Shown here: positions 1-64,000 of the stretch, in pieces
Numbering within the stretch: the stretch's first letter is position 1
How the letters are laid out: every line of letters starts with the position of its first letter
From: Enterobacter sp. RHBSTW-00175
GTDB taxonomy: Bacteria; Pseudomonadota; Gammaproteobacteria; Enterobacterales; Enterobacteriaceae
Reading direction: 5' to 3'
Length of the DNA: 64,000 bases
NCBI RefSeq assembly: GCF_013927005.1
Contig: NZ_CP055932.1
Location: forward strand, 1 to 64,000
Notes under the pieces: generated by a model
What the model was told of the DNA's origin: nothing
Databases searched by the model: none
The model's input: the letters and a program-made list of their open reading frames with translations, nothing else
Translations under genes and position numbers: made by a program

Positions 1-1011
1 ATGACGAGCGAAAATAACAGCTTACTTCTGAACCTTCAGGAGGTTGATAAGACAACCGGTGAAGTTGTTAAGCTGGATGTCAACAGCACCAGTACCGTGC
101 AGCCAGTAGCGCTCATGAGACTCGGTCTCTTCGTCCCAACTCTGAAATCAACAGGGAAGAGCAAGGCGAACCGGAAAAACGTTACAGACGCGACTGAGGA
201 GCTTGTACAGCTGTCCATTGCCAAAAGCGAAGGATACACTGACGTTAAGATCACCGGTTCGCGTCTTGATATGGACACGGATTTTAAAGTCTGGCTGGGG
301 ATAATTCGCTCCATGTCGGAGTATGGGGTAAAAAGTGACACCCTGGAACTGTCGTTCGTCGAATTCGTTAAGATGTGCGGATTTGACTCCCGTCGTTCAA
401 ACAAAAAAATGCGCGATCGCATCAGTAATTCCCTGTTTAAACTCGCCTCGGTTACGCTGAAGTTCCAGAGCGAGACCAAAGGATGGACCACACATCTGGT
501 GCAGTCAGCCTATTATGACATCAACGAGGATATCGTTGAGATCAAGGCTGAACCTAAGCTGTTTGAGCTTTACCACATGGACAGAAGGGTACTGCTGCGG
601 CTGAAAGCCATTGACGCCCTGCAGCGCAAGGAATCAGCCCAGGCGCTTTATACCTACATCGAAAGTCTTCCCCAGAATCCTGCACCTATTTCCATGAAAC
701 GGATGCGTGACCGGCTGAATCTCACCTCAAATGTCTATACGCAGAACCACACGGTACGTAAGGCGATGGAGCAGCTGCGGGATATTGGTTATCTGGATTA
801 CACTGAGTTTAAACGTGGCCGAGCCACCTATTTCAGCGTGCATTATCGCAACCCCAAACTCATCAGTGGTCCTGTGAAGGTTCCGCGCAAAGAGGAAGAA
901 GAGAAGGCGCCAGAGCAAAATTATGACGAAGTCATTAAGGCGCTGAAGGCTGCTGGCATCGATCCCCTTAAACTGGCCGAAGCTCTCTCAGCGATGAAGC
1001 CAGAAAATTGA
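1..1011 (+). CDS. repB: IncFIB-type replication initiator (Rep_3 family)
   Basis: A 336-residue initiator of the RepFIB/Rep_3 family, which binds iterons and opens the plasmid origin. Recognisable blocks include [17 protein letters not shown] (about residues 33-49), [11 protein letters not shown] (about 88-98), [15 protein letters not shown] (about 212-226) and [16 protein letters not shown] (about 255-270), which together form the paired winged-helix fold of the family. The ATG at base 1 is the only sensible start, and the record appears to be opened at this gene. The stop codon overlaps the first downstream iteron. The family assignment is firm; the IncFIB subtype is not, because the sequence differs clearly from the common IncFIB(K) initiator. 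Confidence 0.95.
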
Positions 1012-1250
1012 CTGCGATATGCATAACATGACTGCCGGATGCCGCTAAGGACATTCCATTGACTGTGATATGCATCACGCATACCGCAGTCAATATGTGT
1101 TCTCCATCATGTCTGCCATGATCGAACAATATTGACTGTCATATGTGATTTCAGGCCGTGATACGCAGATATTGACTACGGTATGCGGGTTTAACGGCGA
1201 TATTCCCAGGTCTGTGCACTGCTCCACACGTGTTAACATGCCACAGTCAA
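1008..1250. repeat. RepFIB iterons downstream of rep
   Basis: Repeats of the form TTGACTGYSATATGCAT follow the initiator gene. Direct copies lie at 1008-1024 (overlapping the rep stop), 1059-1075, 1132-1149 and 1172-1187. An inverted copy is at 1079-1093 and a partial inverted copy at 1242-1250. The copies diverge in the central bases. In RepFIB plasmids such iterons on either side of the initiator gene bind Rep and control copy number and incompatibility. The upstream set would lie before base 1 and is not visible. Confidence 0.88.
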
Positions 1251-1708
1251 TTTTTCAGTAAAGCTCTATACCCCTTACGAAAATCTCAATCGGATGCTGA
1301 GACGGTCATGTTACCTGACGGTATCCGTTCCCCTGTGTATTGCAGGTTTAGCCCGGCAGGATGAGACTGCAGCTGTCTGTATAACCCGGCGCCAGCTTCA
1401 CACTGCTAAATGCGAACAGGAGACCGATGGCAGAAGGGAGTGAGCCACAGGGGTGAATGACTTTCGCAATTAACGGGATGATTCACTGAGCTTTCAGGAA
1501 ACAATACACTGTGGGATGTACGGCCTGTGTCCTGTCTTGTCTGCGGTATGTCGATGCCTGCAGGCTTGCAGGTCACCGTGCAAGACCACGGCTGTTCAGT
1601 CATCCGAATGATGTCCTGGTGTGCTGGAGCAGGGAGGGGCACTGAATGCGCTCTGCTCCTGTATTTCGTATTAGCGGAATACAGGACGTCATGCCAGGGC
1701 CGTCAATC
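1251..1708. other. Non-coding spacer between iterons and recombinase
   Basis: About 460 bases without a convincing gene. The open frames here are short, have no recognisable product and no good ribosome-binding site. This spacer sits between the iteron array and the convergent recombinase gene. I see no terminator with a T-run. Confidence 0.4.
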
Positions 1709-2449
1709 TCAGCCGGCCGGGGGCAGGGAGCGAAGGATCTCCGCGGCATCTCGCCCATCACCGGTAAAGGGAACGGCCAGGGTGGCAGCCATGTCCAGCG
1801 CAAATACCCGGGTATAGACTTCCATCGAGCGCGGATCCTTATGCCCGGCCAGTGCCTGGATGACCTTCCTGGGCTGCCGGTGATAAAGCATGTGCATAAT
1901 ATAGCTGTGACGGAAAGTATGCGGCGTCACGGGGATCGAAAAATGCACGCCGTCAGCTTCAGCCCGCTTCACCGCCTGTTTCAGCCAGTTGCGCATTGTC
2001 TCATCCGTGACCGGCCATAACGGCTCACGCCGGCGGGGGCGGGTGGTGACCATCCAGCTTTCCATCTGACGCACAAAACTGGCATCCGTCAGCGGTACCA
2101 GACGCACTTCATCTTTTGGCGGCCGGCCACGACGTGCCCGCACTTTTTCCGACAGCACCCGAACAAAAGGGCGCAGACCATCCAGGTCGAACGATTCCGG
2201 GGTGAGCGTCCGGGCTTCACCGATACGGATCCCGGTATTCCACATGGTGGCGAACAACATGTGGTGACGCTGGTCAGGCATATACCAGAGGAGGGCGCTC
2301 ACTTCCGGCGCCAGGAGGTAAGCCGGCGTGGCACCTGTTGAGGTGGCCATCCGCCGGAGTGCCACCGCGGTCGCAAAATCAACGCCCGGGGCGATCGGCA
2401 GCAGGGAGACGCGTTCTGGTGAATTCTGCAAGGGAATGATGCTGTTCAT
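1709..2449 (-). CDS. Tyrosine recombinase, F ResD-like plasmid resolvase
   Basis: A 246-residue tyrosine recombinase. The catalytic set is visible: Arg in NTGIRIGEA, His-x-x-Arg in HTFRHSY, the GH pair in LAGHKD and the nucleophile Tyr in MEVYTRVF. Its size and its position beside a RepFIB replicon match the D protein/ResD resolvases of F-like plasmids, which resolve multimers at an adjacent site and so support stable inheritance. It reads toward the rep gene. A candidate recombination site with direct repeats lies just upstream (2544-2608). The start is the ATG at 2449. Confidence 0.9.
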
Positions 2450-2543
2450 GAGTTATTTTTCACGTAGCGCACGCACTGTTTATGGATACAGGTATTTTGC
2501 ACCTGACGGGCCGATCCTGCCATGACAATAAATCGCAGCGCGC

Positions 2544-2608
2544 GGATCCTTTTGTTGTCTTATCCCGCATTATTGCGGGTAAAACCAAATACGTAAAGGA
2601 TCCTTTTT
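2544..2608. promoter_or_regulatory. Candidate resolvase recombination site (rfsF-like)
   Basis: Two direct copies of GGATCCTTTT (2544-2553 and 2599-2608) flank a perfect hairpin, CCCGCA-TTAT-TGCGGG (2564-2579). The structure lies 95 bases upstream of the recombinase start, the position of rfsF-type sites relative to resD in F-like plasmids. The repeats are seen; the recombination role is inferred from position. Confidence 0.45.
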
Positions 2609-2756
2609 CTGCTCAGATCCTCCATGAAGCCAGTAATGACGCGGGTTGATGGCTGTTTTACGGTTTTTGGGAGAATTGGAGTAATGCCAGGATGTACATG
2701 TTAGGCAGGAAAAAGAAGAGAAGAGAGCGCTACGCGATTTCCGGCCTGGTACACCC

Positions 2757-3813
2757 GGCTTTGTTGAATAAATCAGATTTCGGGTAAGTCTCCCCCGTAG
2801 CGGGTTGTGTTTTCAGGCAATACGCACGCTTTCAGGCATACCTGCTTTCGTCATTTTGTTCAGCGCTCGTACCAGGGCCATAGCCTCCGCAACCTGACCA
2901 TCGTAGTCACGCAGCGTCAGTGAACCCCCGAACAGCTGTTTTACCCGGTACATCGCCGTTTCCGCTATCGAGCGACGGTTGTAATCTGTTGTCCATTTCC
3001 ACCGCGCATTACTCCCGGTCATTCGCTGATTAGCCACTGCACGGTTACGGTCTGCATATTCACCGGGCCAGTAACCCGCACCTTTTCGGGGAGGGATAAG
3101 CGCGCTGATTTTCTTACGCCGCAGTTCATCGTGACATAGCCGGGTATCGTAAGCGCCATCGGCGGCGGCTGACCTGATTTTCCGGTGGGTTTGCCGGATT
3201 AACCCGGGGAAGGCCTCTGAGTCCGTCACATTGTTCAGCGACAGGTCAGCGCAGATGATTTCATGTGTTTTACTGTCAACGGCGAGATGCAGCTTACGCC
3301 AGATACGGCGGCGTTCCTGGCCATGCTTTTTGACTTTCCACTCGCCTTCACCGAAGACCTTCAGCCCGGTGGAATCAATTACCAGGTGTGCGGTTTCACC
3401 CCGGGTGGGCGTTTTGAAACTGACATTAACCGACTTTGCCCGCCTGCTGACACAGCTGTAATCCGGGCAGCGTAGCGGAACGTTCATCAGAGAAAAAATG
3501 GAATCAATAAAGCCCTGCGCAGCGCGCAGGGTCAGCCTGAATACGCGTTTAATGACCAGCACAGTAGTGATGGCAAGGTCAGAATAGCGCTGAGGTCTGC
3601 CTCGTGAAGAAGGTGTTGCTGACTCATACCAGGCCTGAATAGCTTCATCATCCAGCCAGAAAGTTATGGAGCCACGGTTGATGAGGGCTTTATTGTAGGT
3701 GGGCCAGTTGGTGATTTTGAACTTTTGCTTTGCCACGGAACGGTCTGCGTTGTCGGGAAGATACGTGATCTGATCCTTCAACTCAGCAAAAGTTCGATTT
3801 ATTCAACAAAGCC
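2757..3813 (-). mobile_element. IS903 (IS5 family), copy 1
   Basis: Complete 1057-base element bounded by the 18-base inverted repeat GGCTTTGTTGAATAAATC (2757-2774 and 3796-3813), the exact length of IS903. The 9 bases outside each end (ggtacaccc and tgtccggcc) do not match, so the usual 9-base target duplication is missing. This suggests recombination or deletion after insertion. A second, inverted copy lies at 20676-21732. Confidence 0.95.
2813..3736 (-). CDS. IS903 transposase
   Basis: DDE transposase of the IS5 family, 307 residues from a GTG start at 3736, the usual IS903 transposase length. A TTG at 3781 would give 322 residues. Catalytic Asp is in LVIDSTGLK, a second Asp in ADGAYDT and Glu in RRSIAETAMYR. 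It differs from the copy at 20753 by a few residues (for example GETAHL against GEIAHL, and SAAADGAY against AASADGAY), so the two copies are not a very recent duplication of each other. Confidence 0.95.
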   Translation of the reverse strand: MAKQKFKITNWPTYNKALINRGSITFWLDDEAIQAWYESATPSSRGRPQRYSDLAITTVLVIKRVFRLTLRAAQGFIDSIFSLMNVPLRCPDYSCVSRRAKSVNVSFKTPTRGETAHLVIDSTGLKVFGEGEWKVKKHGQERRRIWRKLHLAVDSKTHEIICADLSLNNVTDSEAFPGLIRQTHRKIRSAAADGAYDTRLCHDELRRKKISALIPPRKGAGYWPGEYADRNRAVANQRMTGSNARWKWTTDYNRRSIAETAMYRVKQLFGGSLTLRDYDGQVAEAMALVRALNKMTKAGMPESVRIA

Positions 3814-3932
3814 TGTCCGGCCTGAGCATCAGTGATTATCTTAAGCAGAACGGCACGGGCCATAACGCCTGAAAGAAATTTGCGTTATTTGTAAAATTAA
3901 ATACTAGGGACGCCTCAGGATATAAAAAACTA

Positions 3933-4136
3933 ATGACGAAACAGGAATGGATTTTACGACTACGGCGCTGTACATCGAAGGAAACCCTGGAAAGGGTAAT
4001 AGAAAAAAATAAATATTCTCTGTCAGATGATGAGCTTGAGCATTTCAATGCCGCGGTTGATCACCGGCTGGCGGAGATGACGATGGGAAAGTTGTATGAC
4101 CGGGTACCGCCAGGTGTCTGGAAATTTGTGAAATAG
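3933..4136 (+). CDS. Hha/YmoA-family nucleoid-associated regulator
   Basis: A 67-residue protein of the Hha family. It has the hallmark [19 protein letters not shown] (residues 9-27), then [14 protein letters not shown] and a C-terminal [10 protein letters not shown], which line up along the whole length of Hha. Hha proteins pair with H-NS and modify silencing of horizontally acquired, AT-rich DNA. Plasmids often carry their own copy. It lies just beside IS903 copy 1 and upstream of a small acidic protein gene 13 bases further on, so the two may be co-transcribed. Confidence 0.9.
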
Positions 4137-4149
4137 AACAGGTGACCTT

Positions 4150-4380
4150 ATGAGTTACGGCTGGCTCTTCGAAAATTCGGATGATGACATTTCGGGTTAT
4201 AATCATATCAATCTGGAACACCTCCCTCCGGAGCTAAAACAGGTTGCTCTCCAGATAGTACAAAATCAGTTTGATCGTGATACTGCAGAGAAAAAACTGG
4301 CAGAATTAATCCAGCAACTCGAGTTTGATATAACTGCAGCAGAACTGTCAGCATATCTTTTTAAACCGGGCCATGCCTGA
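4150..4380 (+). CDS. Small acidic protein of unknown function
   Basis: A 76-residue acidic protein not recognised as a named family. It starts 13 bases after the Hha-like gene, with a GGTGAC ribosome-binding site. The N-terminus is rich in Asp (NSDDDISGY), followed by LPPELKQVALQIVQNQFDRDTAEKKLAELIQ, which I quote only in part as an amphipathic helical region. It is not the TomB antitoxin that partners chromosomal Hha; length and sequence differ. Coupling to the Hha-like gene hints at a related role but is not proof. Confidence 0.6.
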   Translation: MSYGWLFENSDDDISGYNHINLEHLPPELKQVALQIVQNQFDRDTAEKKLAELIQQLEFDITAAELSAYLFKPGHA

Positions 4381-4423
4381 CGGCTAACCCGGTAGCGATA
4401 ATAGTGGAGACCGACGGAGGGCT

Positions 4424-4600
4424 TCACTTTGGCCGCGGGATCAGCGTCCTGCGGATGGTTTCCATCAGAAGTTGATAGTGCACAGACGGGCTTTTATCCA
4501 GCCGCAGACCGTTCTTCCAGCATTCATCCGAAAATTGTTCCGCTTCATTACAGGTACGATCTTCAGGCTGCCGGCTCTCAAGCCAGCGAGTCTGTACTTC
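4424..4600 (-). pseudogene. Gene remnant, C-terminal 58 codons
   Basis: On the minus strand a frame runs without a stop from 4600 to a TGA at 4424 and reads like real protein (pieces such as NEAEQFSDECWK and HYQLLMETIRRTLIPRPK). It has no suitable start codon near its 5' end and is preceded by an in-frame stop at 4601. I read it as the tail of a lost gene. Family not recognised. Confidence 0.35.
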
Positions 4601-4755
4601 TTAATCTGTTCTGTTCATTAACTTAGTCCTTGCCTCGTTAGGGGATGACATCCCTGATTGTGCTGTCATGACACGACAAACACATCAACTTATGTTACGA
4701 AATCTATTCAAGTAACTGATATTTAACATAAAACGCATTATCGGTACTTTGAAGT

Positions 4756-4814
4756 GTATAGCATTTGCTATACGTTCGTGTTGTGTTATTCTTGTATATC
4801 AATTGCTATACAAG
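4756..4814. promoter_or_regulatory. Twin palindromic operators of the TacAT locus
   Basis: Two related palindromes precede the antitoxin gene: GTATAGC-ATT(T)-GCTATAC at 4756-4773, and CTTGTATA-TCAATTGC-TATACAAG at 4791-4814. The second ends 10 bases before the antitoxin ATG. TacA-type antitoxins have an N-terminal ribbon-helix-helix domain and repress their own promoter with toxin as co-repressor. These sites fit that role. Confidence 0.6.
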
Positions 4815-4824
4815 AGAGGTGTGT

Positions 4825-5561
<737 letters not shown>

Positions 5562-5761
5562 CTGGTTGCTGGAATGGGAAAGTAGCTGGTTACCTTCTTA
5601 ACATATTGATTTTTATGTTATTTGTTTTAATATTTAACATAATCTTTGTTATGCGCACCAAGATTGTAATGGCTCAATAGTAATGTCCGCCTGTGGCTCA
5701 ATTCAGATGTCCGCGCTATGGTAAGCTTCACTGGTCCGTTTAAACTACCGGGAGGCATATC

Positions 5762-7165
5762 ATGAGCGCAGAAAGCTCAGGAGTGTTTACTTTGAAAGAG
5801 ATCAACCGGATCAAGATTATACAGGACGTCATTGAACGTCGCATCACAACGCGCCGTGCGGCCGAGCACCTCGGTATCAGCGACAGGCAATGCCGCAGAC
5901 TTCTTGCCCGTTACCGTGAAGGCGGACCGCTTGGTATGGCCAGCAGACGATGTGGCATGCGTGGTAACCGCCAGTTGCCACCCGGGCTCGCAGATCAGGC
6001 TCTGGAACTGATCAAGACGCGTTATGCTGATTTCGGTCCGACTCTGGCGCGTGAAAAGCTCGAAGAACTCCACGGACTGTTTCTTGGCAAAGAAACTGTC
6101 CGGCGCATCATGGTGCGGGCTGGCTTATGGGTTCCCCGTAAACAACGTGCCGCAAGGATCCCTCAACCACGGTACCGGCGTCCGTGTACTGGTGAGCTGA
6201 TACAAATAGATGGCTGTGATCACGACTGGTTTGAAGGCCGTGGCCCGGCCTGCACCGCGCTGGTCTATGTTGATGATGCAACCAGCAAACTGATGGAACT
6301 GTTGTTTGTTAAATCGGAGTCCACGTTTTCTTACTTCGAAGCCACGCGGCGCTATATCGATAAGCATGGTAAACCGCTGGCACTGTACAGCGATAAAGCC
6401 GGTGTTTTTCGTGTTAACAATAAACACGCCACAGGCGGAGACGGGCATACTCAGTTTGGGCGAGCCATGCATGAACTGAACATCCAGACTATCTGTGCAG
6501 AAACCAGTCCCGCCAAAGGGCGTGTAGAACGAGCTCACCTCACTTTACAGGATCGTCTGGTCAAAGAGCTGCGGTTACAGGGCATTTGTTCAATGGAGGC
6601 TGCAAATGACTTCGCTGAGGCCTATATGGCTGACTATAACCGCCGTTTTGGCAAAGTACCGCGACATGATTTTGACGTACACCGTGCTGTAGAACATGAT
6701 GAGGACCTGGGGCTTATTTTCACTGTTCGTGAAAAACGTAAAGTCTCAAAATCGTTGACGATACAATATGATAAAATGTTGTACCTGATTGAAGACAGCG
6801 AACTGAGTCGCCGTGCAATAGGTAAATATATCGATGTGTATCACTATCCTGATGGCAGAAAAGAGCTGCGCCTGAACGGTACGCTACTTCCCTACTCTAC
6901 CTACGACCGACTGTCAGAAATCGACCAGGGCGCGATTGTCGATAACAAGCGTCTTGGCCGAACCCTGGAGTTTATCAGTCTGGTGCAGAGCAAGCGGGAT
7001 AACACGCGCTCTCAGTCAATTCCCGCTGGAGATGGCCCTTCCCGACGACGGCCAAAGCAGGAAGGGAAGAAATCCCAGCGCTCACTGGATAATGATGACA
7101 TGCTCGAAGCACTCAAACAGCTTCAGTCACGTTCAGAGGACATTTTTGGTAAAAGAGCCCGCTGA
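5762..7165 (+). CDS. ISNCY-family transposase (ISKpn21-like)
   Basis: A 467-residue DDE transposase. It has an N-terminal helix-turn-helix (RRAAEHLGISDRQCRRLLARY, shown by its core HLGISDRQ) and an integrase core with IQIDGCDHDWF, LYSDKAGVF and an ERAH segment (GRVERAHLTLQDRL) that supplies the acidic triad. GGGAGG precedes the ATG at a good distance. It is closely related to the transposase at 8044-9441 and to the remnant at 9474-9653. Confidence 0.93.
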   Translation: MSAESSGVFTLKEINRIKIIQDVIERRITTRRAAEHLGISDRQCRRLLARYREGGPLGMASRRCGMRGNRQLPPGLADQALELIKTRYADFGPTLAREKLEELHGLFLGKETVRRIMVRAGLWVPRKQRAARIPQPRYRRPCTGELIQIDGCDHDWFEGRGPACTALVYVDDATSKLMELLFVKSESTFSYFEATRRYIDKHGKPLALYSDKAGVFRVNNKHATGGDGHTQFGRAMHELNIQTICAETSPAKGRVERAHLTLQDRLVKELRLQGICSMEAANDFAEAYMADYNRRFGKVPRHDFDVHRAVEHDEDLGLIFTVREKRKVSKSLTIQYDKMLYLIEDSELSRRAIGKYIDVYHYPDGRKELRLNGTLLPYSTYDRLSEIDQGAIVDNKRLGRTLEFISLVQSKRDNTRSQSIPAGDGPSRRRPKQEGKKSQRSLDNDDMLEALKQLQSRSEDIFGKRAR

Positions 7166-7193
7166 TGGTACTCACTGGCCGGACAGTGGTTGC

Positions 7194-7838
7194 TCACCAG
7201 TTGATATTGTCCGGCCAGACCCATGATGTATTATTCATTTCGTTCAGCATCTTTATGTCCTGCTTTTCACGGGCATACTTACCCCATAATGAATGAAAAG
7301 AACGAACAATACTGATTAACTGCTTTTTTCTTTGCTCCGGAGATAGGCTGATAAAATAGCAGCACCTGCTGTCAATATTATCCTCAATGAAATTAAAATC
7401 AGAGTCTGATGCATATTTTACTGTTAGCATAATATCATTCGACGTTGTTCTCTCAGACTCTGTTAATGCTGATTCTATCAGGTATTCAAAGGCATACATG
7501 ACAGACAGCTGGTTTTTGTCTGTCTGAATATAACCCATTGAGTTTCTGAGTATTGAGGACTGTACCAGGACCAGAGGCCATAAAAGCTCAACACCATAAA
7601 GCTTATATGTATCATGTTGATCATACTGATGTTGCTCAACACGACGATTACCTTCCCGTGCTTTACGAATATCATAGGCAAGGGATAACATAAATCCGTC
7701 TTTAACTTTAATCAGTGGGCTTTCATCCACGATGTAATGAATGAGTTCATGTAATTCATTCAGGGCTTCTGAATCTCCCCACAGTATAAAACCTGCATTG
7801 TTCGGCGTTAACTCGTATCGAAGCATGGGCTCAATCAT
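7194..7838 (-). CDS. ISKpn21-type passenger, unknown function
   Basis: A 214-residue protein on the strand opposite to the transposase, inside the element ends. Its base composition is more AT-rich than that of the transposase gene. The N-terminal half (LRYELTPNNAGFILWGDSEAL, of which only the core is certain) resembles a hypothetical family (possibly DUF6904) seen in such elements. No catalytic motif or membrane segment is visible. The start could be the ATG at 7838 or the one at 7826 (MLRYELTP). The stop lies 28 bases from the convergent transposase stop. Confidence 0.7.
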   Translation of the reverse strand: MIEPMLRYELTPNNAGFILWGDSEALNELHELIHYIVDESPLIKVKDGFMLSLAYDIRKAREGNRRVEQHQYDQHDTYKLYGVELLWPLVLVQSSILRNSMGYIQTDKNQLSVMYAFEYLIESALTESERTTSNDIMLTVKYASDSDFNFIEDNIDSRCCYFISLSPEQRKKQLISIVRSFHSLWGKYAREKQDIKMLNEMNNTSWVWPDNINW

Positions 7839-7955
7839 CCTGTTGTTTCAGTCGGAGGAAAGTCTATCAGTAAAGAGAATGAGAGATCAAAGTGGTCATT
7901 TTAATTGAGCTGGATAACGGACATTTCAATTGAGCCTTGACAAAGATTGTAACAG

Positions 7956-9473
7956 CTAAATTGAGATGTCCGTCTCTGACCAAATAGACATGTCCGCGCT
8001 ACAGTCTCGCCACCGCGATCGCTGCTTTCAAAGGATGAGACTCATGACGGCATACGGAACGGAGTTTTTCTCGATGAACGATGTAAACCGACTCAGGATC
8101 CTGCAGGACGTTATCGACCGGCGTCTTACCACGCGTCTTGCAGCAACCCGACTTGAGATCTCTGACAGGCACTGCCGCCGGCTACTCGAGCGCTATCGTG
8201 AACACGGACCGCTATCGCGGGTTAACCGCCGACGTGGTCAGCCTAGTAACCGACAGTTGATGCCTGGCCTCGCTGAGCGTGCGCTGCGCATCATTCGCGA
8301 ACGTTACGCCGACTTTGGCCCGACATTGGCCTGCGAGAAGCTTGCTGAGATTCATGACCTTTATCTTGCTAAAGAGACTGTACGTAAGCTTATGACCCGG
8401 GATGGTTTATGGATCCCTCGTAAGTTACGGCCACCTCGTGTGCATCAGCCACGCCCACGTCGGGCCTGCACCGGCGAACTCATCCAGATTGATGGCAGTG
8501 AACATCGCTGGTTCGAGGACCGTGGTCCGGCCTGCACGCTGCTCGTTTACGTTGATGATGCAACAAGTCGGTTGATGCAGCTTCTGTTCGTCAGTTCGGA
8601 GTCCACGTTCACCTATTTTGAAGCCACCCGGGGATATCTGGAGCGCTACGGTAAGCCTCTGGCATTCTACAGCGACAAAGCCAGCGTCTTCAGGATCAAC
8701 AACAAGCAGGCCACCGGCGGAGATGGCCAGACTCAGTTTGGTCGTGCCATGAACGAGCTGAATATCACTGGTATCTGTGCCAACACCAGTTCAGCCAAGG
8801 GGCGTGTTGAACGGGCTCATCTGACATTACAGGACCGCCTGGTCAAGGAACTGCGGCTCCGCGGTATCAGCACACCTGAGGCTGCAAACGCCTTTGCTGA
8901 TGAGTTCATGGAAGATTACAACCGTCGGTTTGCAAAGCCGCCACGTCACGATTTTGACGTACATCGCCAGCTGGATAATGGCGAAAACCTGCAGGCGACA
9001 TTCACCTGGCGCGAGCAGCGTAAGGTCTCGAAAAACCTGACATTACAGTATGATAAAAAGCTTTATCTGCTTGAAGATAATGAAGAAAACCGGCGTTTTC
9101 AGGGGAAGTACATCGAGGTATGGCAATACCCGGATGGTGACATTGAGCTCCGGGCCAGCGGCACTTCCCTGCCCTTTACCACTTACGACCGACTGGGAGA
9201 ACTGGACCAGGGCGCCATCATCGACAACAAGCGTCTGGGACGTGCCCTGGAAATGATAAAGCTGGTTCAGGACAAACGGGACAACACCCGCTCACAGGCC
9301 CTGCCATCACTGGACGGCCAGACCTCACGCAGAAAGAAACAACCCGGCAAGAAATCACAACGAAGTCTGGACCATAACGACATGCTGGAAGCCCTGCAGC
9401 AACTTCAGACCCGGAGTAAAGACATCTTCGGCAAAGGCTGAAACATAACCTACATGCGGACATTTCAATTTAG
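7956..9473 (+). mobile_element. Second ISNCY-family element
   Basis: About 1.5 kb bounded by the imperfect inverted repeat CTAAATTGAGATGTCCG (7956-7972) and its inverse CGGACATTTCAATTTAG (9457-9473). A subterminal ATGTCCG repeat follows at the left end. It holds only a transposase and no passenger. The ISKpn21-like element sits just 3 bases outside its left end, once the 10-base repeat is discounted. No clear target duplication is visible, and its right flank is a remnant of another related transposase. Confidence 0.75.
8044..9441 (+). CDS. ISNCY-family transposase, second type
   Basis: A 465-residue transposase clearly homologous to that at 5762-7165 along its length (helix-turn-helix around EISDRHCRRLLERY, core motifs IQIDGSEHRWF, FYSDKASVF and GRVERAHLTLQDRL). 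I chose the ATG at 8044, after AAGGATGAG. The frame is open back to 7966, inside the terminal repeat, which would give 491 residues. Confidence 0.92.
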   Translation: MTAYGTEFFSMNDVNRLRILQDVIDRRLTTRLAATRLEISDRHCRRLLERYREHGPLSRVNRRRGQPSNRQLMPGLAERALRIIRERYADFGPTLACEKLAEIHDLYLAKETVRKLMTRDGLWIPRKLRPPRVHQPRPRRACTGELIQIDGSEHRWFEDRGPACTLLVYVDDATSRLMQLLFVSSESTFTYFEATRGYLERYGKPLAFYSDKASVFRINNKQATGGDGQTQFGRAMNELNITGICANTSSAKGRVERAHLTLQDRLVKELRLRGISTPEAANAFADEFMEDYNRRFAKPPRHDFDVHRQLDNGENLQATFTWREQRKVSKNLTLQYDKKLYLLEDNEENRRFQGKYIEVWQYPDGDIELRASGTSLPFTTYDRLGELDQGAIIDNKRLGRALEMIKLVQDKRDNTRSQALPSLDGQTSRRKKQPGKKSQRSLDHNDMLEALQQLQTRSKDIFGKG

Positions 9474-9653
9474 ATTGATGTTCAGGATAAACGCGATAAC
9501 AACCGTTCACAGGCGATCCCTGCCGGTGATGGCTCTTTGCGGCGGCGCAGAAAACCAACAGAGAAATAATCGCAGCGCTCACTGAACGGCGACGACATGT
9601 TAGATGCGTTGAAGACATTGCAGTCACGTTCTGAGAAAAGTTCCAATGTTTAA
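9474..9653 (+). pseudogene. Remnant of a third ISNCY transposase (C-terminus)
   Basis: The last 60 codons of another transposase of the same family. VQDKRDNNRSQAIPAGDG aligns with the C-terminal region of both neighbours, then comes an in-frame TAA at 9567-9569, then SQRSLNGDDMLDALKTLQSR and a final stop. It directly abuts the right end of the second element, so that element or a recombination event probably cut it. Confidence 0.8.
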
Positions 9654-9680
9654 CGAGCGATTAAAAAATATATTAAATCA

Positions 9681-10058
9681 TTATTCTCTCATTTCTCTGT
9701 TGCAATACTGACCTCCCAGGGCCTGTGTAATTCTGTCACCAAATAGTATCGTCAGACTACGATCATAGTAAATGGTTTCACCAGTGATAGATTCATGCTT
9801 TAATATTATCCCATAGCCATATCTTTCAAGCATATTCATACCCACCCTTGCCAAATTGTAAGAATAATTTATTCCCCAAATGGAACCATTTCTTCCTTCA
9901 AAAAACTCCGCTCTGTAATATCTTTTTAGAAATTCATAGTGTGCGTCTTCACTAAACATACCCCCTCCCGCTACAGAATTTACATAACAGTTTTTTATAA
10001 TAAAAAGATGAAATGCATAAATATATATCCCGTTTTTCCTCTGCCGCCCACCATTCAC
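9681..10058 (-). CDS. Hypothetical protein, AT-rich
   Basis: A frame of 125 codons on the minus strand, clearly more AT-rich than the glycogen operon. The alternative start ATG at 9959 (MFSEDAHYEF, 92 residues) follows a strong GGGAGGGGG and may be the true one. Aromatic-rich segments (FLKRYYRAEFFEGRNG, GINYSYNLARVGMNMLERYGYG) look like folded protein, but I recognise no family, membrane segment or motif. It lies between transposon debris and the LuxR-type gene. Confidence 0.4.
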   Translation of the reverse strand: MNGGRQRKNGIYIYAFHLFIIKNCYVNSVAGGGMFSEDAHYEFLKRYYRAEFFEGRNGSIWGINYSYNLARVGMNMLERYGYGIILKHESITGETIYYDRSLTILFGDRITQALGGQYCNREMRE

Positions 10059-10293
10059 AGATAGAGGATATAATCCTATATTATTTATTGTATGCTTAAA
10101 TCATTTGATGACTATGGTTTCATATATTTTCATCATGTTAGCACCCATGATGTATGTTTATTTTTTCTGAAGCATACCAATAATCAAACCCCGTTCAACA
10201 TAACAACATAAAATAATTTATAACAAATTTAGTTGAAACTTAATATATGAAATAGTGACTTTCCATAAGCAGATCATTAGTTTATAGGGCATC

Positions 10294-10860
10294 CTAACGA
10301 TGCAGGCTCCTCCTGGCAAAACTGTCGATGATGAGATTTTTTTTGCGGTATATTCCACTTATTTTGGTGGTATTCAGTTTATGCAAAACAATACCGACAA
10401 AAGACTGAACCGTTTTTTTGGAGATCAGCAGGCTACGGGAAATTTCATCTATCGAATAACCATTTAAAATCATATTGATAACATGTGTTTCTCTTTTGGT
10501 AAATGACAACTTGTCCCTCTTCAGATTGATCCCCATTTTTTTAAACGCCTGCCTCATCATGAGATATTCATTACCGCTTAATTCAGTGTCAATGCATACC
10601 GCTTCACGCCCTGTCCCGCTCATTCCTGACGCCGGTTTTAATAAAAAGATAAGATTGACCGGTGAAATGTGTAGGTACTTGAGACGTTCGGCATCGCCGG
10701 TGTTCAGCTCTGACTCCACAATCACCACATCGCTGTTGCTGAAGGCAATATCGCTGACCCGTGAAAACACAACCCTGTTGACGGAGAGGCTGTTGTCGCT
10801 GAACATACATTTCAGACCTACAAGCATGAAATTATTATTGGTAATAACATAGATATTCAT
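10294..10860 (-). CDS. LuxR/FixJ-type transcriptional regulator
   Basis: A 188-residue regulator. The C-terminal LuxR helix-turn-helix (about residues 117-170) shows LSFTKRETHVINMILNGY, then IDEISRSLLISKKTVQSF, the turn and recognition helices. The N-terminal part (MNIYVITNNNFMLVGL) resembles the receiver-like domain of CsgD, RcsA and BglJ-type regulators rather than a full phospho-acceptor domain. It lies 124 bases downstream of pgm in the same direction, separated by a hairpin. Control of the glycogen operon is possible but unproven. Confidence 0.8.
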   Translation of the reverse strand: MNIYVITNNNFMLVGLKCMFSDNSLSVNRVVFSRVSDIAFSNSDVVIVESELNTGDAERLKYLHISPVNLIFLLKPASGMSGTGREAVCIDTELSGNEYLMMRQAFKKMGINLKRDKLSFTKRETHVINMILNGYSIDEISRSLLISKKTVQSFVGIVLHKLNTTKISGIYRKKNLIIDSFARRSLHR

Positions 10861-10949
10861 ATAGTCCCCGCAGCAATACCTTTTGCGAAGCGTCCCGTTC
10901 CTTATGTTCTGACAAAGTGGTGCCTGTATTGGTGTCGCCGGGTAACTAT

Positions 10950-10977
10950 GACGTACTCCGGCTCAGCGGAGTACGTC
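10950..10977 (-). terminator. Hairpin after pgm
   Basis: Perfect 11-base stem GACGTACTCCG / CGGAGTACGTC with a 6-base loop, 7 bases after the pgm stop. There is no T-run on the minus side, so it may be a weak terminator or an RNA-stabilising hairpin between pgm and the regulator gene. Confidence 0.5.
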
Positions 10978-10984
10978 AACTGCT

Positions 10985-12628
10985 CTACTGGTGCGCCGCT
11001 AGCACGCTATTCACGATTTCCACCGCTTCTTTCTCGATCTGCTTGCGATGTGCTTCCCCGAGGAAGCTCTCGCAGTAGATCTTGTAAGCGTCTTCCGTAC
11101 CTGACGGTCGGGCGGCGAACCAGCCGTTGTCGGTCATCACTTTCAGGCCACCAATCGATGCGCCGTTGCCCGGCGCGGCGGTCAGACGCGCAGTGATCGG
11201 GTCACCCGCCAGCTGACTGGCCCTGACCATTTCCGGCGACAGCTTCGACAGCACCGCTTTCTGTGCGGAAGTGGCCGAAGCCTGCAGCCGGTTATAGCTC
11301 GGCGCGCCGAAGCGGGCGGCCAGTTCGTCGTAGTGCTCCTGCGGGTTTTTACCGGTGACGGCGGTGATTTCCGCCGCCAGCAGGCACATGATGATCCCGT
11401 CTTTGTCGGTCGACCACGGCGTTCCGTCAAAACGCAGGAACGAGGCGCCCGCGCTCTCTTCTCCGCCGAAGCCGAAGCTGCCGTCGAACAGGCCGTCAAC
11501 AAACCATTTAAAGCCCACCGGCACTTCAACCAGCCTGCGGCCGAGGTCGTTCACCACACGGTCGATCATCGCGGAAGAGACCAGCGTCTTGCCCACCGCC
11601 ACATCCTGGCCCCACTGCGGGCGATGCTGGAACAGGTAGTTAATCGCCACCGCCAGATAGTGGTTCGGGTTCATCAGCCCTGCCGGCGTGACGATGCCGT
11701 GACGGTCATAATCTGGATCGTTAGCAAAAGCCAGGTCAAACTTATCGCGCAGCGCCAGCAGGCCCGCCATTGCGCACTCAGATGAGCAGTCCATGCGAAT
11801 GGCGCCGTCTTTATCCAGATGCATAAAGCGGAAGGTTTGATCGACGTGATCGTTGACGATAGTCAGGTCGAGCTTGTAGTGCCCGGCAATACGTTTCCAG
11901 TATTCGATACCGGACCCGCCCAGCGGATCGATCCCGAGCTTGAGGCCGGCTTTCTGAATTGCCGCCATGTCGACGATATCCGCCAGCCCTTCGATAAACG
12001 GCTGTACCAGATCCTGCTTTTTAACATGACCGGATGCCAGTGCCGCATCGAGGGAGATGCGCCTGACGCCCTGCAGACCCGAGGCCAGCAGTTCGTTAGC
12101 GCGATTCTCTACCACTTTGGTGACGTTGGTATCCGCCGGGCCGCCGTTCGGCGGGTTGTACTTAATACCGCCATCTTCCGGCGGGTTATGAGACGGCGTG
12201 ATCACGATGCCGTCTGCCAGCGGACCACCTTTTTTGTTGTGCACCAGGATGGCATTGGAAATGGCCGGCGTCGGGGTGAAACCGTTGTGTTCCTGCACGA
12301 TAACATCAACGCCGTTGGCCGCCAGCACTTCCAGTACGGAAATAAAGGCCGGTTCGGAGAGCGCGTGGGTATCTTTACCCACGTAGCAGGGACCGGTAAT
12401 CCCGTTCCTGGCGCGGTCTTCCGCAATCGCCTGCGCGATCGCCAGAATATGCTGCTCATTGAAGTTATGGCGCCCTGCACTGCCACGATGGCCAGAGGTA
12501 CCAAACTTCACCGCATGCTCCGCGTTGCCCGCTTCCGGCCTCAGTACGTAGTACTGCGCGGTCAGCTGAGCGACGTTAATCAAATCACTCTGTTGTGCAG
12601 GCTCCCCTGCGCGTTTACTGTCCGTCAT
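10985..12628 (-). CDS. pgm: Phosphoglucomutase (alpha-D-glucose specific)
   Basis: A 547-residue phosphoglucomutase, the normal length of enterobacterial Pgm. It interconverts glucose-1-phosphate and glucose-6-phosphate in the cytosol. The active-site phosphoserine lies in [12 protein letters not shown] (about residues 143-154), the metal loop in NDPDYDRHG, and the sugar loop in [15 protein letters not shown] precedes the ATG. It is last in the operon, 113 bases after glgP. Here it links glycogen synthesis (via GlgC) and glycogen breakdown (via GlgP) to central metabolism. Chromosomal pgm is not normally in the glg operon. Confidence 0.96.
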
Positions 12629-12741
12629 TTTTCTCTCCTGTCATATCCGTCAGGCTTATTTATGTGTTGCTGCCGGGTCGCTCATCGACGGGGCCGGTCT
12701 CCTGCCACCCGCCCCGGCGTTTCCTGGTTGTCAGTACGCGC

Positions 12742-15189
12742 TCAGAGTTGCGTTTTGTCGATATACCAGATCTTTTGCGCATACTCCCGCACCGTACGGT
12801 CCGATGAAAAATAGCCCATGTGGGTTATGTTGAGCATCGCTTTGGCGGTCCACTCTTCCGGGGTTCGGTAGAGCGCATCCACCTTGTCCTGACAGTCAAC
12901 ATAGCTGCGGTAATCGGCCAGCACCTGATAGTGGTCGCCAAAGTTGATCAGCGAATCCAGCAGACCGCGATAGCGGCCCGGCTCCTGTGGGCTGAACACC
13001 CCGGTCCCCATCTGGGTCAGCGCCTGGCGCAGCTCTTGATCCTGGTCGTAGTAATCACGCGGCTGATAACCGTTGCTGCGCAGCGCCTCGACCTCTGCAG
13101 CGGTATTACCGAAGATAAAGATATTGTCCTCACCCACGTGCTCCAACATCTCAACGTTGGCGCCGTCCAGCGTGCCAATGGTCAGCGCACCGTTGAGGGC
13201 GAACTTCATATTACTGGTCCCGGAGGCTTCAGTCCCTGCCAGCGAAATCTGCTCAGAAAGGTCCGCGGCCGGAATGATCATCTGCGCCAGACTGACGCTG
13301 TAGTTGGGAATGAACACCACCTTTAGTCTGTCGCCAATCTGCGGATCGCTGTTGATGACTTTGGCGACGTCGTTTATCAGATGGATGATCTGTTTTGCCG
13401 TGTGGTAAGCGGACGCGGCTTTGCCGGCGAAAATCACCACTCGCGGCACCCATTCGGCCTGCGGGTCCGCCTTGATACGGTTGTAGCGGGTGATCACATG
13501 CAGCACATTCATCAGCTGGCGTTTATATTCGTGGATCCGTTTAATTTGCACATCAAACAGCGCGTTCGGGTTCACCACCACGCCCAGCTGACGGGCGATA
13601 TAATCGGCCAGACGCTGTTTATTCGCCAGTTTGGCGGCGCTGACGGCCTGGTTAACCAGCGGATAATCCTGATATTCCCCCATTTCGCTCAGCTGGCTTA
13701 AATCCGTTCGCCAGGTCTGGCCGATATGGCGGTCCAGAACCGCAGCAAGGGACGGGTTAGCGGCAGCCAGCCAGCGGCGCGGCGTGACGGCGTTAGTCAC
13801 GTTGGTGAAGCGGCGCGGAAAGATTCTGGCGAAATCGGCAAACAGCGACTCCACCATCAGCCGGGAGTGCAGTTCCGACACGCCGTTCACCTTGTAACTG
13901 ACCACCACCGCCAGCCAGGCCATCCGTACGCGACGGTCGTTGGATTCATCGATAATCGAGGTCCGGCTCAGCAACGCAATATCATCGGGATAGTGCTCCT
14001 GCATGGTTTTCAGAAAATAGTCATTAATCTCGAAAATAATCTGCAAATGGCGCGGCAGGATTTTCCCCAGCATCTCGACCGGCCAGGTCTCCAGCGCCTC
14101 GCTCATCAGGGTATGGTTGGTGTAGGAGAAGACCTGACAGGTCACCCCGAAAGCGTCATCCCAGCTGAAGCGGTGTTCGTCAATCAGCAGACGCATCAGC
14201 TCCGGGATCGACAGCACCGGATGGGTGTCGTTGAGGTGGATAGCAATTTTATCTGCCAGGTTGTCATAGGTTTGATACAACTGGTAATGGCGAAAAAGAA
14301 TATCCTGCACCGTCGCCGAAACGAGGAAATATTCCTGACGCAGGCGCAGCTCGCGCCCGGAGTAGGTCGAGTCGTCCGGATACAGTACCCGGGAGACGTT
14401 TTCGGAATGGTTTTTATCTTCTACCGCCGCGAAGTAATCTCCCTGATTAAATTTACCGAGGTTAATCTCGCTGCTGGCCTGGGCGCTCCACAAGCGCAGG
14501 GTGTTGGTGGCATCGGTTTCATAACCCGGGATAATCTGATCGTAGGCCACCGCGATGATCTCTTCGGTTTCCAGCCAGCGCGAGTTTTTCCCCTCATGCT
14601 GAATGCGCCCGCCAAAGCGCACGGTATAGCGGGTTTTATGGCGCTCGAATTCCCAGGGGTTACCGTACTCCAGCCAGTAGTCCGGTGACTCCATCTGCCG
14701 GCCGTCGATGATGTTTTGCTTGAACATGCCGTAGTCGTAGCGGATGCCGTAACCGCGTCCTGGCAGCCCCAGCGTGGCCAGGGAGTCGAGAAAACAGGCT
14801 GCCAGACGACCGAGACCGCCGTTGCCCAGGCCCGGGTCATTCTCTTCGTCAATCAGCTCTTCCAGATCCAGACCCATCCCGGCCAGCGCTGTTTTCACAT
14901 CCTCATAGATGCCCAGCGACAGTAAGGCATTCGAGAGGGTACGGCCGATGAGAAACTCCATCGACAGATAATATACCTGGCGCGCCTGCTGCGAGATCCG
15001 CGCCCGATGCGCCCGCAACCAGCGCTCAACCAGCCGATCGCGCACGGCGAACAGCGTAGCATTGAGCCATTCATGCTTATTGGCAAGTGAAGGGTCTTTA
15101 CCGAGAATAAACATGAGGTTATAAGCGATAGCATGCTGCAGCGCTTCTTCATTCAGCCTGGGTGAAATATAACTTATGCGTGGTTCCAT
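12742..15189 (-). CDS. glgP: Glycogen phosphorylase
   Basis: An 815-residue phosphorylase from the ATG at 15189, the same length as E. coli GlgP. The frame also extends to a TTG at 15207, which lacks support. It releases glucose-1-phosphate from glycogen chain ends using phosphate and pyridoxal phosphate. The PLP lysine lies in [14 protein letters not shown], followed by [10 protein letters not shown]. The N-terminal glycogen phosphorylase fold shows [17 protein letters not shown]. It starts 18 bases after the glgA stop, with GGATAAG as ribosome-binding site, so the two are probably co-translated from one message. Confidence 0.97.
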
Positions 15190-15207
15190 TTTTCTTATCC
15201 GTAGCAA

Positions 15208-16641
15208 TTAAATAATACGCTGATACAACAGGTGGAAAGACTTTGCGGCACTTTGCCAGCTAAAATCCATGCTCATCGCCTGCCGCTGCACGTAACGCCA
15301 CAGCGAGGGACGCGACCACAGGACACTGGCCCGGTGGATAGCATGTAATAACGATTCCGTCTCGCTGTCGGTAAACACAAATCCGGTCGCGAGCCCGTCA
15401 ACAAGGTTTTCGAGCGAACAGTCGGCGACGGTATCCGCCAGTCCGCCGGTACGGCGAACCAGCGGTAATGTGCCGTAGCGCAGACCATAAAGCTGGGTCA
15501 GACCGCAGGGTTCAAAACGGCTGGGCACCAGGATGACGTCGGCGCCGCCAATCATCTGATGCGACAGCGCCTCGTCGTAGCCGATCCGGATACTCACCTG
15601 CCCGGGGTATTGCGCCTCGGCGGTCAGAAAACGGGCCTGCAAATCCGGGTCCCCGGATCCCAGCAGCGCCAGCTGCCCTCCCTTAGATATAATTCCCGGC
15701 AGCGCGCCAAACAGAAGATCCAGCCCCTTCTGGCTGGTCAGCCGGCTCACAACGGTGAACAGCAGCGCCCGATCGTCCGCCTTCAGCCCCAGCGACGTCT
15801 GCAGCTGCTGCTTGTTCTTCGCTTTCTCCGCCAGTGAATTCTGGTCGTAAGGCGCTGCCAGCAGCGGATCGCGGCGCGGATCCCAGATATTTTTGTCAAC
15901 CCCGTTCAGGATCCCCGACAGTCGCCCTTCCCGCTGACGTTGCCGCAGCAGCTCTTCCAGACCAAACGCGTACTGTGGTTCGGTAATTTCACGGGCATAT
16001 GTCGGGCTGACGGTGGTGATATGGTCAGCGAAATAGAGACCCGCCTTAAGGAAGGAGATTTGCCCATTAAACTCCACCCCGTGCATCTGGAAGAACGACC
16101 ACGGTAACGCGATCTCCGCCATATGCCGGGCCTGAAACAACCCCTGATAGGCAATGTTGTGCACCGTAAACACCGATTTGGCCGGGTTGCCGCGGGTGGC
16201 CAGATAAGCCGGGGTGAGACCCGCGTGCCAGTCATGGGCGTGGACGATTTCAGGACGCCAGAACGGGTCAAGACCACCGGCAAGCTCGGCCCCGACCCAG
16301 CTCAGCAACGCGAAACGCAGGACGTTATCAGGATAATCCTGCATCTGCGGGTTATGATAAGGATTACCCGTCCGGTCATAGAGATGCGGGGCATCAATCA
16401 GATAGATGCCCACACCGTTAAAATGGCCAAACAGCAGCGTCATCCGCCCGGCGAATGTCTCCCTGCTGGCCACCACCTGCGGATCCTGAACCCCGTTGCG
16501 GATCGCCGGAAACCCAGGCAGCAGCACGCGGGTATCCAGCCCCTCGGCAATTTGCGCCGCCGGGAGCGCGCCGGTGACGTCGGCCAGTCCGCCCGTTTTT
16601 AACAGCGGGAACATCTCTGCTCCTACATGTAAAACTTGCAT
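15208..16641 (-). CDS. glgA: Glycogen synthase (ADP-glucose)
   Basis: A 477-residue GT5 glycogen synthase, identical in length to E. coli GlgA. It transfers glucose from ADP-glucose to the growing alpha-1,4 chain. The ADP-glucose site lysine is in LKTGGLADV (residues 15-23). The C-terminal lobe has [17 protein letters not shown] and [16 protein letters not shown] precedes the ATG. It lies 88 bases after glgC. Confidence 0.97.
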
Positions 16642-16729
16642 GTATGCTCCTTATTATTCAGCCACAGAGACGACCCGCGACAGGGCAATATTTTCTCTGC
16701 CGCCGGACACGCTTTTTCCGCAAATGGGC

Positions 16730-18013
16730 TCATACCTCAAGTTTGTCCAGCATTTCTTTGGTAACCAGAACGATGCCTTCTTCCGAACGATAAAAGCGTC
16801 GCGCATCCTCAACGGCATTTTCGCCAATCACCGTCCCCTCCGGAATAACGCATCCCCGGTCGATCACGCAGCGTCTTATCCTGCAGGAGCGACCGACCCA
16901 GACGCCCGGTAATAAAACCGACGAATCAATATTACAGAACGAGTTAATCCGAACTCTGGAAAATAGAACCGACTGCACCACCACCGAGCCAGAAATAATA
17001 CAGCCGCCGGAGACCAGAGAATTCATGGTCATGCCATGACTGCCGGAACGGTCCTGAACAAATTTGGCGCTGGGCAGCGATTCGACATAGGTACGGATAG
17101 GCCAGTTACGGTCATAAACGTCCAGCTCTGGCACTACTGAGGCTAAATCCAGATTCGCTTTCCAGTACGCCTCCAGGGTTCCGACATCGCGCCAGTATGG
17201 CTCGGCATTATTATCCGACTGAACGCAGGAGCGCGGGAACGGATGCGCATACGCTTCACCTGCCGCCGTTATCCTGGGAATAATATCTTTGCCAAAATCA
17301 TGGGTGGAGTGTTCATCCCGATCGTCGTCTTCCAGCAGCTGGTAGAGATATTCCGCATCAAACACATAAATGCCCATACTGGCAAGCGAGCGGGTTTCAT
17401 CGCCAGGAATGGTGGGCGGATTAGCCGGTTTTTCAACAAATTCAATGATTTTGTCATTCTCATCCACGGCCATGACGCCAAAAGCGCTTGCCTCTTCAAC
17501 CGGGACCGGCAGGCAGGCCACGGTACAGCGCGCCCCTTTTTCAACGTGATCGAGCAGCATCCGCGAATAATCTTGTTTATAGATATGGTCCCCGGCCAGA
17601 ATAACGACATATTCCGCATCATAGCGGCGGATAATATCCAGATTCTGGGTCACGGCATCCGCCGTCCCCCGATACCAGTTCTCACCATGCACCCGCTGCT
17701 GCGCCGGTAATAAATCCACGAACTCATTCATTTCTTCGTTAAAGAATGCCCAGCCGCGTTGAATATGCTGCACCAGTGAATGGGACTGATATTGTGTAAT
17801 GACCCCGATACGTCTTATTCCGGAGTTAATACAATTCGATAAAGCAAAATCAATAATTCTGAATTTACCGCCGAAATGCACCGCAGGTTTTGCGCGAATA
17901 GTGGTCAGGTCTTTTAATCGTGTGCCACGTCCGCCGGCGAGGATCAGGGCCACGGATTTAAGCGGTAACTGGCGCGACAGCATTAAGTTGTCAGTATATT
18001 CAAGTTTACTCAT
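16730..18013 (-). CDS. glgC: ADP-glucose pyrophosphorylase with altered allosteric site
   Basis: A 427-residue GlgC that makes ADP-glucose from glucose-1-phosphate and ATP, the committed step of glycogen synthesis. The nucleotide loop [11 protein letters not shown] (residues 23-33), the catalytic Asp region in GTADAVTQN and the C-terminal beta-helix are intact and colinear with E. coli GlgC. The E. coli fructose-1,6-bisphosphate activator residues are not kept. Lys39 is Ile (LTTIRAKPA), Arg419 is Lys and Arg423 is Asp ([12 protein letters not shown]), and the last four residues of the basic tail are missing. Residues of the AMP site such as Arg40 and His46 remain. The enzyme is probably active but less responsive to the activator. 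Confidence 0.96.
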
Positions 18014-18142
18014 AATAATGTCCTGCTATTAAATAAAAGCCATAAAAGAAAATAATGAAGAAAAAGCCTCACTCTTCTGCAAAATAATTCAGAAGTGATC
18101 ACCTCCGGTAATAAGTCAGCTGCAATAAATCAGCTGCGCGTT

Positions 18143-20335
18143 TTATTGCCCTGCAGATTCCCGTACCAGCCAGATTGTCGCCAGCGGCGGCAGAGTCACC
18201 GACAGCGAATGCTCCCGACCGTGGCTGGCGATCGCCTCGCTTGCCACGCAGCCGCCGTTGCCGGTGTTGCTCCCGTGGTAGTGCATCGAGTCGGTGTTCA
18301 GCTCTTCACGCCAGCGCCCCGGCTGGTTAATCCCGAAGCGATAGCCGTGACGCGGTACTGGCGTGAAGTTGCTCGCCACGATTATCTCGTTCCCGGCTTT
18401 ATCGCGACGGACAAAGATAAACACCGACCGTTCATGGTCATCCACAACAAGCCATTCAAAGCCGTAGGGGTCAAAATCCAGTTCGTGCAGTGCCTTATGG
18501 TGGCGATAGGTATGGTTCAGATCGCGCACCAGACGCTGCACCCCGTGATGCCAGTTGTCGCCCCCTTCCAGCAGATGCCAGTCGAGGCTGGCGTCGTGGT
18601 TCCACTCCCGCCCCTGGGCAAACTCGTTGCCCATAAACAGCAGCTTTTTACCGGGGAAGGCAAACAGCCAGCCGTAGTAGGCGCGCAGGTTGGCGAACTT
18701 CTGCCAGGCATCGCCAGGCATCCGGTCAAGAATCGATTTTTTGCCGTGAACCACTTCATCGTGTGACAGCGGCAACACGAAGTTTTCGGTGTAGTTGTAG
18801 AGCATCCCGAAGGTCATCTTGTCGTGATGATAACGACGATAGATGGGATCGAGCTGCATATAGTCGAGGGTGTCATGCATCCAGCCGAGGTTCCATTTGA
18901 ACCAGAAGCCAAGACCGCCCGTCGAAGACGGTCGTGTAACCCCGGCGAAGTCGGTGGACTCCTCCGCCATCGTGACCGCTCCCGGCGTCTGCTCACCGAG
19001 CACACGGTTGGTATTGCGCAGAAATTCAATCGCTTCGAGGTTTTCCCGGCCGCCGTACTCATTGGGCACCCACTCCCCCTCTTTGCGGCTGTAGTCGCGG
19101 TAGATCATTGACGCAACCGCATCCACGCGCAGGGCGTCGATCCCGAAGCGTTCAATCCAGTACAGCGCGTTCCCGACCAGAAAGTTGCTGACTTCACGGC
19201 GACCGTAGTTGTAGATCAGCGTATTCCAGTCCTGGTGATAACCTTCTCGCGGGTCGCTGTGTTCATACAACGCGGTGCCGTCGAACGATGCCAGCGCAAA
19301 GTCATCCGACGGGAAGTGGCCCGGCACCCAGTCGAGGATCACGTTCAGACCCGCGGCATGGGCAGCATTCAGGAAGTAGCGGAAGTCTTCACGGGTACCA
19401 AAACGGCGGGTCGGCGCGTACAGCCCGGTGGGCTGATAGCCCCAGCTGCCGTCGAACGGATGTTCGTTTACCGGCAGCAGCTCCAGATGGGTGAAGCCCA
19501 TCCACTTCGCGTAAGGCACCAGCTGGTCCGCCAGCTCGCGGTAGCTGAGCCAGAAATGGTTATCGGCGTGGCGGCGCCACGAGCCAAGGTGCACTTCATA
19601 AATCGAAATCGGTGCATCAAACTGGTTGGCCTGCTGACGGGACTGTGGCTGTTCGACCTTTTCCGGCATGCCGCAGATAAGCGACGCGCTTTCCGGGCGC
19701 ATCTGTGCCTCAAAGGCATACGGGTCGGATTTCACCCGCAGGTGGCCGTGGGCGTCAATCAGCTCGAACTTATACAGCTGGCCGTTATGCGCGCCGGGGA
19801 CAAACAGCTCCCAGATGCCGGACTCTTTGCGCAGACGCATCGGGTGGCGGCGGCCGTCCCAGTAGTTGAACTGTCCGACCACCGACACACGACGGGCGTT
19901 CGGCGCCCAGACGGAAAAACGCGTCCCGGTGACGCCGTCCATGGTGTCGGCATGGGCTCCCAGCGTCTCGTAGGGCCGCAGATGAGTCCCTTCAGCGAGC
20001 AGCCAGGCATCAAGCTCCTGCAGCAGCGGGCCAAAGCGATAGGGGTCGTCAATCAGGTTTTGCTGACCGTGCCAGGTGACGGCCAGCTGGTAACGAAAAG
20101 GATTTTTCCGGCGCGGCAGAACGCCGCTAAAGAACCCGCGTGTGTCGAGGCATTCGAGTTTACCGACTTTGCGCCCGGTTTTCGGTTCAATCACCCATAC
20201 ATCGGTGGCATCGGGTAATAATGCGCGCACTTCCAGACCCGCATCGGTTGAGTGCATGCCAAGCACGGAAAATGGATCGGAACAATGACCTGCGAGAAGT
20301 GCGGAGATCGCACTTTTTTCATTATAATCAGACAT
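18143..20335 (-). CDS. glgB: 1,4-alpha-glucan branching enzyme
   Basis: A 730-residue GH13 branching enzyme, close to the 728 residues of E. coli GlgB. It introduces alpha-1,6 branches. An N-terminal carbohydrate-binding region ([20 protein letters not shown]) precedes the catalytic barrel with nucleophile Asp in [13 protein letters not shown], acid/base Glu in TMAEESTDF and the third Asp in [15 protein letters not shown] chose the ATG at 20335, which follows AGGGTG; a GTG at 20344 also keeps the frame. It is first in the operon. In E. coli glgX follows glgB; here glgX is absent and glgC follows after 129 bases. Confidence 0.97.
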
Positions 20336-20675
20336 GGCAGTCACCCTACTATCATCCTGCGGAAAGAATTAAAACGCCTCTTCCTGCTTTATTGATCCGG
20401 TAATATTCCGCTGCATGCTACGCATCGAAATATCAACACGTTATTCCAGAGCCTTAAGACATGTCGGTTGTCCACAAATAGAGAGTGATTAACCTCCTGA
20501 GAAGTGAGTTAAATGCGCTGTACGACTTCTGTATTATCTGTCTTCAGAATAATTACTCCTGATTTTCTTTCTGTGAGTAAACACTCATTTCTATATTAAT
20601 GGGGAAACTAATTTTTATTTCGTCACGAATGATGAGTTTCCTTCTGCTGAATTCGTCAGATCGTATATAAAAAAA
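20336..20675. promoter_or_regulatory. Upstream region of the glycogen operon
   Basis: About 340 AT-rich bases between glgB and IS903 copy 2. No gene is visible. The operon promoter must lie here or inside the IS903 end. I could not pick one -35/-10 pair with confidence. IS903 copy 2 begins 340 bases before the glgB start, reading away from it. Confidence 0.4.
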
Positions 20676-21732
20676 GGCTTTGTTGAATAAATCGAACTTT
20701 TGCTGAGTTGAAGGATCAGATCACGTATCTTCCCGACAACGCAGACCGTTCCGTGGCAAAGCAAAAGTTCAAAATCACCAACTGGCCCACCTACAATAAA
20801 GCCCTCATCAACCGTGGCTCCATAACTTTCTGGCTGGATGATGAAGCTATTCAGGCCTGGTATGAGTCAGCAACACCTTCTTCACGAGGCAGACCTCAGC
20901 GCTATTCTGACCTTGCCATCACGACTGTGCTGGTCATTAAACGCGTATTCAGGCTGACCCTGCGCGCTGCGCAGGGCTTTATTGATTCCATTTTTTCTCT
21001 GATGAACGTTCCGCTACGCTGCCCGGATTACAGCTGTGTCAGCAGGCGGGCAAAGTCGGTTAATGTCAGTTTCAAAACGCCCACCCGGGGTGAAATCGCA
21101 CACCTGGTAATTGATTCCACCGGGCTGAAGGTCTTCGGTGAAGGCGAGTGGAAAGTCAAAAAGCATGGCCAGGAACGCCGCCGTATCTGGCGTAAGCTGC
21201 ATCTCGCCGTTGACAGTAAAACACATGAAATCATCTGCGCTGACCTGTCGCTGAACAATGTGACGGACTCAGAAGCCTTCCCGGGTCTTATCCGGCAGAC
21301 TCACAGAAAAATCAGGGCAGCATCGGCAGACGGCGCTTACGACACCCGGCTCTGTCACGATGAACTGCGGCGTAAGAAAATCAGCGCGCTTATCCCACCC
21401 CGAAAAGGTGCGGGTTACTGGCCCGGTGAATATGCAGACCGTAACCGTGCAGTGGCTAATCAGCGAATGACCGGGAGTAATGCGCGGTGGAAATGGACAA
21501 CAGATTACAACCGTCGCTCGATAGCGGAAACGGCGATGTACCGGGTAAAACAGCTGTTCGGGGGTTCACTGACGCTGCGTGACTACGATGGTCAGGTTGC
21601 GGAGGCTATGGCCCTGGTACGAGCGCTGAACAAAATGACGAAAGCAGGTATGCCTGAAAGCGTGCGTATTGCCTGAAAACACAACCCGCTACGGGGGAGA
21701 CTTACCCGAAATCTGATTTATTCAACAAAGCC
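20676..21732 (+). mobile_element. IS903 (IS5 family), copy 2
   Basis: Complete 1057-base element with the inverted repeat GGCTTTGTTGAATAAATC at 20676-20693 and its inverse at 21715-21732. It is inverted relative to the copy at 2757-3813. The 9-base flanks (ataaaaaaa and cttactcat) do not match each other, nor do they pair with the flanks of copy 1 in either arrangement, so neither simple insertion nor an inversion between the copies explains the junctions. Confidence 0.95.
20753..21676 (+). CDS. IS903 transposase
   Basis: A 307-residue IS5-family DDE transposase from a GTG at 20753; a TTG at 20708 would add 15 residues. The triad motifs LVIDSTGLK, ADGAYDT and RRSIAETAMYR are intact. It differs from the first copy at a few residues. 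Confidence 0.95.
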   Translation: MAKQKFKITNWPTYNKALINRGSITFWLDDEAIQAWYESATPSSRGRPQRYSDLAITTVLVIKRVFRLTLRAAQGFIDSIFSLMNVPLRCPDYSCVSRRAKSVNVSFKTPTRGEIAHLVIDSTGLKVFGEGEWKVKKHGQERRRIWRKLHLAVDSKTHEIICADLSLNNVTDSEAFPGLIRQTHRKIRAASADGAYDTRLCHDELRRKKISALIPPRKGAGYWPGEYADRNRAVANQRMTGSNARWKWTTDYNRRSIAETAMYRVKQLFGGSLTLRDYDGQVAEAMALVRALNKMTKAGMPESVRIA

Positions 21733-21741
21733 CTTACTCAT

Positions 21742-22182
21742 TCGACTTCGTGTTATACATACCAGTATTTATAACAGTTTTAATCATCTAAATAGTCTTT
21801 TCAAGTATAGAACGTTATATTGAACATCAAACAGTTATTAAGGCTGGGATTGACTAAAGCGTTTTCTTTTCAAATACAATATGACGGTGTGGCTTTACAA
21901 CAATACAACTGATGCATGAGCCATCTCTTTGAGTGGATCAATAGCCCGGCTCTGCATCAGTTGGAACAAGCCGAATGGAGGTTGCCAATTTTCACGACTT
22001 ATTCAATCACCGTAATTACTCTCCACAATAAAACTAGGCCTGTAGCCGAAGATTTTGATGATGAGCTTGAACTGTCACAGAGCCGGTGGTACCGAACACT
22101 TCAAACGTATGAACGTAGGCGGGACGTTAGCTTATTGATAGTTCGTAGGAGTAAATCTCACCAATTCCAATTGTACGGTTGA
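21742..22182 (+). pseudogene. Degraded gene of unknown family
   Basis: From 21916 a frame of 88 codons (MSHLFEWINSPALHQLEQ...) runs to 22182. Upstream in the same frame, before a TGA and a TGC, readable codons continue (for example LLRLGLTKAFSFQIQYDG), so the sequence looks like one gene broken by a stop. The last 56 bases overlap the end of the convergent gene at 22127-23038, suggesting that the true end was lost at the junction. No family recognised. Confidence 0.3.
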
Positions 22183-23038
22183 TGGATTTTATAGGATAGT
22201 CATATATTGCTCCCAATTGTTTTTCAACGCTATTATTTGGATGATTGTTAATTAAGAAAACGCAGATACCGATAGCCGTAGGCTTTGTACCTAAGGATGT
22301 CAGCACCAGTCTTGGGTTTTCTGCATATATATCTAATAAGGTCTGATATACGGCGTAAGGGTTTGCACCAGGACAGGTTCTTAGATCTGTCTCCATGCTG
22401 TCGAAATGTAATAAATGCTTTCTGAGTGATTTGTTCTCCCAGCCTGGGATATAAGCTGGGACTGATATACAAGCCAGTAATTTATTGAAGCTTGCCCCAT
22501 CATCATTACTTAAAATCTGGCCTAGACGAGAGTTTTCAAATCCTAAGAATGAAACCAGGCTGGTTTTTTGTAAGCCAGATGTGATTGTATTCAGTGAAAA
22601 TACGGGAAGAGAAGAAAATGGCTGTCGGCCATCGCTTAATTGATACTCCTCATCCCCGCCCTCAGTCGAAGGCGACTTACTGTATTCTTTCGGTTCAATG
22701 TAGAGAACAGTAAATGATTCTATACCTTCAATCATATTAATGGAGTAAAAAAGATACAATATTTCAGGGAAATCAAGAGAAGTAGAGTCTATTATTACTT
22801 TTTTAGGCGACATAGAGATTAATGCATCCTTCAATGCTAACAATTTGTATTTATTACCATTGAGTTTTAATGCATATTCATCTTTTACATATTTAACCTG
22901 AAATGCATTGCTTGCGTTTACTTTTTTTATCGCCAGGCCAGTTCTCTCATCTAACTCTTCACCATAGAAAAAAATGTCATGATGGCGATTAGTAAAATCT
23001 AAGTTGTTGTGAGTTCTGATACGTTTGAATTTTATCAT
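22127..23038 (-). CDS. Unknown fourth gene of the PRTase/ATPase cassette
   Basis: A 303-residue protein I cannot assign. Its ATG overlaps the stop of the ATPase gene by 4 bases (ATGA), so it is translationally coupled. Alternating hydrophobic strands and helices (KKVIIDSTSLDFPEIL, ESFTVLYIEPKEY, SLVSFLGFENSRLG, LLACISVPAYIPGW, LTSLGTKPTAIGICVF) suggest a Rossmann-like alpha/beta fold. No transmembrane segment and no familiar nuclease motif is visible. Being last in the cassette, it is a candidate effector or specificity factor. The composition is AT-rich, like the rest of the cassette. Confidence 0.85.
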   Translation of the reverse strand: MIKFKRIRTHNNLDFTNRHHDIFFYGEELDERTGLAIKKVNASNAFQVKYVKDEYALKLNGNKYKLLALKDALISMSPKKVIIDSTSLDFPEILYLFYSINMIEGIESFTVLYIEPKEYSKSPSTEGGDEEYQLSDGRQPFSSLPVFSLNTITSGLQKTSLVSFLGFENSRLGQILSNDDGASFNKLLACISVPAYIPGWENKSLRKHLLHFDSMETDLRTCPGANPYAVYQTLLDIYAENPRLVLTSLGTKPTAIGICVFLINNHPNNSVEKQLGAIYDYPIKSINRTIGIGEIYSYELSIS

Positions 23039-25032
23039 AACAGGCCCAACTGGTATGATGTGACTGAACTAGAAACATCAAAAGATGAGTCATCGATATC
23101 CCACCGGGCTCCATATTTCTTTAACAAGGATGAAAAATCTTCATCACTACCTACAAAAATGGTTTCAACCTCACCTTTGCTAAATTTTATTTTTTTCTTT
23201 TTTCTGTGGCTTATTCCAAAATATGGTGCAAGAACTGGATGTAAGACGTAATCATTGAGTTCCAGGTTGTCAGTTGATTTACTCTTCGTTCCTTTCTGTT
23301 CAATCAGCACGGACCACACCAATGATTCATTTAGGATTTCCTTAACATTATAAGCAAGAAGATTTATATCAGTTAAATCTAAAGTGAAATGGTTTACTTC
23401 TGATTCGCTCTGAGAACGTCGAGATTGGCAATAGTTGAAAATCGCACCAAGTCTTTTAGCCACTCTTTTTAGATGCATTCCATGAGCACCAAAATCTCCT
23501 ATTTTTTCAATTTCGAGTTCACTCGTCTTCAGGGTGGCCTCTAATTGAGCTTCGATTGTCATGGATGGTATCGTTTTTGGCGGCAGTGGAGACGTGATAT
23601 TTGTTTTTGTTACCGACTGGTGACATAACTCCAGAAAATGTCTGATGTTCCCTCTTGATAAATATACAAACTGTTTATAGCCAGCGTACAGTGGGCAGAT
23701 TCTGGTTGGTAATTTATTATAAAGATAGAGAATTACACCGACGAGATTGTTAGGTATCCATGATTTATATTTTGTTGTATGTCCTGCTTTATATTGCAAA
23801 TATTGTTCTAACACCTCGTCTGGGCTAATACTTTTCCTATTCAGCAATGCACCATTTATCAGGCTTGCCTCAGGAAATTTATCATCTATAAAATATTGAA
23901 CTTGCAATTTTGACTTTGATTTAGACAAACCGGTTTCAATCATTGAATGTAATTTTTTAGTTAATGCGTCATCACTGAATATTTCATGTGATATCTCTTT
24001 TGTCGATTTTTCAGGAAGAAACTTACTGGCCAGATTTTTAATTGAATCCTGATACTCCTTCGTTTGTCTGTGCGGGATTTGATGTTCTGACGTAAATATG
24101 GAACGGAGTTTTTCATGATCAGTGTTTTCTATATAATCTGAAAAGCGCAGGGCTAATATCTCACCAGCAAATGTATCAAAGTCATTGAGATACAGTTCTT
24201 CTAAGTCTATATATCTGAAATCATGCTGCTCAACAATGCTTTCGTTGCCTAACGTTTTATGTGAAATATTAGCATTTTTCTTATAGGCAACACTGAACAG
24301 TAACGGCATGGATCCGTGCTTCATTAAAGTATTGATTATTGCCTGCTGGTCTGATGTCAAGTTCTCGAACTCGTCAATGTAAACTTGAAAATTAGGCTTT
24401 ATAATGCATCCAGTTATTGCATGTAGTTTGCTAATGATATTCTGTAATGAAAATTTTGTATCAAGAGAAAACGGTGGTGTTTCAGTAACTGGGGCATTTA
24501 TCCAATTGCAAAGAGTAAACAGTCTTTCATGTAAAAGATCGCTAACATCAACAAGTTTCGCATTTTTATCAATGCCCAAACCTTCAGAAATTGTATCTGG
24601 CAATTTCAGATTATTAATCTTCTCTTTCAACGAAAAAACAGGAGATTTTTCGGACAATAAATTATTGGTTAGTTTAACAAACTCAATAATCAGCGATAGA
24701 CTCATGTACGTTTTGAAAGCTGTTGACCAAAATTTTCCGAGCCAAGCTTCGGTTAATAACTGGCTAAAGGATGTATCCGGGCGCCAATATATACCCAGAT
24801 TGGAAAGATCCTCAATACCAATCGTATCTTTATTCACACTTAGAGCTGTCTGGTGGCAATGATACTTTAAGAACATCGTTTTTCCATATCCTCTCCCCCC
24901 AATAACTATACTTGCTTTTGTCGTTTTTTTTAGATTTACATCTTCGTACCCTAAGGGAAGAACATATTTACCATAGAGATCATCAGGTAATTCTTCGGCA
25001 CGGTTTTTCGAAAAAATCTCGTTAAATTTCAT
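23035..25032 (-). CDS. ORC/CDC6-like P-loop ATPase
   Basis: A 665-residue STAND/AAA-like ATPase. Walker A is IGGRGYGKT (residues 44-52) and Walker B is FQVYIDEFENL (residues 215-225), followed by an arm that reads LLFSVAYKK, a sensor-like strand. The C-terminal third holds helical segments and no obvious nuclease. The arrangement resembles the ORC-CDC6-like ATPases that Burroughs and Aravind associated with phosphoribosyltransferase-like conflict proteins. It starts 3 bases after the PRTase stop. It may couple sensing of invading DNA or replication intermediates to the partner proteins; that role is inferred. Confidence 0.85.
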   Translation of the reverse strand: MKFNEIFSKNRAEELPDDLYGKYVLPLGYEDVNLKKTTKASIVIGGRGYGKTMFLKYHCHQTALSVNKDTIGIEDLSNLGIYWRPDTSFSQLLTEAWLGKFWSTAFKTYMSLSLIIEFVKLTNNLLSEKSPVFSLKEKINNLKLPDTISEGLGIDKNAKLVDVSDLLHERLFTLCNWINAPVTETPPFSLDTKFSLQNIISKLHAITGCIIKPNFQVYIDEFENLTSDQQAIINTLMKHGSMPLLFSVAYKKNANISHKTLGNESIVEQHDFRYIDLEELYLNDFDTFAGEILALRFSDYIENTDHEKLRSIFTSEHQIPHRQTKEYQDSIKNLASKFLPEKSTKEISHEIFSDDALTKKLHSMIETGLSKSKSKLQVQYFIDDKFPEASLINGALLNRKSISPDEVLEQYLQYKAGHTTKYKSWIPNNLVGVILYLYNKLPTRICPLYAGYKQFVYLSRGNIRHFLELCHQSVTKTNITSPLPPKTIPSMTIEAQLEATLKTSELEIEKIGDFGAHGMHLKRVAKRLGAIFNYCQSRRSQSESEVNHFTLDLTDINLLAYNVKEILNESLVWSVLIEQKGTKSKSTDNLELNDYVLHPVLAPYFGISHRKKKKIKFSKGEVETIFVGSDEDFSSLLKKYGARWDIDDSSFDVSSSVTSYQLGLL

Positions 25033-25035
25033 ATT

Positions 25036-25929
25036 TTACCTTTTGAATAACCTATTCCATCCTTCATTTTCAAACCAGAGGAATGAAAGATTATTATTTG
25101 GAGTTGAGTTTGCCAAGACATAACTAAGCCCCAAATTACCGAACCCTAATGGATTGCTTATTGAGTTCTTATTACATATATCAATGTACAATCTTAAGAA
25201 ATCATTATGTGTATAGAAATATTCTCTATTTATTCTCCTGTTGGATGCTCTAAAGAAACTATGATTTTCATCCAAGTACTCAACAGGCCTAATAATTAGG
25301 TTTTTATATTTAGATTGTATCCTTATTGTTGAATCGCGTAGAGCCGCAAATGGAATGAATATTATTTTCTTTCCAAGTTCATCAAGATTTGTTTCTTTCA
25401 TGAAAGTGTCAATTTGAGTGCCAGAACCAAGCATATCATCAAAAAAAACTATCGCTTTGATTCTTGGTGGCAATTTTTCTATATTTTCAACTTTTACCCC
25501 TAAGTTTTTATCGAAAAAATCTCTTTGTAGGAATGTGTGTATTACATCACCACTTTTAGTGACTTTACTATCCACATTATTTATTACGGACGTTCGAAAC
25601 GGAAGATTCCTTGCATGTTTTGGCGAGTTGATGTCATTCATCCATTTTTCAATATCCTCAATATGGTAAATATCTAACTCCTCTAAGATCTGTGGGAGAA
25701 TAATTGAGAATATATTATAGCCCATAGATGTAACAGTTTCTCTGTTACGATATATCAACTCGCTTAACACAGAGGCTGCAAGATATTTTTCCTTTTCATC
25801 CTTGAAATTATCTAACCAGCGTTGCAGTACTGATACTTTTACATTATCCCAGTAACCAATCTTGATTAATTTTTTGGATTGTTCAATAATCGCTTCAGTA
25901 TCTCTTGCTGTAATATGATCTATTTTCAT
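25036..25929 (-). CDS. Phosphoribosyltransferase-like conflict protein (PRTase-CE)
   Basis: A 297-residue protein whose centre holds the PRPP-binding motif VFFDDMLGSGTQ (residues 161-172), the hallmark of type I phosphoribosyltransferases: two acidic residues, then a Gly-Ser-Gly-Thr loop. The N-terminal 110 residues are helical. No purine or pyrimidine salvage enzyme has this length or context, and the gene sits between a methyltransferase and an ATPase, which fits the PRTase-CE family predicted to act in prokaryotic conflict systems. The substrate is unknown; it may modify a nucleotide or nucleic acid. It starts 7 bases after the methyltransferase stop. Confidence 0.82.
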   Translation of the reverse strand: MKIDHITARDTEAIIEQSKKLIKIGYWDNVKVSVLQRWLDNFKDEKEKYLAASVLSELIYRNRETVTSMGYNIFSIILPQILEELDIYHIEDIEKWMNDINSPKHARNLPFRTSVINNVDSKVTKSGDVIHTFLQRDFFDKNLGVKVENIEKLPPRIKAIVFFDDMLGSGTQIDTFMKETNLDELGKKIIFIPFAALRDSTIRIQSKYKNLIIRPVEYLDENHSFFRASNRRINREYFYTHNDFLRLYIDICNKNSISNPLGFGNLGLSYVLANSTPNNNLSFLWFENEGWNRLFKR

Positions 25930-25936
25930 GATGTTA

Positions 25937-27178
25937 TTATCGCAGGGGTAGTTTTTTTATGTCATTTAATGTTATGTACTGCGCTCCAATGCCTTTCGAA
26001 ATACTTTTAATCCAGTCGACTCCAAATTTCGATTTTAATGCCGCGGCAACCATTTCACCACATTCGTACTCAGAAGCTTTGATAACAAAAACACAATCTG
26101 TAATGGAAAAAGAACCGTTTCGTATGATCCCAACTTTCCCCAAACATCTTGTTCCTACACGGGGTACAACAACATCTCCTTTCACCGCCTGTACGGCTGA
26201 ACCATTTTCTGCACTGTCATTGTTATTTTCAAATAAAGAAAAATCATTATAAAAAGAAGATGAATGGATTATCGCATCATGCAGTTGAGTTTTTTTCGTT
26301 TTGCTGATATTCCCTCTCATAACTTTTATACCTGAAGTTTCAATCGTTTTTTCGTTATTGTTATATTTAAAAGAGTTATATTGATGGTCGGCCCTTTCAA
26401 TAAACTCTTCTTTTTTAAGCCTTATCGCTTTATTTTTTTTTGAACTTCTTGTTGTTATTGATGGGCTTATTGATTTTTTGTTACTGACAGTGAGAATATG
26501 AGTCCTTGCTTCAGTTCCCAAAAATGCCTTATTATCTAATTCTATAACATCTATATATTTAAATAATGAGGTTATTTTTTCTCTGAGTGGTTTATATTTC
26601 TCGCTTGAAAATATCGTATCAGGTACAACAATTCCACAACAACTGTCTCGATCAAGCAACTTAAGCGATAACATTAAGAACAAAACCTCAGCTCTGTAAT
26701 ATTTTGTTTTATGATTTAGTGCCCACTCCTTAAATAAGAACCTTGTATAGGCAGTATGTTCAGCTGTATAAAAAGGAGGATTGCCAATGACTATGCCATA
26801 TGTACTGTTTTGTGCCTTTATTTTATCAAAACTGGCTGAATGGGTTGCATCTAAACATATACTCGTCGTGTTTTGTAATAGGTCTAACTTTCTGCAGTTT
26901 TCATCATCAATATCAATTCCGTAGAGCTTTGCGTTGTCGTATTTGAGCGCAGCTGTCATCAACAACGAGCCTTCACCAGCACTTAAGTCAATGATTGTAC
27001 TTGCTTCGTCTGATGGTAATGATGAGATAAGCAACTCTGCCACATCCCGGTTTGTATAGTACTGAGATAGACGTTTTTTTCTTGAAATCGTTTTGCCCAT
27101 GCTCAACTTGAACTTCCGCCTCTTCTGCTCTTGTTTTTGGAATGCTACCGCCCTCAGATCATCATGTCTGATAGCCAT
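25937..27178 (-). CDS. N6-adenine DNA methyltransferase with TRD-like C-terminus
   Basis: A 413-residue class I methyltransferase from the ATG at 27178; a TTG at 27229 would add 17 residues. It has SQYYTNRDVAELL (residues 38-50, like the lead-in of HsdM-type enzymes), motif I DLSAGEG (64-70) and catalytic motif IV GNPPFY (132-137). The C-terminal 100 residues, with IRNGSFSITDCVFVIKA and YITLNDIKKLPL, resemble a target-recognition domain of Type IIG/HsdS-like enzymes. It probably methylates adenine at a defined site. No nuclease domain is present in it. It is first of four coupled genes and diverges from the recombinase gene at 27372. Confidence 0.88.
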   Translation of the reverse strand: MAIRHDDLRAVAFQKQEQKRRKFKLSMGKTISRKKRLSQYYTNRDVAELLISSLPSDEASTIIDLSAGEGSLLMTAALKYDNAKLYGIDIDDENCRKLDLLQNTTSICLDATHSASFDKIKAQNSTYGIVIGNPPFYTAEHTAYTRFLFKEWALNHKTKYYRAEVLFLMLSLKLLDRDSCCGIVVPDTIFSSEKYKPLREKITSLFKYIDVIELDNKAFLGTEARTHILTVSNKKSISPSITTRSSKKNKAIRLKKEEFIERADHQYNSFKYNNNEKTIETSGIKVMRGNISKTKKTQLHDAIIHSSSFYNDFSLFENNNDSAENGSAVQAVKGDVVVPRVGTRCLGKVGIIRNGSFSITDCVFVIKASEYECGEMVAAALKSKFGVDWIKSISKGIGAQYITLNDIKKLPLR

Positions 27179-27371
27179 ATCATTTAACAGATAATTCAAA
27201 TGTTTTATCTTTGTTAAAGATATAGGCAACAGAGACTGGACTCAATAACTTTTCTACTTATTAAAATGTACGTTTGAGAAAGTAGACTCTATGCGGTACG
27301 CTCTGGCGTATACTTTTCCCCGATTTTTCACGCAGCGCGCCGGACGCTTTCCGGCCCGGACGGAGCCCCGG
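27179..27371. promoter_or_regulatory. Divergent promoter region
   Basis: About 190 bases between the divergent methyltransferase and recombinase genes. The part next to the methyltransferase is AT-rich, then the composition switches to GC-rich at about 27300. That abrupt change marks the edge of the imported cassette. No clear promoter pair was assigned. Confidence 0.4.
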
Positions 27372-28367
27372 ATGACACTGATGCCTGACGATGAACCCGA
27401 GCAGCTCCCGCCACCGGCGGTCATTCCACCTGATGGGGATTTCCTGCCGGCGCTGGTTGGTACTGAAAGCCAGGTCGGTCCCGCCCGGGCCTACCTGCTT
27501 TCCCTCAATTCCCCCCGCAGCCGGCAGACCATGGCCTCGTTCCTCGGTATTGTTGCCGGCATGCTCGGCGCCGCGTCCCTGGAGTCCTGCAGCTGGGGCA
27601 GCCTGCGCCGTCATCACGTTATGGCCGTGACCGAGCTCCTGCGCGACACCGGCCGGGCCACGGCGACCGTCAACACCTATCTTTCGGCACTCAAGGGGGT
27701 GGCGAAGGAAGCCTGGATGCTGAAACTCATGGACGTCGAGAGCTTCCAGCACATCCGGGCGGTGCGTAACCTTAGGGGCAGCCGCCTGCCGCGCGGCCGG
27801 GCCCTGCCGCCGGAGGAGATACGGGCGCTGTTTGGTGCCTGCGAGGCCGATGACTCCAGCATCGGGGTACGCGATGCGGCAATGCTGGCCGTCATTCTCG
27901 GCTGCGGCCTGCGCCGGTCAGAGGCGGTAGGGCTGGATTTGCGTGACGTTGTCACAGATGAGCGGGCGCTCCGGGTGCTGGGTAAGGGAAACAAGGAGCG
28001 GCTGGCCTATATGCCGGCGGGCACCTGGCAGCGGCTAAGGACGTGGATCGATGACGTGCGGGGAGAAAAAGACGGGCCGTTGTTCACCCGTATCCGCCGC
28101 TTTGACACCCTGACGAACGACCGGCTGACCGACCAGGCGGTGTATCACGTCCTGCAGGTCCGCCAGCGCCAGGCGGGGGTTACAAAATGTGCCCCGCACG
28201 ATTTAAGGCGAACTTTTGCCACCGCCATGCTCGATAATGGCGAGGATCTCATCACGGTAAAGGACGCGATGGGGCATGCCAGCGTCACCACCACCCAGCA
28301 GTACGATCGCCGCGGCGAAGCGCGCCTGCGCACGGCCCGCGATCGCCTGAATCTGACTGACATTTAA
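27372..28367 (+). CDS. xerC: XerC-like tyrosine recombinase
   Basis: A 331-residue tyrosine recombinase from the ATG at 27372; upstream starts to 27291 are possible. Catalytic residues: Arg in LGCGLRRSEAVGL, Lys in GKGNKERL, His-x-x-Arg in APHDLRRTFAT, the GH pair in MGHASVTT and Tyr in QQYDRRGEA. It lies directly upstream of the mcr gene in the same direction. A xerC-type gene upstream of mcr-10 is the reported context of that gene, and it has been proposed to mobilise it. It is not the chromosomal XerC. Confidence 0.92.
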   Translation: MTLMPDDEPEQLPPPAVIPPDGDFLPALVGTESQVGPARAYLLSLNSPRSRQTMASFLGIVAGMLGAASLESCSWGSLRRHHVMAVTELLRDTGRATATVNTYLSALKGVAKEAWMLKLMDVESFQHIRAVRNLRGSRLPRGRALPPEEIRALFGACEADDSSIGVRDAAMLAVILGCGLRRSEAVGLDLRDVVTDERALRVLGKGNKERLAYMPAGTWQRLRTWIDDVRGEKDGPLFTRIRRFDTLTNDRLTDQAVYHVLQVRQRQAGVTKCAPHDLRRTFATAMLDNGEDLITVKDAMGHASVTTTQQYDRRGEARLRTARDRLNLTDI

Positions 28368-28733
28368 TATCATATTAAGTTAATAACTTAACAAGAAACC
28401 GTAACAGTAATGCCGGTGGCAGCCGTGCTGCTGTCATATCCGGTACTGTCTGAACAGAGGAGGCGGAACTCCGGACTACGCTGCTTCCCCTGTTGCGCAG
28501 TCTGAAGGACGTCTTCATCTTTTCCCTTCGGTAAACGGCCAGCTGGCTGCTCCGCTTTGTATCCCAATACCGCTACCGGCGACTCAGGCCGGATACCAGA
28601 GATAACTCACTGATTGGGTACTAGTCATTAAAAAATAGTTTCGCTTAGGAACCGCCGGGTCTGATAACCTGTTGCCCTTTTTCTGGTGCAACCTGTGACC
28701 CCGGGCGGGGACATATTATTGATGGAGATCGTA
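28368..28733. other. Spacer between recombinase and mcr gene
   Basis: About 365 bases without a gene. Just after the recombinase stop lies the near-perfect palindrome TTAAGTTA-a-TAACTTAA (28375-28391), a possible recombinase core site. The rest contains the mcr promoter region, not resolved here. A GGAG at about 28723-28726 precedes the mcr ATG. Confidence 0.4.
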
Positions 28734-30253
28734 ATGCCCGTACTTTTCAGGATGAGGGTAATCCCCTTGGTTTTACTTCTGGCACTCGTTTTTGCATTCT
28801 TACTTAACTGGCCGGTGTTGCTGCATTTCTACGATATCCTGAGCCGTCTTGAACATGTGAGGGCGGGGTTCGTCATCTCCATTCCGTTTGTGCTGGTTGC
28901 AGCGCTTAACTTTGTGTTTATGCCCTTCTCGGTTCGCTACCTGCTCAAACCCTTCTTTGCCCTGTTGCTGGTCACCGGTTCGGTGGTGAGTTACGCCACA
29001 CTGAAATATAAAGTGATGTTTGATCAGTCCATGATCGAAAATATACTGGAAACAAACCCACAGGAAGCGCATGCCTACCTGAATGGCTCACTGGTGCTGT
29101 GGCTGGTCTTCATGGGCATTCTTCCGGCTATCCTGTTGTTTTTGATTAAAATTGAATATGCAGACAAATGGTACAAAGGGGTTGCCCACCGGCTGCTTTC
29201 CATGCTCGCTTCGCTGATCCTGATTGCAGGTGTTGCCGCTCTGTATTACCAGGATTATGCTTCTGTCGGGCGCAATAACCCGACGCTGAACAAAGAAATT
29301 ATCCCGGCAAACTATGCGTACAGCACTTTCCATTACGTGAAGGATACCTATTTTACGACGAAAATGCCTTTCCGGACGCTGGGGGATGATGCAAGGCGCG
29401 TTACCCGGAATGGTAAACCCACGCTGATGTTCCTGGTAATTGGCGAAACGGCACGGAGCCAGAATTTCTCCATGAACGGCTACCCGCGTGACACAAATGC
29501 CTTTACCAGCAAAATCGATGGCGTTATTTCGTTCAGGAATATGCGTTCCTGTGGCACGGCGACCGCAGTCTCGGTGCCCTGTATGTTCTCGGATATGAAC
29601 CGGACGGATTACGATGGTAAAAAGGCTGCCGGCAGTGAAAATGTCCTCGACATCGTGCAGAAAACGGGGGTTTCGCTGTTGTGGAAAGAAAACGATGGCG
29701 GGTGTAAAGGCGTATGCAGCCGTATCCCGACTGTCGAAATTAATCCCGGTATCAGTAAAAAACTGTGTGACGGTAAAACCTGCTATGACGATGTTATGCT
29801 GGAAAACCTGGATACCGAAATCGGCAAAATGGCCGGAGACAAGCTGATCGCCTTCCATATGATTGGCAGCCATGGACCGACCTATTACCAGCGTTATCCG
29901 GCAGAGCATCGTCACTTCATGCCGGAATGTGCGCGCAGCGATATCGAAAACTGCACGCAGGAACAGCTGGTTAATACCTACGACAATACCATTCGCCACA
30001 CCGACTATGTGTTAGCGCAGATGATTGAAAAGCTTAAGCAATACAGCGAACAGTACAACACCGTACTGCTGTATGTGTCCGATCACGGCGAATCTCTGGG
30101 AGAGAGCGGACTGTATCTGCACGGTACCCCCTACAAACTGGCACCGGATCAGCAGACGCACATCCCGATGCAGCTCTGGATGTCGCCAGGCTTCATTGCT
30201 GCTAAAAATATTAACGCCGCGTGTCTGCAGCATAATGCCGTTAACAGGACATA
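28734..30253 (+). pseudogene. mcr-10: mcr-10-like lipid A phosphoethanolamine transferase, 5' part
   Basis: The first 507 codons of an inner-membrane phosphoethanolamine transferase of the MCR-9/MCR-10 group, which adds phosphoethanolamine to lipid A and confers colistin resistance. Five N-terminal membrane segments precede a periplasmic hydrolase domain with IGETARSQNFS (Zn ligand Glu, about residue 239), the nucleophile Thr in SCGTATAVSVPC, SHGPTYYQRYP (about 379) and SDHGES (about 450). An IS2-like element interrupts it at 30254. Read-through into the IS gives a 511-residue product ending RTYRLAP and lacking the last 32 residues. Joining the two parts restores exactly 539 codons, the MCR-10 length. 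The group is firm, the allele probable. Confidence 0.9.
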
Positions 30254-30344
30254 TAGACTGGCCCCATGAATCTCCAGACAGTTGGTATCACTTAAGTTAG
30301 TGATAGTCTTAATACTAGTTTTTAGACTAGTCGTTGGAGTCCGA

Positions 30345-30710
30345 ATGATTGATGTTTTAGGTCCAGAGAAGCGCAGACGGCGAAGTGTTCAGGAAAAAAT
30401 CGCCATTGTTCAGCAGAGTTTTGAGCCCGGAATGACCGTGTCGCTGGTCGCCCGTCAGCATGGCGTTGCTGCCAGTCAGCTGTTCCTGTGGCGTAAGCAG
30501 TATCAGGAAGGCAGCCTTACAGCCGTTGCCGCAGGAGAACAGGTTGTGCCCGCGTCGGAGCTGGCATCTGCGATGAAGCAAATTAAAGAGCTGCAGCGCC
30601 TGTTGGGCAAGAAAACCATGGAAAACGAGCTGCTAAAAGAAGCCGTTGAATATGGCCGACAAAAAAAGTGGATAGCGCACGTGCCCTTGTTACCGGAGGA
30701 TGGCGAATAA
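30345..30710 (+). CDS. insC: IS2 OrfA (InsC-like)
   Basis: 121-residue helix-turn-helix protein from the ATG at 30345, the InsC length. [17 protein letters not shown] and the [19 protein letters not shown] helix-turn-helix bind the ends. The frame extends upstream in the IR without support. An A7G run at 30661-30668 precedes the overlap with orfB and is the expected site for -1 frameshifting to the OrfAB transposase. Confidence 0.93.
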
Positions 30711-31573
30711 GCCTTGTCAGTCGTTGCCTCCGGGTCTCACGTGCGCAACTGCATGCCATAGCCCGTCAGTCGAAGGACTGGCAGGATCGTCGGTGCAAGC
30801 GCAAGCCTGATGATACTGACGCGCTGGCCCGTATCCATACCGTTATCGGCGATCTGCCCACCTATGGTTATCGTCGGGTATGGGCACTGTTGCGCAGACA
30901 ATCAGAAACTGACGACATGGCGGTGATCAATGCCAAACGCGTATACCGCATCATGCGTCAGAATGCGCTGCTGCTTGAGCGTAAACCGGAAATACCGCCA
31001 TCGAAGCGGGCGCATACAGGGAAAGTGGCCGTTGGAGAAAGTAACCAGCGGTGGTGCTCTGACGGCTTCGAGTTCAGCTGTGATAACGGTGAAAAACTGC
31101 GGGTCACGTTCGCTCTGGACTGTTGCGATCGCGAGGCACTTTACTGGGCGGCCAGTAACGGTGGATATGACAGTGAAACCGTGCAGGACGTCATGCTGGG
31201 TGCCGTGGAGCGTCGCTTCGGTAACAGCCTGCCGACATCCCCAGTTGAGTGGCTGACAGACAACGGTTCAGCCTACCGTTCTTATCAGACGCGTCAGTTC
31301 GCCAGAATGGTAGGACTGGAGCCTAAACATACGGCGGTACGTAGCCCGGAAAGCAACGGGATGGCAGAGAGCTTCGTGAAAACGATGAAGCGCGATTACA
31401 TCAGCATCATGCCGAAACCCGACGGGTTAACAGCGGTAAAGAACCTTGCGGAGGCCTTCGAACATTACAACGAATGGCATCCGCATAGTGCACTGGGGTA
31501 TCGTTCGCCACGGGAATATCTGCGGCGGCGAACCAGTAATGGGTTAAGTGATAAAAAGTGTATGGAAATATAG
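30668..31573 (+). CDS. insD: IS2 OrfB (InsD-like) transposase
   Basis: 301-residue catalytic part of the IS3-family transposase, the InsD length, opening at a GTG in the slippery A7G site. The DDE core shows [29 protein letters not shown] and [14 protein letters not shown]. Translation is expected mainly as a frameshifted OrfAB fusion. Identical to the copy at 32576. Confidence 0.93.
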
Positions 31574-31584
31574 GGGCCAATCCA

Positions 31585-31689
31585 ACATATTCCCACGATA
31601 ACCTTTTCGCGTCCGTACTGGGGCTCTGGGACATCACCACCGGGGCCTATCTTCCGGAAAGCGACCTGTTCCGCGAATGTCGTGGATAG
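31585..31689 (+). pseudogene. mcr-10: mcr-10-like gene, 3' part
   Basis: After the second ACATA the frame TYSHDNLFASVLGLWDITTG continues to PESDLFRECRG and a TAG at 31687-31689. This is the C-terminus of the MCR protein, separated from the rest by the IS2 element. It has no start of its own. Confidence 0.92.
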
Positions 31690-31750
31690 CCTACATACTC
31701 GGTCGATTTCCGGAAACAAACAGCCTGCTGCCGGAAATTATAAAATTTTG

Positions 31751-31808
31751 CTGACGGCGTGCATGCCGTCAGCGCCTGTTTGCCTGCTCCCGAAGCAGGC
31801 ATTTTTTT
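31751..31808 (+). terminator. Tandem hairpins and rho-independent terminator after mcr
   Basis: A hairpin CTGACGGC-GTGCAT-GCCGTCAG (31751-31772) is followed by GCCTGCT-CCCGA-AGCAGGC and seven T bases (31782-31808), a textbook terminator on the plus strand. It probably ended the mcr transcript before the IS2 insertion. Confidence 0.85.
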
Positions 31809-32161
31809 ACCTGAGTCGACCTGTCTGACATACATCGCCGCGCTTACCCACACCCTTATCCCCGGTTCCTGTGGATAAACCTTACAAAACGGATCCCCGT
31901 TTCTGGTACCTTCGGGCGGCAGAATGACCGGTTGCCTCTCGGCCAGCGCGCGGGCCCGTAGTATCTCTGTACCTGGCGTCATACCGGATGCCTGCCGTCT
32001 GCATTATCCTGACGGATGGAGCCGTCCATCATAAACCTGCCGGGTTCAGTACGGACGGGTGTCATCGCATTTACGATGAAGACAAAATGTGACTCTGATT
32101 ATCCCGTTGTGCTTACTGGCCGATCGGGGGATCTCTTTTCTGATACATTGTGTCAGCTCAG
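31809..32161. other. Spacer between mcr terminator and second IS2
   Basis: About 350 bases. A minus-strand frame (31647-31982) overlaps the terminator and shows no recognisable product. I see nothing else supported. Confidence 0.35.
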
Positions 32162-32252
32162 TAGACTGGCCCCATGAATCTCCAGACAGTTGGTATCACT
32201 TAAGTTAGTGATAGTCTTAATACTAGTTTTTAGACTAGTCGTTGGAGTCCGA

Positions 32253-32618
32253 ATGATTGATGTTTTAGGTCCAGAGAAGCGCAGACGGCGAAGTGTTCAG
32301 GAAAAAATCGCCATTGTTCAGCAGAGTTTTGAGCCCGGAATGACCGTGTCGCTGGTCGCCCGTCAGCATGGCGTTGCTGCCAGTCAGCTGTTCCTGTGGC
32401 GTAAGCAGTATCAGGAAGGCAGCCTTACAGCCGTTGCCGCAGGAGAACAGGTTGTGCCCGCGTCGGAGCTGGCATCTGCGATGAAGCAAATTAAAGAGCT
32501 GCAGCGCCTGTTGGGCAAGAAAACCATGGAAAACGAGCTGCTAAAAGAAGCCGTTGAATATGGCCGACAAAAAAAGTGGATAGCGCACGTGCCCTTGTTA
32601 CCGGAGGATGGCGAATAA
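32253..32618 (+). CDS. insC: IS2 OrfA (InsC-like), copy 2
   Basis: 121 residues, identical to the protein at 30345-30710, with the same A7G slippage site. Confidence 0.92.
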
Positions 32619-33481
32619 GCCTTGTCAGTCGTTGCCTCCGGGTCTCACGTGCGCAACTGCATGCCATAGCCCGTCAGTCGAAGGACTGGCAGGATCGTCG
32701 GTGCAAGCGCAAGCCTGATGATACTGACGCGCTGGCCCGTATCCATACCGTTATCGGCGATCTGCCCACCTATGGTTATCGTCGGGTATGGGCACTGTTG
32801 CGCAGACAATCAGAAACTGACGACATGGCGGTGATCAATGCCAAACGCGTATACCGCATCATGCGTCAGAATGCGCTGCTGCTTGAGCGTAAACCGGAAA
32901 TACCGCCATCGAAGCGGGCGCATACAGGGAAAGTGGCCGTTGGAGAAAGTAACCAGCGGTGGTGCTCTGACGGCTTCGAGTTCAGCTGTGATAACGGTGA
33001 AAAACTGCGGGTCACGTTCGCTCTGGACTGTTGCGATCGCGAGGCACTTTACTGGGCGGCCAGTAACGGTGGATATGACAGTGAAACCGTGCAGGACGTC
33101 ATGCTGGGTGCCGTGGAGCGTCGCTTCGGTAACAGCCTGCCGACATCCCCAGTTGAGTGGCTGACAGACAACGGTTCAGCCTACCGTTCTTATCAGACGC
33201 GTCAGTTCGCCAGAATGGTAGGACTGGAGCCTAAACATACGGCGGTACGTAGCCCGGAAAGCAACGGGATGGCAGAGAGCTTCGTGAAAACGATGAAGCG
33301 CGATTACATCAGCATCATGCCGAAACCCGACGGGTTAACAGCGGTAAAGAACCTTGCGGAGGCCTTCGAACATTACAACGAATGGCATCCGCATAGTGCA
33401 CTGGGGTATCGTTCGCCACGGGAATATCTGCGGCGGCGAACCAGTAATGGGTTAAGTGATAAAAAGTGTATGGAAATATAG
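32576..33481 (+). CDS. insD: IS2 OrfB (InsD-like) transposase, copy 2
   Basis: 301 residues, identical to the protein at 30668-31573; all DDE motifs are present. Confidence 0.92.
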
Positions 33482-33510
33482 GGGCCAATCCAGTACACCC
33501 TATTGCTATA

Positions 33511-33539
33511 GGTAAGTCTGTTCAAAAAACAGGCTTACC
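33511..33539. other. Imperfect hairpin in the junction after IS2
   Basis: GGTAAGTCTGTT and AACAGGCTTACC pair with one G-T mismatch around a short A-rich loop. It lies in 81 bases of orphan sequence between IS2 copy 2 and an older IS remnant. There is no T-run. Confidence 0.4.
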
Positions 33540-33573
33540 GTACAATAATTCTCTATATCCAAACTGACCCCGT

Positions 33574-34062
33574 TCAGACGGCTTCGAGTTCAACTGCGAC
33601 AACGGTGAAAAACTGCGGGTCACGTTCTTGCTGGACTGCTGTGACAGAGAGGCCATAGACTGGGCAGCGAGCACGGGAGGCTACGACAGTTCGACGGTGC
33701 AGGATGTGATGCTGAGGTCGGTGGAAAAGCGCTTCGGTGACAGGTTACCGGACACACCGGTGCAGTGGCTGACGGACAACGGTTCAGCGTATACGGCGTA
33801 TGAAACGCGGAGGTTCGCCGTAGAGCTGAATCTGGAGCCCTGCACAACAGCGGTGAGCAGCCCACAGAGCAATGGTATGGCTGAACGGTTCGTGAAAACG
33901 ATGAAGGAAGATTACATCGCGTTCATGCCCAAACCGGATGTGAGAACAGCGCTACAGAGCCTTGCAGCGGCGTTCAATCACTATAATGAAAACCACCCGC
34001 ATAGTGCGCTGGGATACCACTCTCCGAGGGAATACCGGCGGCAGCGGGCATCGTTAACTTAA
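33574..34062 (+). pseudogene. 5'-truncated IS3-family (IS2 group) OrfB
   Basis: The C-terminal half of an OrfB related to, but clearly different from, the IS2 OrfB here: [51 protein letters not shown]. The homology begins abruptly at 33574. An ATG at 33628 opens a 144-codon frame but would not give a functional transposase. The element's likely right end (ggaaatggaggggcaagatc) lies just before the hsdR stop at 34126. Confidence 0.88.
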
Positions 34063-34125
34063 GATACAAAAGCTGTCCGGAAATGGAGGGGCAAGATCAT
34101 CGCACCCTCCCGCACCAGCACCTTC

Positions 34126-37100
34126 TCATGCCGACGCCCCAGTCTGCGGCGGTGCTTTCGGCGGCACCGCGCCCCGCTGGTAGGTCGCATCGAACACTGT
34201 GTCCGTCAGCCAGCGCTTGAAGTTGGAGTTGTCGCTGAACTGCTTGAACAACTCGGTGTGGTCGGAAAGCAGCTCAAGCACCACGCGGTTGAGCGCCTTG
34301 TCGTGCTCCAACTTGGCGTTCTGCTTGTCGGAGTTCGCCTGCGCATTCTGGTAAGCCTTGTCCTGCGCTACTCGCGCAGGGATTTCCTCGGTGAGGACCT
34401 TGCGGATTTTGTCCTCGTCCTTCCACTCGATGTTGCCGAACAGGTCGTTGAAGGTCTTGATGATCGCGGAAAGTTTGTCGATGTCTGCCTCGCCCTTGCC
34501 GCCACCGCCGCCCGGCGGCACTGGCTCGACCGTGGCGTCGGCGTCGGCCATTGCCATCTTCAGCGCCGCTTTGGCCTCCACCCTGTAGCTGTCCATGTCG
34601 ATAGTCTCCAGCACCCCTCTGGAGAGATCTTCCTCTTTGGGTGCTGGCAGCTTGGGGATGAGGAAATTCAGGAAGATCGAGAGCTTCTCCCACGTCGGGT
34701 GGCCGTAGCTCAGAATCGCAGCAAGAAAGCCGTAGCTGCGCACGAAGGCCTTGGCTTTACCCTTAAACTTGACCTGATCGTCCTCGCCGAGCTTGTCGGT
34801 GTATTCGGCCACGCACACATCGAGGATGGGGTCGAGTTTGTCCCTGTCTTCGCCACTCAAGTACAAGGTCACCAATTCTTCCACCTGTTGCCAGCTATAC
34901 ACCTGCTGCCCGTCGAGTTCAGCCTTTAGGTCGTGCAGTTTGTTGGCGTCGGTTTCTCCAGTCTGGATGGTAGCGCGATAATAGTCCTGGAACGCTGCCT
35001 TCACCGCCTCGGCGTTGTCAGCAAAGTCGAGCACGAAAGTGTCGTGCTTTTGCGGATGAGCCCGGTTCAGACGTGACAGGGTCTGCACCGCCAGAACGCC
35101 CGCCAGTGGCTTGTCCACATACATAGTGTGCAGCAAGGGCTCATCGAAGCCGGTGACAAACTTGTTAGCAACGATGAGGAAGCGATACGGGTCTTGCTTG
35201 AGATTTGCCGGAATGTCCTTACTTGGAAACCCATTGAGATCGGCCTCGGTCTTCTTCTGACCACCAATCTCGAAATCACCCGAATATGCCACGATAGCTT
35301 TGTACGGGCTCTTGATCTGTGTGAGGTAATCCGACACCTCGCGCCAGTAGTCGATGGCCCGCTCAACGCCGTTGCACACGATCATGGCCCGCGCTTTGCC
35401 GCCAATTTTCTGCTTACCCACAACCTGTGCGATGAAGTGATCGACCATGATCTCGGCCTTGCGGCGGATGGCCTTGTCGTGCGACTCGACGTAGTGGCGG
35501 ATCTTCTTCAGCGCCTTCACCTTATCGAACTCCGGATCGTCCGCCACTGTCTTAGCCACTTGATAGAAGCTGTCGTAGGTGGTGTAGTTCTCCACCACGT
35601 CGAGGATGAACTTCTCCTGGATCGCCTGCTTGGTGGTGTAGGTCAGTTCTTCGGGCGAGCGGGACTGCACCTTGTCACCGACCAGGGTCTTCTCGCCGAA
35701 CAACTCCAACGTCTTGTTCTTAGGTGTGGCAGTGAACGCGAAGTAGCTGGCGTTGGCCAACAGTTTGCGCGAGGCAATACGCTTCTCGATTTCCGCGTTG
35801 ACTGCATCCTGCGTGCTGTCCTCCTCGAACTCCTCCGCAGCAACCTTGCCGCCGAGGGCTTCGTGCATCCGCGCCGTGGTCTTGCCGCCTTGGCTGGAAT
35901 GCGCCTCGTCGATCAACAGCGCGAAGCTCTTGCCTGAGAGGTCGCCCAGCTCATCGAGGATGAACGGGAATTTCTGCACCGTGGTGACGATGATCTTCTT
36001 GCCCCGGCGCAGATACTCGCGCAGCTCCTGCGCGTTGTCGGAGTGGCCGAAGATCGCCGCCACATGGTCATAACCCTTGATGGTGCGGGCGATCTGTGTG
36101 TCCAACGCACGCCGGTCGGTGATGACGATGATGGAGTCGAACTGCACCGTCAGCGGATCGTCCTTGCGGCGCAGCTCCACCAACTGGTGCGCCAGCCAGG
36201 CAATGGTGTTGCTCTTGCCGCTTCCTGCCGAATGCTGGATTAGGTAACGATTACCCACCCCATCCGCATGGGCGCGGCGCAGAAGGGCTCGCACCGTGCG
36301 CAACTGATGGAAGCGTGGGAAGATCTGCTTGCGCTTCTTGCGTTTCTTGCCGCCAGCGTCCACTTCTTCCTCTTCTACCACCTGCGCGTAGCTCTCGATG
36401 ATGTTGGCCAGCGACTCGCGAGTCAGCACCTGCTTCCATAGGTAATCAGTCTTCAGACCATCCGGATTGGGTGGGTTGCCAGCGCCGCTGTTCCAGCCCT
36501 GGTTAAATGGCAGGAACCACGAGGCCTTGCCCTTCAGCTCGGTACAGAACGCAGCCTCCACATCATCCACTGCAATGTGCGCCACACAACGCCCCAACTG
36601 GAACAGCAGCTCCTGCGGGCTGCGCGTGGTCTGGTACTGGACGATGGCGTCGGCCAGGGTCTGCTTGGTCAGCGAGTTCTTCAACTCGAAAGTCAGCACC
36701 GGCAGACCGTTGATGAAGATGGCCAAGTCTAACTCGTTGCCGGATTCGTTGCTGTAGCGTACCTGTCGGGTAACGCTGAAGATGTTCTTGCCGAAGGCGT
36801 CTGCTGCTGCTGCGTTGCCCGGCGTGGGTAGCAGCTTGTAGAGATCGACGTGTACGGGGCCGTGGCTAACCCCCTTGCGAAGCACATCCACCACACCGCG
36901 CTTGGTGATCTCACCTTGCAACCGGTGCAGGAACTGAGTGCGCTTGATGCCGTCCGCCGCCAGTTCCAGCGTGTCTACTGCCTTGGGCTGGGTGGATTGC
37001 AAGAAGGCGAGCAGCTGTGTCACATCCAGCGCCACGTCGCGGTTGTAGTCAGTGGGCTTGCCCTGCACGTAGCCGTTGTGGGTGGCGGCGAAGTCCGTGG

Positions 37101-37203
37101 GAGCCAGCTCATGGCTGTACTCGGGCTGCGGCACACCGGTCAAGCTGCGTACCACGCGCGCCTCGAACCAGCGCTCACTGGTGTCAGTTTTCGCCATCGC
37201 CAT
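34126..37203 (-). CDS. hsdR: Type I restriction endonuclease subunit R
   Basis: A 1025-residue HsdR. The N-terminal nuclease domain has ELDLAIFINGLPVLTFELKN (PD-(D/E)xK, about residues 152-171). The motor follows, with Walker A SAGSGKSNT, IIVTTVQKFPF and the DEAH-box LLIDEAHSSQGG, then helicase motifs such as FAFTATPKN and ANKFVTGFDEP. It cleaves unmodified DNA after ATP-driven translocation in complex with HsdM and HsdS. Its start overlaps the hsdS end by 20 bases; an ATG at 37197 is an alternative. The stop lies about 25 bases from IS debris, but the C-terminus looks complete. Confidence 0.95.
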   Translation of the reverse strand: MAMAKTDTSERWFEARVVRSLTGVPQPEYSHELAPTDFAATHNGYVQGKPTDYNRDVALDVTQLLAFLQSTQPKAVDTLELAADGIKRTQFLHRLQGEITKRGVVDVLRKGVSHGPVHVDLYKLLPTPGNAAAADAFGKNIFSVTRQVRYSNESGNELDLAIFINGLPVLTFELKNSLTKQTLADAIVQYQTTRSPQELLFQLGRCVAHIAVDDVEAAFCTELKGKASWFLPFNQGWNSGAGNPPNPDGLKTDYLWKQVLTRESLANIIESYAQVVEEEEVDAGGKKRKKRKQIFPRFHQLRTVRALLRRAHADGVGNRYLIQHSAGSGKSNTIAWLAHQLVELRRKDDPLTVQFDSIIVITDRRALDTQIARTIKGYDHVAAIFGHSDNAQELREYLRRGKKIIVTTVQKFPFILDELGDLSGKSFALLIDEAHSSQGGKTTARMHEALGGKVAAEEFEEDSTQDAVNAEIEKRIASRKLLANASYFAFTATPKNKTLELFGEKTLVGDKVQSRSPEELTYTTKQAIQEKFILDVVENYTTYDSFYQVAKTVADDPEFDKVKALKKIRHYVESHDKAIRRKAEIMVDHFIAQVVGKQKIGGKARAMIVCNGVERAIDYWREVSDYLTQIKSPYKAIVAYSGDFEIGGQKKTEADLNGFPSKDIPANLKQDPYRFLIVANKFVTGFDEPLLHTMYVDKPLAGVLAVQTLSRLNRAHPQKHDTFVLDFADNAEAVKAAFQDYYRATIQTGETDANKLHDLKAELDGQQVYSWQQVEELVTLYLSGEDRDKLDPILDVCVAEYTDKLGEDDQVKFKGKAKAFVRSYGFLAAILSYGHPTWEKLSIFLNFLIPKLPAPKEEDLSRGVLETIDMDSYRVEAKAALKMAMADADATVEPVPPGGGGGKGEADIDKLSAIIKTFNDLFGNIEWKDEDKIRKVLTEEIPARVAQDKAYQNAQANSDKQNAKLEHDKALNRVVLELLSDHTELFKQFSDNSNFKRWLTDTVFDATYQRGAVPPKAPPQTGASA

Positions 37204-38590
37204 CCTCCTCCTCGGTCACATCATCTGGGTCATCGCCGAGCGCAGCCAGCGCCGTGTCGTCCACCACGTCGTCCGGGCCGGGCTGCCAGCCCCGCACGTC
37301 CACTTGGCCTGTGACCACATCGGCAATCAGGCGGTCGCGGTATTCGCGGATCAGCTTGATTTCTTCTTCGGTACGGGCGATGGCGTCGTCCAGCGGCTGG
37401 CATTCGTCGCTGATCCACCGGCAGATGGCTTTTTGTTCTTCGATGGGAGGGACGGTGAACGGAATCGTCACGAGCTTTTCGCGCGTCAGGTGCGCGATGC
37501 TGACGCGGTTCACGATGGCATTGAAACGGCCACGCTTGCCATAGGTGAAAAACTGGTGAAACAGGAATTCCGGCAGCATCATCGGCTTGGCCGCAACCCG
37601 ATGCACAGAGTTCTGGATGTAGCACTCCGGCAGTTCATCGTTCCACATGCAGGCCCGACCAACTTCTCCGCCTTCGCTGACCAGCAAGTCACCCTTGCGG
37701 ACGCGGAGCTGCGCCATCTCAGCTTTGGCTACCCACATTTCCTTTACGTCGCGCACATCGGGCTTAATCCACTGCACATTCGTGGAGCGCAGGTAGGGCT
37801 TGAAATCCCCATCGCCAGCCTTGGCTTCCGTGGTCAGCATCTTGCCCAAGACCACGTTGGCCACGTTCTTCAGCCTTTGCACTTCCCAGTGCTCCGGTAC
37901 CTCACCCAGCCATTCGATGCCGGACGGCTTCAGAGCCACCGATGAATCAAGGCCGCGCGTGACAGCGTGGTCGATAATTCGCAGCTTCTGTTCGGTGAGC
38001 AGCTTGATCAGATCGCGCTTGGTCTTGATGAAGCGGGCCATGTGCGCATCCTGAGCGCGCAGGTAAGCGACGATTTGGTCCTGCTCAGGGCGCGGGGGCT
38101 GGATCAGCGCAATGTCGAGGAACTGATTCGGGTACAGGCGCAGGCGCGAGGATCGGATGCCGGTCGAGCGTCCGATGTATTCGGCCACGTAGGCGCGGGT
38201 GCGCAACAGGTAGTCGAGATACGCCGGATTGAAGCTATCGGCGTGATGCGGGCGATACACACCATAGGCGGGACTGACGATGCCCTCGTGCTTGCTCGCA
38301 CCAAGCGCCGCCATCCACGCCCACAGCGTGTTGATGACGATGTCGCCAGGGCGGCACAGCTTGGAGCCAACGTAGCTCGCAGCCTTGAACATCGTGACCT
38401 TCTTTTGGCTGCGCGGGGTAACGCCGGTGAGGTGAGACACCGACAGCAGTTCCTCCTGTCCGGTCTTCGAGCGCTCATCCACCTCGCGGAAGAATGTCTT
38501 GGCACGTTGCTCGTTCCAGTGTTCCGGCACAGCAGGCAACCAGCGCATTTTCGGCCGTCGGTAGTTCGGGTACACACTCGCCACTGTCAT
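37184..38590 (-). CDS. hsdS: Type I restriction specificity subunit S
   Basis: A 468-residue HsdS with two target-recognition halves. The first begins LPAVPEHWNEQRAKTFF and the second, at about residue 226, WLGEVPEHWEVQRLKNV, the repeated entry motif of the family. Each half ends in a conserved helical spacer: PPRPEQDQIVAYLRAQDAHM and VPPIEEQKAICRWISDEC. It sets the DNA sequence read by the M2S and R2M2S complexes. The start codon overlaps the hsdM stop by one base. The recognised sequence cannot be read from the protein by eye. Confidence 0.94.
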   Translation of the reverse strand: MTVASVYPNYRRPKMRWLPAVPEHWNEQRAKTFFREVDERSKTGQEELLSVSHLTGVTPRSQKKVTMFKAASYVGSKLCRPGDIVINTLWAWMAALGASKHEGIVSPAYGVYRPHHADSFNPAYLDYLLRTRAYVAEYIGRSTGIRSSRLRLYPNQFLDIALIQPPRPEQDQIVAYLRAQDAHMARFIKTKRDLIKLLTEQKLRIIDHAVTRGLDSSVALKPSGIEWLGEVPEHWEVQRLKNVANVVLGKMLTTEAKAGDGDFKPYLRSTNVQWIKPDVRDVKEMWVAKAEMAQLRVRKGDLLVSEGGEVGRACMWNDELPECYIQNSVHRVAAKPMMLPEFLFHQFFTYGKRGRFNAIVNRVSIAHLTREKLVTIPFTVPPIEEQKAICRWISDECQPLDDAIARTEEEIKLIREYRDRLIADVVTGQVDVRGWQPGPDDVVDDTALAALGDDPDDVTEEEDGDGEN

Positions 38591-40968
38591 TACGCGCCCC
38601 CCACGATCTTGTGCAGCAACCCTTCGCTCTGCTGCTCCAGCGCGAGGATGTCGGCTCGAATATCTTCCAGCGTGCGCAGTGGTGCTGGCTTGTAGAAGTA
38701 GCGGGCAAACGATATCTCATAACCGATCTGGGTCTTGTCGGTAGCGATCCAGGCGTCCGGCGCATGCGGCAGCACTTCACGCTCGAAAAACGCATCGATA
38801 CCACCCAGCTCCTTCAGCGGGACCTGCTCAGTATCGCGCAGCTCGCTGTCGGGTTCGTACTCGACCATGAACCGATCCTTGCCCACGGTCTCCAGGTACG
38901 CGCCATCGAAGCCGGGTTCAAAGAAGTCGCTCGTCTTGAGTTTGCTGCGTTTGGCAATGACTGGCGGGGCCGTTTCGTCACGCCAGCTCACAGCTTTGTA
39001 GATGGCTTTCTTCTCCGGCGCTCCGAGCTTGTCACCCTGTGCCTTCAGGGCAGTATCGAAGCGGGTACGGAATTCATTGTGGTCATCGAACACGGTGCTA
39101 CCTAGAGCTTTTTGCACCCGTTGCGCAACCACCATCAGCGCCTTGTCGCGCAGCCACGTCGATGCGTCGAGCAGCTTCTTGCGGCGCTTGGCGGGCACGG
39201 CCTTACGCGCGGCGGGAGTCTCGCTGTCATCGCCGCTGTCTTCGTTCTCGTCCTCTTCGTTCTCGTCCTCGCCTTTCAGCCATGCCTCGATGGTCGGCTT
39301 GAGCTTGGCGAAATCGGTATAGAGCGCCTCGCCGTGGGTGGCGTAGATCTCGGTGCGTATCGCCTCGTCGCCGGTGGCAAAACGCAGAGGTTCGATTCGC
39401 TCGTCGGAGAGCTGGCTTTTCAGGCGCAGCGGGCGCTCGACGGTGATCTTCCAGTAACCGAAGTCCTGAGTGTCAAACCATTTCGACTCGGCGGTTTCCT
39501 GCGCCTCGCCGAGGTAGAGGTCGATAATTCGTTGGATGTCTCCATCCGAGAGTTCACAGTTCTTCTTGCCGAGATTGCGGCGCAGTGGCTGGAACCAGCC
39601 ACTTGCATCGATCAACTGCACTTTGTCACGACGCGCTTCGGCTTTCTTGTTGGCCAACACCCAGATGTAGGTGGCGATGCCGGTGTTGTAGAAAATGTTG
39701 AGCGGCAGGGCGATGATGGCCTCCAGCCAGTCGTTCTCCAGTACCCAACGGCGGATGTTACTCTCGCCCTGGCCTGCATCGCCGGTGAACAATGCGGAGC
39801 CGTTATGAACCAACGCGATGCGGCTGCCCAACGGCGTGTGGTGTTTCATCTTTTGCAGCTTGTTCACCTGGAACATGAGCTGTCCGTCACTGGAGCGAGT
39901 CAGGAGCTTGAATTCGGCATTGCCCCCGTGGCTGACAATGAAGCGCGGGTCATTGAATTCCTTCTTGCCCCCCATGCGCTCCAGATCGGTCTTCCAACTC
40001 TTGCCGTAGGGCGGGTTGGAGATCATGAAATCAAATTCGCGCGAACGGAACTGGTCGGCAGACAGAGTGGATTTATCAGCGCCACCGACGATGTTCTCGG
40101 CCCCCTCACCTTCGCCCTTCAAGAGCAGATCTGCCTTGCAGATAGCGTAGGTTTCGTCGCTGATTTCTTGCCCGAACAGGTGGATTGATACCTCTTTACC
40201 GTGCTGTTCGGCCAGCTCATATAGCGATTCCTCGGCCACTGTGAGCATGCCACCTGTGCCACAGGAGCCATCGTAGAGCGAATAGGTGCTAGACTCGATG
40301 CGCTCGGCCACAGGCAGGAACAGTAGCTTGGCCATGAGCTTCACCACATCGCGCGGTGTGAAGTGCTCACCAGCCTCTTCGTTGTTGTCTTCGTTAAAGC
40401 GGCGGATCAGCTCTTCGAACACCGTGCCCATGCCATGGTTGTCCAGCGGCGGCAGCTTGATGCGGCCGTCGGCATCCTTAACCGGCAACGGCGAGAGATT
40501 GACCTCCGGGTCGAGGAAATCTTCTATCAAATAGCCCAGAACGTGCGAATCCACCAACTTCTGGATCTGGTTGTGAAAACTGAACTTGGTGAGGATTTCC
40601 TGGACGTTGGGCGAAAATCCATCCAGATACGCAATAAAATCATCACGCAGCCGCTGGCCTGCGGCACTGGCCTTGAGCTTGGCCAGAGTAAATTCCGATA
40701 CGTTGTAGAAGGCTTGGCCTGCTGCCATACGCAGAGCGCCGTCCTGCTCGACCACTTTATGGGCATCAAGGAGCTTCTTGCGCTCTAGCACAGCATCCTT
40801 CGTCGTCTCTAGCACGGCATCAAGCCGTCGCAGTACGGTGAAGGGCAGGATCACGTCGCGGTACTTGCCGCGTACATAGACGTCGCGCAAGCGGTCATCG
40901 GCAATGTTCCAGATGAAATCGGAAATCCACTTGATCTGGCTTTGGTCTTGTTGTTGCTTCTTATGCAT
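38590..40968 (-). CDS. hsdM: Type I restriction methylase subunit M
   Basis: A 792-residue N6-adenine methyltransferase. The N-terminal HsdM_N helical domain (SDFIWNIADDRLRDVYVRGKY, core shown) is followed by motif I DGSCGTGGML and motif IV ISNPPYGKSW. It is much longer than the roughly 500-residue HsdM of EcoKI because of a C-terminal extension that contains a very acidic stretch (GEDENEEDENEDSGDDSE, about residues 563-580) followed by a basic one (AKRRKK). Enzymes of this longer class exist in Type I systems. It starts 11 bases after the DUF262 gene stop. Confidence 0.94.
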   Translation of the reverse strand: MHKKQQQDQSQIKWISDFIWNIADDRLRDVYVRGKYRDVILPFTVLRRLDAVLETTKDAVLERKKLLDAHKVVEQDGALRMAAGQAFYNVSEFTLAKLKASAAGQRLRDDFIAYLDGFSPNVQEILTKFSFHNQIQKLVDSHVLGYLIEDFLDPEVNLSPLPVKDADGRIKLPPLDNHGMGTVFEELIRRFNEDNNEEAGEHFTPRDVVKLMAKLLFLPVAERIESSTYSLYDGSCGTGGMLTVAEESLYELAEQHGKEVSIHLFGQEISDETYAICKADLLLKGEGEGAENIVGGADKSTLSADQFRSREFDFMISNPPYGKSWKTDLERMGGKKEFNDPRFIVSHGGNAEFKLLTRSSDGQLMFQVNKLQKMKHHTPLGSRIALVHNGSALFTGDAGQGESNIRRWVLENDWLEAIIALPLNIFYNTGIATYIWVLANKKAEARRDKVQLIDASGWFQPLRRNLGKKNCELSDGDIQRIIDLYLGEAQETAESKWFDTQDFGYWKITVERPLRLKSQLSDERIEPLRFATGDEAIRTEIYATHGEALYTDFAKLKPTIEAWLKGEDENEEDENEDSGDDSETPAARKAVPAKRRKKLLDASTWLRDKALMVVAQRVQKALGSTVFDDHNEFRTRFDTALKAQGDKLGAPEKKAIYKAVSWRDETAPPVIAKRSKLKTSDFFEPGFDGAYLETVGKDRFMVEYEPDSELRDTEQVPLKELGGIDAFFEREVLPHAPDAWIATDKTQIGYEISFARYFYKPAPLRTLEDIRADILALEQQSEGLLHKIVGGA

Positions 40969-40979
40969 CGATACTTACC

Positions 40980-42710
40980 TTAATTCGCCGCTGAGGCGCT
41001 GGCATTGTCTGTGGTGACGGCGAGTTTCCAATGATTTTTGAGTTCTCCCATCAGGCGTTTCTGACGCTCAGCCAGAAGGTTGGGTGTCCACTCGTTTTCT
41101 GACCTAACTTCCTGCGTTAGCACGAAGGGAGACGCCTTGCCCTTACCCCTGAAGTAGGCATCCTTCTTCTTGGAAAAGTCGTAGTTGCTGGCAGATGAGT
41201 TCTTGTTCCTATCCAGCGGAACTAGATTGGCCAAACGGTGCGTCCAGCAATCTCGCTCGTCTTCATCCGGGAACCACTTGATCCAGTCCGAACCGTCAGG
41301 CGGGTTTTGCGGCAGCACATGCTCCAGCGACACGGCGTTTTGCAGCTGCACTCCAGGGGCTCGAACCAGAGATTCGAGACGTAAAACCAGTGCCATGCGG
41401 GCTTTGGGCAGGTTGCGGTAGATATCTCCGTCGAGAGCAGCCACGAAATCTCGCTTCTGTTTGTCTGTAAGTGCCAGAGTGCCCAAGGTGACTAGAGCGC
41501 CGTCGAAGGCTGTGGACTCGATGTCTTTAATGAGCGCAGCGTAGGTTTCGATGCGTTCGTTGATACCCACCTTTGTGACCAACATGAAATAGGTAAGGCG
41601 TTCTAGTGATTCGAAGAATTCTGCGAGCAATTTTGGTTTTTGCCGGAATCGCTTGAAATACACCAGTGCCGGGGGTACCCAGTCCTTAAAGTCCACGCGG
41701 TTGAGCCAGAACAGGTGCTCGTTGATCGTCTCGGCGTGCTCGGTCGCCTCAAAGTCAGCGTCGCGCACGAAGTCCCATACTTCTGCATAAGGTTTGATGA
41801 CGGAGTCGATCAGGGCGATAGGGTTATTGTACTCGGTGACGTGCTCTTGGAATTCCTTGACCAAAATGTACTTCTGCTTCTTCTTCGCATAGATGCTACG
41901 GATGTGACCGAACAGATCACCAAAGGCGTCACGGCCCAGTGAGGTTTCGATGCGACTCCACTCCTTGGCATAGACCCGACTCTTAATGTCGCCTGCCGTG
42001 GTGCGGATTAGGCCCAGAACCTGCGCCTTGATGATGTCGATAGGCGCGAGGTCAAGCCCCCGATTATTGAGCACGGAAAAGATGCGGTAGGCAGCTTCAA
42101 GATCGGGCGTGGAGATAACAACCAGCGAGCAGTTGTTGGCCAGGAACTGCCACAGTGCGATCAGATCGGCGGGCGGTAGCGCCTTGGCTTTGGCAAGCAG
42201 CAGCATGGCGTTTTCGCGGTATCGAAGTCGGCTGTCTTCCAGCTTGTCGGTGCTAGTGACCAACTGTGCGATGCCGCCCGGCTCTTGAATGTTGGTGCGA
42301 AAGAAGTCGACATCCTCCTCGCGGGCGGTCAGGCGGTATTCATTTTTCTCGCCGAGGCTGACCTTGCCCTTCTTGTAGAGGAAATCGGTGATGTCGTCGG
42401 CTGCGTGCGGCATGGCCTCGCGCAGCACTGCAAACAGCATCGTCAGCGTCGACAGGCGCTGCTGGCCATCGACCACCGACGATTTGGGCTCTCGGTCGTT
42501 CTTGATCAGAACGATACTGCCGAGGAAGTATTGGCTGGTTGCACCGGAGACACGCGCATCCAGCATCGCCGAGTGCAGATCATCGAACAGCTCTGTGGCC
42601 TGCTCGGTTGTCCAGGCATAGGGACGCTGGTAGTCCGGAATCTCGAACTGGTAGCTGCCTTCGAAGATCTCGCGGATCAGTTTGTCGTGGGCTTCAAGTG
42701 TCTTGGCCAT
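40980..42710 (-). CDS. GmrSD-type DUF262/DUF1524 nuclease
   Basis: A 576-residue fused protein of the GmrS/GmrD family. The N-terminal DUF262 has IPDYQRPYAWT (about residues 23-33) and the nucleotide motif VVDGQQRLSTLTML (about 79-92). The C-terminal DUF1524 has an HNH-type LEHVLPQNP (about 460) followed by HRLANLVPLDRNKNSSASN. Relatives (GmrSD, BrxU, SspE-like) cleave modified or phage DNA using NTP hydrolysis. It is placed between a WYL regulator and hsdM, with short gaps, so it is probably one operon. It adds Type IV-like defence to the Type I system. Confidence 0.9.
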   Translation of the reverse strand: MAKTLEAHDKLIREIFEGSYQFEIPDYQRPYAWTTEQATELFDDLHSAMLDARVSGATSQYFLGSIVLIKNDREPKSSVVDGQQRLSTLTMLFAVLREAMPHAADDITDFLYKKGKVSLGEKNEYRLTAREEDVDFFRTNIQEPGGIAQLVTSTDKLEDSRLRYRENAMLLLAKAKALPPADLIALWQFLANNCSLVVISTPDLEAAYRIFSVLNNRGLDLAPIDIIKAQVLGLIRTTAGDIKSRVYAKEWSRIETSLGRDAFGDLFGHIRSIYAKKKQKYILVKEFQEHVTEYNNPIALIDSVIKPYAEVWDFVRDADFEATEHAETINEHLFWLNRVDFKDWVPPALVYFKRFRQKPKLLAEFFESLERLTYFMLVTKVGINERIETYAALIKDIESTAFDGALVTLGTLALTDKQKRDFVAALDGDIYRNLPKARMALVLRLESLVRAPGVQLQNAVSLEHVLPQNPPDGSDWIKWFPDEDERDCWTHRLANLVPLDRNKNSSASNYDFSKKKDAYFRGKGKASPFVLTQEVRSENEWTPNLLAERQKRLMGELKNHWKLAVTTDNASASAAN

Positions 42711-42724
42711 TGTTTTCCTCTTTC

Positions 42725-43633
42725 CTATGATCCCTTGGAACTGCTCAGGGCTTGGTATCCTGGAGCCAGCTTGGCGCTCTCGACTCCGTACAGCACCAGC
42801 GGATCGCTAAGCCATAGGCGATACTGTTCTTCTTTGAGGCGATGGTCAGGCGAGCAGTCCACGCTCCAGTGCAGCAGCATGTAGCCCGCAACAGCAGCCC
42901 GCACGCGCATCTTGATCGACCCGTTGGTCATCCCGTAGTCCATCTTGATGACCTCGGGACGCGCAAAGCGCGGATGAGGCACTAAGTCCAACTCCACGAT
43001 CCGAGTCCACTGAATGTCGTTGTCCGAACGCTCGTTAGCCTTGGGTTCTTCATCAAGCAGGATAGGCGCTTCAATGCGGGTGACAACGAAGTCGCGGAAC
43101 TCGCCACTCTTGCGATCAAAAGCTCGGACGTGCCAGCGCAGGCCGGTATCGACCAGCGCAAAGGGCACAATGATCCGCTCGGTCTCACCGCTGCTCATTG
43201 AGTGGTAGCGGATGGCTACTGGCCGCTTGGCGTGGATAGCCCGGCAGATTGGGGCCAGCACATCCATCCGTGGGCAGCTCAAAGCCACTGGAGACTCGCA
43301 TGGCAGCAGCGGCCGCGAGTCGACGTTCACACCATCTCCAAACCCAAGCGCGAGTGTCGACAAAACACGTTGCGTCGAGTGCTCGAAAATTGGAACAAAC
43401 GCCTTGCCTATGCGGTAGATCTTGTTGCTACCATCGAATTCAATGTTCTGCGGTGCGATTTCCCGGTAAAGAGCCAGATCGCGAGTTGCCCCTGCCGGCG
43501 CCACACCGAAGCGCTCAATCAGGTCTGGGCGCCCAATATCACCGAAGAAGTAGAGCTGGAAGTCGATGTAGGCCAGCCGCTCGCGCTGGGCAAGGCTCAA
43601 ATCCTCGACCCGTTTAGAGGGAGAACTAATCAT
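42725..43633 (-). CDS. WYL-domain transcriptional regulator (BrxR/CapW-like)
   Basis: A 302-residue regulator. The N-terminal winged helix (AYIDFQLYFFGDIGRPDLIERFGV, core LIERFGVAPAGATRDL) is followed by a WYL domain (AIRYHSMSSGETERIIVPFALVDTG, then RWHVRAFDRKSGEFRDF) and a C-terminal WCX-like extension. Such regulators head BREX, CBASS and other defence operons and repress them until a ligand is bound. It is the first gene of the minus-strand operon, 14 bases before the DUF262 gene. A palindrome lies upstream. Confidence 0.9.
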   Translation of the reverse strand: MISSPSKRVEDLSLAQRERLAYIDFQLYFFGDIGRPDLIERFGVAPAGATRDLALYREIAPQNIEFDGSNKIYRIGKAFVPIFEHSTQRVLSTLALGFGDGVNVDSRPLLPCESPVALSCPRMDVLAPICRAIHAKRPVAIRYHSMSSGETERIIVPFALVDTGLRWHVRAFDRKSGEFRDFVVTRIEAPILLDEEPKANERSDNDIQWTRIVELDLVPHPRFARPEVIKMDYGMTNGSIKMRVRAAVAGYMLLHWSVDCSPDHRLKEEQYRLWLSDPLVLYGVESAKLAPGYQALSSSKGS

Positions 43634-43796
43634 GTGCCGCAGCTATGAAATGAAAGGAGAATGTAGTGATGTGATCCATATAGCGCTATTGTTATCATCA
43701 AATTGATTACAATCATGCACCATCTTTACTATAACAACAAGATATAAAGCCTCAAACGTAGACATAGTTCGTCTTTTATTAAATCTCTTCAATACG
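43634..43796. promoter_or_regulatory. Promoter region of the restriction island
   Basis: An AT-rich region upstream of the WYL gene with a perfect palindrome, ATAGCGCTAT (43680-43689), about 50 bases before the start codon. It is a candidate operator for the WYL regulator. No gene is seen. Confidence 0.4.
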
Positions 43797-44029
43797 TTAG
43801 ATTGATGTCATCCAACTGTGAAATCTTGCCGCCCAGTGCTCTATCGACTCCTCATGCAACTTGCCCTTATCCACGGATTTGGTCTGCGGGTGAGGAATGC
43901 CGGAATAGCCATCCTTGCCGCAGAGCATTTTTAACCGCTGATTTGGCCAGTGCAGTGATTTCTGGGTTAACTCTTCTGCCAACAGCGTAAGCTGCTTGGG
44001 CCAATCCAGAGGCGACTTCAGCCGTAATA
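43797..44029 (-). pseudogene. C-terminal gene fragment cut by the Tn3-family transposon
   Basis: A minus-strand frame from inside the transposon end to a TAA at 43797 ends with CGKDGYSGIPHPQTKSVDKG and EHWAARFHSWMTSI, which reads like a real C-terminus. A second frame over the same bases also looks protein-like, so the correct frame is uncertain. It does not match the PLP lyase gene on the other side of the transposon. Family not recognised. Confidence 0.35.
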
Positions 44030-44062
44030 GGGGTTTGAGGGCCAATGGAACGAAAACGTACG

Positions 44063-47000
44063 CTAAGAAGGTAATTCATTGTTTAAATTAAAATTTAATT
44101 CTCTCAGTTCCCCCTTCAAAATATCCTCCGGTAGCGTGAACGTATAATGCCCCAGCATATTGATATGCCCGTGCATCAGTGGGGATAACCGGACGATATC
44201 TTCACCCCCGGTTTCTTCTCCATTCCTGCGCATCCAGCTCAGGGCTTCCTGCATATAAAGTGTGTTCCACAGTACCACTGCGTTAGTGACGAGGCCCAGT
44301 GCACCCAGTTGATCTTCCTGACCTTCACGATAGCGCTTTCTGATCTCACCGCGCTGCCCGTAGCAGATCGCCCTCGCCACAGCATGGCGGCCTTCTCCCC
44401 GGTTTAGCTGCGTCAGGATCCGCCGACGATAATCTTCATCATCAATATAATTTAGAAGGTACAGCGTCTTGTTGACGCGCCCCACTTCCATGATCGCCTG
44501 TGCCAACCCTGATGGGCGCGAGCTTTTCAGCAAAGAGCGAATGAGTTCTGAAGCATGAATGGTACCCAGTTTCAGCGAACCGGCGGCTCGCATCATCTCA
44601 TCCCACTGATACTCGGCTTTCGACAGATCGGCACAACCACGAGCCAGTTCGTCTAGTGCACCGTAATTTGCCGATTTATCCACCCGCCAGAATACTGCTT
44701 CACCGGCATCGGCAAGCCGAGGAGAAAACTGGTATCCCAGCAGCCAGAAGAGGCCAAAAATAATGTCGCTGGTACCGGCTGTGTCTGTCATGATCTCAAC
44801 CGGATTCAGCCCTGTCTGCTGCTCCAGAAGGCCTTCCAGCACAAAAATGGAATCACGTAATGTGCCGGGAACAACGATGCCGTGGAATCCAGAATACTGA
44901 TCAGAGACGAAGTTGTACCAGGTGATGCCACGTCCGGAACCAAAATATTTTCTGTTAGGTCCTGAATTGACGGTTTTCACCGGCGTGACAAAGCGCATGC
45001 CGTCAGCTGAAGCCACTTCGCCGCCACCCCAGCGGCCAGCAAGCTCCAGTGTGGACTGAAAATCAACCAGGCGGACATTGGCGCTGACCAGCGTTTCTGC
45101 CCGGAGGTAATTCTGTTTCACCCAACTGAGCCGGTGGCGCGTCAGCGCCGGTATATTGTGCTTTATCAGCGGTTCCAGCCCGATATTGCAAGCCTCAGCC
45201 ATCAGGACCGCGCACAGGCTGATGTGCAGATCCTGCGCCCGGGCCCCGGATTCACTGACATGCGTAAACTCACGTGTAAAGCCCGTTCTGGCATCTATCT
45301 CAAGCAACAGTTCCGTCAAATCTACCGGCGGGAGTAGCTGCCTTACCCGACTGTTGAGACGATGCAACGATGGTGGCTCCTCCAGTTTCTCCAGGCTGCT
45401 GATAGTCAGGGAAGGATATTTACCGTCATGGCAGATATTAACCTCCGCATTTCCTTCAAAGCGAGATGCGACGGCTTTCCAGGTTTTATCCAGTTGGAGC
45501 GCCAGCTGTTGCACGCCTTTATGTCCATCAGTGGGATGTCCCAGCGCCCGACAGATGGGGACCCGCTGAACCTGCCATTCTTCCCCCTGCAACAGCTTCT
45601 CGCGGGGATTTCCCCAGCGATCGCTGTTTTCGAGCCAGATGTCCCGTCGGCGTAGTGCATCCTGAAGGCGCTCCAGCAGACAAAGCGAGTAACCGGCACG
45701 CTGTATCCGGCCCTCCGCATCGTATACCAGGCGTTTCCAGGGGCCGGTAATAATATGTTCAGGCGCATCGTCCAGGATGCGCTTTTTCGAGCCGTTCAGT
45801 TCGGTCAGATAATGAATGGCGGACAGCGTATGTTCTCCGGCTGGCGCTGCCTGGAAATGCAGGTCGCGCAATACCGCCGGAAGAAAACGCTTTACCCGCC
45901 CGTACTGTTCCACCATTTCGTCATGGAAATTGTTGTTCTGAGGCCGGGCCAGCTCATTTACCTTGCTGACGGATTCTGCCAGCCTACTTTTCGGTATGCT
46001 GCTGAATATGGTCTCCCTCAGTTCAGCATCGTCAGCCTGCTCAGCTAGCAACAATGAACATGCCTGCGCCAGCAGTAGCGCAGCACGGTCAAGATCTTTC
46101 AGCGTCCTGAGCCGTTTTTTCTGCCCCGTTTTCTTCGCCGCACGAGTGATATCCAGTATAAGCATATCGAGCACATCAACGGCTTCATCCAGCGCCGCAG
46201 TCTCCTGTGCTTTAACGAATGCGGTGAGTACGGCCAGCTTTCTCTGCTGTGGCATTCGCGCGATATATTTTACCGACGCCATGCCTGCGTAACGGGCCAG
46301 ATTACGTAGTTGTATAGCGGGCAGACCGGTAAAACTCAGTCGGGAAAACTCCAGGTTTCGCAGCCGGATATACCGCTCCAGCGCTTCGGTAAATGCCGGA
46401 CCGCTGACGGTGACAGGTCCCTTTTTCAGTTGCTCCAGCGGTGAAATTCGCTGCCCCTCAGGAATGTCCAGCAGCTCAGTCACGCGGGCGGTCTGCCAGC
46501 TGTCCGGCAACGCGGCCAGTTTCTTCCAAAGTTGCTGATTTGCCCGTTCACGTATTTCACTGACGAGACGTACAAGTGTGGTTGCTCCGGGCAGCAGGAC
46601 CTTATTCTGAAGCAACCAGGCGGTGGCAAAATCAAACATCAGGCCGGGTCGCTCATTACTGAGCCATGCACGGGTGTATAGCAGGCGCTTCAGGCGGAAA
46701 GACCAGGGGAAATCGCCAAATTCATGGTAACCGTAATATTCCTTAATCAGCGCAGTATGCTCTCTGAGGGTGGTATCCCGTTCTGCGTAGCGGGAAAGGA
46801 CTTCCGGACGGCGGATATTAAGCTGCACCGCGACAAATTGCTGAACACCCGGCAGAACCCGGGTTAAATCTGTCAGAAAGGTGCCCAGAAAACGGGCGGT
46901 GGTGAGCTGAAGCGCAATTCCCAGCCGGTTATGCCTTCCCCGTCGCTGGTTAATGAAGGCAAGATCTCGCTCATCAAGATGAAAATAGCGCGCCAGCTGC

Positions 47001-47071
47001 ACGTCATTGGGTTCTGCAACATAGCGACCATAATTCAGTTCCTGCTCAGTGGTCAGAAAATCGACGGGCAT
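44063..47071 (-). CDS. tnpA: Tn3-family transposase
   Basis: A 1002-residue Tn3-family transposase (Tn3 TnpA is of similar length). Start FLTTEQELNYGRY, with characteristic C-terminal blocks such as MTDTAGTSDIIFGLFWLLGYQFSPRLAD (core TDTAGTSD), LKLGTIHASELIRSL and VVLWNTLYMQEALSWMR. It reads out toward the left terminal repeat and overlaps it by a few bases. It is divergent from tnpR across the res site, as in Tn3. Confidence 0.96.
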   Translation of the reverse strand: MPVDFLTTEQELNYGRYVAEPNDVQLARYFHLDERDLAFINQRRGRHNRLGIALQLTTARFLGTFLTDLTRVLPGVQQFVAVQLNIRRPEVLSRYAERDTTLREHTALIKEYYGYHEFGDFPWSFRLKRLLYTRAWLSNERPGLMFDFATAWLLQNKVLLPGATTLVRLVSEIRERANQQLWKKLAALPDSWQTARVTELLDIPEGQRISPLEQLKKGPVTVSGPAFTEALERYIRLRNLEFSRLSFTGLPAIQLRNLARYAGMASVKYIARMPQQRKLAVLTAFVKAQETAALDEAVDVLDMLILDITRAAKKTGQKKRLRTLKDLDRAALLLAQACSLLLAEQADDAELRETIFSSIPKSRLAESVSKVNELARPQNNNFHDEMVEQYGRVKRFLPAVLRDLHFQAAPAGEHTLSAIHYLTELNGSKKRILDDAPEHIITGPWKRLVYDAEGRIQRAGYSLCLLERLQDALRRRDIWLENSDRWGNPREKLLQGEEWQVQRVPICRALGHPTDGHKGVQQLALQLDKTWKAVASRFEGNAEVNICHDGKYPSLTISSLEKLEEPPSLHRLNSRVRQLLPPVDLTELLLEIDARTGFTREFTHVSESGARAQDLHISLCAVLMAEACNIGLEPLIKHNIPALTRHRLSWVKQNYLRAETLVSANVRLVDFQSTLELAGRWGGGEVASADGMRFVTPVKTVNSGPNRKYFGSGRGITWYNFVSDQYSGFHGIVVPGTLRDSIFVLEGLLEQQTGLNPVEIMTDTAGTSDIIFGLFWLLGYQFSPRLADAGEAVFWRVDKSANYGALDELARGCADLSKAEYQWDEMMRAAGSLKLGTIHASELIRSLLKSSRPSGLAQAIMEVGRVNKTLYLLNYIDDEDYRRRILTQLNRGEGRHAVARAICYGQRGEIRKRYREGQEDQLGALGLVTNAVVLWNTLYMQEALSWMRRNGEETGGEDIVRLSPLMHGHINMLGHYTFTLPEDILKGELRELNFNLNNELPS

Positions 47072-47115
47072 ATAGGCCTTCCTGCCTGACGGTTATATAT
47101 TAACAATTTCGCAAC

Positions 47116-47807
<692 letters not shown>

Positions 47808-47815
47808 GGACGAAC

Positions 47816-48220
47816 ATGAGTGATGTAAAGGCATTCAACAATTGCATGAGTGTGTTCTGGCGACAGCATGAAGCCGAATTCTCTCGCTTTCTGACATCGA
47901 AGACAGGTGATAGCGAAAAAGCAGCAGACCCGGAGAAGACGAAGGTGATTATCGTGACGCTTGCCGAAACGACACCTGTACTGGAAGCCGCTAACCTGCA
48001 GCAGGATCTACGCCGAGCTGGCATCGAGCCGTGGGCATGGGTCGTTAATAACAGCCTGGCAGCTGCTCAACCGTCTTCGCCTTTCCTGAAGATCAGGGCG
48101 AACCGCGAGCTGCCTCTCATCTCTGATGTGGAAGAGCAGTATGCAAAGCGTATTGCATTAACAGCGCTACAGAGCGAAGAGCCGGTTGGTATTGACCTGC
48201 TGGAAGAAATGGCGAAGTAA
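47816..48220 (+). CDS. Chimeric ORF: short N-terminus fused to ArsA C-terminal fragment
   Basis: A 134-residue frame starting 9 bases after the tnpR stop with GAGGA, so it may be translated with tnpR. The first 40 residues (MSDVKAFNNCMSVFWRQHEA...) match nothing I recognise. From about residue 45, KVIIVTLAETTPVLEAANLQ and EPWAWVVNNSL align with the last hundred residues of ArsA. Compare KVLLVTLPETTPVLEAANLQ in the full arsA at 50027-51778. No Walker motif is left. It is convergent with arsC, across a shared terminator. Probably a rearrangement product; function unknown. Confidence 0.7.
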   Translation: MSDVKAFNNCMSVFWRQHEAEFSRFLTSKTGDSEKAADPEKTKVIIVTLAETTPVLEAANLQQDLRRAGIEPWAWVVNNSLAAAQPSSPFLKIRANRELPLISDVEEQYAKRIALTALQSEEPVGIDLLEEMAK

Positions 48221-48224
48221 TAAT

Positions 48225-48246
48225 GAAGGGGGCAAATGCCCCCTTC
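48225..48246. terminator. Bidirectional terminator between the arsA fragment and arsC
   Basis: Perfect stem GAAGGGGGC-AAAT-GCCCCCTTC in the 30-base gap between two convergent genes. The plus side is followed by a T-rich stretch. It probably terminates the ars operon on the minus strand as well. Confidence 0.75.
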
Positions 48247-48250
48247 GTCT

Positions 48251-48676
48251 TTATTTCAGTCTTTTACCTGAATCATCAACGACTTTTTCACCGTCTTCCT
48301 TGGTGAAAGCCGCTTTCTGGGCATCTGGAAGGATATCGAGAACAACCTCTGAAGGACGGCAAAGTTTAGTTCCCAGTGGCGTCACTACGATCGGACGGTT
48401 GATCAGAATCGGATGCTGTAGCATAAAGTCGATGAGCTGGTCGTCAGTAAATTTATCTTCTGCAAGACCCAGTTCCTCATACGGCTCGACGTTCTTACGC
48501 AGCAAAGCCCGGACGGAAATGCCCATATCCGCAATGAGTTTGAGCAGCTCATCGCGTGAAGGTGGAGTCTCAAGGTAAAGAATAACGGTCGGCTCGATAC
48601 CGCTGTTGCGGATCATCTCCAGCGTATTACGCGACGTGCCGCAGGCTGGGTTGTGATAAATGGTGATGTTGCTCAT
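48251..48676 (-). CDS. arsC: Arsenate reductase
   Basis: A 141-residue glutaredoxin-dependent arsenate reductase, the length of R773 ArsC. The catalytic Cys is in YHNPACGTSRNTL (residue 12). It reduces arsenate to arsenite, the substrate of the ArsAB pump. It starts 12 bases after arsB and is last in arsRDABC. Confidence 0.96.
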   Translation of the reverse strand: MSNITIYHNPACGTSRNTLEMIRNSGIEPTVILYLETPPSRDELLKLIADMGISVRALLRKNVEPYEELGLAEDKFTDDQLIDFMLQHPILINRPIVVTPLGTKLCRPSEVVLDILPDAQKAAFTKEDGEKVVDDSGKRLK

Positions 48677-48688
48677 ATCAGTATCTCA

Positions 48689-49978
48689 TTACAAAGTGAA
48701 AGAGAGACGTAGCGCCAGCGCGGCCAGCGTTACAAACAGCACAGGCAGAGTCATGACGATCCCGGTGCGGAAATAGTATCCCCATGTGATGGTCATGTTC
48801 TTCTGTGAAAGGACATGCAGCCAGAGCAACGTTGCCAGGCTACCAATAGGTGTAATTTTCGGTCCAAGATCGCAGCCAATCACGTTGGCAAAAATCATCG
48901 CCTCTTTGATAACGCCTGTTGCAGTGCTGCCATCAATAGAGAGAGCACCAACCAGCACGGTAGGCATATTGTTCATGATGGAAGAGAGGAAAGCCGTCAG
49001 GAAGCCAGTACCAAACGTCGCGGCCCAAAGTCCTTTATCTGCCAGCACGTTCAACACACCGGAGAGGTATTCTGTTAGTCCGGCATTACGCAGACCATAG
49101 ACCACCAGATACATTCCCAGAGAGAATATGACGATCTGCCATGGCGCACCGCGAAGCACTTTGCCAGTGTTAATGGCATGGCCTCGCTTCGCCACCGCAA
49201 ACAGAATGACAGCCCCTACAGCAGCAATCGCACTGACCGGGATACCCAACGGCTCAAGGACGAAAAAGCCAACCAGAAGAAGGATCAACACTATCCAGCC
49301 GGTTCTGAAGGTTGCCAGATCTTTAATCGCTTTTGCCGGTGCTTTCAGGAGAGCCAGGTCGTAAGTTGGCGGAATATCTTTGCGGAAGAACAGATGCAGC
49401 ATCACCAGCGTGGCGATAATGGCTGCGATATCCACCGGCACCATTACCGACGCATACTCAGTGAAACCCAGCCCAAAGAAGTCTGCAGAAACGATGTTAA
49501 CCAGGTTGGACACGATAAGCGGCAGACTGGCCGTATCGGCAATAAACCCGGCGGCCATGACAAATGCCAGCGTAGTGCCTTTGCTGAAACCTAATGCAAG
49601 CAGCATGGCGATAACAATTGGCGTCAGAATCAATGCCGCACCATCGTTGGCAAACAGTGCCGCCACCGCTGCGCCGAGCAAAACGATATAGGTAAACAGC
49701 AAACGCCCGCGACCGTTACCCCAACGTGAAACGTGCAGCGCCGCCCATTCGAAAAAGCCCGATTCATCGAGCAGAAGGCTGATAATAATCACGGCAATAA
49801 AGGTCGCCGTCGCATTCCAGACAATATTCCACACTACAGGGATATCACCAAAATGGACTACGCCAGAGATCAGCGCCAGTACCGCGCCCAGCGTCGCACT
49901 CCAGCCGATCCCTAATCCCTTCGGTTGCCAGATAACCAAAACGATGGTCAGGACAAAAATAGCGCCTGCCAGTAACAT
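48689..49978 (-). CDS. arsB: Arsenite efflux membrane protein
   Basis: A 429-residue, 12-helix inner-membrane arsenite transporter, matching R773 ArsB in length and sequence pattern ([20 protein letters not shown] start, [36 protein letters not shown]). I chose the ATG at 49978 with GGAGGA; the longer frame from 50020 adds 14 unsupported residues. It works alone with the proton gradient or with ArsA as an ATP-driven pump. Confidence 0.96.
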
Positions 49979-50026
49979 AAATCCTCCAGACAGGACGGCT
50001 TTGCCGCCCTGTATATACAAAAAAAA

Positions 50027-51778
50027 TTAAACAACCAGCTCTCTGAGTTTCTCGATGCCAGTGGGCTCTGCAGCCATTACCGGTACTAACGCTATGCGGC
50101 TTGCATGCTGGTTTTTCACAACCTCGATTTGAGGACGCTCTTGTAGGGCGCGCTGGCAAAGCAGCGGCGATTGCGTCTGTGCAATCGAAAGGCTGTTATT
50201 GATAATCCAGCCCCAGGGATGAATCCCCGCACGTTCAAGATCGGACTGCAGGTTTGCCGCTTCCAGTACAGGTGTGGTTTCAGGCAGAGTGACCAGCAAA
50301 ACTTTGGTACGTTCCTGGTCCTGAAGCTGCATCATCGGAGTGGTAAAATGACCTTTATCCCCCATCTTCCTGGCAATCTCACGGTGATAAGCCCCGGTAG
50401 CATCAAGCAGTAATAGCGTATGCCCGGTAGGTGCCGTATCCATGACCACAAACCGTTTGCCAGCTTCACGAATTACGCGTGAAAACGCCTGGAACACCGC
50501 AATCTCTTCTGTGCAAGGAGAACGTAAATCCTCTTCGAGCAGCCGTTTCCCAGCCTCATCCAGATCCCTGCCTTTCGTCTCAAGAACATGCTGACGATAG
50601 CGTTCAGTTTCATCGTGAGGGTTGATTCGGCTGACCTGCAGATTTTTGAGGCTGCCATTGAGCGTTGTACTGAGATGTGCAGCAGGATCTGAGGTGGTGA
50701 GATGCACATCAAAACCCTTATCCGCCAGACTGACGGCGATAGCCGCAGCCATTGTGGTTTTGCCCACACCACCTTTGCCCATCAGCATAATCAAACCGTG
50801 TTCACTGCGGGCGATATCATCAACCAGGACAGACAACGACATATTCTCTGGCTTGTTCTGTGGGCTTTGTTCAGGAAGCGATGTTATCTCAGCGTGTTCG
50901 TTGAGCAGGCCTTTCAATGCGGATACACCAACCATGTTCAGCGGCTGCAGGTATAAGTTGTCTGTCGGCAAATCAGATAACCCGGCAGGAAGATTTGCCA
51001 GCGCCTCTTGCTCCCGTTGCCATATTGCAGCGGCCAGTGCATCACGTTCTGCTTCGCTCGCAGGCAGGACACCGTTAATGACTAAATACTGATTTTTAAG
51101 GCCAATAGCTGATAATTCGTCATGAGTACGAGCGACTTCCTGCAGTGTTGATTTTTGCAATCGCGCGACCAGCACAAGGCGAGTTCGTTCAGGATCGGAT
51201 AATGCCTCAACCGCATGAGCATATTGCTCGCGTTGTTTTTCCAGCCCAGCCATTGGACCAAGACAGGAAGCACCATCCGGGTTACTTTCGATGAAGCTGC
51301 TCCAGGCTCCGGGAAGCTGAAGAAGGCGAATAGTGTGGCCAGTTGGGGCAGTATCAAAAATGATGTGATCAAAGCGGGTCAGCAGAGAAGCGTCAGTCAG
51401 TAAGCCAGTAAACTCGTCGAATGCAGCGATCTCTGTCGTACAAGCTCCTGAAAGCTGTTCACTGATGCTGTTAACAACGTCATCAGGCAAAAGACCTTTA
51501 ATAGGGTCAACGATTCTGGCGCGGTATTGCTGGGCGGCGTCCTGCGGGTCAATCTCCAGAGCCGAAAGACCAGACACAGCAGTCACGGGCTGGATAGTGT
51601 TACCGATAGTCTGATCGAATACCTGACCGACATTGGAAGCCGGGTCGGTACTGACAAGCAGAACACGCTTTCCCAGTTCAGCCAGACGTATAGCCGTTGC
51701 GCAGGAAATCGAAGTTTTGCCTACACCTCCCTTACCGGTGAAAAACAGGTAAGACGGGATATTCTCTAAGAATTTCAT
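50027..51778 (-). CDS. arsA: Arsenical pump-driving ATPase
   Basis: A 583-residue ArsA, the R773 length, from the ATG at 51778 after AGGAGGA. It has two ATPase halves with P-loops TGKGGVGKTS (about residue 14) and GKGGVGKTT (about residue 335). The metal-site cysteines are present in SGACTTEIAAF, DGASCLGP and RSPCTEEIAVF. It powers ArsB. A second, partial arsA C-terminus lies at 47816-48220. Confidence 0.96.
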   Translation of the reverse strand: MKFLENIPSYLFFTGKGGVGKTSISCATAIRLAELGKRVLLVSTDPASNVGQVFDQTIGNTIQPVTAVSGLSALEIDPQDAAQQYRARIVDPIKGLLPDDVVNSISEQLSGACTTEIAAFDEFTGLLTDASLLTRFDHIIFDTAPTGHTIRLLQLPGAWSSFIESNPDGASCLGPMAGLEKQREQYAHAVEALSDPERTRLVLVARLQKSTLQEVARTHDELSAIGLKNQYLVINGVLPASEAERDALAAAIWQREQEALANLPAGLSDLPTDNLYLQPLNMVGVSALKGLLNEHAEITSLPEQSPQNKPENMSLSVLVDDIARSEHGLIMLMGKGGVGKTTMAAAIAVSLADKGFDVHLTTSDPAAHLSTTLNGSLKNLQVSRINPHDETERYRQHVLETKGRDLDEAGKRLLEEDLRSPCTEEIAVFQAFSRVIREAGKRFVVMDTAPTGHTLLLLDATGAYHREIARKMGDKGHFTTPMMQLQDQERTKVLLVTLPETTPVLEAANLQSDLERAGIHPWGWIINNSLSIAQTQSPLLCQRALQERPQIEVVKNQHASRIALVPVMAAEPTGIEKLRELVV

Positions 51779-51795
51779 ATGTCCTCCTGACATAC

Positions 51796-52158
51796 TCAAC
51801 AACAGGAAGTTTTACCACCACAGCAACTGGTGGAAGCTAAACCCACCTTTTCCAGCGGTATACCAAACCAGCGAGCCAGTTCAGCGCGTTTTGGGTATCG
51901 CCCGGCCATCACCGTTTCACCATCAAGCAACAGCAGCGGAAGCCCTTCAGCTCCAGAAGCCTCAAGGAATGCTTTCGCTTTTTCGTTCTCAACGAAGCTC
52001 ATAGGCTGCTGCGCCAGGTTATAACGTTCGATCTGAACCCCACGCCCTTTCAGCCATTGCACATCAGCAGAAAAATTGACCAAAACCTGATCGACATCTG
52101 AACCACAAACGCCGGTACTGCAGCACATCGCCGGATCAAACACCGTTAACATTTTCAT
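51796..52158 (-). CDS. arsD: Arsenic metallochaperone and weak repressor
   Basis: A 120-residue ArsD from the ATG at 52158, after GAGGTG. The cysteine pairs CC-STGVC near residue 12 and the C-terminal CCGGKTSCC carry arsenite to ArsA. The longer frame from 52215 overlaps arsR and is not needed. It lies 17 bases before arsA. Confidence 0.95.
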   Translation of the reverse strand: MKMLTVFDPAMCCSTGVCGSDVDQVLVNFSADVQWLKGRGVQIERYNLAQQPMSFVENEKAKAFLEASGAEGLPLLLLDGETVMAGRYPKRAELARWFGIPLEKVGLASTSCCGGKTSCC

Positions 52159-52205
52159 CTTTAACACCTCATATTCGTAAAAACATATATGTACAGGCAA
52201 AATTT

Positions 52206-52559
52206 TTAGATACAAACAGCCTTACCGCTGCCAGAGCAGTTGGCCGATGCCAGCTTACGGGCGATGGCCTGTACGTCGTCCTGTTGACTTAACCAGGCCT
52301 GCTCAATCACCAGGGCAGCCCAGGAAGGAATATGCGGGGATAAGCGATAATGAACCCATTTCCCCTGCTTGCGATCCAGCAACAGGCCACTTTCCCGAAG
52401 CATCGCCAGATGGCGGGAGGTCTTGGGTTGTGATTGTTCCAGCGCTGTGCAGAGATCGCATACGCACAGCTCCCCCATCTCCCTGAGCAGTAGCACGATA
52501 CCCAGGCGGGTTTCATCAGATAGTATTTTGAAAAGTTGTAGGGATGCAATTTCTGGCAT
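52206..52559 (-). CDS. arsR: Arsenic-responsive repressor
   Basis: A 117-residue ArsR/SmtB winged-helix repressor, the R773 length. The metal site is in ELCVCDLC (about residues 30-37) and the recognition helix in QSQPKTSRHLAMLRE. It is first in the operon and represses the promoter just upstream; arsenite releases it. Confidence 0.96.
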   Translation of the reverse strand: MPEIASLQLFKILSDETRLGIVLLLREMGELCVCDLCTALEQSQPKTSRHLAMLRESGLLLDRKQGKWVHYRLSPHIPSWAALVIEQAWLSQQDDVQAIARKLASANCSGSGKAVCI

Positions 52560-52583
52560 TATGTACTCCTGCTATGAATGGGT

Positions 52584-52625
52584 ATTGTCTCTCCACCAAA
52601 ACAAGAAGTCAAAATCATATGTGTT
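52584..52625 (-). promoter_or_regulatory. arsR promoter and ArsR box
   Basis: On the minus strand, -35 TTGACT (52607-52612) and -10 GACAAT (52584-52589) are separated by 17 bases, 25 bases from the arsR start codon. The preceding ACACATATGATT matches the dyad region seen upstream of the R773 ars promoter, the expected ArsR site. Confidence 0.75.
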
Positions 52626-52834
52626 TTCTCGCATGTGAGTGCAGGTGTCACTATGCGGTTGAAAAACGACCTGATGTGCGATCGTTACGTTAGTTGGGTA
52701 GGTAAAAAAGTCATTTGAGGCTAAAACATTGCTTAGTGCGGGCTTTCAGTTCATAGAGAAGAATGAATAATATCAATTATAACAATTGGTTATTTCCTTA
52801 GCGTACGTTTTCGTTCCATTGGCCCTCAGACCCC

Positions 52835-53212
52835 AAGATCGACATAACTGAATGTCGTACCTGAAGTTTGTTTACGCAGACGTTCAAACAACCGATAAGT
52901 ACCGCCATAGACCCCTTTCATTACTAATACATGGGAATCCTTAGGTAGCAATTCCAATATAAGTGCAGTTGCTGCCATACCGGAAGCGGTTGCCGTAGCA
53001 TAGATACCTCCTTCCAACTCAGCCAAGGCGGTTTCATATGCATATCTTGTCGGGTTACTGCAACGGGAATAACAAAACTCCCCTTCTTCGCCTAAATTTG
53101 GCTGAATGAAGGAACTGGCGGTAGTAATCGGTGGAAAAATAGCATTATTGCCCCGGTCAACTTGATCTCCGGCATGGATAACCAGAGTCGCGATCGATTT
53201 TGATTTGCTCAT
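52835..53212 (-). pseudogene. PLP-dependent cysteine/methionine lyase, N-terminal fragment
   Basis: The first 126 residues of a Cys/Met-metabolism PLP enzyme (methionine gamma-lyase/cystathionine lyase family): IATLVIHAGDQVDRG, IFPPITTASSFIQP, YSRCSNPTRYAYETALAELEGG, TASGMAAT. The PLP lysine region is missing, since the gene is cut by the transposon end at 52834; the frame stops inside the repeat at 52826. The missing part is not on the other side of the transposon. It lies next to cyuA, which suggests a sulfur amino acid catabolic pair. Confidence 0.85.
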
Positions 53213-53293
53213 TATTTGTCCCTTTAAATTTTAACGATAGCCCGCCGATCATTATTAATAATGACGTTAGGCCACGCGGTTAAACCGTAATAT

Positions 53294-53679
53294 TTATTTA
53301 CGTGTCATTATACTGATAATTTCTTTATCTGTTTGCCTCATTGGCGATAACACTAATTTACATAAATTATTGATAGAACCTTCAACATCGCAGGAAACAA
53401 TGCCATCACGCTCCCCTGCAACACTATTTTGTTGCGCCATCAACACCGACTTAAATGCACAGGCGGTAGCGGTAGACACTTTCATGGCACAACTATTTGA
53501 TGCACCATCGCAAATAATGCCACTAATATCACTGATCATATTACTGACCGCGTAGGAGATAGTTTGAAAATCTTGGGTCAATAACCAACTCATACCTGCC
53601 GCCGCCCCCATTGCTGCCGTTGACGCCGCACACAATGCAGACAATCGGGTATAACGCATATGAATTGAGATTGCGGCTA
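53294..53679 (-). pseudogene. cyuA: CyuA-type cysteine desulfidase, C-terminal part
   Basis: The C-terminal 128 or so codons of an L-cysteine desulfidase (UPF0597/CyuA, YhaM): AAISIHMRYTRLSALCAAST, GMSWLLTQDF and the cluster-ligand region ICDGASNSCAMKVST. It is separated from its N-terminal part (54833-55726) by IS630 inserted at a CTAG. Joining across one TA restores the frame (AHL-AAISIHM). Confidence 0.88.
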
Positions 53680-54832
53680 AATAGCTGCGCCTAATACCGC
53701 TACACTTTTGCCTGACCATGTTTTCCTCCGGGGAATGGGCTGGCGGTTTCCATAAAATGGCGGACCTTTTTCAGTAACTGCCACATTGAGCGGCACTGAT
53801 GATTACGGGTTATCGTGTCATGAAGTGCCTGCCATAGCCGTTCCACATGATTCACCCACGGCGAGTAAACCGGCTGGTAAATTACCCTGAACTTGGGATT
53901 TGCTTTCAACCAGCGCTGTGTTTCGCGGCTTTTATGGATAATGTAGTTATCAACGATCAGCGTGATTGTTTTCGCCCGCCGGTAAGTGGCTTTCAGGTGC
54001 TTCAGCAGAGCGATAAACAGCGCTGAACTTTTGCTGTTGCCGCCCACGTAGCTGACTTTACCCGTGCCACTGTGCAGTGCGCCGGCCAGATAGTATTTTT
54101 CGTTCTGCCCCGGCGTCACTACCCGTTTCTGCTGTCCGCGCAACTGCCAGTCCGCACCGATTTTAGGATTAAGGTGGATATCCACTTCATCTTCATAAAA
54201 TACCGGATGCTCTGCGCTGCATTCATCCAGCGCTTTGTGGATTACCGCCATCTTTTCATCTTTATGTGGGTCACGGATACGCAGAGTTGGCGCGGCCCTG
54301 CGCCATACAAGCCCCGCAGATGGCAACCAGCGGCGAACGGTTCCTGCATGTAACTGGCAACCGGTTATCTCATTGATTTTTAATGCCAGTAATTCGGTGC
54401 TCCAGCGTGAACGTTGATAACCAAAATCGCCGGGAGAATGCTTTATCAGCTCACGTAACAGGGTGCAGATATGTTCAAAAGGCCAGCGTCGGGAGCGCCC
54501 TGCGGGTAAGGATTTCAGGCCTTCAATACCTGAGTGCGTAAACCAGTTAATCCAGCGACCAACGGATGAACGAGCACAACAGAGAGTTCTGGCAACATCG
54601 CTGACCCGTTCACCCCGATGAAGCATCAGCATGGCCGTGAGTCTGCGGGCATGATTTTTATCGCGCGTTTTATGAATAGCTTTCTGCATCAGGCGTCGTT
54701 CGCCACGGGGTATTGGTGCTATGATCGGCATCGCTCAGTCCGGTTGGTGGTTTTGGTTGGTTTGGCGATTGATCAGATCGCACAATCCGGGCTGAGTTCC
54801 CTTTCAGTGATCTACTATTCCGCGCATCTATT
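53680..54832 (-). mobile_element. IS630 element
   Basis: 1153 bases, the length of IS630, with ends AATAGCTGCGCC and the related inverse at the other side. It is flanked by the duplicated dinucleotide TA (53678-53679 and 54833-54834) from a CTAG target, the known IS630 target site. It splits the cysteine desulfidase gene. Confidence 0.93.
53700..54731 (-). CDS. IS630-family transposase
   Basis: A 343-residue Tc1/mariner-type transposase. The N-terminal helix-turn-helix (GERVSDVARTLCCARSSVGRW, core SDVARTLCCARSS) is followed by a DDE core with YEDEVDIHLNP, LIVDNYIIHKS and YSPWVNHVERLWQALH. It is the only gene of IS630. The start follows no clear ribosome-binding site but the length matches IS630. 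Confidence 0.94.
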   Translation of the reverse strand: MPIIAPIPRGERRLMQKAIHKTRDKNHARRLTAMLMLHRGERVSDVARTLCCARSSVGRWINWFTHSGIEGLKSLPAGRSRRWPFEHICTLLRELIKHSPGDFGYQRSRWSTELLALKINEITGCQLHAGTVRRWLPSAGLVWRRAAPTLRIRDPHKDEKMAVIHKALDECSAEHPVFYEDEVDIHLNPKIGADWQLRGQQKRVVTPGQNEKYYLAGALHSGTGKVSYVGGNSKSSALFIALLKHLKATYRRAKTITLIVDNYIIHKSRETQRWLKANPKFRVIYQPVYSPWVNHVERLWQALHDTITRNHQCRSMWQLLKKVRHFMETASPFPGGKHGQAKV

Positions 54833-55726
54833 TAGATGGGCCAACGCTAATGCCCGGGCCAGTGTTTCATCATCTGTATTAAGATGTCGGGCAAGTGTCA
54901 CTACCGGCATTGTCACGGTAATCCCCTGATTACCAGAGCCATAATTTGACATCGCGGGTAAGGGTGCGCCGCCCATACGGGCATCTGATGCCGCAGTGGT
55001 GTTGATCAACATTTGACTCAGTAAGTCAGTGCTGATAAAGCCATTTTTTCTGGCTTGCGACAACGCGCCACTCACGTTCAAACCATAGTTCTTCCTTTGC
55101 CCCTCGTCAGAAAGCGCGGTATTAATCTCAGCACTTTTCAGCATAAACATGATGTCTTTAGCGGCGACATCGGTTACAAATTTAAATGCGTCGTTAAGGG
55201 AAAATTCGGGTAGTACCCCACTATCATTGGCGGCAATTAGGTCTCGGACTAATATTTGCTTTATATTATTAATATAAACTTCAGTGACATTAGTATGGCT
55301 ACCTTGAATCACTACCCGGCACTGATCACTAAGACTATATAGCGTAATATCGATAAAAATAAAATCCGTAGCATCTACTGCGTTTAGACACACGTTACCT
55401 GATTCATTAAATATATAGGCTTCGGTAATTTGTGTCGCAGTAATATCTTTTAATACTTCTAAATCGGCATCCGCGTTACCACCAATAGCCCCTATTGCCG
55501 CCGCAAGAGTGACTCCGCAATAGCTTGTTCCCGGAATAGTGACTCCCATCGCATTTTTATACAGATTCTCCGATATATTCCCCGTTATTTTTAATATCGG
55601 TGCGTTGAGATATTTAGCAGCCACTGCGGCAGCATACGCAATAGCAATAGGCTCAGTACAACCTAATGAAAGTTTCACTTCCTTTTTCAACCAATCGAGT
55701 AATTGTTGATGTGTTATTTTTTGCAT
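54833..55726 (-). pseudogene. cyuA: CyuA-type cysteine desulfidase, N-terminal part
   Basis: The N-terminal 297 or so codons of the desulfidase that splits cysteine to pyruvate, ammonia and sulfide. It shows KLSLGCTEPIAIAYAAA (residues 18-34, with the cluster Cys), ITGNISENLYKNAMGV and GTSYCGVTLAAAIG. The frame runs 18 bases into IS630 and stops at 54815. Gene order cyuA then PLP lyase on the minus strand fits a cysteine/methionine catabolic operon. Confidence 0.9.
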
Positions 55727-56014
55727 TTGAAGTAATTAATCAGTGATTTGGATTATTTTTATCTTAGGGTTTTACGGGGAGAAATACTTTTCCTATTTTC
55801 TTGTTGTTTTTAATGCTTGGAGAATATTGTTCTCTTTAACAAAAAAGATAACCACAGAACAATTTAAATAAAAACATATTAAAAATAATGAAATAGATAA
55901 CTCAAACACCATTAATCCCTTACTCAATGAGATACTAATCACAAAACAATAAAGAGAATATTTTCCCCTTAGACGCAATTATTCGCCTTGAATCATTAAA
56001 CTAGACGATAAAAA
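55727..56014. other. AT-rich spacer
   Basis: About 290 AT-rich bases upstream of cyuA. A 61-codon minus frame (55793-55978) has no ribosome-binding site or recognisable product and I do not call it. The region should contain the cyuA promoter. Confidence 0.35.
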
Positions 56015-56042
56015 AGGCGAGTTAGCTACTGCCAACTCGCCT
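56015..56042 (-). terminator. Rho-independent terminator of the Mla-like operon
   Basis: On the minus strand, stem AGGCGAGTT / AACTCGCCT with a 10-base loop is followed by seven T bases, about 30 bases after the lipoprotein gene stop. Confidence 0.88.
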
Positions 56043-56073
56043 CAGATAAAACCAACCGGTGCTGGTTTAGATA

Positions 56074-56715
56074 TCAACCCTGCGCAGGGGATTGCTGCAT
56101 CGTCCAGTTGAGCACTTGAGTGGCTAACTGGTCACTGGCCAGGCCAAAGGCCTGAACCACCTCGTTCATCTCGTTACCTTTTATCGGTTGGCGAATGTCA
56201 AACTGGCGAGTCGCAATAATCCTACGATCTGAAATTCTTACCAGCCGAGCATCAAAACGGATCAGCACTTCGCTGCTACCAACATGGTATACCCCTTGGA
56301 ACGCGGACAGATCACCACTCAACTCCACATCAGCCTGCAAGCTATCATCGTCGCTACTGACTGCACGGATTCGCCCATCGCTACGGAACGCCTGAATAAG
56401 ACGATTGCGCACCAAAATCGGCGCCGAATCACTCCAACGGGAGTTTTTATAAACCGCAATCTCCTGGCCCTGAGGCTGCACCGCTATGCGTGAGCTATTA
56501 AGAAACTGGTTCGTCGCCGGTTGTGAAACCCGTAATGACCAGTTTACTGTCTGCGCGTGTGGCACACTGACTGCAGGTGGCACCGGCAGAAGATAAACTT
56601 GTGATACAGGGGCCGAAGGTAAAATGGTGCAGGCAGAGAGCAGTATCGCCCCCCCGGATATCATCAATAGCCACACGCGGCGGCCTGCATAGCGCATCAC
56701 ATTAAAAGAGAGCAT
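56074..56715 (-). CDS. ABC-transport auxiliary lipoprotein (PqiC-like)
   Basis: A 213-residue outer-membrane lipoprotein of the ABC_trans_aux (DUF330/PqiC) family. A hydrophobic signal with the lipobox LLSAC (Cys at about residue 29) is followed by YLLPVPPAV, IAVQPQGQEIAVYKNSRWSD and PILVRNRLIQAF, typical of the family. It is last in the operon, overlapping the MCE gene stop by one base. It probably receives or hands over lipid at the outer membrane. Confidence 0.9.
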   Translation of the reverse strand: MLSFNVMRYAGRRVWLLMISGGAILLSACTILPSAPVSQVYLLPVPPAVSVPHAQTVNWSLRVSQPATNQFLNSSRIAVQPQGQEIAVYKNSRWSDSAPILVRNRLIQAFRSDGRIRAVSSDDDSLQADVELSGDLSAFQGVYHVGSSEVLIRFDARLVRISDRRIIATRQFDIRQPIKGNEMNEVVQAFGLASDQLATQVLNWTMQQSPAQG

Positions 56716-57653
56716 TAAGGCGTAAACTCCTGTGTTCTTTCACGGCCGCGCAACAAGGCCGCTGGGTTTTCTTCCAAACGAGAAACGGCGGCACGTAATG
56801 TCGCTAATGTTCTGCGCAGCTCATCTACTGCCGGCCCCAGCTCATTCATCCCTTGCATCCCGTTATTGAGTGAGGTTTTATTTTCACTCACCAATTTATT
56901 GAGGATGGTACTGGTATTTTGCAACGATGCCATGGTTTTGGCGGCATCACTGACCAGTTGTTTCCCCTGCCCATCCATTAAGCCGTTAGCATTACGCAGC
57001 AGGCGATTGGTTTGAGTCAGTGTCTCATTAGCCTGTTTACTGGCCTGCGCCAACTGCTGCAACAGGGTACGGAGATCACCACGTTGATCAGCCACAGTTT
57101 GGGTGACCAGCGCGAGATTATCCAGTGTCGTTACTAGGCGCTGCTGGTTATCCGGTGCCAGCAACTGGTTCAAACGCACCAACACTTCATTCGCATTGGT
57201 CATGAAATTCTCACCGTTAGCCAGTAACTGGCTCATCGGCGAAGGGGTAGCAATAATGATAGGAACCTCGTCATCTTTGCCCTCCAGCAACGGGCTGGTC
57301 TGGCTGCCACTGCTGAATTGAATATTTGAGGTGCCGGTAATACCCGCGACGGTGAGACGAGCTTGGGTATCTTCGCGTATCGGAGTAGATGCAGAAACGC
57401 GAATACGTGCCCAAACCTTATTCGGATTGTCTCGGTCCAGGCGTAATTGCGTCACCTCACCGACTCGAATCCCGCTGTACTGAACGGTGCTACCCTGTGA
57501 CAGGCCACTCACAGGCTCATTGAAAACGATATCGTACAATCTGAACTGGCGATCAGAACCGGAATTTGTCAGCCATAGGCAAAACAGCAGCGCGGCACTC
57601 ACCACAATAAGAGTGAACAAACCAATAACGACATGATGAGCACGGGTTTCCAT
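56715..57653 (-). CDS. MlaD/MCE-domain substrate-binding protein
   Basis: A 312-residue protein from the ATG at 57653 after GGAGAGAGG. One N-terminal membrane segment (VVIGLFTLIVVSAALLFCLWL, core FTLIVVSAALLF) anchors a periplasmic MCE domain (FNEPVSGLSQGSTVQYSGIRVG, key part GLSQGSTVQYSGI), then a long helical, coiled-coil-prone C-terminus (LVTQTVADQRGDLRTLLQQL). It is the lipid-binding ring component of an Mla-type transporter. Confidence 0.92.
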   Translation of the reverse strand: METRAHHVVIGLFTLIVVSAALLFCLWLTNSGSDRQFRLYDIVFNEPVSGLSQGSTVQYSGIRVGEVTQLRLDRDNPNKVWARIRVSASTPIREDTQARLTVAGITGTSNIQFSSGSQTSPLLEGKDDEVPIIIATPSPMSQLLANGENFMTNANEVLVRLNQLLAPDNQQRLVTTLDNLALVTQTVADQRGDLRTLLQQLAQASKQANETLTQTNRLLRNANGLMDGQGKQLVSDAAKTMASLQNTSTILNKLVSENKTSLNNGMQGMNELGPAVDELRRTLATLRAAVSRLEENPAALLRGRERTQEFTP

Positions 57654-57654
57654 A

Positions 57655-58446
57655 TTACAACCTCTCTCCACTGTTAATTGCCGCTGCCTGATAAGCAGCC
57701 CGGCCACGTGGGCCATGAAAATACGCCTGAATCCAGCCATCATCAGTCGCTGCAACTTTATCCAGAGTATCAACCACCAGCACTTTTTTCTGCGAAAGCA
57801 CCGCCACACGATCACACAGTGTATACAGCGTATCCAGATCGTGGGTCACCAAGAATACCGTTAGATTGAGGGCATCCCGCAGGGTGCGGATCAAACTGTC
57901 AAACGCCGCCGCACCAATGGGATCAAGACCCGCAGTCGGTTCATCAAGAAACAGAATATCCGGGTCCAGTGCTAAGGCACGGGCTAGCGCAACACGCTTG
58001 ACCATACCACCCGACAGAGATGCTGGATACTTACTGCCAGTGCCCGGCGGTAGCCCAGCCAGTGCCAGTTTAACCTGAGCCAATCGCTCAGCCTCAGACC
58101 GGGGTAATCCGGCGTTTTCTATTAATGGTAATGCCACGTTCTCGGTCACGGTTAGAGAACTGAACAGTGCGCCTCGTTGAAATAATACGCCGAATCGGCG
58201 CTCGACCATGGCGCGGGATTGACCTGACAGTGCCATTAAATCCTTGCCAAAAACATGAATTTTCCCGTCAGTCGGACGACGTAACCCAACAATACTGCGT
58301 AACAGAACAGATTTACCGGTACCCGAGCCACCAACCACGCCAAGAACTTCGCCGCGCTTAACATCAAGATTCAACCCTTGATGCACGCACTGTACGCCAA
58401 AGCAGTTAACCAGATCGCGAATTTGAATGATTGCATCTTGCGTCAT
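57655..58446 (-). CDS. MlaF-like ABC ATPase
   Basis: A 263-residue ATPase from the ATG at 58446; a GTG at 58458 overlapping the permease is possible. Walker A is GGSGTGKSVLL (about residue 36), the signature is SLSGGMVKRVALARAL and Walker B is DILFLDEPTAGLDP. It powers the permease encoded just upstream. The stop is one base before the MCE gene start. Confidence 0.95.
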   Translation of the reverse strand: MTQDAIIQIRDLVNCFGVQCVHQGLNLDVKRGEVLGVVGGSGTGKSVLLRSIVGLRRPTDGKIHVFGKDLMALSGQSRAMVERRFGVLFQRGALFSSLTVTENVALPLIENAGLPRSEAERLAQVKLALAGLPPGTGSKYPASLSGGMVKRVALARALALDPDILFLDEPTAGLDPIGAAAFDSLIRTLRDALNLTVFLVTHDLDTLYTLCDRVAVLSQKKVLVVDTLDKVAATDDGWIQAYFHGPRGRAAYQAAAINSGERL

Positions 58447-58451
58447 TTGGC

Positions 58452-59597
58452 TCACCACCCCATTTCCATGAAAAATAGCGCTGCCACGGCATCAAGCAAA
58501 ATCACCACAAAGATCGAATGCACCACACTGGTGGTGGTATGAACCCCGACTGATTCAGCACTACCGGTTACTTTGAACCCCTCCAGACAGCCAATAATAG
58601 CAATCAGGAAAGCAAAAATAGGGGCTTTACTTATTCCCACCAGAAAATGCTGCAACCCATTACTGTTTTGCATAATCGACAAAAACATAGTGGGAGAGAT
58701 ATCCAGTGTTAAGGCACACACCACCATGCCACCGAAAATACCGCAAACCATGCCAATAAAGGTTAGCATCGGCAGAGAGATCAATAGTGCCAAGACGCGC
58801 GGTAGCACCAACAGTTCGACCGGATTCAAGCCCAGTGTTTGGATAGCATCAATCTCTTCATTGGCTTTCATCAAGCCAATTTCAGCGGTAAAAGCACTGG
58901 CTGTTCGCCCTGCCATCAGGATCGCGGTAAGCAGTACCGCAAATTCACGTAGAAAAGAAAATACCACCAAATCGACGGTAAAAATGCCCGCGCCGAAAGT
59001 AGTGAGTACGGTTGCACCGAGAAAGGCGATAACTGCCCCCACCAAAAAGGTGAGCAACATAATGATCGGCACAGCATTGAGGCCAATCTGTTGAATATTG
59101 GCAATTAATGAGGTAATGCGCCAGCGGGAGGGGCGAAAAAGTGTTCCCAGCAAGGTTTCCAGCGCCAGACCAATAAAGCCCAATAGTGACTTAATATCTT
59201 GCCATAAGTTATCTACCGAACGGCCGGTATTAGCCAGCATCTCAAGCCAAAACCGTGTGGGTTTTTCAGACAACTCAGGGGTTAAGTCAGGCAATACATG
59301 GCTTACCGTTTCAAGTAATATCCTCCGCTCTTCTGGCAATTTAGGCGCAAGTTCGCGTAAATTTGCTACACGGTCCTCACCCAGAAGCAGAGCTAACAAC
59401 GTTGCACCGGCGGTATCTAACGCCCCCAGTTGGTTGAGATCAAATACCCCCCCACTGGGCATATTAGCGCGCAATTGCGCAACGCGCGGCTCCAAAACGC
59501 AGTAATGCGCCAACACCCAGTCCCCCCGGATATAAACTCTGGGGGGCTGAGCCGCGCTATCGAGATCAAGTTGTGCGGGGGACGTTTGCTCAGTCAT
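58452..59597 (-). CDS. MlaE-like permease with N-terminal STAS-like domain
   Basis: A 381-residue permease. The first 110 residues form a STAS-like domain (VFDLNQLGALDTAGATLLAL, key part LDTAGATLLAL), as in fused MlaB-MlaE proteins. The rest is the MlaE fold with five to six membrane segments (IGLNAVPIIMLLTFLVGAVI, ELLVLPRVLALLISLPML, GMVCGIFGGMVV). It is first in the operon permease-ATPase-MCE-lipoprotein, which looks complete and intact and should move phospholipid-like substrates across the envelope. Confidence 0.94.
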   Translation of the reverse strand: MTEQTSPAQLDLDSAAQPPRVYIRGDWVLAHYCVLEPRVAQLRANMPSGGVFDLNQLGALDTAGATLLALLLGEDRVANLRELAPKLPEERRILLETVSHVLPDLTPELSEKPTRFWLEMLANTGRSVDNLWQDIKSLLGFIGLALETLLGTLFRPSRWRITSLIANIQQIGLNAVPIIMLLTFLVGAVIAFLGATVLTTFGAGIFTVDLVVFSFLREFAVLLTAILMAGRTASAFTAEIGLMKANEEIDAIQTLGLNPVELLVLPRVLALLISLPMLTFIGMVCGIFGGMVVCALTLDISPTMFLSIMQNSNGLQHFLVGISKAPIFAFLIAIIGCLEGFKVTGSAESVGVHTTTSVVHSIFVVILLDAVAALFFMEMGW

Positions 59598-59710
59598 TGC
59601 TCAGACCTTACCTATTTCAAACTCTAATGTTTCAAACCCTAAATAGGTATATCACACAGTTAAGTAAGAGTAATGACTGTTTAATTAATGAAGTGTTAAC
59701 CACACCCTAA

Positions 59711-59811
59711 TCAGTGAGGTGTGGCACGCTGTTTGCCCAATTGCCGTATTTTCCTCTCTGGCAGGGTAAACCAAACGACTACCGCCAGCAGAATTAACAG
59801 TACGCTGGCAG
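59711..59811 (-). pseudogene. C-terminal tail of a membrane protein cut by IS26
   Basis: A minus-strand frame of 33 codons ends in SVLLILLAVVVWFTLPERK-IRQLGKQRATPH and a TGA at 59711. It reads as the last membrane helix and basic tail of an inner-membrane transporter. The rest was lost at the IS26 end. Family not determined. Confidence 0.5.
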
Positions 59812-60631
59812 GGCACTGTTGCAAATAGTCGGTGGTGATAAACTTATCATCCCCTTTTGCTGATGGAGCTGCACATGAACCCATTCAAAGGCCGGCATTT
59901 TCAGCGTGACATCATTCTGTGGGCCGTACGCTGGTACTGCAAATACGGCATCAGTTACCGTGAGCTGCAGGAGATGCTGGCTGAACGCGGAGTGAATGTC
60001 GATCACTCCACGATTTACCGCTGGGTTCAGCGTTATGCGCCTGAAATGGAAAAACGGCTGCGCTGGTACTGGCGTAACCCTTCCGATCTTTGCCCGTGGC
60101 ACATGGATGAAACCTACGTGAAGGTCAATGGCCGCTGGGCGTATCTGTACCGGGCCGTCGACAGCCGGGGCCGCACTGTCGATTTTTATCTCTCCTCCCG
60201 TCGTAACAGCAAAGCTGCATACCGGTTTCTGGGTAAAATCCTCAACAACGTGAAGAAGTGGCAGATCCCGCGATTCATCAACACGGATAAAGCGCCCGCC
60301 TATGGTCGCGCGCTTGCTCTGCTCAAACGCGAAGGCCGGTGCCCGTCTGACGTTGAACACCGACAGATTAAGTACCGGAACAACGTGATTGAATGCGATC
60401 ATGGCAAACTGAAACGGATAATCGGCGCCACGCTGGGATTTAAATCCATGAAGACGGCTTACGCCACCATCAAAGGTATTGAGGTGATGCGTGCACTACG
60501 CAAAGGCCAGGCCTCAGCATTTTATTATGGTGATCCCCTGGGCGAAATGCGCCTGGTAAGCAGAGTTTTTGAAATGTAAGGCCTTTGAATAAGACAAAAG
60601 GCTGCCTCATCGCTAACTTTGCAACAGTGCC
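59812..60631 (+). mobile_element. IS26
   Basis: 820 bases, with the 14-base inverted repeat GGCACTGTTGCAAA at 59812-59825 and its inverse ending at 60631. The 8-base flanks (gctggcag and gtcaattt) differ, so IS26 here marks a deletion or cointegrate joint between chromosome-like DNA and the sop backbone. Confidence 0.97.
59875..60579 (+). CDS. tnpA26: IS26 transposase
   Basis: A 234-residue IS6-family DDE transposase from the ATG at 59875 (MNPFKGRHFQRD), the IS26 length. DDE motifs are in WHMDETYVKVNG, INTDKAPAYGRAL and RNNVIECDHGKLKR. The frame is open to an ATG at 59857, which is not the usual start. Confidence 0.97.
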   Translation: MNPFKGRHFQRDIILWAVRWYCKYGISYRELQEMLAERGVNVDHSTIYRWVQRYAPEMEKRLRWYWRNPSDLCPWHMDETYVKVNGRWAYLYRAVDSRGRTVDFYLSSRRNSKAAYRFLGKILNNVKKWQIPRFINTDKAPAYGRALALLKREGRCPSDVEHRQIKYRNNVIECDHGKLKRIIGATLGFKSMKTAYATIKGIEVMRALRKGQASAFYYGDPLGEMRLVSRVFEM

Positions 60632-60775
60632 GTCAATTTCATTATAACTGGCTGATCCCGAGCCATCTTTAGCAACCCGACGTACGTGCAATCTGTGAAT
60701 TCTGTGATTTTCCGCTTCCTCGCCGCTTTCTCACTGTGTGAGATCGCTTACTGCGGCGAGCGGCAGTGATTAATA

Positions 60776-60792
60776 TTGACTGCGGTATGTAC
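60776..60792 (+). repeat. Orphan rep-type iteron upstream of sopA
   Basis: TTGACTGCGGTATGTAC matches the iterons at 1008-1187. Only one copy is present, about 145 bases from the IS26 end. It suggests that the sop locus once adjoined a rep origin. Confidence 0.6.
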
Positions 60793-60836
60793 TCTTTTGT
60801 AATCCCCTGCGTTCTTTCATTACCCAATGTGGTTCA

Positions 60837-60914
60837 CTTTGCACTTTTTCGTGCACTTTGCGATTTTATTGTTGCTTTGCAATAAATTCCAAGATTTAAT
60901 AAAATAATGCAAAG
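60837..60914. promoter_or_regulatory. SopA operator upstream of sopAB
   Basis: Four CTTTGC motifs, the SopA recognition element of F, lie at 60837-60842, 60856-60861, 60875-60880 and (inverted) 60909-60914, just before sopA. SopA with SopB autorepresses the operon here. Confidence 0.8.
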
Positions 60915-60927
60915 TGATGATTAAAGG

Positions 60928-62103
60928 ATGTTCAGTATGGGACTCATGGATACACTCAACCAGTGCATAAGTGCTGGTCATGAAATGACGAAAGCAATCG
61001 CCATTGCACAGTTTAATGATGACAGTCCGGAAGCCCGGAAAATAACCCGGCGCTGGAGGATTGGTGAAGCGGCAGATTTAGTTGGCGTGTCATCTCAGGC
61101 TATCAGGGATGCCGAGAAAGCTGGCCGGCTGCCGCACCCTGATATGGAAACCCGTGGGAGAGTTGAGCAACGCGTTGGTTATACCATCGAACAAATCAAT
61201 CACATGCGGGATGTATTTGGTACACGACTGCGCCGTGCTGAAGATGCGTTTCCGCCGGTGATTGGCGTTGCAGCTCACAAAGGTGGTGTTTACAAAACCT
61301 CAGTATCCGTTCACCTGGCTCAGGATCTTGCTCTGAAAGGACTCCGTGTTCTGCTTGTTGAAGGCAATGACCCACAGGGAACTGCTTCTATGTATCACGG
61401 ATGGGTGCCCGATCTTCATATTCATGCTGAGGACACTCTCCTGCCCTTTTATCTTGGGGAAAAGGATGACGCCAGCTACGCTATAAAGCCCACCTGCTGG
61501 CCTGGCCTTGATATCATCCCGTCCTGTCTGGCACTGCACCGCATTGAAACCGAGCTGATGGGGAAATTTGACGAAGGCAAATTACCTGCTGACCCGCACC
61601 TGATGCTCCGTCTGGCCATTGAAACTGTCGCTCATGATTATGACGTGATAGTTATCGACAGCGCACCCAACCTTGGTATCGGTACGATAAATGTTGTATG
61701 CGCTGCTGATGTTCTGATTGTCCCTACTCCGGCAGAGCTGTTCGACTACACCTCCGCACTGCAGTTTTTCGATATGCTTCGTGACCTGCTTAAGAACGTG
61801 GATCTTAAAGGCTTCGAGCCAGATGTCCGTATTCTGCTTACCAAATACAGTAATAATAATGGCTCGCAGTCCCCGTGGATGGAAGAACAAATTCGGGATG
61901 CCTGGGGAAGCATGGTCCTTAAAAATGTTGTGCGCGAAACGGATGAAGTCGGCAAAGGTCAGATCCGTATGAGAACCGTTTTTGAACAGGCTATTGATCA
62001 ACGTTCTTCAACCGGTGCCTGGCGTAATGCCCTCTCTATCTGGGAGCCTGTTTGCAATGAGATTTTTGATCGTCTGATTAAACCACGCTGGGAGATTAGA
62101 TAA
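60928..62103 (+). CDS. sopA: Partition ATPase SopA (ParA family type Ia)
   Basis: A 391-residue F-type SopA, near identical in pattern to the F protein. The N-terminal DNA-binding region ([20 protein letters not shown], core [13 protein letters not shown]) is followed by the deviant Walker A KGGVYKTS, Walker A' EGNDPQG and Walker [12 protein letters not shown]. It drives plasmid segregation on the nucleoid and represses its own promoter. The ATG at 60937 is an alternative start with slightly better ribosome-binding site spacing. It overlaps sopB by one base. Confidence 0.97.
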
Positions 62104-63074
62104 TGAAGCGTGCTCCTGTCATTCCAAGACATACCACACATACTCAATCGACTGAAGATACTTCATCACCGGCGCCGGCCGCGCCGATGGTGGATTCATT
62201 AATTGCGCGCGTGGGTGCTATGGCCCGCGGTAATGCAATCTCTCTTCCGGTAAGTGGACGGGAAGTAAAATTTACCCTTGAGGTGCTCCGGGGAGACTCT
62301 GTTGAGAGCGCTTCACGCGTATGGTCAGGCAATGAGCGCGATCAGGAACTACTTACCGAAGATGCTCTGGATGATCTCATTCCTTCATTTTTACTGACCG
62401 GTCAGCAGACTCCAGCTTTCGGCCGCCGGGTTTCTGATGTCATAGAAATTGCAGACGGCAGCCGTCGCCGTAAAGCCGCAATCCTGACGGAAAGTGATTA
62501 TCGCGTTCTGGTTGGTGAACTGGACGATGAGCAGATGGCTGCATTGTCCCGACTGGGTAACGATTATCGGCCGACGAGTGCTTATGAACGTGGCCTGCGT
62601 TATACAAGCCGGCTGCAGAATGAGTTTGCAGGAAATATTTCTGCGCTTGCCGATGCGGAAAACATTTCTCGTAAGATCATTACCCGCTGTATTAATACGG
62701 CCAAACTGCCTAAATCCGTTGTTGCCCTGTTTGCACATCCTGGAGAACTGTCTGCCCGGTCAGGTGAAGCCCTTCAGAAGGCTTTTGCAGATAAAGAAGA
62801 ATTACTGAAGCAGCAGGCTGAGACTCTCCACGATCAGAAGAAAGCGGGACTAATCTTTGAAGCTGAAGAGGTCATTAGTCTTTTAACATCCGTACTGAAA
62901 CAATCTCCCGCATCAAGAGTTAATCTGAGCTCACGTCATCAGTTTGCTCCAGGGGCAACAGCATTGTATAAGGGCGATAAAATGGTGCTTAACCTGGATA
63001 AGTCCCGCATTCCTGCGGAGTGTATAGAGAAAATAGAAGCCATTCTTAAGGAGCTTGAGAAACCAGGAGTCTGA
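62103..63074 (+). CDS. sopB: Centromere-binding protein SopB (ParB family)
   Basis: A 323-residue SopB, the F length. It has the CTP-binding arginine patch DGSRRRKAA, the central helix-turn-helix ([18 protein letters not shown], key part NISRKIITR) and a C-terminal dimer domain. It binds the sopC palindromes directly downstream, spreads, and stimulates SopA. Confidence 0.97.
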
Positions 63075-63163
63075 TGCGGACACGCATTATTCTACGGTGA
63101 TCTCCCTTTACTTCATTTCCTTTCTCACAGGCCAGAAAACATAACTGGCCTGAATATTCTCTC

Positions 63164-63777
63164 TGGGACCACGGTCCCACCTGCGTCATCTGTCAGCTTA
63201 TCTGCCTTGGACCACGGTCCCACCTGCATCGCCGGTCAGGTTATCTCCCTGGGACCACGGTCCCACCTGCATCGTCGGTCAGCTTATCTGCCTGGGACCA
63301 CGGTCCCACCTGCGTCATCTGTCAGCTTATCTGCCTGGGACCACGGTCCCACCTGCGTCATCGGTCAGGTTATCTGACTGGGACCACGGTCCCACCTGCG
63401 TCGTCGGTCAGGTTATCTGCCTGGGACCACGGTCCCACCTGCGTCATCGGTCAGCTTATCTGTCTGGGACCACGGTCCCACCTGCGTCATCGGTCAGCTT
63501 ATCTGTCTGGGACCACGGTCCCACCTGCATCGTCTGTCAGGTTATCTGCCTGGGACCACGGTCTCACCTGCGTCATCGGTCAGGTTATCTGTCTGGGACC
63601 ACGGTCCCACCTGCGTCGTCGGTCAGGTTATCTGACTGGGACCACGGTCCCACCTGCGTCATCGGTCAGCTTACCTGCCTGGGACCACGGTCCCACCTGC
63701 ATCGCCGGTCAGCTTATCGGCCTGGGACCACGGTCCCACCTGCATCGTCGGCACATTATTAGTTTGGGACAACGGTT
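63164..63777. repeat. sopC: sopC centromere
   Basis: Fourteen tandem 43-base units, each with the palindrome TGGGACCACGGTCCCA, from 63164 to about 63738, and a fifteenth degenerate one at 63765 (TGGGACAACGG). The phase is exact (unit starts at 63164, 63207 and every 43 bases on to 63723), except that the last step is 42. Unit 2 has TTGGACC and unit 10 has GGTCTCA in place of GGTCCCA. F has twelve units. Confidence 0.95.
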
Positions 63778-64000
63778 AAGCAATGCCTGTCACGAACAGG
63801 TATTGGCTTGTCGCCAGCAACCTGTTGAGCGGAGTAATCACGCAGCAGGGCGGCTATTACAGGTGATGGTGAAAGCTCTGTTGGGATCTGAACGAAGCAT
63901 GTTGAGTGAAATTTGCAAAATTTCGCGGGGTGTGCGGCTTAATTTTAAATTTCCGCCAGCATTTTTAAAACCAGCTGCCGCCGCTGCGCGTTGGCCGGTC
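63778..64000. other. Sequence after sopC
   Basis: About 220 bases to the window end without a supported gene. There is one small dyad, CCTGT-CACGA-ACAGG, near 63787-63801. A gene starting beyond the window cannot be excluded. Confidence 0.4.

Follow-up and report, generated by a model that had tools for sequence, protein, structure and literature searches.

A plasmid-borne cassette of PRTase-CE, ORC/CDC6-like ATPase, CARF6 and adenine methyltransferase genes as a candidate anti-invader system

A coupled four-gene cassette beside an MCR-10-like gene

We analysed a 64,000-nucleotide stretch of Enterobacter DNA (the window), taken from contig 3 of a genome that consists of four contigs. Reading the open reading frames of the window sequence revealed four coupled minus-strand genes between 22127 and ~27229, here called MT, PRT, ORC and CARF (Table 1). 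MT and PRT are separated by 7 bases (25930-25936) and PRT and ORC by 3 bases (25033-25035), and ORC and CARF overlap by 4 bases (23035-23038). G+C content per kilobase was 32-38% across 22-27 kb, compared to 47-61% in kilobases 18-22 and 27-30 kb. Spacing, ATGA overlap and AT-richness were thus as described in a first-pass annotation of this DNA. Three starts can be read for MT; in an identical Klebsiella pneumoniae copy, the gene is annotated as a 1263-nt CDS corresponding to window 25937-27199. A tRNA scan found none, and a promoter and terminator scan gave no signal above shuffles.

Table 1. Genes, motifs and the candidate crossover site of the cassette (window coordinates; fractions are alignment rows with the residue)
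Feature	Position	Strand	Details
CARF	22127-23038	minus	303 aa
ORC	23035-25032	minus	665 aa
PRT	25036-25929	minus	297 aa
MT	from 25937; start 27178, 27199 or 27229	minus	
GTKP motif of CARF	22280-22291	minus	G250 77/77, T251 72/77, P253 77/77 (alignment)
Walker B D220-E221 of ORC (in IDEFENL)	24370-24375	minus	81/81 each
Walker A GGRGYGKT of ORC	24877-24900	minus	G45, R47, G48, G50, K51, T52 81/81; G46 80/81
PRPP-loop-like motif DDMLGSGTQ of PRT	25414-25440	minus	D164 78/79, D165 79/79, G170 77/79, Q172 78/79
NPPF catalytic motif of MT	26771-26782	minus	N150, P151, P152 75/75; F153 65/75
Joint of cassette and recombinase-MCR-10 unit	27253-27305	none	candidate crossover site

The three protein families named in the first-pass annotation were recovered by Pfam, and the motifs NPPF, FFDDMLGSGT and GGRGYGKT on which it had drawn were all present. 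ORC is an ORC/CDC6-like AAA+ ATPase (PF24389, ORC-CDC6-like, 7.5e-117) with Walker A and B motifs, an ORC/Cdc6-like predicted fold and, probably, a winged-helix region at about 518-607; its sequence had no match in the PDB at E 0.1. PRT is a PRTase-CE phosphoribosyltransferase-type protein (PF24390, 3.4e-51; 175 bits against a cut-off of 27) that also matches the PADLOC retron model PRTase_III-A (2.8e-24). It carries the DD..G.G.Q motif of the family within the stretch FFDDMLGSGTQ, and we take DDMLGSGTQ to be the PRPP loop. At the near-invariant position 132 the window has T, compared to R in 73/79 rows. The PRT family profile retrieved three uracil PRTases as its sole, weak matches in the PDB (E 0.097-0.43).

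By profiles, MT is a gamma-class N6-adenine DNA methyltransferase (Pfam N6_Mtase, 4.4e-16; PADLOC MTase_II, 1e-65) with an HsdS-like C-terminal target-recognition domain, in which weak Specificity_I matches fall within about 300-430. The MT family profile A4 matched EcoR124II M (5.5e-23), BseCI (6.4e-21) and TaqI (2.2e-13). Pfam and PADLOC recognised no nuclease family in the four cassette proteins as a restriction partner.

The fourth protein had been left without a family and was considered a possible toxin. We observed that it is a relative of PADLOC CARF6 (5.2e-47) with a predicted tandem Rossmann fold of the CARF/SAVED type, which places it in the CARF superfamily. Its GTKP motif presumably corresponds to the 'GTK' ligand motif of CARF proteins, R32 is invariant (78/78), and its sequence had no match in the PDB at E 1. 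Because this sensor-type fold has no added effector domain, the CARF6 protein is unlikely to be the toxin.

The cassette adjoins an MCR-10-like gene. Among 72,556 plasmid records, 140 carried at least 80% of the cassette; any match was found in 191 (Klebsiella 135, Enterobacter 44), and 161 of these were typed as conjugative. The ORC gene is rare in the host family (3/392 genomes, source genome included). Most of the cassette was found in 4 of 5,426 E. coli genomes, always on plasmids of strains named C600 and J53, two of them recorded as coming from a conjugation assay. The abutting recombinase gene had been read as a frequent companion of defence cargo. Two cassette-only plasmids that we compared matched the window as far as 27305, and two plasmids that carry the recombinase-MCR-10 unit without the cassette matched 27253-27290 (the query ended at 27290). 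Since unit and cassette are each found alone, the recombinase is better seen as a neighbour of separate history. It is apparently part of a distinct recombinase and MCR-10 unit, probably joined to the cassette at a recombination site.

Conservation of the gene set and replacement of its parts

A search with the ORC profile yielded 80 named loci, the best 80 of 111 confirmed relatives, so that counts out of 80 are not prevalences. Profiles of the window genes found PRT at 79/80, CARF at 77/80 and MT at 74/80 of these loci. All four genes lay within 3.5 kb of ORC at 71/80, which bears out the earlier description of a coherent, mobile, conflict-type gene set and goes against the outcome named there as refuting, a lack of co-occurrence in other genomes; this distance leaves room for inserted genes (SIR2-like at L013 and L017), the count includes one MT split in two (L035) and one truncated at a contig end (L044), and the ORF calls in relatives are mechanical. 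Two loci have all four genes with an extra module ahead of MT (L039, L065), four sets are cut by contig ends (L009, L011, L024, L026), two lack an MT of the cassette's own family (L057, L070) and one lacks a recognised PRT (L073). The best 80 loci span ten phyla. Nine of these have complete sets; in the tenth, Thermodesulfobacteriota, the end of the contig truncates the locus.

We observed the order PRT-ORC-CARF at every locus of the best 80 where all three genes were found (76/76). MT varied in position: it followed CARF at 49 loci, followed it in reversed orientation at 11, preceded PRT as in the window at 10 and lay upstream and divergent at 1. A quick ORC tree with 81 rows, of which 73 were counted and 8 left out, requires at least five changes of MT position. 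The catalytic motifs were near-invariant across loci (ORC Walker A/B 80-81/81; PRT 77-79/79; MT NPP 75/75). In Pfam scores, recurrence on plasmids and conservation in distant genomes, the four-gene set is far beyond chance. Chance neighbours and a decayed restriction-modification remnant are ruled out by the conserved set and the presence of the catalytic motifs.

We also searched one CARF6 model across 394 genomes of the order. Each of the 8 matches lay beside an ORC-type ATPase (seven read; G264 by coordinates). The six strong matches were the six genomes with PRT and ORC from the PRT scan, and the two weak matches belonged to operons in which a phosphoesterase stands in place of PRT (phosphoesterase-ORC-CARF6). 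Three more such operons were found on plasmids (L183-L185, from five plasmid matches to one of the two), giving five phosphoesterase loci; two of L183-L185 are headed by a D12 (Dam-type) methylase. The phosphoesterase match of L182 does not reach the Pfam cut-off, and the ATPase of L184 was found by tblastn only. PF24408 (wHTH-Calcineurin_assc) was over its cut-off in two of the phosphoesterase proteins, and the variant seems to be known to family curators too. At one further locus (L115), PRT, ORC and CARF6 are kept and a methylase from a different family (PF01555, 5.8e-09) occupies the MT slot. In the loci read, ORC-CARF6 is therefore the constant core around which effector and methylase are replaced. 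A second module, present at 5 of the best 80 of 111 loci, consists of an ORC-like ATPase with a zinc ribbon and a ~280-aa protein and shares or adjoins MT; the ~280-aa protein has an RxxxxH HEPN-like motif read by eye and no Pfam match.

PRTase-CE scans returned 19/394 and 6/369 genomes over the cut-off, or 25 distinct places. Seven places are of the present cassette type, one cut by a contig end and one being L115. Another seven adjoin RVT_1 reverse transcriptases (two with a short frame), and six adjoin NADAR genes, two of these with type I methylase parts. In three places the domain lies within ORFs of 1,071-1,085 aa, one of them an ATPase fusion by Pfam; one place is a fusion to an OLD-like TOPRIM and one a weak match. 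This spread over varied partners is the use pattern of an effector, and it fits the earlier proposal of the PRTase as toxin candidate; PRT is the probable effector of the cassette. The PRTase of retrons is likewise called an effector (PMC9122126, PMC12548924).

Sensor ligand, pyrimidine-linked genes and the methyl mark

Most of what is understood about CARF/SAVED sensors comes from Cas10 and CD-NTase messengers. We searched for cyclases in 57 of 87 carriers (7 genomes and 50 of the 80 loci). Full-length Cas10 (Csm1, Cmr2; TIGR02577/02578) was over the cut-off in 0/57 carriers, with 6 and 1 weak matches below it, and a SMODS CD-NTase was present in 8/57. The source genome had no match to full-length Cas10 and none to SMODS. 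These data suggest that, in most carriers, neither Cas10 nor SMODS is likely to make the CARF6 ligand. The Cas10 palm profile PF22335 matched 28/57 carrier genomes, 17 over the cut-off (best 37 bits), the source genome among them (27.4 bits). We set it aside because 5/14 control genomes also pass, E. coli included, and the matches are weak and short; they were taken for GGDEF proteins.

Genes of pyrimidine metabolism recur next to PRT. Directly upstream of it and on the same strand, we observed dUTPase_2 at four loci (L015, L024, L038, L050), a trimeric dUTPase at two (L071, L076) and DCD at one (L054), a total of 7/80 among the best 80 of 111 relatives; dUTPase_2 holds the same place in L179 and L180. 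ThyX lies one ORF upstream in L070; a close homologue immediately follows MT in L051, and L033 has a weak homologue upstream. The seeds for the dUTPase and ThyX counts were drawn from the slot itself, which makes the contrast with other positions soft, and some of these genes may be ordinary neighbours. The presence of several dCTP-dUTP-dTMP families at the same position points to a pyrimidine deoxynucleotide connection of the cassette. The NADAR neighbours bear on the chemistry of PRT: NADARs cleave ADP-ribose from guanine and act as antitoxins (PMC11125620), which, together with the 6/25 adjoining places, suggests that PRTase-CE may form a ribosyl-base bond.

Target-recognition domains of type I and BREX systems swap, a behaviour typical of restriction-modification, if not strictly defining. 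We compared pairs among 72 MT rows (L035, L039 and L065 left out; no external swapping family was run as control). Mean recognition-domain identity was 84.1 in pairs with catalytic identity of at least 80% (n = 4), 67.7 at 65-80% (n = 12) and 52.6 at 50-65% (n = 23), and none of the 39 pairs at or above 50% catalytic identity fell below 30% recognition-domain identity. At 35-50% catalytic identity the mean was 37.5, and 18/111 pairs were below 30%. Among the close pairs compared, the recognition domain appears to diverge in step with the catalytic domain. The MT residues R305, G306, H322 and R357 do not vary among the 73-74 rows covering them. A fixed MT motif would suit a separate reader such as ORC, which would need one, and the earlier idea that the methylase marks self DNA is plausible. 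Sensing of foreign DNA by ORC would be compatible with its ORC1/Cdc6-like predicted model.

Proposed function and relation to known systems

We infer a defence function, and give an even chance to an anti-invader system of four parts, in which ORC and CARF6 form the switch and both the effector (here PRTase-CE) and the self-marking methylase are exchangeable. MT would methylate adenine in one fixed motif on host and plasmid DNA. The ORC-like ATPase would assemble on DNA that lacks the mark or has an invader replication structure, gated by the CARF6 protein when bound to, or released from, a nucleotide-type ligand. The activated complex would turn on PRT, which with PRPP could phosphoribosylate a base, nucleotide or nucleic acid. 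This would poison replication or the nucleotide pool and lead to abortive infection or plasmid exclusion.

The cassette could instead relay a signal, with PRT as alarm synthase, CARF6 as its receptor, CARF6-ORC as executor through DNA remodelling or a replication block, and MT protecting the host. A CARF/SAVED-type sensor in carriers with full-length Cas10 over the cut-off in 0/57 and SMODS in 8/57, beside ORC in 8/8 matches of the order scan, is consistent with such a relay. A ribosyl-nucleotide messenger would also have a parallel in the signal synthesis proposed for Ter-system PRTases (PMC5512222, PMC7824862). However, ORC-CARF6 persists in the phosphoesterase variant, where PRT is missing, which excludes PRT as the general ligand source; PRTase-CE also occurs in settings with no recognised CARF (the RT, NADAR, ATPase and TOPRIM loci), and no destructive domain was recognised in ORC or CARF. 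We regard the relay as unlikely.

Still less probable is plasmid addiction, in which MT would mark plasmid and host DNA, the mark would fade upon plasmid loss and ORC-PRT would then kill, any effect on phages being secondary. The recurrence in 140 of 72,556 plasmid records, the 161/191 typed as conjugative, the coupled genes and the tolerance of the cassette in C600 and J53 strains are as addiction would have them. Against it, the titles of the best 80 of 111 relatives name no plasmid and one says chromosome (a weak point, as most are unplaced contigs), and some relatives lie near integrases or other conflict genes. We think it very improbable that the cassette excludes invaders without a toxin, with the ORC ATPase and MT blocking invader replication (compare BrxC and BrxX in BREX) and PRT and CARF as regulators: the window proteins scanned include no PglZ or other BREX core, and it is the effector slot, not the ATPase, that is exchanged in the loci read. 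The anti-invader system with an exchangeable effector stays our preferred reading.

A wider extension of that preferred reading is tentative, and we hold it to be rather unlikely as a whole. The ORC-CARF6 pair would be a general immune switch responding to a nucleotide signal from no known cyclase, and self would be told from non-self by one widely shared methyl mark, not by a diversifying one. PRTase-CE would represent a new class of immune effector whose targets for phosphoribosylation are pyrimidine bases, nucleotides or nucleic acid, an action undone by NADAR-type glycosidases and buffered by dUTPase/ThyX companions. We hold four new points to be the strongest: the ORC-CARF6 core stays constant while effector and methylase are swapped, the sensor occurs mostly in carriers with no recognised cyclase, the methyl mark does not swap, and there are links to NADAR and to dUTPase/ThyX. 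PRTases are listed as effectors of retrons and other systems with unexplained action. A compact cassette with exchangeable effectors around a constant core, found naturally on plasmids that are on record in E. coli laboratory strains, makes CARF ligands and immune PRTase action directly testable.

The first-pass annotation knew of no experimental description of this exact set. This stands: in the literature searched, with partial coverage of subscription papers, we found no experimental description of a PRTase-CARF-ORC-methylase system, and the word 'CARF6' occurred in an unrelated use. The set is not uncatalogued, since Pfam names two components (ORC-CDC6-like PF24389 and PRTase-CE PF24390) and PADLOC models CARF6, and by profile the cassette proteins fall into these families. 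The ORC-CDC6-like and PRTase-CE conflict families and CARF6 reportedly go back to Burroughs and Aravind 2020 and Makarova et al. 2020. The present analysis contributes the joint set with MT, a recognition domain that does not swap in the pairs compared, the cyclase counts and the links to dUTPase, ThyX and NADAR. The legend of the validated-systems figure of DefensePredictor names MTase and PRTase, and this legend alone does not tell whether the cassette is one of those systems (PMC13092281).

The cassette resembles several known systems in part. It shares an adenine methylase and an ATPase of the ORC/Cdc6 clade (BrxC) with BREX, but has no PglZ among the genes scanned, adds a PRTase and CARF6, and its methylase recognition domain is not swapped in the pairs compared. 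The sensor fold is that of CBASS (SAVED/Cap5) and of the CRISPR CARF effectors Csm6, Can2 and Card1, whereas the sensor here has no effector domain and the source genome has neither SMODS nor full-length Cas10, the marks of CBASS and type III CRISPR. With retron III-A it shares a homologous PRTase; in place of a reverse transcriptase (a scan of eight window proteins at 20.7-30.3 kb found no RVT_1), the cassette has ORC, CARF and MT. The DprA-PRTase system of P2-like phages differs in its sensor, and the accessible text of its source mentions no CARF or methylase, but it shares with the cassette the pairing of a PRTase with a putative DNA-sensing partner (PMC9122126).

Surroundings of the cassette in the window

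The stretch between the four-gene cassette and the adjoining recombinase unit is a candidate tyrosine-recombinase site. By eye, we saw the inverted repeat TCTACTT/AAGTAGA in this stretch. The MCR-10-like frame matched 508 of 539 family positions, and an IS3-type transposase pair abuts its 3′ end. The two IS3-type copies gave identical translations when the listed translations were compared. We also observed glgC- and glgB-like genes near the cassette (16730-20344; names assigned by eye).

Features beside the cassette (window coordinates)
Feature	Position	Remark
Candidate tyrosine-recombinase site	27253-27305	Cassette/recombinase-unit joint
MCR-10-like phosphoethanolamine transferase frame	28686-30269	
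IS3-type element, copy 1	30282-31573	Same orientation as copy 2
IS3-type element, copy 2	32190-33481	Same orientation as copy 1

Additional genes at related loci

At five related loci (L003, L004, L012, L039 and L065), the methylase is adjoined by a second ORC-like ATPase, which contained a zinc ribbon in the one scanned, and by a HEPN-like protein of ~280 aa. Two Pseudomonas loci carry a SIR2-like gene flanked by the CARF gene and the methyltransferase gene (L013, 11023-11976, identity checked with Pfam; L017, 5321-6331). Pyrimidine-nucleotide genes adjoin the PRTase or methylase elsewhere, encoding dUTPase or DCD (L015, L024, L038, L050, L054, L071, L076, L179 and L180) or ThyX (L051 and L070).

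PRTase-CE and ORC-CARF6 in other settings

PRTase-CE adjoins NADAR at six loci (L119, L123, L163, L164, L165 and L168), two of which include type I methylase parts. PRTase-CE and NADAR possibly form a new toxin-antitoxin or defence pair. PRTase-CE also lies within ORFs of 1,071-1,085 aa (L116, L117 and L120); in L116 (7249-10485), an AAA/STAND-like ATPase precedes it. Five loci (L181, L182, L183, L184 and L185) carry a calcineurin-like phosphoesterase-ORC-CARF6 operon, preceded by a D12 methylase in two of the five. These operons are a sister system.
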